Below are positions 1 to 28,140 of a DNA stretch of 28,140 nt, piece after piece. The position numbers were made by a program, and so were the translations under genes. Source of the DNA: a virus; IMG/VR virus record IMGVR_UViG_3300017963_000651, positions 1 to 28,140 of that record. One strand, 5' to 3'. Under the pieces are notes generated by a model that had not been told where the DNA came from, ran no database searches, and was given only the letters and a program-made list of their open reading frames with translations. Within the stretch, counting starts at the first letter, position 1. The number at the start of each line of letters is the position of its first letter.

Positions 1-60
1 CGGGACGGTTGGAGCATCCTGCATAAGCTCTCCCGTTAAAGCTTCGCCTGTCGTTCCCAT
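1..60 (-). CDS. Partial CDS, N-terminal 20 codons only
   Basis: An ATG at 60 is preceded by AGGAGG about 10 bases upstream, and the frame stays open to the left edge (begins MGTTGEALTG). It is the next gene of the leftward early operon after the 138-aa gene. Too little is visible to assign a function. The ribosome-binding site and reading direction make a real gene likely. Confidence 0.6.
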   Translation of the reverse strand, partial: MGTTGEALTGELMQDAPTVP

Positions 61-88
61 ACGTGTTTATCCTCCTGTTAAAGCCTCC

Positions 89-122
89 ATTGCGCCGCGC
101 AAGCGCAATCCGGATTATCCGG
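89..122. repeat. Hairpin and adjoining palindrome between two early genes
   Basis: ATTGCGC (89-95) pairs with GCGCAAT (103-109) around a 7-nt loop. The palindrome CCGGAT-T-ATCCGG follows at 110-122 and spans the stop codon of the 138-aa gene. There is no T-run on either side, so this is not a classic terminator. An intercistronic processing or stability element is possible. Confidence 0.4.
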
Positions 123-531
123 TTTTCGCGGGCTCACCTTTTGGGGCCGTGCCCGTCTCAACCGCGTCAAACAGTGTCCCCTGAGCCGCCCGGAGCAGAA
201 CGAATTTATCCTTGCTGATTTCCGCCAAGCGCATATAGTCATTCGCGCTGCCGGAAAAAACAATCTCCGCAACAAATGCGCCGTTCTTGAGCTTCATGTC
301 TCCGAATGAGCCCGCAAGCCCGTCCTTGTCCGGCTGATAAGGTTTCCCGCATTTCTCAGCGGCAAGCGTAAGCTCCGCCAAGACGATTTGAGCAAGCTTC
401 TCCGGGCTCATGGGCTCCGGCTTGGGAGTGACCTTACCCTTTGCCGGAGGCGGCTTGATTGCCTTTGCATATTGGTCCCTTACACCTTTAACAACTGCGT
501 CTTGATACGTTTTCATATCGAGCTTTTGCAT
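115..531 (-). CDS. Hypothetical early phage protein, 138 aa
   Basis: The ATG at 531 follows GGGAGG with a 5-nt spacer. Residues about 26-42 form a Pro/Lys-rich linker (PPPAKGK, KPEP) between a short helical N-terminus and a mixed alpha/beta C-terminal part. I see no catalytic motif and do not recognise the family. It is part of the leftward early operon, about 70 nt downstream of the truncated radical-SAM gene. Confidence 0.7.
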   Translation of the reverse strand: MQKLDMKTYQDAVVKGVRDQYAKAIKPPPAKGKVTPKPEPMSPEKLAQIVLAELTLAAEKCGKPYQPDKDGLAGSFGDMKLKNGAFVAEIVFSGSANDYMRLAEISKDKFVLLRAAQGTLFDAVETGTAPKGEPAKTG

Positions 532-600
532 GCATACCTCCCTTTAGCCTGTGACTCCCCCTTGTTATTGTCTTCCACGCTTGCGCGGCTTATCTCTGCT

Positions 601-1077
601 CTACGTCAACTCGTAATTTTGACCGGATGAGACTCTTGAAAACTTGTTGATAGATTTCAAAGAATCAACGGCTTTATTAAAATGGCGTTCTGAGCACATA
701 AGAAAATTATCATCACAAACAAGCGGCCTTGGTTCAAAAGCTCGCAACTCCCGAAAGCTTCCAAAAATTCGCTCAACACCGCAAAACGCGCAACCTCGAT
801 TGCATCCTCTTGTTGTGCGCGTTGCCAATGGATTTACCCTAAAAAGGGCCGTTTCTTCGTCTTGAAAAGAAACATACTCTCTCACATATTCCGGTATCAA
901 CCTTGCCGCTGGCCCGCCGATCGTTACATTATATCCCCTCTGTTTCAAACCCTTCGCCATGCTCTTTGCCCTTGGTAACAACCATGTAAAAGGAACAGAG
1001 AAAAAATAAGAAGCGTCTTCATTCCATACCGTAATATCCTTGGGCCAACCAATCGCCTTTTTAGTTTGCGGTTTCAC
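601..1077 (-). CDS. Truncated radical SAM protein
   Basis: From a GTG at 1077 the 158-aa product carries the radical-SAM cluster motif C92-x3-C96-x2-C99 (RGCNRGCAFC), followed by a conserved-looking PLVCDDNF segment. Radical SAM enzymes bind a [4Fe-4S] cluster with these cysteines and cleave S-adenosylmethionine; the substrate here is unknown. The GTG overlaps the upstream stop as GTGA and has GGGAG 7-8 nt before it, so I prefer it to the ATG at 1143. The family is usually 250 aa or more. This protein ends soon after the first half of the barrel, and the downstream bases do not restore the frame. It is visibly more AT-rich than its neighbours. It is probably a decaying or trimmed gene rather than an active enzyme. 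Confidence 0.7.
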   Translation of the reverse strand: MKPQTKKAIGWPKDITVWNEDASYFFSVPFTWLLPRAKSMAKGLKQRGYNVTIGGPAARLIPEYVREYVSFQDEETALFRVNPLATRTTRGCNRGCAFCGVERIFGSFRELRAFEPRPLVCDDNFLMCSERHFNKAVDSLKSINKFSRVSSGQNYELT

Positions 1078-1328
1078 AAAAACACTCCCGGAAAGAAACT
1101 CATTTCCCCGTCCCATGCAATCTTGACCGTCCCCATCGAGCAATCCGGGAATAGCAGTTTTTGGGTAACCGCCTTGGTCTCTCCCTCTATCGCCTTTACT
1201 GTAACCGGAGAAAAATAAAAGCCCTCATTCCCGGTTGAAACCGTCCTGCAATGGCATTTGAGATAGAGCAATAGCTGCTCAATCCCTGAATCATTCGGGC
1301 CTCTCCGGTGTCCCCGTTTCTGTGACAT
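1074..1328 (-). CDS. Hypothetical protein, 84 aa, coupled to the radical SAM fragment
   Basis: The frame opens at 1430, but the first 34 codons lie antiparallel to coding in another frame. The internal ATG at 1328 (MSQKRGHRRG) is a more sensible start, giving a 38-nt overlap with the preceding 117-aa gene. No clear Shine-Dalgarno is visible, so translation coupling is likely. It contains two cysteines (CHC) and a beta-rich C-terminus, with no recognised domain. Its TGA overlaps the GTG of the radical SAM fragment. Confidence 0.55.
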   Translation of the reverse strand: MSQKRGHRRGPNDSGIEQLLLYLKCHCRTVSTGNEGFYFSPVTVKAIEGETKAVTQKLLFPDCSMGTVKIAWDGEMSFFPGVFL

Positions 1329-1644
1329 GCCGAAACCCAACGCTTTCAGCGCCCCCGCCGCCCGACTCCTCAAGCGGCATCGTCTGACTCCGTTGCCTCT
1401 TTGGAATGCTTTTGAGTTGATATACGTCAATCGTCACGGTTTCCGCTGCCGTCTTCTTGGCAACCGCAACCCAAGGTGGGCTTTGGTCCCGATTCACCCG
1501 GACAATGATTTGAGTCAATGGACGCCCGATCTTGTCCGTAAGGCCCTCGACAACCGTAACCCTGCAACCCTCAATCCCCCAATTCCGCCCGCGGTCAAGT
1601 GACCCTTCAGAGAGCCAATTTTTAATCTTAAGAAATAGCCTCAT
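1291..1644 (-). CDS. Hypothetical early phage protein, 117 aa
   Basis: ATG at 1644 follows a GA-rich ribosome-binding site (GAGGGGGA). Residues 22-75 look like a compact beta-rich domain (VTVVEGLTDK, QIIVRVNRD, VTIDVYQL), and the last 30 residues are Gly/Glu-rich and probably disordered. Unrecognised. A 200-nt gap containing hairpins lies upstream. Confidence 0.65.
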   Translation of the reverse strand: MRLFLKIKNWLSEGSLDRGRNWGIEGCRVTVVEGLTDKIGRPLTQIIVRVNRDQSPPWVAVAKKTAAETVTIDVYQLKSIPKRQRSQTMPLEESGGGGAESVGFRHVTETGTPERPE

Positions 1645-1696
1645 CCATTCCCCCTCACTTTCTCTCTGTGATAGCTCTTTGCCTCCCGCCTCAATA

Positions 1697-1736
1697 GCGC
1701 CTTGGCGCCATTCAAGCGGAGGGCAAACCCTCCGCT
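1697..1736. repeat. Two hairpins in the 1645-1843 intergenic gap
   Basis: GCGCC-TT-GGCGC (1697-1708) is followed by a perfect 9-bp stem with a CAAA loop (AGCGGAGGG 1715-1723 / CCCTCCGCT 1728-1736). On the minus strand the second hairpin carries GGAGG in its stem and is not followed by a T-run. It is more likely a processing, stability or attenuation element than a terminator. Confidence 0.5.
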
Positions 1737-1791
1737 ATGCGACAACTCACAAGGAAATTCCCAAACAATTTATGCCTTTGTGTGCCTCTTT

Positions 1792-1810
1792 CTACATACG
1801 TTACCCTCCT
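1792..1810 (-). other. Strong RBS followed by a start-stop (ATG TAG)
   Basis: AGGAGG (1810-1805) lies 7 nt from an ATG (1797-1795) that is followed at once by TAG (1794-1792). The rest of the 1645-1843 gap has no credible ORF. This may be the relic of a lost gene or a ribosome-loading site. Confidence 0.4.
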
Positions 1811-1843
1811 TTCTTGGTGTGGCCGTAAAGAGCAGCTATCCAC

Positions 1844-2125
1844 CTAAATCTTTTCCGCCTCTTCTATCTCCGGAGTTGCCCTTTGCCGCTCCGTCAACTC
1901 TGCCGTTCCCTCAAGCGGGTCCAACATGGGCCGATTCTTGAGCATTTCGACAAACGCCGGAGAGCCTATACTGCTTGCAACCCGGAGGCCGGGCAAAAGC
2001 TTTTCTCTCGCGGACCCCTTGAGCAAGTCTCTTGCCTTTAGCTGTGTTTCCGCGTTGGTTTTCCCCTCGGCAACCCTGAATTGACGTCCGCCAATGAGCA
2101 CATACGCATAATAAGTCACTTCCAT
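1844..2125 (-). CDS. Hypothetical early phage protein, 93 aa
   Basis: ATG at 2125 follows GGAGGAG and overlaps the stop of the upstream 134-aa gene by 10 nt. The N-terminus (YYAYVLIGGRQFRVAEG) looks like a small beta-meander, followed by an amphipathic helix and an acidic tail. No recognised family or catalytic residues. The overlap and RBS support it as a real operon member. Confidence 0.65.
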   Translation of the reverse strand: MEVTYYAYVLIGGRQFRVAEGKTNAETQLKARDLLKGSAREKLLPGLRVASSIGSPAFVEMLKNRPMLDPLEGTAELTERQRATPEIEEAEKI

Positions 2126-2520
2126 TTACTCTCCTCCTCCCTGCAACCTTCTCTCTTTTCAACCGCATTAAGGATAATGTTTGAAAAACGCAATGCAAGA
2201 CCAAGGAAATGGGCTCGATTCGCGGTCTTGCCTATTGATTCAGAGGCAAGGCTTGCAGCGCCAACCGCGGCCTCCGCACATTTTGCAAGCGTCTCCGGAG
2301 TGACCGGCCAAAGAATCTCTCCCAACTCCGCGGGCCGTCCCTGCTCCTCCTGTTTCTCCTGAGCCGCCTCCCAATTCCCGGCAAGCATTTCGGCATCCTT
2401 GAGCGCCTCCGGCAATGTTCTCCCCGGCCGGACAAGGACTTGAGCAATAACATTCTCTTCCGCGTCCTCGATCAAATATCCCTTGTCTCCATTAAGAGCC
2501 GCTATTGTCAACGAATCCAT
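2116..2520 (-). CDS. Hypothetical early phage protein, 134 aa
   Basis: ATG at 2520 sits 7-8 nt after GGGAGG, within the end of the preceding gene (13-nt overlap). The first 45 residues are mixed alpha/beta. Residues 50-70 are Glu/Gln-rich helix, and 75-125 are Ala-rich helices, possibly for oligomerisation. I do not recognise it. Confidence 0.65.
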   Translation of the reverse strand: MDSLTIAALNGDKGYLIEDAEENVIAQVLVRPGRTLPEALKDAEMLAGNWEAAQEKQEEQGRPAELGEILWPVTPETLAKCAEAAVGAASLASESIGKTANRAHFLGLALRFSNIILNAVEKREGCREEESKWK

Positions 2521-2756
2521 AAACCGCCTCCCTCTCCTCTCTTTTCCGCCTCCTTGTGGGGTTGCTCGTTAGCCTCCTCCTCACACAGAGGACACGCGCT
2601 CCTGTCTTCAAGCAAGGTCCTGTTTGCCCATTCCGACCGGGACATTTCCGTTTGCCCATGTTCCGGACAAGTCACAAGCACCCACTTTTTATTCTTGATA
2701 TGGTGAATGTTGAGCCTTACTCTTGGCGCTCCGTGATATGTTGGCGCTCTTCCCAT
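2508..2756 (-). CDS. Small putative zinc-binding protein, 82 aa
   Basis: The product has CPEHG and, further on, CPLC, a spacing that could form a single zinc knuckle or ribbon (CxxH...CxxC). It overlaps the upstream gene by 40 nt. The RBS before the ATG at 2756 is weak, so the true start could be further downstream. The C-terminus is Glu/Lys-rich and probably flexible. Nucleic-acid or protein binding is plausible but inferred. Confidence 0.5.
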   Translation of the reverse strand: MGRAPTYHGAPRVRLNIHHIKNKKWVLVTCPEHGQTEMSRSEWANRTLLEDRSACPLCEEEANEQPHKEAEKRGEGGGLWIR

Positions 2757-3328
2757 TCGTTGCTTTCCGGCTCTTCATTCGCACAATGGCAATTAGCTTT
2801 CTCAAAATGTTTCCGGGCCTCTTCTCCGCATGACGGACATTCTTTCTCCATGCCGCGTATCTCGTTGCAGACAGGACAACCCTCCTCATTCATAGCCCGG
2901 CAAGCCGGGCAATCCGCCAACGGCCCGTTATAGATAGTGCCGCATACCGGACACAGGCCAAGACCCGCCGCTTTGCGTTCCGCTATCCGCTTCATATCCC
3001 GAAACACATGCAAGAGCCTTTTTGCCTCCGCCTCCGTCCGCCCTATTTGGCATACAGCAAAGGTCTTCTTATCTTCCATTACATAGGTCCGCGCAAGCTT
3101 TGCAGAATTGGCAATCCCAATAAGAGCTTGCTCAATCAATTGGAGGATAACCGCGCTCATGTTCGATGGTCTTCCAAGAGTCCCATTGACAAGCCCAACA
3201 ATCAATGCACCGTCTTCCGGGCCGGATTTGCTTGACCGCAATTCCGCAACAACCCGGCCTTGCTCATCCCGTATCAGAGGCCCCTGAAAAGGCCCCCGGT
3301 TTTCAAGAAACCAATACCGTTTATCCAC
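2717..3328 (-). CDS. Multi-zinc-ribbon phage protein, about 203 aa
   Basis: The preferred start is GTG at 3328, since GGGAG lies about 6 nt upstream and the ORF-opening ATG at 3355 has no comparable site. The N-terminal 110 residues look like a conserved alpha/beta domain (VVAELRSS, LIVGLVNGTLG). The C-terminal part carries four CxxC knuckles (CPVCG, CPAC, CPVC, CPSC) that would form two zinc ribbons, then an acidic tail. The zinc ribbons suggest nucleic-acid or protein interaction. It overlaps the preceding gene by 8 nt. Confidence 0.65.
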   Translation of the reverse strand: MDKRYWFLENRGPFQGPLIRDEQGRVVAELRSSKSGPEDGALIVGLVNGTLGRPSNMSAVILQLIEQALIGIANSAKLARTYVMEDKKTFAVCQIGRTEAEAKRLLHVFRDMKRIAERKAAGLGLCPVCGTIYNGPLADCPACRAMNEEGCPVCNEIRGMEKECPSCGEEARKHFEKANCHCANEEPESNEWEERQHITERQE

Positions 3329-3566
3329 GTGCTCCCTCCGTTGATAATTTCTCAAACCAATAACGCTCCGTCTCAGTGAGCGGGTCCGTCAATGCCTTGG
3401 CCGTGAGCCCCTCTTTGATCTTCTCAAGCGTCTCCTTGGAAACCGCAAGCATACGGGCTCCCTTAAGCTCGTTGACACGTTCAAAAACTAGAAAGCTCTC
3501 TGTTTTACCGCCTGTCCGGGCCGGTAAACAGATGAGCCGGGAATATTGCCGCCCAAGCCAGAACAT
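3321..3566 (-). CDS. Hypothetical early phage protein, 81 aa
   Basis: ATG at 3566 overlaps the previous stop as TAATG, so it is translationally coupled. The N-terminal ~30 residues resemble a short terminase/helicase-like strand-loop (FWLGRQYSRLICLPARTGGKTESF), but without a proper Walker motif I do not assign it. The C-terminal half is helical. Function unknown. Confidence 0.55.
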   Translation of the reverse strand: MFWLGRQYSRLICLPARTGGKTESFLVFERVNELKGARMLAVSKETLEKIKEGLTAKALTDPLTETERYWFEKLSTEGARG

Positions 3567-3823
3567 TACTTGACCTCCATAAGCTCAAGGACTGCCGGTG
3601 TCAGCGTTGAGCGGCTCCCGTTCAAATGCATTGCCGCCTTGAGAAGCTCCATAAGCTTGCGCTCCAACCGCGCATGAAACTCCGGGCTCACGCGGACTGT
3701 CCGGAGCCTCTTGCCATTGTCCGGCAACATCTCACGCCGAATCTCATTCACGCGCCGCCGCAAGATAGACGGACTGATAAGATGAGCGCTCCGCTTTTTC
3801 TTCTTTCGGCTCTCCTGCTCCAT
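3566..3823 (-). CDS. Small basic, possibly DNA-binding protein, 84 aa
   Basis: The start ATG at 3823 lies after GGAGGGAGCA; a second ATG at 3838 is less well placed. The N-terminus is very basic (SRKKKKRS). The stretch LRTVRVSPEFHARLERKLMEL has the strand-helix look of a ribbon-helix-helix unit. A small DNA-binding regulator is possible (inference). Confidence 0.5.
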   Translation of the reverse strand: MEQESRKKKKRSAHLISPSILRRRVNEIRREMLPDNGKRLRTVRVSPEFHARLERKLMELLKAAMHLNGSRSTLTPAVLELMEVK

Positions 3824-3837
3824 AGTTGCTCCCTCCA

Positions 3838-4146
3838 TTATGGAATCAATCTCACATGCGCCGGAGGCCCCGGCCCCTCACATGAAAGCTCAATTGCTAC
3901 ATTCCCCCCGGCCGGAACCTCCAACCTCAACCATTGCTCACCCGCCGACAAATCCGCTCCTCTCCTCACAACCGTTGCACCCGTTACCATATACTCCCGG
4001 CCCAACCGCAAATCTCCAATGTCGTACTCGCCGGTTTGAGGAGCCGTAAATGTAACCATGTCAACCGGCCCCTCTGCCTTAGCGAATATAGCGCCGATCA
4101 GAATTAACATGATTGAGTATCTTTGCGGAATAGCCAGAGCAACCAC
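3838..4146 (-). CDS. Small exported protein, 102 aa, early operon
   Basis: Translation probably begins at GTG 4146, about 9 nt after AAGGAG. Residues 12-23 are hydrophobic, ending AKA-E, which fits a Sec signal peptide cleaved by signal peptidase I. The mature 78 residues are beta-rich (VTFTAPQTGEYDIGDL, WLRLEVPAGGNVAIEL). Its neighbour at 4160-4564 is also exported. Early-expressed exported phage proteins are often involved in modifying the envelope or excluding other phages, but nothing here proves that role. Confidence 0.6.
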   Translation of the reverse strand: MVALAIPQRYSIMLILIGAIFAKAEGPVDMVTFTAPQTGEYDIGDLRLGREYMVTGATVVRRGADLSAGEQWLRLEVPAGGNVAIELSCEGPGPPAHVRLIP

Positions 4147-4159
4147 TTAAGGATTCTCC

Positions 4160-4564
4160 TTATGGCACAATGTAAACGGTCGGAGGCGGAGGCAAAGGGT
4201 CCTTGACTATAACCTCCTCCCCAAGAGTCCCCTCCGTTCCCTTGCACCCGTCCGAATCGCGGCAATAAACCTTGATTTGGTAACTGCCGCCCCCGGCAAA
4301 GGGAATATCCGGCCGTATGCTCACCTGTTCCCCCGGAGGTCCGGCCGGTATCTCAATATACGCCTCGAATGGCCCTCCGTTGATGCTCATATCAACCGGA
4401 TAAAAGGCCGCGTCCGGCTGAGCATCCCATGTAAAGCCGGGAGGACTGTCCCCGGGACAAATGACGGCTCCCAACGCTTGTCCGGCAAGCGCTCCGAAAA
4501 ACAAGAGCCCCGCCAGTAATAACACAACCCCAACAACAAAAGCAGATTTTTCCATTTCCGTCAT
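4160..4564 (-). CDS. Membrane-anchored or exported beta-domain protein, 134 aa
   Basis: ATG at 4564 lies right after AGGAGGAGGT; the ATG three codons later is also possible. Residues 8-33 are a strong hydrophobic segment ending GQALGA, either a signal peptide or an anchor. The remainder (VDMSINGGPFEAYIEI, GSYQIKVYCRDSDGC) resembles a single fibronectin/Ig-like beta-sandwich with two or three cysteines, and it ends in a Pro-rich tail. It is 13 nt upstream of another exported gene. Function unknown. Confidence 0.6.
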   Translation of the reverse strand: MTEMEKSAFVVGVVLLLAGLLFFGALAGQALGAVICPGDSPPGFTWDAQPDAAFYPVDMSINGGPFEAYIEIPAGPPGEQVSIRPDIPFAGGGSYQIKVYCRDSDGCKGTEGTLGEEVIVKDPLPPPPTVYIVP

Positions 4565-4578
4565 ACCTCCTCCTTGTG

Positions 4579-4941
4579 TTAAAACTCCTCCCTTAAGAGC
4601 GCTTCCACGCGCTCCTTTTTCTCTTCAAGCGCCTCTTGTTCTCTTGTCTCTAATTCGCGCTGCTCCTCAAATAAATCTAGGTCAAGCTCCGCCTCAATTG
4701 CATCTCTGATAAGGGCCTGTAGTCTGTCCGGATGCAATGCGTCCAACTCAACGGCAATCTCTCCAAATTCATTCACATACTTTCCCGCCCGTGAATCCGT
4801 CCATTTCAAAGCATCCGGATTATGCGGTAAATTGTCCGCCTCGATCTGCTCAAGCGTCAATGCACAACGCTTGAAAGTAATATCAACATTCTCAATCAAG
4901 CCCATTTCGTCAAGGAGCGTTGTCCGCATTGCCGGAAGCAT
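4579..4941 (-). CDS. C-terminal fragment of the Spo11/TopVI A-like protein
   Basis: This ORF continues the homology of the upstream gene in the -1 frame. Just before its ATG the frame encodes HDPSGYE, which completes the TOPRIM-type motif. The fragment itself (PAMRTTLLDEMG ... HNPDALKWTDSRAG ... LDALHPDRLQALIRDAI) is a helical domain with a Glu/Arg-rich coiled-coil tail. There is no separate Shine-Dalgarno before its ATG. It is either expressed poorly by coupling or silent. Confidence 0.6.
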   Translation of the reverse strand: MLPAMRTTLLDEMGLIENVDITFKRCALTLEQIEADNLPHNPDALKWTDSRAGKYVNEFGEIAVELDALHPDRLQALIRDAIEAELDLDLFEEQRELETREQEALEEKKERVEALLREEF

Positions 4942-5483
4942 CTCATAGCCGCTTGGGTCATGTCCCCGAAATAGAGCACTGCTGTTATCGCTCCCCGTTT
5001 GCGGATTCGCTTTGCGGCCTCATTGAGATATGAGACGGAAGAGAATCCCTTTGCGACAATCACCGGGACGCAATACTCAAAAGCCGCGGCATGGCAAAGA
5101 CGGGAAAGAGCGTCTTTCTCAACCCATATCTCCGGCCTTATTTCTTGTTCTTGCAGCAAGTTCCGCCGATAGCCGCTTAAAAATTCCGTCAACTGGTCCT
5201 GAATGAATATGGACATATACGGCCAACCTCCAGACCATAAAGTCTCTCGCGTCCGGTCCTCAAGGCAACGCCACGGAAAAAGATTTTCTATCCGTGCATG
5301 AGATAAAAGCGCGGAGAGCTTCTTATATTCCCGAACGTTGTTATCAATAATTTGTTTGCTTACAAGCTGATAATAGACTTGTCTGAGAGTGAGCGGCCAA
5401 AATCGCGTTAAGCCGTTCACAATGTTAATGATTCGCTCAAGCTTTTCCAACTTCGCCGGTGTCCATGTCCCCCGGTCTCGCAT
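4896..5483 (-). CDS. N-terminal part of a Spo11/topoisomerase VI A-like protein (frameshifted)
   Basis: The motif LTLRQVYYQLV (residues 31-41) matches the catalytic-tyrosine region of the Spo11/Top6A 5Y-CAP domain (R-x-x-YY). Residues 119-126 (IWVEKDAL) and 170-174 (LYFGD) match the glutamate strand and acidic strand of a TOPRIM fold. Family members make tyrosine-linked double-strand breaks; no TopVI B ATPase is visible nearby. The expected GDxDPSG is broken after FGD: the frame shifts at about 4962 and the remaining motif lies in the -1 frame. Restoring one base gives GDHDPSGYE. The last 21 residues of this ORF are therefore spurious, and the intact gene would run 5483-4579. Confidence 0.65.
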   Translation of the reverse strand: MRDRGTWTPAKLEKLERIINIVNGLTRFWPLTLRQVYYQLVSKQIIDNNVREYKKLSALLSHARIENLFPWRCLEDRTRETLWSGGWPYMSIFIQDQLTEFLSGYRRNLLQEQEIRPEIWVEKDALSRLCHAAAFEYCVPVIVAKGFSSVSYLNEAAKRIRKRGAITAVLYFGDMTQAAMRCFRQCGQRSLTKWA

Positions 5484-5501
5484 TTCGGCTCCCTCCGTTT
5501 T

Positions 5502-6101
5502 TCACTCAAACAACATTTCCGCCGACTTGACTTTGCTTCCCCAATTATCCGGGACCTCAACCGGAGTGATACCGCGTTTCTTAAGCAGCTCTTTCTTCTC
5601 CTCTGTTAAGTCCGATTCTCTGACAAGCTGCTCGATTCGGGCCGGACGAAACGCATAGAATATGCCGGACCGGTTTTGCTCTCCGTTGCCGTCCGGCTCC
5701 TCCGGGAGCGCTTTCTTGTGAGCAAGCAAAACCCATGACTCCCCAACCTTGAATCCACGCGGAATTGAGGCAATGCGCTTGGAGACTCCCATCTGTAGAG
5801 CCTCAATTACAAAGCTCTCCGGAGAATAATGCTTTTCCCCAACCCACATAAGGCCATACTGGTCAAACCGCGGGAGGCATACCGCACAGTTGCGATTATG
5901 GCAAGCGCATCCCTGCAAGCAATCGCCCGCATAGTTTTTCCAATCAAGCCAAGTCCAACCGCGGGAAAACTTCACGCCCGCCTTGCATACCGGACATACA
6001 TGCAAGGCAAAGGGGAGCCGTCCGCATTCCATTGCAAGACCCTCCCCAACCAAGTAAATCCCTCCAACCTTACGCCAACCGCACCCTCTTCTCTGCTCCA
6101 T
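5502..6101 (-). CDS. Cysteine-rich phage protein, 199 aa
   Basis: ATG at 6101 follows GGAGGGAG. The N-terminal half has a CPVCKAG knuckle plus CLQGC, C-x-NRNC and CLPRF, suggesting one or two zinc sites. The start RRGCGWRKVGGIYLVGEG and the RGWTWLDW element look like a conserved phage family I have seen without an assigned function. The C-terminal half is mixed alpha/beta (SWVLLAHKKAL, GIFYAFRPARIEQLV). Its position directly before the Spo11-like gene suggests a role in early DNA metabolism, by context only. Confidence 0.65.
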   Translation of the reverse strand: MEQRRGCGWRKVGGIYLVGEGLAMECGRLPFALHVCPVCKAGVKFSRGWTWLDWKNYAGDCLQGCACHNRNCAVCLPRFDQYGLMWVGEKHYSPESFVIEALQMGVSKRIASIPRGFKVGESWVLLAHKKALPEEPDGNGEQNRSGIFYAFRPARIEQLVRESDLTEEKKELLKKRGITPVEVPDNWGSKVKSAEMLFE

Positions 6102-6122
6102 GGTTGCTCCCTCCTTCCGTTC

Positions 6123-6353
6123 TTACAACACTCTCCCAATGCGTCTAATGTCCCGTTGCGGATATGGAGCCCGCGCCTCCAAAAACCTATCAAGATTGTC
6201 CCGCCTGTACCTCGTCAAATAACGATGCACCTTTGACGGATTCAAAAGCGCCCGCGCCTGTTTGTCCCGCCTGAGCAACTCCTGCAAACCGCGTTTCTTC
6301 AATCCCAAATACTCCGCGGCCTCCTCCTCACTCATCCAACCGTTGGCGCTCAT
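6123..6353 (-). CDS. Excisionase/MerR-like small HTH protein, 76 aa
   Basis: The true start is probably ATG 6353, preceded by AAGGAGGGGGAG and overlapping the end of the CII-like gene by 26 nt. The upstream extension to 6440 runs inside that gene. WMSEEEAAEYLGLKKRGLQELLRR is a typical winged-helix/MerR-type N-terminus of phage excisionases and other small DNA-binding proteins, followed by a basic region. Excisionase is the favoured role in an integrating phage. A replication or regulatory HTH protein is the alternative. Confidence 0.6.
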   Translation of the reverse strand: MSANGWMSEEEAAEYLGLKKRGLQELLRRDKQARALLNPSKVHRYLTRYRRDNLDRFLEARAPYPQRDIRRIGRVL

Positions 6354-6909
6354 TCGCTCCCCCTCCTTGCAGCAATAGACTTCTCTCCATTCTCCGTGCA
6401 TACGTGATAAGCACAGCAAGCGCCCGCTGAGCCTCCTCATATTCCCGCTCTATCTCGACAAGCTCATTCCGATCAATGCGCCGGTCCTCAAGAGCATCAA
6501 GAAATTTCTGGACGGCCTCCGCCGCCTCTTTCACAACCGCCGCCGATATAAGAGCAGGAGCCTCCTCCGCTCCCGGCTCCGGGACCTCAAACCAATGCAA
6601 TCCCATAAGCGCATTTACATAACTTGGTATGTCCGGGTCTTTTGTGTGCTCATACAGTTCCCGGAGCTTGTCAATTGGAAAATTTGTGTGTCCGGCCCGC
6701 CATTGCTTCACCGTCTGAGGAGACACGTCAAGCGCCGGAGCAAGACTATTGATGTTCCAACGGCTCTCTCCAACCCTCGTTGTTTTGACGCGCAAGAAAA
6801 ACGGAAAGTCAAGGTCCGGGTCCCCAAACGCTATCCCGATGCTCTCATTCAACACCTTGTAGCTTGCCGGTTTCGGGCTCTTGCTTATCCGCCGCGGATT
6901 CGTTGGCAT
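6328..6909 (-). CDS. CII-like phage regulatory protein, 193 aa
   Basis: ATG at 6909 has AAGGAG 9 nt upstream. Residues 50-95 hold an HTH (INSLAPALDVSPQTVKQWRAGHTNFPIDKLRELYEHT), which resembles the phage regulatory CII (CP76) family. The C-terminal half has a helical bundle (RRIDRNELVEIEREYEEAQRAL) of the kind used for oligomerisation. The gene lies just left of a rightward promoter placed like lambda PRE, so it may control the lysis-lysogeny decision (inference). Confidence 0.65.
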   Translation of the reverse strand: MPTNPRRISKSPKPASYKVLNESIGIAFGDPDLDFPFFLRVKTTRVGESRWNINSLAPALDVSPQTVKQWRAGHTNFPIDKLRELYEHTKDPDIPSYVNALMGLHWFEVPEPGAEEAPALISAAVVKEAAEAVQKFLDALEDRRIDRNELVEIEREYEEAQRALAVLITYARRMERSLLLQGGGANERQRLDE

Positions 6910-6975
6910 ATTGGCAGACTCCTTGTAATAAGGTATGATTTGAAAAAGGGATATGGTTGGACTGCGTTGTTGACG

Positions 6976-12654: not shown

Positions 12655-13185
12655 ATGAATAAGGAGGAGATTAAACAAATTTGGCCTTGCTTTCGGAGTA
12701 TAGTTTGGGCTTTTTGTTGGTTGCTGCTCATGTGCTCCGTTACTGATAGCCTTCCATCATGGTATCAAGCAATTGCATTTGGTGATTGTTGGCTTGATAA
12801 AGCAAACCTTAAGAATGTTCAAAAATGTGTCACCCTTGGCGCTTCTACGGAGACCCTCGTTGAATCCATAAAAGGATTTAACGGGAGGTCTGATTTTGCG
12901 GACATTCTGATTTTGGGAGGTTCCCTTAATGAGCTTAACTTTGAAACAGAAGAGGACAGAGAGAAGCAGATAAAACGTGCCGCCCGAAATCGCTTTCCCG
13001 CTTCTCGAATAACCATAGTATCGACATTGGACATTAAAGAAACCGCTAAACGATTTCCCGGAAAGCGCAAATCCAATCAAACAATAGACGGCTTTCATAC
13101 AACCCAAGAGGGCCTTTATTGGTTGCTTTCCAGACCTCGCTATGCTATCTTTCATCATTACATCTCTAATGCGAAATTAGAATAA
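12655..13185 (+). CDS. Membrane-anchored SGNH-like protein with Cys in place of Ser (moron)
   Basis: The 176-aa product has a hydrophobic segment at about residues 14-28 (signal anchor), then motifs in the order expected of SGNH hydrolases: FGDCW (block I, GDS with Ser replaced by Cys), TLGAS, ILGGSLNEL (Gly and Asn) and DGFHTTQEGL (Asp-x-x-His near the C-terminus). SGNH enzymes are often esterases or acyl-modifying proteins at the cell surface. With Cys as the possible nucleophile, activity is uncertain. The gene is on the opposite strand to its neighbours, visibly more AT-rich, has its own promoter, and overlaps the next gene's stop by 20 nt. That fits a horizontally acquired lysogeny gene. 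Confidence 0.6.
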   Translation: MNKEEIKQIWPCFRSIVWAFCWLLLMCSVTDSLPSWYQAIAFGDCWLDKANLKNVQKCVTLGASTETLVESIKGFNGRSDFADILILGGSLNELNFETEEDREKQIKRAARNRFPASRITIVSTLDIKETAKRFPGKRKSNQTIDGFHTTQEGLYWLLSRPRYAIFHHYISNAKLE

Positions 13186-13843
13186 CTTGGCCCGCCGACT
13201 CTTCCCACTCCACATATAGTTCCGGTGGATTCCCTCCGCTGTCATAAGAATCGAAGCGCCGATAGCAGACGGAACATGGAGCCCAAGTCCTATACCGGAT
13301 TCTAAAGCCAATATATCCGTTGGTAGCATCTCCGGGACTATAATTTGCCTCGTCAATTTGGCCCTGTAATAAGGTGGAAATATCTGGTGAATCATACCAA
13401 TTATTATCAGACCACGCCGCAACCGGGTCCCATGTAAGAATTGCAAGATTCGTGATTGCCCATAAAGCGTCCTCGTCCGCATAATTATCCGTATGAAATC
13501 CATCGCTGTTTCTCCATGCTGGAGAGCCGGATTGGGCTAACGAGCAAATATATTCGTCCATCGCCCCGCCTGAAGTCGCCCTCGCATAGAAAGAAATTTT
13601 TGCAGTTGTTATCGTCGCACCTTTTGGGATATTCGCATTATAGCGTAAATATGAAACCAGACTGCTGCCTGTATATGGCCCGAAATCACACCACGCGTAA
13701 TTATAATAATTGCCGCCTCCGCTTGTGGATGAATACGTATCGTCAACGGAATCAGCAAGATAAAACGTGTCGGAGCCTCCAATAGCGGAAGCAGAATTAA
13801 GGAGCCAAAGGATAATGAAAATGAATTTAATCAATGTTCGCAT
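13166..13843 (-). CDS. Exported DNRLRE-like beta-sandwich protein, 225 aa
   Basis: ATG at 13843 (AAGGGA 8 nt upstream) overlaps the spike gene's end. Residues 1-20 form a signal peptide (IKFIFIILWLLNSASA). The rest resembles the DNRLRE surface domain: DTFYLADSVDDTY near the start, SYLRYNANIPKGATITTAKISFYA, and a final PELYVEWE. DNRLRE domains occur in secreted and surface proteins. Because it follows the spike in the late operon it may be an adsorption accessory, but the signal peptide implies export by the host. Confidence 0.6.
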   Translation of the reverse strand: MRTLIKFIFIILWLLNSASAIGGSDTFYLADSVDDTYSSTSGGGNYYNYAWCDFGPYTGSSLVSYLRYNANIPKGATITTAKISFYARATSGGAMDEYICSLAQSGSPAWRNSDGFHTDNYADEDALWAITNLAILTWDPVAAWSDNNWYDSPDISTLLQGQIDEANYSPGDATNGYIGFRIRYRTWAPCSVCYRRFDSYDSGGNPPELYVEWEESAGQVILISH

Positions 13844-16472
13844 CGTAGTATCCCTTTATCGCAATTGCAAGGTCCTCCGCCGTCCCGCTCGAATGCTCAA
13901 AGATAAGCCAGCGGCCGGGAGCAATCGTTGAATCATCAAACCCGCTCATAATGTGCTTGTAATAACACGCCGTCCCGTTGTCCTCACAGACAACCGAATC
14001 AATTTGACTGTCGTTGGCCGTCCCAATGTCCGTCTCTCCGCCGCTTTCAAAGAGTAGAAAAGTGTAATCATCTTCATCCGATATGGCATAGATGGAGGTT
14101 ATTACATAAGTCAGAGAAGACGTATTCTTGCAAATGGTCTTAGATATCGTTGAACGTGTGCCATGCGTCGGCAAGTTCTCCGGGTCCGCAATGGCAAAAC
14201 CGATGTTCGGGTCAAGGAGGACTCCTTTTTGCTTCCCATCGTCATACACTCGAATTACAGCATCGTCCGTGTCCTGAGCAATGTCTCCCTTTTGGCTAAC
14301 GTCCGGGTCCGTCCCGGAGAGGAGTTCTCCGGGATAGGCAAAGCGCCGCTCCGTCCCGGCTGAATCCTTTGAATACCAACGGGAGACGCCGCTTAAATCC
14401 TTGGCATATTGCCAAAGCGTGTTAGCATCCGGATTGTTCCCGGGAGGAGTGATTTCCTCTCCAATAAGCAACCGGCCGCAATAGATATCGAGCCATGCTT
14501 GCAGCACATTGAGAGTCATTACATTATCGAGCCAACGGCCCTCTGAGCTATCGTCAATGGATTCGGAGTTGACAATCCAAAGCTCATCTCCGTTGCTGCT
14601 ATCAGGCCCGGAGCCCGCAATTATTTCTTGCGCCGCCGTTGCCCAAATGGACCCAATATAAATATTCCGCTTTCCGACATTTGAGTTTGTCCATGCGGTT
14701 GCACAGTTATTCACATGAAGCTCTAAAAGACATCCATTCCGGGCCGCGCCCGCTCCGGTCTCAACTCCCTTGCCGCCGCTGTCTGAATAACCAACAATCC
14801 GGCCGAAAGCAGAAAGAGCATTTGCTCCAACGCGGAGGCCGGTCCCGGCTCCGCCGTCCGAATAGATGTTAAGGCTCCCTATATTCGTATGAATCCCCGC
14901 TATATTTGCGCCGCCCGCGCTCGTGTGCGTGTCGGAGATTCTTAGCTCCGCAATTTGGAGATAGGTCCCCTCTGAGTAAAGATTCCAATAGGTTCCGGAG
15001 TCTCCGGTATCGGCCCGCGCAAGATACAGTTTGCCAAGCTGAGCGCCTATGGCATCGGAGGTAAGATAAAGACATTCTTTGGCGCAATCGCCCGCGTTCA
15101 AATGCTGAGCCCGGATATCGGTATCAACATAGATACCATACCCCGCCGCTCCGTACACATGGATATAATTGATGTCGCATGTCCCGTCATATGTTGAGCC
15201 GTCAGTCTCAAACCGGGCTCCATCTCCGCCGATTGAGTTGCCGATTTCCACATGCTGAATATATCCGTCATGTGGGCCGCGGTATTGAAGACCATGGGAG
15301 CCCGGGTCCTTGATTTGGACCCAACCGATATCTGTTGAGGGCATGTCCGTTTCATCTGATTGTCCGGTTGCGTCTCCCGCCTCTGAATACAGGCCCACTC
15401 CATAAGCGTCAACAATTTGGACATTCTTGATTTTGTATCCCTTGGCATACAGAGCAACCGCATAGTCTCCGCCTGATTGGTTGCCTCCATTTCCATCAAT
15501 GCTGAGGTCCTCAAGTCCCAACGCATAGCAAACGCCCCCGGAGGTCAACCACGTATCCGAGCCGGTCATATTGTCAAAATCATATGACTCGATAACCCGG
15601 GAGTCCGAATTGTCCGCCAGTTTGATAATGGACGCATGCGGCCCTTGCCCGCGGATTGTCACCCTTGACGGCAAGCTCAGCGCCCCGGAGACGAGACACG
15701 TCCCCCGCGGTATCTCGACAACTCCGCCGCCCAATGTCTCAACGGTATTTATGACATATTGAAAATCTGTCAAATCATCCGTTACGCCGTCACACTCACA
15801 ACCCCAATCCCCAATCTTATACACAGTTGCGGCCGCGTAATGTAGGCCCGGTGTGGCCCTGTAGGGAGTCCCTCCCTCGTGTCTGATAATGCCGTTATCG
15901 AGAGCGCTAATATCATGCTCTATTGTTAATGTACCATGCGGGCCTCCGGTCCAATATTCCGCGTCATTCGGAGCCGCTCCAACGCCCGCGCTTGCAATCG
16001 TGAACGGCCCCAACGTTGCCCACACTTGATTTGCTTTATATGTTCCGTCCGGGAGATATATCCCCTTGTCAGATTCCGCCCTCGCAAATACTCCGGCTCC
16101 CATGCCCGGAGCCGTCTCCGCCGTTCTAGCCGTTGAGCTATGGCGGAGCGGGTCATTGTTTGAGACGGAGCCCGTCACCTTTACGGCAACAAGCCCGGCC
16201 CTAACCACGCGCCCCCGGCTCAATGCTGCTATGTCCTCTTTGGCAACTCCCATTACGGTTGTATCCGCCTGTATCGAGCCAATCGTAACTGAGAAGTTCT
16301 CACAGTCGGACGCAAGAACAACATCGCCTTGATAAAGCTCCACACATGCATAATAGGTGTAAACCGTTGCCGCGGCCATGAGCGGGAATAGAACAAGCAG
16401 AGTTGAAAATAGAATGAGCCCGGCAATCGTCCCGATTGCGTTGACTCCAAGAGCAAGATTAAGCTTTGTCAT
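13827..16472 (-). CDS. Tail-spike-like beta-helix protein with N-terminal signal, 881 aa
   Basis: ATG at 16472 follows GAGAGG. The N-terminus has a hydrophobic stretch (about 14-35) ending MAAA. Residues 40-160 (GDVVLAS, TTVMGVAKEDIAAL, AGLVAVKVTGSVS) resemble a DUF2190-like decoration domain. From about 223 (WGCECDGVTDD, GGGVVEIPRGTCLV, LPSRVTIRGQG) it is a typical pectate-lyase-3/beta-helix start, with helical rungs rich in Gly/Asp/Ile to about 650 and a distinct C-terminal domain after 700. Such proteins bind or cleave host polysaccharides. The N-terminal hydrophobic segment is unusual for a virion protein. Confidence 0.75.
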   Translation of the reverse strand: MTKLNLALGVNAIGTIAGLILFSTLLVLFPLMAAATVYTYYACVELYQGDVVLASDCENFSVTIGSIQADTTVMGVAKEDIAALSRGRVVRAGLVAVKVTGSVSNNDPLRHSSTARTAETAPGMGAGVFARAESDKGIYLPDGTYKANQVWATLGPFTIASAGVGAAPNDAEYWTGGPHGTLTIEHDISALDNGIIRHEGGTPYRATPGLHYAAATVYKIGDWGCECDGVTDDLTDFQYVINTVETLGGGVVEIPRGTCLVSGALSLPSRVTIRGQGPHASIIKLADNSDSRVIESYDFDNMTGSDTWLTSGGVCYALGLEDLSIDGNGGNQSGGDYAVALYAKGYKIKNVQIVDAYGVGLYSEAGDATGQSDETDMPSTDIGWVQIKDPGSHGLQYRGPHDGYIQHVEIGNSIGGDGARFETDGSTYDGTCDINYIHVYGAAGYGIYVDTDIRAQHLNAGDCAKECLYLTSDAIGAQLGKLYLARADTGDSGTYWNLYSEGTYLQIAELRISDTHTSAGGANIAGIHTNIGSLNIYSDGGAGTGLRVGANALSAFGRIVGYSDSGGKGVETGAGAARNGCLLELHVNNCATAWTNSNVGKRNIYIGSIWATAAQEIIAGSGPDSSNGDELWIVNSESIDDSSEGRWLDNVMTLNVLQAWLDIYCGRLLIGEEITPPGNNPDANTLWQYAKDLSGVSRWYSKDSAGTERRFAYPGELLSGTDPDVSQKGDIAQDTDDAVIRVYDDGKQKGVLLDPNIGFAIADPENLPTHGTRSTISKTICKNTSSLTYVITSIYAISDEDDYTFLLFESGGETDIGTANDSQIDSVVCEDNGTACYYKHIMSGFDDSTIAPGRWLIFEHSSGTAEDLAIAIKGYYDANID

Positions 16473-16478
16473 AACCTC

Positions 16479-16985
16479 TCATCCTTTATCCTTTTCTTGG
16501 GCCTGTTGCCGCTCTATAGCGGCCTCATCAACCGATCTATTTGTTGGAGGAGCCTTGTATAATGTCTGCTCGAATTGCTCCGCCAAGACTCGCACAACAT
16601 CAAATGTTATTGGGACAAGCGGTTTCCCTTCCGGGTCCCGTATCATTGCTCTTGTGTCGTTTATGATGCTCAAAACTGCTTTAAGCGCTCCTCGTAAATC
16701 ATGCCTCAGAAATTCATTTGATAAGCGCTTGTCCGGGAGTTGCATTGCCGTTGATCTCGAAATATAATGCTCCGCGTATTTGTTGAGATACGCATCCAGT
16801 CGGCTCCGTGTCCACTGGCGGAGAATCGCCAAATTCTGTCCCGGTATCTCAACGTGTCGTTGCTCCTTGCCGTCAAGCAGAAACACAACGTCCCGGACCG
16901 TATCCGAATAACGCTCCCGGGTTGGATGCTTAATGCGCTTGCGCCGCGGAGGATAGACGCTTATTATTTGGATTCGTTTAGACAA
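16479..16985 (-). CDS. Hypothetical protein between adhesin and spike, 168 aa
   Basis: TTG at 16985 overlaps the adhesin stop by 8 nt and is the only sensible start for this frame. The N-terminus is basic (RRKRIKHPTRERYSD), a central part is helical (LAILRQWTRSRLDAYLNKYAEHYI), and the last 20 residues are Gln/Glu/Lys-rich. Unrecognised. Position would suit an assembly chaperone or connector for the adhesin or spike. Confidence 0.6.
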   Translation of the reverse strand: MSKRIQIISVYPPRRKRIKHPTRERYSDTVRDVVFLLDGKEQRHVEIPGQNLAILRQWTRSRLDAYLNKYAEHYISRSTAMQLPDKRLSNEFLRHDLRGALKAVLSIINDTRAMIRDPEGKPLVPITFDVVRVLAEQFEQTLYKAPPTNRSVDEAAIERQQAQEKDKG

Positions 16986-18231
16986 GTTCGCTTTCCCGAA
17001 TTACGACAATTGCCGCAAGGCCGTCCGCTCCGTCTCCGCCCGCGCCGCCATTGCCGCCCGTTCCGCCCGCAACTCCGGCCGCTCCGCCCGCGCCCCCGGC
17101 CGCTGATACCGTTCCCGAATCATCAATAACGGTCTTACAAAAAATCAAGGCCGTCCCCCCGGCGCCGCCTCCGCCGCCGCCGCCGCCTCCGCCGGAGCCT
17201 GTGCCAGCGCTCCCCGCTGTGCCATCATCTCCGGCCGCGGAAATTATGCCCGTTGCGGTCAATTCAAGCTCGTTACATTCAATAACTACAATTGTTCCGC
17301 CCTTGCCTCCTGTTCCGGCCGCGCCCCCGGCTCCCGTTCCCGTGCCGCCGTTGCCGCCGCGTTGACCCCAAAGACGCCGAAACATTCTATCTCTATATAA
17401 ATATGAAAATGTCTCATACCAGTTTGTCCCGTCTTGGCCCGCGGTCCCGGCTCCGCCGCCCGCTCCGCCTCCTGAGCCCTGCAAACCCCCAAGTCCAAAT
17501 GGAGTTGTTTTTTTGAATGCGCTTGTGCTTCCCGGGTCTCCGTCCGCTCCGCCCGCGCCCCCGGCCTCTCCGCCGCCGCCTCCTCCGCCTCCGCCTCCAT
17601 AATGTCCGCATCCCGTTGTTGAAACTATTTCGTCGGCCTTGCCTTTTACGTCGATAGCGCCCTGTATTTTGAGACGCTCTGTCACTCCAAGCAAAATCAT
17701 TCCAACGCCCGTATCCGGAGAAACTACATGGCCGGTTGATATCGTGAGATTTCTATATTGCTTTGGGGTTGCGTCCCATGATTCGTTACCGGCTGTTGTA
17801 TGGTCCCCGTCTGTCCCGTCTCCGCAAAAAATCCCAAAGAGCGGTTGAAACATCATAAGTTCATTGATAATGTCCGCCTTGATTGGGCTCCCCATTCCCG
17901 TATAGGAGACCTCAACCTTGTTGCCGTTCTCCGACGAGTGAAACGCTATAAACGCTGTCCCCTTGCGGTCAGCGTCGGTATCGTCCGGCTCATAGTCAAC
18001 TCGAAATTCCGCCGCGGCCGGAGCCGTAAAGACCTCACTGTAACCCGAAATGGAAACGGTCCCGCGCTTTGGTATTTCGGCAAGCTGTATGCCGTAAAAA
18101 TCCGGGTCCGCAAGCGGTACCTGTGTAACGATATGCTCTTCATTCGATATAGACGTTTCCCGCCGCGTCCCTGCAAATGGGTCTCCCCAAATATCCCTTA
18201 CAAATCGCAATCCTTCCGGAGCGCCGTCCAT
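16978..18231 (-). CDS. Glycine-rich tail adhesin-like protein, 417 aa
   Basis: ATG at 18231 follows GGAGG by 6 nt. The first ~200 residues are a beta-rich domain (GTVSISGYSEV, FRVDYEPDD). Residues about 208-410 are dominated by Gly, with two runs of ten Gly and many GG-x-GG and GAGG steps, separated by beta strands (GTIVVIECNEL, GTALIFCKTVI, AAIVVIRESEL). The pattern recalls the polyglycine-helix sandwich of T4-type gp38 adhesins, where variable loops bind the host receptor. It lies right after the baseplate hub. Host-range determinant is the favoured role. Confidence 0.65.
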   Translation of the reverse strand: MDGAPEGLRFVRDIWGDPFAGTRRETSISNEEHIVTQVPLADPDFYGIQLAEIPKRGTVSISGYSEVFTAPAAAEFRVDYEPDDTDADRKGTAFIAFHSSENGNKVEVSYTGMGSPIKADIINELMMFQPLFGIFCGDGTDGDHTTAGNESWDATPKQYRNLTISTGHVVSPDTGVGMILLGVTERLKIQGAIDVKGKADEIVSTTGCGHYGGGGGGGGGGEAGGAGGADGDPGSTSAFKKTTPFGLGGLQGSGGGAGGGAGTAGQDGTNWYETFSYLYRDRMFRRLWGQRGGNGGTGTGAGGAAGTGGKGGTIVVIECNELELTATGIISAAGDDGTAGSAGTGSGGGGGGGGGGAGGTALIFCKTVIDDSGTVSAAGGAGGAAGVAGGTGGNGGAGGDGADGLAAIVVIRESELV

Positions 18232-18240
18232 AAATCCTCC

Positions 18241-19503
18241 TCAAGCAAGTTGTCCGACATTCGCGGCTTGCAACGCCTCCTCTTTCTTAAGTCGTCGGAG
18301 CATGTCTATATATTGAGCGTCTAGCGGTTGTAACTCCAAATCTCCAAGGTCCAAATCACACCGTATAGCCTTGTCCGCGCTGACTGTATATGCTGCTTTC
18401 TTGATTGGCAGTTCCAATTCAACGCCCTCTCCATCGAATACCCGCGCTTTACCCCGGGCAATTATCAACCCCTCATTTTGTAAGTCTATGTTTTTGGCCT
18501 TGGCGGATTGCTTCGGGTCTTTAAGGAGATAGAGTTGATAGCGGCCCCAACGGAGAGCGTCCGCGGCCGTCAACGCCGATGGAATTGTTTTTTTGGTCCA
18601 TCGGACACCGTATAATCCTTGAGAAGTCCCGTCGCTCACTGTATCCGCATAGTTTGAGCTTTCAACCTCGTCAATTGCGCCGCAAATGATATCTATTTTG
18701 TTTCTTACCGGCTCTATGTCCTCTTTGGGCTCAAAGCTCTCAACGTGATAACCAACCCATTTGACCGCATCCACAACAACGGCAACGGAAATGGGCCGAA
18801 AGAATAAATCCCCGTCCGCGTCAACTCCAAATTCATACGGTAACTCATTGTCAACGTTATAGGCATACTCCGCCAAATCCTTAAGCGCGTCCTTTGCGCT
18901 CACTCGATCAAAATTGATTTCCGATACCTTGTAGCTTGGGCTCGTCTGTACTATTTTCGGGCCTGAATATCCTATGGAGGTATAGGGTTGAATGTCGTTC
19001 ACAAGAATATCTTTGACAATTGCTGAAACCTCCATATCCTGATAACTGCGATTCACGCCGCAAAATTCCAAATCATGATAAAGGCCATGGCCGGAGTATT
19101 TAAACGTGTCCTTGGTTGTCCGCTCATCCGGAATTTTCAGGACGCGCCCCGCATAAATCGGCTCTGACTCCGGCTGACCCCAAAGAAAAACTTTAATGTG
19201 GCACAGATAGGTAAACGAGAATGTCGGCATTTCCACAAGCTCAAGCGTAAAAGCGCCGGAGCCTGTTTGAACAACTTCAAACTTGAGAGAGATAACAGGA
19301 GGACTCCCCATGTCGGAGCTATACTCGCCAACCTTGTCCCAATCCGAATCATAGAAGATTATGCGGTATCCCCACCGGCCCGTTACATCAACCTCCGGAG
19401 TTGGCTCCGGCTCTTCCGCCTCTTCCGCTCCTATTGGAATAGATAGAAACCCGGCATCAAGAAAGCCGGTATTTAGAAAGCCCGTTGTCCTCTCATTGCC
19501 CAT
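18241..19503 (-). CDS. Tail hub / tail-associated protein, 420 aa
   Basis: ATG at 19503 overlaps the distal tail stop (TAATG). After a short Gly/Phe-rich start (NTGFLDAGFLS) the protein contains YRIIFYDSDWD, a strand-rich domain, then KVSEINFDRVSAKDALKDLAEYAY and DADGDLFFRP. These resemble the gp27/gpD-like baseplate hub fold found in siphovirus tail proteins next to the distal tail protein. It probably caps the tail tube and carries the adhesion apparatus. The C-terminus is helical and Ala/Leu-rich. Confidence 0.7.
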   Translation of the reverse strand: MGNERTTGFLNTGFLDAGFLSIPIGAEEAEEPEPTPEVDVTGRWGYRIIFYDSDWDKVGEYSSDMGSPPVISLKFEVVQTGSGAFTLELVEMPTFSFTYLCHIKVFLWGQPESEPIYAGRVLKIPDERTTKDTFKYSGHGLYHDLEFCGVNRSYQDMEVSAIVKDILVNDIQPYTSIGYSGPKIVQTSPSYKVSEINFDRVSAKDALKDLAEYAYNVDNELPYEFGVDADGDLFFRPISVAVVVDAVKWVGYHVESFEPKEDIEPVRNKIDIICGAIDEVESSNYADTVSDGTSQGLYGVRWTKKTIPSALTAADALRWGRYQLYLLKDPKQSAKAKNIDLQNEGLIIARGKARVFDGEGVELELPIKKAAYTVSADKAIRCDLDLGDLELQPLDAQYIDMLRRLKKEEALQAANVGQLA

Positions 19504-20723
19504 TACAAATACCGCTCCCGATATTCAACTATCACTGTTGCGCTCGTGGTTCCCGTAACTCGAATCTCATTGTTGCCGGGAATGAGGCGGAGCCATGGCC
19601 CATCAAATTTGTCTATGCGATTTGGAGTCCCGGCCCCAACGAGCGTCACCGTTCCAAGGTCGCAATCAAAATGGACCTCTTCCCCATTCAGAAACGCCGC
19701 GTCCGCATATGTAAATTCTCTGCTATCGGTCACATTCGCAATCTGTAAGTTTGGTATGTCCTCTCCCGCCGTGATCTTGATAATCGGATGAGCATCAACG
19801 CTCCCGTTATAGGTTATGTAATACGTCTCCGGATTTGTTGTTATCGCTTCCGTGTTTTGTGTCAGCGTTGCAGAAACCCAAAATGGATTTTCCATGAGAA
19901 ACTTTATGCGCCATTCGGAGCCGCGCTGAAAGAATCCCTTGAGAAATTTCTCTTGAACGGAGCCGTCAAGCCGCTTTAGCGGGAGGTATCTGTCAAAATT
20001 GGTCCAAAGCTCAAGGTCCTCCCGGGTTATTGCCCGGTAAAGCGCGTCCTTTGCGGTCTCATATGCGTTGTTGGTGAGCGCTTTCAAAAACCCCCGGATT
20101 TCAATTATCCGCTCAGAATAGAAACCGTCTCCGCTATCCTTGACGCCGTGTCTTCCGGCCCTGTTTGATTCTCTCACCCTTGTCTTTGTCGGTATCGTCT
20201 CAAACCAAAATGCGCCCTGCGGTTGATCCGTCATTTGCGGAAATTCATAATCGCCGGCAATCGCGTGAGTCAGCGTCAATAGCTCCGGAAGCGCGGAAAA
20301 TGTCTGATAGGGGAGGACGTTGTTGATGAGCAAAAGGTCTCCGGAATTATTTAGCTCCGCGGGCCGGGCTCCATCAATATTGAGCCATGCCTCCGATGCA
20401 TCGCTTTCTATCTCCCAATTGTTCCCGGTCCATGTAAGCGCTTGGTCCGGAGTTTCTTGTCCCGCAAGGCAACAATCGCCATTTGCATAGATTTCCAATA
20501 AGCGCGTTTTATCCGATAGCGCGATATACAAACATTCCCGGCTTGAATCCCAACCCCGCGGCTCATCGGGAGCAGAGGGCAACACTTGACTTTCCACAAG
20601 GTCTCCCAACAACTTTAAATTCCCCGTTTTCGTCAGTTCGGCAACGGTCACATAATCAATGACAAAGTACATGCTTTCTCGAACAAACTTGATAAAGCGC
20701 CCGCTGCCATAGTTATAAGACAA
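19503..20723 (-). CDS. Distal tail protein-like (Dit), 406 aa
   Basis: The start is TTG 20723, since no ATG or GTG lies in frame, with AGGAG about 10 nt upstream. The C-terminal half carries Dit-family signatures: an internal strand-rich region with LENPFW-like MENPFWVSAT, HPIIKITAG, and the typical late GPWLRLIPGNNEIRVTG. The N-terminal ~200 residues are extra, possibly a carbohydrate-binding or structural domain. It sits directly after the tape measure, where Dit is expected. Confidence 0.75.
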   Translation of the reverse strand: MSYNYGSGRFIKFVRESMYFVIDYVTVAELTKTGNLKLLGDLVESQVLPSAPDEPRGWDSSRECLYIALSDKTRLLEIYANGDCCLAGQETPDQALTWTGNNWEIESDASEAWLNIDGARPAELNNSGDLLLINNVLPYQTFSALPELLTLTHAIAGDYEFPQMTDQPQGAFWFETIPTKTRVRESNRAGRHGVKDSGDGFYSERIIEIRGFLKALTNNAYETAKDALYRAITREDLELWTNFDRYLPLKRLDGSVQEKFLKGFFQRGSEWRIKFLMENPFWVSATLTQNTEAITTNPETYYITYNGSVDAHPIIKITAGEDIPNLQIANVTDSREFTYADAAFLNGEEVHFDCDLGTVTLVGAGTPNRIDKFDGPWLRLIPGNNEIRVTGTTSATVIVEYRERYL

Positions 20724-20726
20724 AAC

Positions 20727-23201
20727 TTATTCACTCCTGAGAGCGGCCTCAAGTCGGTCCTGCAGGACCGGAGCCAAGCTGTCCGCAATCTCTTCCGGGT
20801 CCCGGGCCGCCGTCCATATTTCAATGTTCTCTATGGTCACATTTGCGCCGCCGCGCCCAAAACCAAAATCATCAGCGCGTGAGAGCGGGAGTATCATTTC
20901 CGGCTCTGCTCCCTCTCCAACATACATAATCCCCGGACCGGAAATGATTGCGCCCTCTTTTGCGCCGGGCACTCCGGCAATATTCCCCATCGTTGCCGCA
21001 AATGCAAAGGCCGCTCCTATGCCCGCCATGGCCGGAGCCGCGTTTGCGCCAAACGTTGCAAGGCTCACCCATACCGCGGCCTCTTCCCATGCCGCGGCCA
21101 ATGCCCGCGCCATGCCGATTGAGAGCGCTTGTGTGACGGCCATTAGCGCTTTTCCGATAGTATGAGCAACAATCTTTTGCACCACAAAATCAACAATGGC
21201 CTGTACCATTGCCTGTCCCATTGCCTTTAGCGCGTCCCGTGCGCTCTTGGCTCCCATGATGAGAGCAGAGAGGTTTTTCGATATGCCCTGATAGGCCGCT
21301 TGTGCCAGTCTATTGAGCGCCTCACTGATACCCATTTGAGACGTTGCCATGAGTTCCGCGTATGTGTCCATGAGCGCTTGGCGCTCGTAAAGGTCTTGCT
21401 CATAGAGCGCCCGCTGAGCCGTCAAATGCTCCATGAATGATTCAACGTCTCCGGTCCTGTAATACTCCTCAAGCTCCTGTCGTCCGGTTAAATAGTCATA
21501 ATGCAATTGCCGCATCTGCTCCAATGCATCCTGTAAGATTTCCTTGCGCTCCTCCTCCTGCCTCCGGTAAAAGTCCGTCTTTTCCTCTTCTATGCGCTTA
21601 TACATTTCCGCGTATGGGATAATGCTTTCAATGCCCGCCTCTTCCGCGGCCTTGAGTAACGCAAGCCGCTCCGCATAGGATTTCTCAATCGACTCCTGCT
21701 CCGTCCGCAAGGCATCCTCAAGGTCCTTTAGTTTGTTCTCAAGCTTTTGGCGCTCTATTGCTGCCTCTGCATTTGCCTGTTCCCGCTTTGCGTCAATGGT
21801 CTGTTGCCCTTTATCTTTATGTATCTGTGCGATCTGGCTTGTTGCATCTTTCGTGATATCTATTTTTGCAAGCTCGGAGGCCCTATATTCGGCATCCGCC
21901 TCCGCCTTGACCTTTTCCATATTTGCGTTGGCCGTCTGCCATGCGCCCGTTACGGCCGCAACATTGTCTTTAAATCCGGCAACATAACCGGCCCAAATAT
22001 CTTTTGCGTCCCATGGATGAGTTAGAATCTTCCAGAGAGTCCCGATTAGGACAATGGCCTGTCCAACGATTCGGCCCAATAACTCTTGGAGGACAACTCC
22101 ATACTCCCTGATATAGCCCACAAAGATTTTCCAACCTTGTTGCATGCCGCCGACATTCTTAATCCACATATACGCAAGCGTCCCGAATACGGCAATGACC
22201 GCCGTTACCGGGAGCGTCAAGGCTCCAAGCGCTCCAATGAGCGTCCCGATTCCGCCAACCGTTGCAGAGATTGCCGCAACTATCCCGCCAAGGCCGTTGA
22301 GGGCAAGGCCAAAGGCCACAAGGACGGGACCTATGGCCGCGGCCAATGCAATAAACGTTAAGATGTTGGTTTGCACTTCCGGAGATAGTTTCATAAACCA
22401 CATGGCAAGCCGTTCCGTTTTTTCAATCAGGCCGTCCATACGCTCAAGGAGTTTATTGAATCCCTCCGACTGAGTAACCATGGCTCCCAATTTCTGTCCG
22501 ATTTGAGTCATGCGCTCCCCAAATCTCCGCAACTTGTTTAGAGGACTGTCAAGAGTCCGGTCAAGGTCCCCTTGCGCCTTGGCCGTTTGGTCCATGATTG
22601 CAAGATAGCGGGCTTGGACTTTTTGTTGTTGCGTGAGTTTTTCCCCAATCTCCGCAATGCCGTTGGCATATGCATAGACCTTGACGGTCTCTTCATCAAC
22701 AACAATGCCCAATCTCTTGAGCGGCTCTATTTCCCCCGTTATTCCGGCCCGGAGCTTATCAAATGCCTCATGAGGTTTGAGATTGTAAAAAGAGGCCATG
22801 TCATATGCCAGCTTGACGAGCCCGGTTGACATATCATATGCGGCCTCTGTTGTTGGGGTCATGCGTTGGAGCATCTCATAAAAGAGAGCCACATTCTCGC
22901 GGAGCTTGTAAGCATTCAGGCCAAGAGAGCTTGACAATTGCTCAGACCATGCCCGCGCCCGGTCCGCCATGGAGCCCATGGATTCTTTGAAGAGATTCTC
23001 ACTTTCTACTGAATCCATGCCAAGCTTTATAACGGCTCCGCCCAATGCCAGTATCGGAGCCGTCACGCGCAAGGACAAGCTTGTCCCAAGCCGCGTCACA
23101 TTTGAGCCAAATCGTTCAAGACGCTTGGATACCTTATCCATTGCGCCTGTAAACTCTGTGAGGTCCGCCCCGATCTTTACAAACAGGCTTTCAGTCGGCA
23201 T
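20727..23201 (-). CDS. Tail tape measure protein, 824 aa
   Basis: ATG at 23201 overlaps the preceding chaperone ORF. The start (FVKIGADLTEFTGAMDKVSKRLERFG) is typical of TP901-type tape measures. Residues about 280-350 hold hydrophobic segments (LTFIALAAAIGPVLVAFGLAL), 430-620 are long charged helices (KRE, KLKDLEDALR), and 650-770 are Ala-rich membrane-like helices before a conserved MYVGEGAEPEMILPL motif. It sets tail length and helps DNA entry. Confidence 0.9.
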   Translation of the reverse strand: MPTESLFVKIGADLTEFTGAMDKVSKRLERFGSNVTRLGTSLSLRVTAPILALGGAVIKLGMDSVESENLFKESMGSMADRARAWSEQLSSSLGLNAYKLRENVALFYEMLQRMTPTTEAAYDMSTGLVKLAYDMASFYNLKPHEAFDKLRAGITGEIEPLKRLGIVVDEETVKVYAYANGIAEIGEKLTQQQKVQARYLAIMDQTAKAQGDLDRTLDSPLNKLRRFGERMTQIGQKLGAMVTQSEGFNKLLERMDGLIEKTERLAMWFMKLSPEVQTNILTFIALAAAIGPVLVAFGLALNGLGGIVAAISATVGGIGTLIGALGALTLPVTAVIAVFGTLAYMWIKNVGGMQQGWKIFVGYIREYGVVLQELLGRIVGQAIVLIGTLWKILTHPWDAKDIWAGYVAGFKDNVAAVTGAWQTANANMEKVKAEADAEYRASELAKIDITKDATSQIAQIHKDKGQQTIDAKREQANAEAAIERQKLENKLKDLEDALRTEQESIEKSYAERLALLKAAEEAGIESIIPYAEMYKRIEEEKTDFYRRQEEERKEILQDALEQMRQLHYDYLTGRQELEEYYRTGDVESFMEHLTAQRALYEQDLYERQALMDTYAELMATSQMGISEALNRLAQAAYQGISKNLSALIMGAKSARDALKAMGQAMVQAIVDFVVQKIVAHTIGKALMAVTQALSIGMARALAAAWEEAAVWVSLATFGANAAPAMAGIGAAFAFAATMGNIAGVPGAKEGAIISGPGIMYVGEGAEPEMILPLSRADDFGFGRGGANVTIENIEIWTAARDPEEIADSLAPVLQDRLEAALRSE

Positions 23202-23589
23202 CGTTCTTTTTTGACCTTAAGTCGTTCCCGCCAAACAGGACATTTAACATTTCCGCTAATTTGATTTGGGCCTCAACCGTTTGGACTTTCGGCTTATAGC
23301 CCGGAATAAACTCATGAGGCCGAATAATGCGCCCTCCTTTTTTCCGGAAGCAGTTGAGAATCGAAGACGCAACGATACCGGCCCGGAGAAATTCGTTTTG
23401 CTGCATTTCAAACCAACGCTCCGAAAGAGCGCAAAACTCTCTCGGAGTAAGACCCCAAAACTCACTGTCAGAAAGACCAAGGCATATAACTCCAAAGCTC
23501 CAACGCTTTAGCCAGCGGTCCCGGCCTTGGTAGGGTCCGGAGTGTTCGGACCTCCCGCTTTTGCTCCGGTCGGGAGCACGTCCGCCCAT
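23191..23589 (-). CDS. Tail assembly chaperone, C-terminal (gpT-like) ORF
   Basis: The frame lies in the -1 register of the upstream chaperone ORF, overlaps it by 82 nt and has no good RBS before its ATG. The conserved part starts near residue 30 (WSFGVICLGLSDSEFWGLTPREFCAL) and matches the FWxLTPxE motif of tail-chaperone families. The first ~30 residues look like readthrough filler. It is therefore likely made as a -1 frameshift product of the upstream ORF, as with lambda gpG-GT. Confidence 0.7.
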   Translation of the reverse strand: MGGRAPDRSKSGRSEHSGPYQGRDRWLKRWSFGVICLGLSDSEFWGLTPREFCALSERWFEMQQNEFLRAGIVASSILNCFRKKGGRIIRPHEFIPGYKPKVQTVEAQIKLAEMLNVLFGGNDLRSKKNDAD

Positions 23590-23864
23590 GCCCGCATGAG
23601 TTTCTCTGATACCTCATCGAAATTGCCCGCGTGTATCATGCCTCCAACATCTTCAATGCTTGGCCGCTCGTTTTCCGGCCCATACTGCAAACAGGCCCAA
23701 AGAAAAGCGCGGAGGTCCGTTGCTGAAAAGCCGCCCCATGCCTCCGTCCTGAGAAAATTCTTTCCCGTTTCTTTTTCGGCAAGCGCTATAGCATTGAGGT
23801 CAAGCCTGAGCTTGCGCGGTTTGTCCAACGTGATTTCATAGTCAGCTTGTGATACGTCCCCCAT
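23508..23864 (-). CDS. Tail assembly chaperone, first ORF (gpG-like), 118 aa
   Basis: Residues 10-100 (LRLDLNAIALAEKETGKNF, DLRAFLWACLQYG, EKLMRAWADVL) match the tail-chaperone/GTA gp10-type family found between tail tube and tape measure. The C-terminus is Gly/Pro-rich and ends inside the next ORF. Near the end, GGAGCAAAAGCGGGA is a possible slip site for a -1 shift into the 23589-23191 frame. Confidence 0.75.
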   Translation of the reverse strand: MGDVSQADYEITLDKPRKLRLDLNAIALAEKETGKNFLRTEAWGGFSATDLRAFLWACLQYGPENERPSIEDVGGMIHAGNFDEVSEKLMRAWADVLPTGAKAGGPNTPDPTKAGTAG

Positions 23865-23890
23865 GATTTCACTCTCCCTTTTTAGATGTC

Positions 23891-23915
23891 GCTTAATGCG
23901 CGTCGTGCATTAAGC
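23891..23915. repeat. Hairpin at the tail tube stop codon
   Basis: GCTTAATGC (23891-23899) and GCATTAAGC (23907-23915) pair perfectly around a 7-nt loop, covering the tail tube gene's stop. On the minus strand no T-run follows. It may stabilise the tube message or reduce readthrough into the chaperone genes, which are needed in smaller amounts. Confidence 0.6.
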
Positions 23916-24329
23916 AAGCGTCGGCTCACCGGAAACTTTCAGCGTCACCGAAAATTTCAGCAAATCGGCAACGTCTGAGTTTGGTCCATAATTGGTAACA
24001 AGACATGGGAGCGTCCATGTTGTAGCCCCCGCGTCCGGAAACACAAGCTGAAAGTTTCGGAGGGTCCCGTTGGCATAATCGGTCCTCAAACCGACATGCT
24101 GTGCGTTATCCGGGACAAAGTTACCCTCAAGAGTGATCTCTCCCGCGTCCTTAATACCGGCAATTACTTCCCTCCAACCTCCGGAGCTATGCGCGGTTGG
24201 GTCAAGCGTATCAACGCTCATATCAGGCCCGCCAATGTTTACCATTTCAAGTATCGTGGTAAAACTCTCCGGAGTCGCGCCGTCCCCGCGTTTTAACTCC
24301 GTTCCTTTTGCGGCAATAGCGTCAGTCAT
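23910..24329 (-). CDS. Major tail tube protein, 139 aa
   Basis: ATG at 24329 follows GGAGGAGG. The protein is beta-rich with GTELKRGDGATPE, FTTILEMVNIGGPDMSVDTLDPT, EGNFVPD, and FQLVFPDAG, the pattern of siphovirus tail tube proteins (lambda gpV N-domain/TTP family). It precedes the chaperone and tape measure genes as expected. It polymerises into the tail tube. Confidence 0.85.
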   Translation of the reverse strand: MTDAIAAKGTELKRGDGATPESFTTILEMVNIGGPDMSVDTLDPTAHSSGGWREVIAGIKDAGEITLEGNFVPDNAQHVGLRTDYANGTLRNFQLVFPDAGATTWTLPCLVTNYGPNSDVADLLKFSVTLKVSGEPTLA

Positions 24330-24380
24330 TGTCTGTTTTCCTCCTCCTTATCAATGCGCTCTTTCTTTGCAAGAGCCCTG

Positions 24381-24821
24381 TTATGGAGTACCCGGCAACG
24401 TTATCACGGAAAAATCAACGTCTGTTGAATCCGCTTCAAGATATATATAACCTCCTGTTTGCATCCATGCGGTTTGAGGGAACGGGCCAAAAGCATAGAT
24501 GTTACCGGCCGTCACAAGCTGGGAAATGTTTCCCGTCCGCCCGTATGAATCTGCAACGGAGGTTATCGTTACCGTATGGTCTGAGCCGCCCGTATTGTGT
24601 GCAAGGACCAAATCGTTTCCCGTTGAAAGAAACTGGTCCTTGTTGCTCGTGTCCGCCTCCGTTTGGGTCACACATACTCCCGTTGATGCATACTTGCCCG
24701 GAGCCGTTGACTTGGTGAGCGTCTGCCGATCAGCAAACGCCGTCACCGCAAAAAGGAAAATGAGCGCTCCCGCAATCGCGCCAAGAGTCCAACGCGGGAG
24801 ACTGTGTGTTTCTTTCTTCAT
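24381..24821 (-). CDS. Signal-peptide-bearing virion-like protein, 146 aa
   Basis: ATG at 24821 is 8 nt after AGGAGG and immediately follows the tail terminator gene. Residues 11-30 are hydrophobic, ending AFA-D, a good Sec signal. The mature part (LTKSTAPGKYASTGVCVTQ, LSTGNDLVLAHNTGGSDHTVTITSVAD, GPFPQTAWMQTGGYIYLEA) resembles small phage structural proteins found without a signal in other siphoviruses (from memory). Either these phages export it, or the signal segment anchors it to the membrane. Confidence 0.65.
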   Translation of the reverse strand: MKKETHSLPRWTLGAIAGALIFLFAVTAFADRQTLTKSTAPGKYASTGVCVTQTEADTSNKDQFLSTGNDLVLAHNTGGSDHTVTITSVADSYGRTGNISQLVTAGNIYAFGPFPQTAWMQTGGYIYLEADSTDVDFSVITLPGTP

Positions 24822-24824
24822 GAC

Positions 24825-25190
24825 TCACGCCTCCTTATTGAAAAACTGCCATTCCTGAAACCGTCCAAATACTCCGCTCCTCTGCTCGTATGGTAAGTCT
24901 CCCTCGTCAAGAAAATTCGCCTTGTGAGCAGCAAGCGCCGCTCGTATGTGAGGCATCACCTCCTTTACCGTCTGGAAATCAGTTGCAAACGCTGTTATCT
25001 GAAATCGGCCAACTGATAAACCGGAGTCTCCGCTATGCGCTTGAGGCCGCGGGTCCGACACCTTGAAAAGCACAAGGGCCGGGAGCGTTGTCCTTTGTGG
25101 CAACACTTGCGGATATATCCGGTTTCCAAATGTTGTTCTTATGTCCGGATTATTTTTCAACGTGTTATAGATAAGCTCTTCTGCTGTCAT
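24825..25190 (-). CDS. Tail terminator / DUF3168-type protein, 121 aa
   Basis: The start is ATG 25190, with only a weak upstream site (GGGAAAG). Contents: TAEELIYNTLKNNPDIRTTFGNRIYPQVLPQ, PALVLFKVSD, VGRFQITAFA and a C-terminal GVFGRFQEWQ match the gp17-like/DUF3168 tail-completion proteins. It lies between the HK97 gp10-like gene and the tube. It would cap the tail at the connector. Confidence 0.8.
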   Translation of the reverse strand: MTAEELIYNTLKNNPDIRTTFGNRIYPQVLPQRTTLPALVLFKVSDPRPQAHSGDSGLSVGRFQITAFATDFQTVKEVMPHIRAALAAHKANFLDEGDLPYEQRSGVFGRFQEWQFFNKEA

Positions 25191-25208
25191 GGACTTTCCC
25201 GAAAAGCA

Positions 25209-25256
25209 AAAAGACGGCCTGAGCAGGAGGACGGGCTCCCCGTCAAGCCGTCTTTT
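25209..25256. terminator. Bidirectional terminator-like stem-loop within the late operon
   Basis: AAAAGACGGC (25209-25218) pairs with GCCGTCTTTT (25247-25256). The loop itself holds GACGG-gctcc-CCGTC (25230-25244). T-runs occur on both strands. It sits in a 125-nt gap between tail-completion genes with no ORF, so it could partly end late transcripts. Confidence 0.6.
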
Positions 25257-25315
25257 CGTTATTCGCCTGTCAAGGGTTGCGCGGCCCCAAACAGGCCAAA
25301 TGAAATCCTCTTATG

Positions 25316-25852
25316 TCATACCGCCAACCTCTGAGCAACGGCCTCTAAACGTTGTACCATATGCTTGAGCGCTTTAGGACCGGATGCAACAACGCCCGGC
25401 CTGAAATACGGCATCGGAGGCATTGCGCCAACATATTTTCCGCTTGCGTGATATCGCGGAGCCGTTCCGCGTTCTACCAAATGAGCATGAGGAGCTATCC
25501 GATAATCTATTGCGACAAACGCGCCCGGCAATCCGGGCCGACTGTTTGTAAACATCTTGGCGACGATTCCGCCTTTTAAGTTGCCTCCGCGCTCGTCAAA
25601 TATTGCTCCTCCGCTCCGCCCCGCCCGGAGCCAACGGCCCTCCTGTTGAGGAGCCCGCCGCTCTATCTCGTCTCCGACAATGACCGCGCCCTCAAGCAAG
25701 ATGGGAAGAGTTACCGCGTTCCCAAACCGCCTTGACATTTTGTCAAAGGTTTTCATTAACTCCCTCTCACCTTTAATTGAAATGTCAAACCAACGCGCTC
25801 CTCTTCGCCCGTATGCGCGTTGCCGTGCCGCCATTGCCTTTGCAAGACTCAT
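25316..25852 (-). CDS. HK97 gp10-like tail completion protein, 178 aa
   Basis: ATG at 25852 overlaps the previous stop as ATGA. Residues 20-110 (FDISIKGERELMKTFDKMSRRFG, GAVIVGDEIERRAPQQEG) match the HK97 gp10 family. The C-terminal PHAHLVERGTAPRYHASGKYVGAMPPMPYFRPGV is the family's typical end. It joins the head connector to the tail tube. Confidence 0.85.
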   Translation of the reverse strand: MSLAKAMAARQRAYGRRGARWFDISIKGERELMKTFDKMSRRFGNAVTLPILLEGAVIVGDEIERRAPQQEGRWLRAGRSGGAIFDERGGNLKGGIVAKMFTNSRPGLPGAFVAIDYRIAPHAHLVERGTAPRYHASGKYVGAMPPMPYFRPGVVASGPKALKHMVQRLEAVAQRLAV

Positions 25853-26169
25853 GGAAAGACCTCATACGCCAACAATTCAAGTTTGAAATTGCGCTCCAAT
25901 ACGTTTATAACGCTCTCTATCTGAAATGTCCGGGAGCCAAGCGTAAACCGCCATTTCGCATTGACCTCCGGGACATAGCGTATTTCAACCTTGTGTGTTA
26001 TCTCCTCTCTGACTGCTCGTTGTTCTACAAGCTCTTTCCCGCGGAGCGGCTTTATAGCCGCCCATACTGTCAGCCGGTCAACATACGTCAACTCTTCCGC
26101 TCCATATGTGTCCCGGTCTCCCGCGGGAGCCTGCAACGTGATTCTTTCTCTCAATAGTCCGGCTTTCAT
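25849..26169 (-). CDS. Phage head-tail adaptor (head closure) protein, 106 aa
   Basis: The product MKAGLLRERITLQ..., with AEELTYVDRLTVWAAIKPLRGKE, HKVEIRYVPEVNAKWRFTLGSRTFQIESVINV, fits the SPP1 gp16/HK97 gp7-like head-tail joining family (about 105-115 aa). It follows the connector by 4 nt. It closes the portal and docks the tail. Confidence 0.85.
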   Translation of the reverse strand: MKAGLLRERITLQAPAGDRDTYGAEELTYVDRLTVWAAIKPLRGKELVEQRAVREEITHKVEIRYVPEVNAKWRFTLGSRTFQIESVINVLERNFKLELLAYEVFP

Positions 26170-26172
26170 AAT

Positions 26173-27102
26173 TCAAAACCGCCATATCTTCTTTGAGTAG
26201 AGGAGCGCTCTCACTCCAAGCGGCAACTCGAACGGCTTGATATTGGCAAATGTGACAGCTTCCCGGTTTTCGTAAAAATGCGCTATCAGCATCTTGAGGC
26301 CAAGCCGCGTCCGCTCCGGAACGGCTGAGGGAGAGGTCCCGTATCCGCAAACATATTCTATGTAAATCGGGTTGGACGGATATAGCGCCGTCGTTGACGG
26401 CCACGATTGATTATATGCAAGGACTATCCGGCCGGGTTGCCGTTCGGTATCGACAATATAATAAGAATCGGAAAATGTGCTTTCGTTCCCGGTGTGGTCC
26501 TTGTATTTAATTGACGTGATGGATTGTAACGGAGGGAGAGGGACCTCAAGCGTATTGCCTCCGGGCCATTCATCAAGAAGCAGTTTCCACGTTTGAGTCA
26601 TGAGCGCCCGTCTCTGTGTTGCCTCGACAAATTCGCGCCCGGCCTTGATGAGATTGGTTAAAAATATGTCCTCAACCGCTGTGGCTCCCTTTTTGACAAC
26701 GGCCATGCCGAATATACAGGACGCGCCCGCAATGGTTGCAACCGCCCGGATATAGCGCTTGCTTCCCGTATATACAACCTCATAGTTGGCGTTGTCGTTG
26801 GCCTCCGATACCTCATCGAATGAGCCCCCGGACACATCCTCATAATCGGAGCCGTTATCCGATTCCTGTATTTTTGCGTTGACCGTGCCTCCGGACCCGC
26901 ACACTCCCGCATCCAGCGTTACAACGGCCGAATATCCGGCAATGTCAATGCCTGTCCCGGTTGCCGCGCCGGTCGCATGGCTTGCCGGAGCTATACTCTG
27001 GACGGAATCAAGAGCATCATCGGATATCCGGAGATACTCCTTGACTTCTGCCAGCGTCACCGGCTCTATCGTTGGCGCTGTGACTTCAACAATTCTCGAC
27101 AT
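26173..27102 (-). CDS. gp6-like head-tail connector with inserted beta domain, 309 aa
   Basis: The start IVEVTAPTIEPVTLAEVKEYLRI and the later FLTNLIKAGREFVEATQRRALMTQTW are the two halves of the gp6-type connector helical domain, followed by the usual GGNTLEVPLPPLQSITSIKYKD and RLGLKMLIAHFYENRE end. Between them, residues about 33-143 form an added beta-rich domain (VVTLDAG, VNAKIQESDNGSDYEDVSGG, YIRAVATI). The insert explains a length of 309 against the usual ~190 aa. Ring formation at the portal is the known family role; the insert may decorate the neck (inference). Confidence 0.8.
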   Translation of the reverse strand: MSRIVEVTAPTIEPVTLAEVKEYLRISDDALDSVQSIAPASHATGAATGTGIDIAGYSAVVTLDAGVCGSGGTVNAKIQESDNGSDYEDVSGGSFDEVSEANDNANYEVVYTGSKRYIRAVATIAGASCIFGMAVVKKGATAVEDIFLTNLIKAGREFVEATQRRALMTQTWKLLLDEWPGGNTLEVPLPPLQSITSIKYKDHTGNESTFSDSYYIVDTERQPGRIVLAYNQSWPSTTALYPSNPIYIEYVCGYGTSPSAVPERTRLGLKMLIAHFYENREAVTFANIKPFELPLGVRALLYSKKIWRF

Positions 27103-27114
27103 CGTTGAATCCCG

Positions 27115-27330
27115 CTATTCTCCCCGGCCTTTGGTGTCTTTCCCTTGTTTTGACGGCTTTACAGTCTCCGGCTTTTCTCCCGGAGCCTCCGGAGGACGTG
27201 CTTTGGCCGGACGCGCTGCCTTGTCTTTTATCAGCGCGGCTGCAAGCTTGGGGTCAACGGGATACTCGCGGCCCGCTATCAAGTTGACTCCCGGCCCGCA
27301 TGCGGTCTTTTCCATTACAATACGTTTCAT
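27115..27330 (-). CDS. Small Lys/Pro-rich phage protein, 71 aa
   Basis: ATG at 27330 follows AAGGAGGAGG. The N-terminal 38 residues (GREYPVDPKLAAALIKDKAA) resemble the short proteins often encoded between capsid and connector genes. The rest is a disordered Lys/Pro/Glu tail. Function unknown, perhaps head assembly. Confidence 0.6.
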   Translation of the reverse strand: MKRIVMEKTACGPGVNLIAGREYPVDPKLAAALIKDKAARPAKARPPEAPGEKPETVKPSKQGKDTKGRGE

Positions 27331-27363
27331 TGTTACGGCCTCCTCCTTATCATCGAATCTGTG

Positions 27364-27732
27364 TTACCCCACTAGAAAATCGAACGTCCCGCTCTTGACA
27401 GCGCCGCCCGCGGCAATCGCAATCTTTATGCGCTCCTCCCCGATGAAAATATAATCTTCAACCGGTTCTCCGGCCGCTGCAAAGAGAGAGGCATTGCCCG
27501 CATAATCATGGGTCGGTTGCCTTGGAGCAACAACCGCGGACGCATCAACATTCTCTTGGACCCAAAGGTTTTGGGACGTTGTTTCCGTCGTAATTGTGAA
27601 GTCAACACCGGTGGCAAAATCGCCCTTGGTATAGATAACCGCCAAGAGCCGCCCGTTGACAACTCCCGTAAATGCCTCCGCCGTTCCGCCCGCGGCCGTT
27701 GTAACCGTTACCCTGTGTCGTTGAACATGCAT
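27364..27732 (-). CDS. Putative head-associated structural protein, 122 aa
   Basis: ATG at 27732 follows GAGGAG. A beta-rich sequence (RVTVTTAAGG, VNGRLLAVIYTKGDF, VDFTITTETTSQNLWVQENVDAS, AGGAVKSGTFDFLVG) is typical of small phage structural proteins encoded just after the capsid gene. Position directly upstream of the connector block supports a head or neck role. Confidence 0.65.
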   Translation of the reverse strand: MHVQRHRVTVTTAAGGTAEAFTGVVNGRLLAVIYTKGDFATGVDFTITTETTSQNLWVQENVDASAVVAPRQPTHDYAGNASLFAAAGEPVEDYIFIGEERIKIAIAAGGAVKSGTFDFLVG

Positions 27733-27759
27733 CGTTAGACTCCTCTCCCCCGGTTATGC

Positions 27760-28140
27760 CTATGCGCCATATGGCCCGAAAGAGGCGGATGCCAGTTGAG
27801 CGCTTGCATCGGGCTCCGCCATGGAGCCAAGCAGACACGCGCCGACATAAAAGCCCGTCTTCGCCGTGTCGGTTATCTCCAAAATGTATTTGCCGTCCGT
27901 ATCGGTCTGGACAAGCAAATGCTTCTTTGCGGTTATCGCCTGCAAATCGCTGTATGAGCCGCCGCTCTTCGCCTGTACCGTTCCGGAGGCCGTTGTCCCC
28001 GTCAACCCAATACCTTCCGCGTTGTCACTGAGCCATACATGCATGAGAAACGGCTCCGTTCGATATGCGGTCCCGGCCGCATCGAGTGCCCGGATAGTAA
28101 TCTCCGCAACGTTCGCGCCGCCCGCGGCTCCCCCGAAAAA
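27760..28140 (-). CDS. Partial structural protein running off the right edge
   Basis: The frame stays open above the internal ATG at 28044 to the end of the window (upstream residues include VAEITIRALDAAGTAYRTEP), so 28044 is not the true start. The visible 126 residues are beta-rich (HVWLSDNAEG, HLLVQTDTDGKYILEITDTA, FYVGACLLG). It resembles small head or neck proteins from the same region of other phages. The N-terminus lies outside the window. Confidence 0.65.
   Translation of the reverse strand, partial: FFGGAAGGANVAEITIRALDAAGTAYRTEPFLMHVWLSDNAEGIGLTGTTASGTVQAKSGGSYSDLQAITAKKHLLVQTDTDGKYILEITDTAKTGFYVGACLLGSMAEPDASAQLASASFGPYGA

Follow-up and report, generated by a model that had tools for sequence, protein, structure and literature searches.

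Layout of the locus and position of the frame break

The analyzed window is a virus record of 28,140 bases (G000). On its minus strand, positions 5483-4579 hold two overlapping reading frames of different phase, which jointly encode one protein of 301 residues (Table 1). The frames are offset by a net loss of one base at approximately position 4962, within the TOPRIM motif (GD/HDPSG, the slash marking the junction).

Table 1. Features of the split gene, in window coordinates.
Feature	Positions	Strand	Basis or remark
GGAGGG, Shine-Dalgarno-like, preceding the ATG at 5483	5491..5496	-	sequence
ORF 1, 195 aa	5483-4896	-	from ATG 5483
Mini-A part one, residues 1-174: winged-helix/5Y-CAP and first half of TOPRIM	4962..5483	-	PHROG 6247 positions 16-179; alignment
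RQVYY, residues 34-38, with predicted catalytic tyrosine Y38	5370..5384	-	R34 and Y38 identical in all 74 relatives
TOPRIM residues E122 (glutamate, predicted metal ligand) and K123 (lysine), both invariant	5115..5120	-	alignment
Break: homology of frame 1 stops with the D174 codon (4964-4962)	4957..4965	-	H175-D176 read after a step back of one base, from 4962
Tail of piece 1 beyond the break, out of frame and non-homologous to Mini-A (21 codons plus stop)	4896..4961	-	profile match ends at residue 175
Mini-A part two, in the -1 frame (HDPSG...): rest of TOPRIM, C-terminal helix	4579..4962	-	PHROG 6247 positions 179-292
ORF 2, 120 aa	4941-4579	-	frame already open from 5019
First in-frame start codon of part two, ATG 4941, downstream of D176	4939..4941	-

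The profile search shows that both pieces match PHROG 6247 ("DNA topoisomerase"; E 1.9e-32 for the first and 2e-21 for the second), with homology switching from one to the other exactly at the TOPRIM motif, while the read-through joined at D174/H175 covers profile positions 12-293 of 303 (E 2.2e-61). A codon-preference scan, which makes no use of homology, places the change of the preferred frame at 4973-4970, at most a dozen bases from the motif. Moreover, all nine checked phage homologues are single uninterrupted ORFs of about 290-315 aa with GDHDPSG or GDYDPSG. As these three lines of evidence agree, the split of one gene across two frames is confirmed, far beyond chance.

An exact 20-base repeat (CAAGGAGGAGGTATGACGGA on the minus strand) occurs at 4557-4576 and 10140-10159, each time over the ribosome-binding site and start codon of a different gene.

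Conserved residues, fold and family

Alignment of the relatives shows R34, Y38, E122, K123, D174 and D176 (window numbering) to be invariant. The structure of an intact relative (L021), predicted by AlphaFold2 with 74 sequences (pLDDT 91), was compared with known folds. Its residues 115-267, the TOPRIM half, superpose on Top6A 1d3y with Z 12.5 and rmsd 2.6 over 140 residues, and on other topoisomerase VI A chains (2zbk among them) with Z 11-12. The related TOPRIM folds of Spo11 (8uru, 8urq) and of JetD from the Wadjet system (7til) follow with Z 9.8 and 9.5, respectively. Spo11 acts in complex with partner proteins and JetD is a part of a four-gene defence system; no partners of either are present in the window annotation.

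Unlike Top6A, the window protein is shorter and has no ATPase B subunit found nearby, and the sequence match to Top6A is marginal: in the profile search GDHDPSG is aligned to TDGDPYG of 1d3y with E 0.13. The read-through has no Top6A match in Pfam, and the Pfam domain TOP6A-Spo11_Toprim is reached by only 5 of the 74 relatives, weakly. The N-terminal domain of the intact relative, folded alone, is a winged helix whose best matches are Fur/IscR-like (weak, Z about 7), Top6A not being listed among these weak matches; this predicted fold is consistent with a 5Y-CAP domain without proving it. The first-pass annotation had read the gene as a Spo11/Top6A-like one, with a 5Y-CAP tyrosine motif and TOPRIM elements (E122-K123, D174/D176), that is one base short inside DxDPxG and continues in the -1 frame. 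The motifs, the split, the profile match and the fold of the intact relative's TOPRIM half all bear this out. Neither of the findings that would have refuted that annotation was obtained: relatives continue through TOPRIM rather than ending at residue 175 or thereabouts, and the intact relative's fold matches Top6A.

The gene belongs to Mini-A, a family of type IIB topoisomerase A-subunit-like proteins of phages and plasmids. It is homologous over its whole length to named Mini-A proteins (PHROG 6247, NP1, LC711082). In particular, the search of phage records yielded Pseudomonas phage NP1 and its close relatives at 34%, and a protein of the archaeal plasmid LC711082 that bears the annotation "Topo Mini-A" aligns with the read-through at 34% (E 1e-24). 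Mini-A proteins have been described as truncated Top6A homologues in archaeal viruses and bacteriophages, with phage NP1 as the exemplar (PMC7614492). They are also named in PMC8185306, which cites Takahashi et al. 2020 for them, and in PMC11302465; no function is given for Mini-A in the reviews describing the family. The Mini-A matches found here comprise 68 records of phages and 50 of plasmids, besides hundreds of stretches from IMG/VR and genomes.

Topoisomerase VI is made up of an A and a B subunit, and no B subunit was found in the window: the B-subunit domains HATPase_c, HATPase_c_3 and Topo-VIb_trans have no match in the window, possibly a partial genome, and the latter two are absent also from G001, G002 and G004 (possibly partial as well). 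The missing B subunit is the rule within Mini-A and no surprise. The window protein resembles named members in its length (about 300 aa), the R..YY and GDxDPSG motifs, the temperate phage carrier and the B subunit not being found in the contig. It differs from them in that its frame is broken inside the TOPRIM motif, and it falls into a separate, well-supported clade of eight (starred in the tree) together with L019, L020, L021, L098, L099, L100 and L101, all of which are intact. Thus, while intact relatives carry the TOPRIM glutamate and DxD in one continuous frame, the window copy does not, and, since its frame breaks between both aspartates, it is a broken Mini-A gene and not a working member.

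Phage context

The contig encodes an integrase, CI-like repressor, CII-like regulator, and siphophage tail and head-tail genes, and hence belongs to a temperate phage; neither tRNA nor Rfam RNA genes were identified in the window. The contigs with the nearest Mini-A proteins (G002, G004) have the Mini-A gene alone in common with the window and otherwise share no genes with it, so Mini-A appears to be mobile between unrelated phages. Relatives sought via the radical SAM and tail proteins were limited to a single second contig, the twin considered below.

The coding scan had raised the suspicion of another frame break, at about 1140 in the radical SAM gene (CNRGCAFC; 601-1077, minus strand). This candidate was discarded: GTG 1077 can serve as the start of the gene, in agreement with the homologue from a Dehalococcoidia genome. 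The gene is apparently about 100 C-terminal residues short of a Dehalococcoidia prophage-like homologue (L187), and is possibly another decayed accessory gene. In a Dehalococcoidia genome (G011, C2, about 710-718 kb), genes of Mini-A, a nucleotidyltransferase and a radical SAM protein (L188-L190), resembling those of the window phage, lie within about 8 kb, and that radical SAM gene, too, seems to be split between frames. This cluster hints at a possible Dehalococcoidia host.

Nature of the break

Intact Mini-A is predicted to consist of a winged helix at the N-terminus, which carries the catalytic tyrosine (Y38), and a TOPRIM domain at the C-terminus, whose metal site comprises E122, D174 and D176. 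As a homodimer, it would attack DNA by Y38 with the Mg2+-bound TOPRIM site, leaving a double-strand break with covalent linkage; ATP-driven strand passage, for which a B subunit would be needed, would not take place. In the lineage of the window phage, the TOPRIM motif would have lost a single base between its two aspartates, and the ribosome would yield 174 native and 21 foreign residues before halting. As D176 is in no unshifted product, the window copy is predicted to be inactive. We consider a broken Mini-A gene, with a real and recent loss-of-function lesion in a nonessential gene of this phage lineage, to be the best explanation, with a probability of about two in three.

The state of the gene in its relatives was assessed on 160 loci collected from IMG/VR and GTDB genomes by alignment-based scans, with the best-scoring matches kept. 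Among these best-scoring matches 157 of 160, including the nearest relatives (L021, L019, L020), run unbroken in one frame across the TOPRIM motif, though the sample favours intact genes, the motif itself having been one of two search patterns and only best-scoring matches having been kept. The exceptions are L108 and L115, irregular elsewhere in the gene, and the twin contig. L108, from a Neomarinimicrobiota MAG, is Mini-A-like and interrupted by either a stop or a frame break around residues 80-92, away from the TOPRIM motif.

The foremost alternative, in our view a doubtful one, is that the base went missing through an error of sequencing or assembly and that the Mini-A of this phage is actually intact. 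The source is a metagenome contig, the rest of the protein is very well preserved, and the near relatives are all intact. However, the same break occurs in IMGVR_UViG_3300028840_003360 (30,826 bases), the sole other such locus among the 160, which matches the window over 25,257 bases save for a single mismatch (at 24234) and has different contig ends, and an IMG/VR pattern scan tolerating 0-4 bases at the junction gave the broken form only. Since the break recurs in a second assembly, a random base-calling error is unlikely. The two assemblies possibly come from related samples, so they may not be independent, and a systematic error could be common to both. Further points against an error are the lack of a long homopolymer at the site (the longest run nearby is GGGG) and of a clear sign of frame breaks in the other scanned genes of the window.

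The read-through retains 47 of the 49 columns conserved at 90% or more (including all 19 of those in the second part) and has no other stop. With near-invariant residues kept and no further stop, the break is recent or, with lower probability, bypassed. Recoding would equally predict full conservation of the second part, which speaks against the lesion; moreover, a -1 step directly after the D174 codon restores the exact family motif. Programmed -1 frameshifting (or transcript slippage) would then join the frames, and the break would serve to control an enzyme that cleaves DNA. Still, this is unlikely, and we give it a slim chance: the junction heptamers CGGGGAC and GGACATG permit almost no re-pairing, RNA folding of the next 101 bases is not more stable than that of shuffled sequences (z +1.15), slippage on GGGG would put another residue in place of D174, the sole strict heptamer (AAAGGGA at 5052, upstream) leads to a -1-frame stop at 5020-5022, and none of the 157 intact relatives uses such a break. 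Even less credible is a deliberate split of a Spo11-like enzyme at its metal site as a safety catch, with rare unconventional -1 recoding making the active form. Equally remote is the expression of both frames as two polypeptides assembling into a split enzyme: the second frame has the ATG at 4941, but it is preceded by no clear Shine-Dalgarno sequence, D176 of DxD would be in neither product (no start codon between the stop at 5020-5022 and 4941 rescues the second aspartate), and no relative is divided at the same place.

The first-pass annotation had preferred deletion or sequencing error to programmed frameshifting, noting the poor slip site. A real lesion and the improbability of frameshifting are both upheld, the heptamers included, while the lesion is a likelier cause than a simple read error, because a separately ended second assembly carries the identical break. 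Its view of a phage Spo11-like enzyme lacking a B subunit as something unusual is contradicted: Mini-A has already been described and occurs widely, in the phages, plasmids and prophages of numerous phyla of bacteria and archaea, which corrects the idea that such an enzyme is exceptional. The window gene is thus an ordinary member of a known, functionally uncharacterised family, its frame break being probably real, recent and inactivating. The broken copy hints that Mini-A may be dispensable in the lineage of the window phage, and the new clade supplies intact, divergent proteins for asking whether Mini-A makes Spo11-like breaks.
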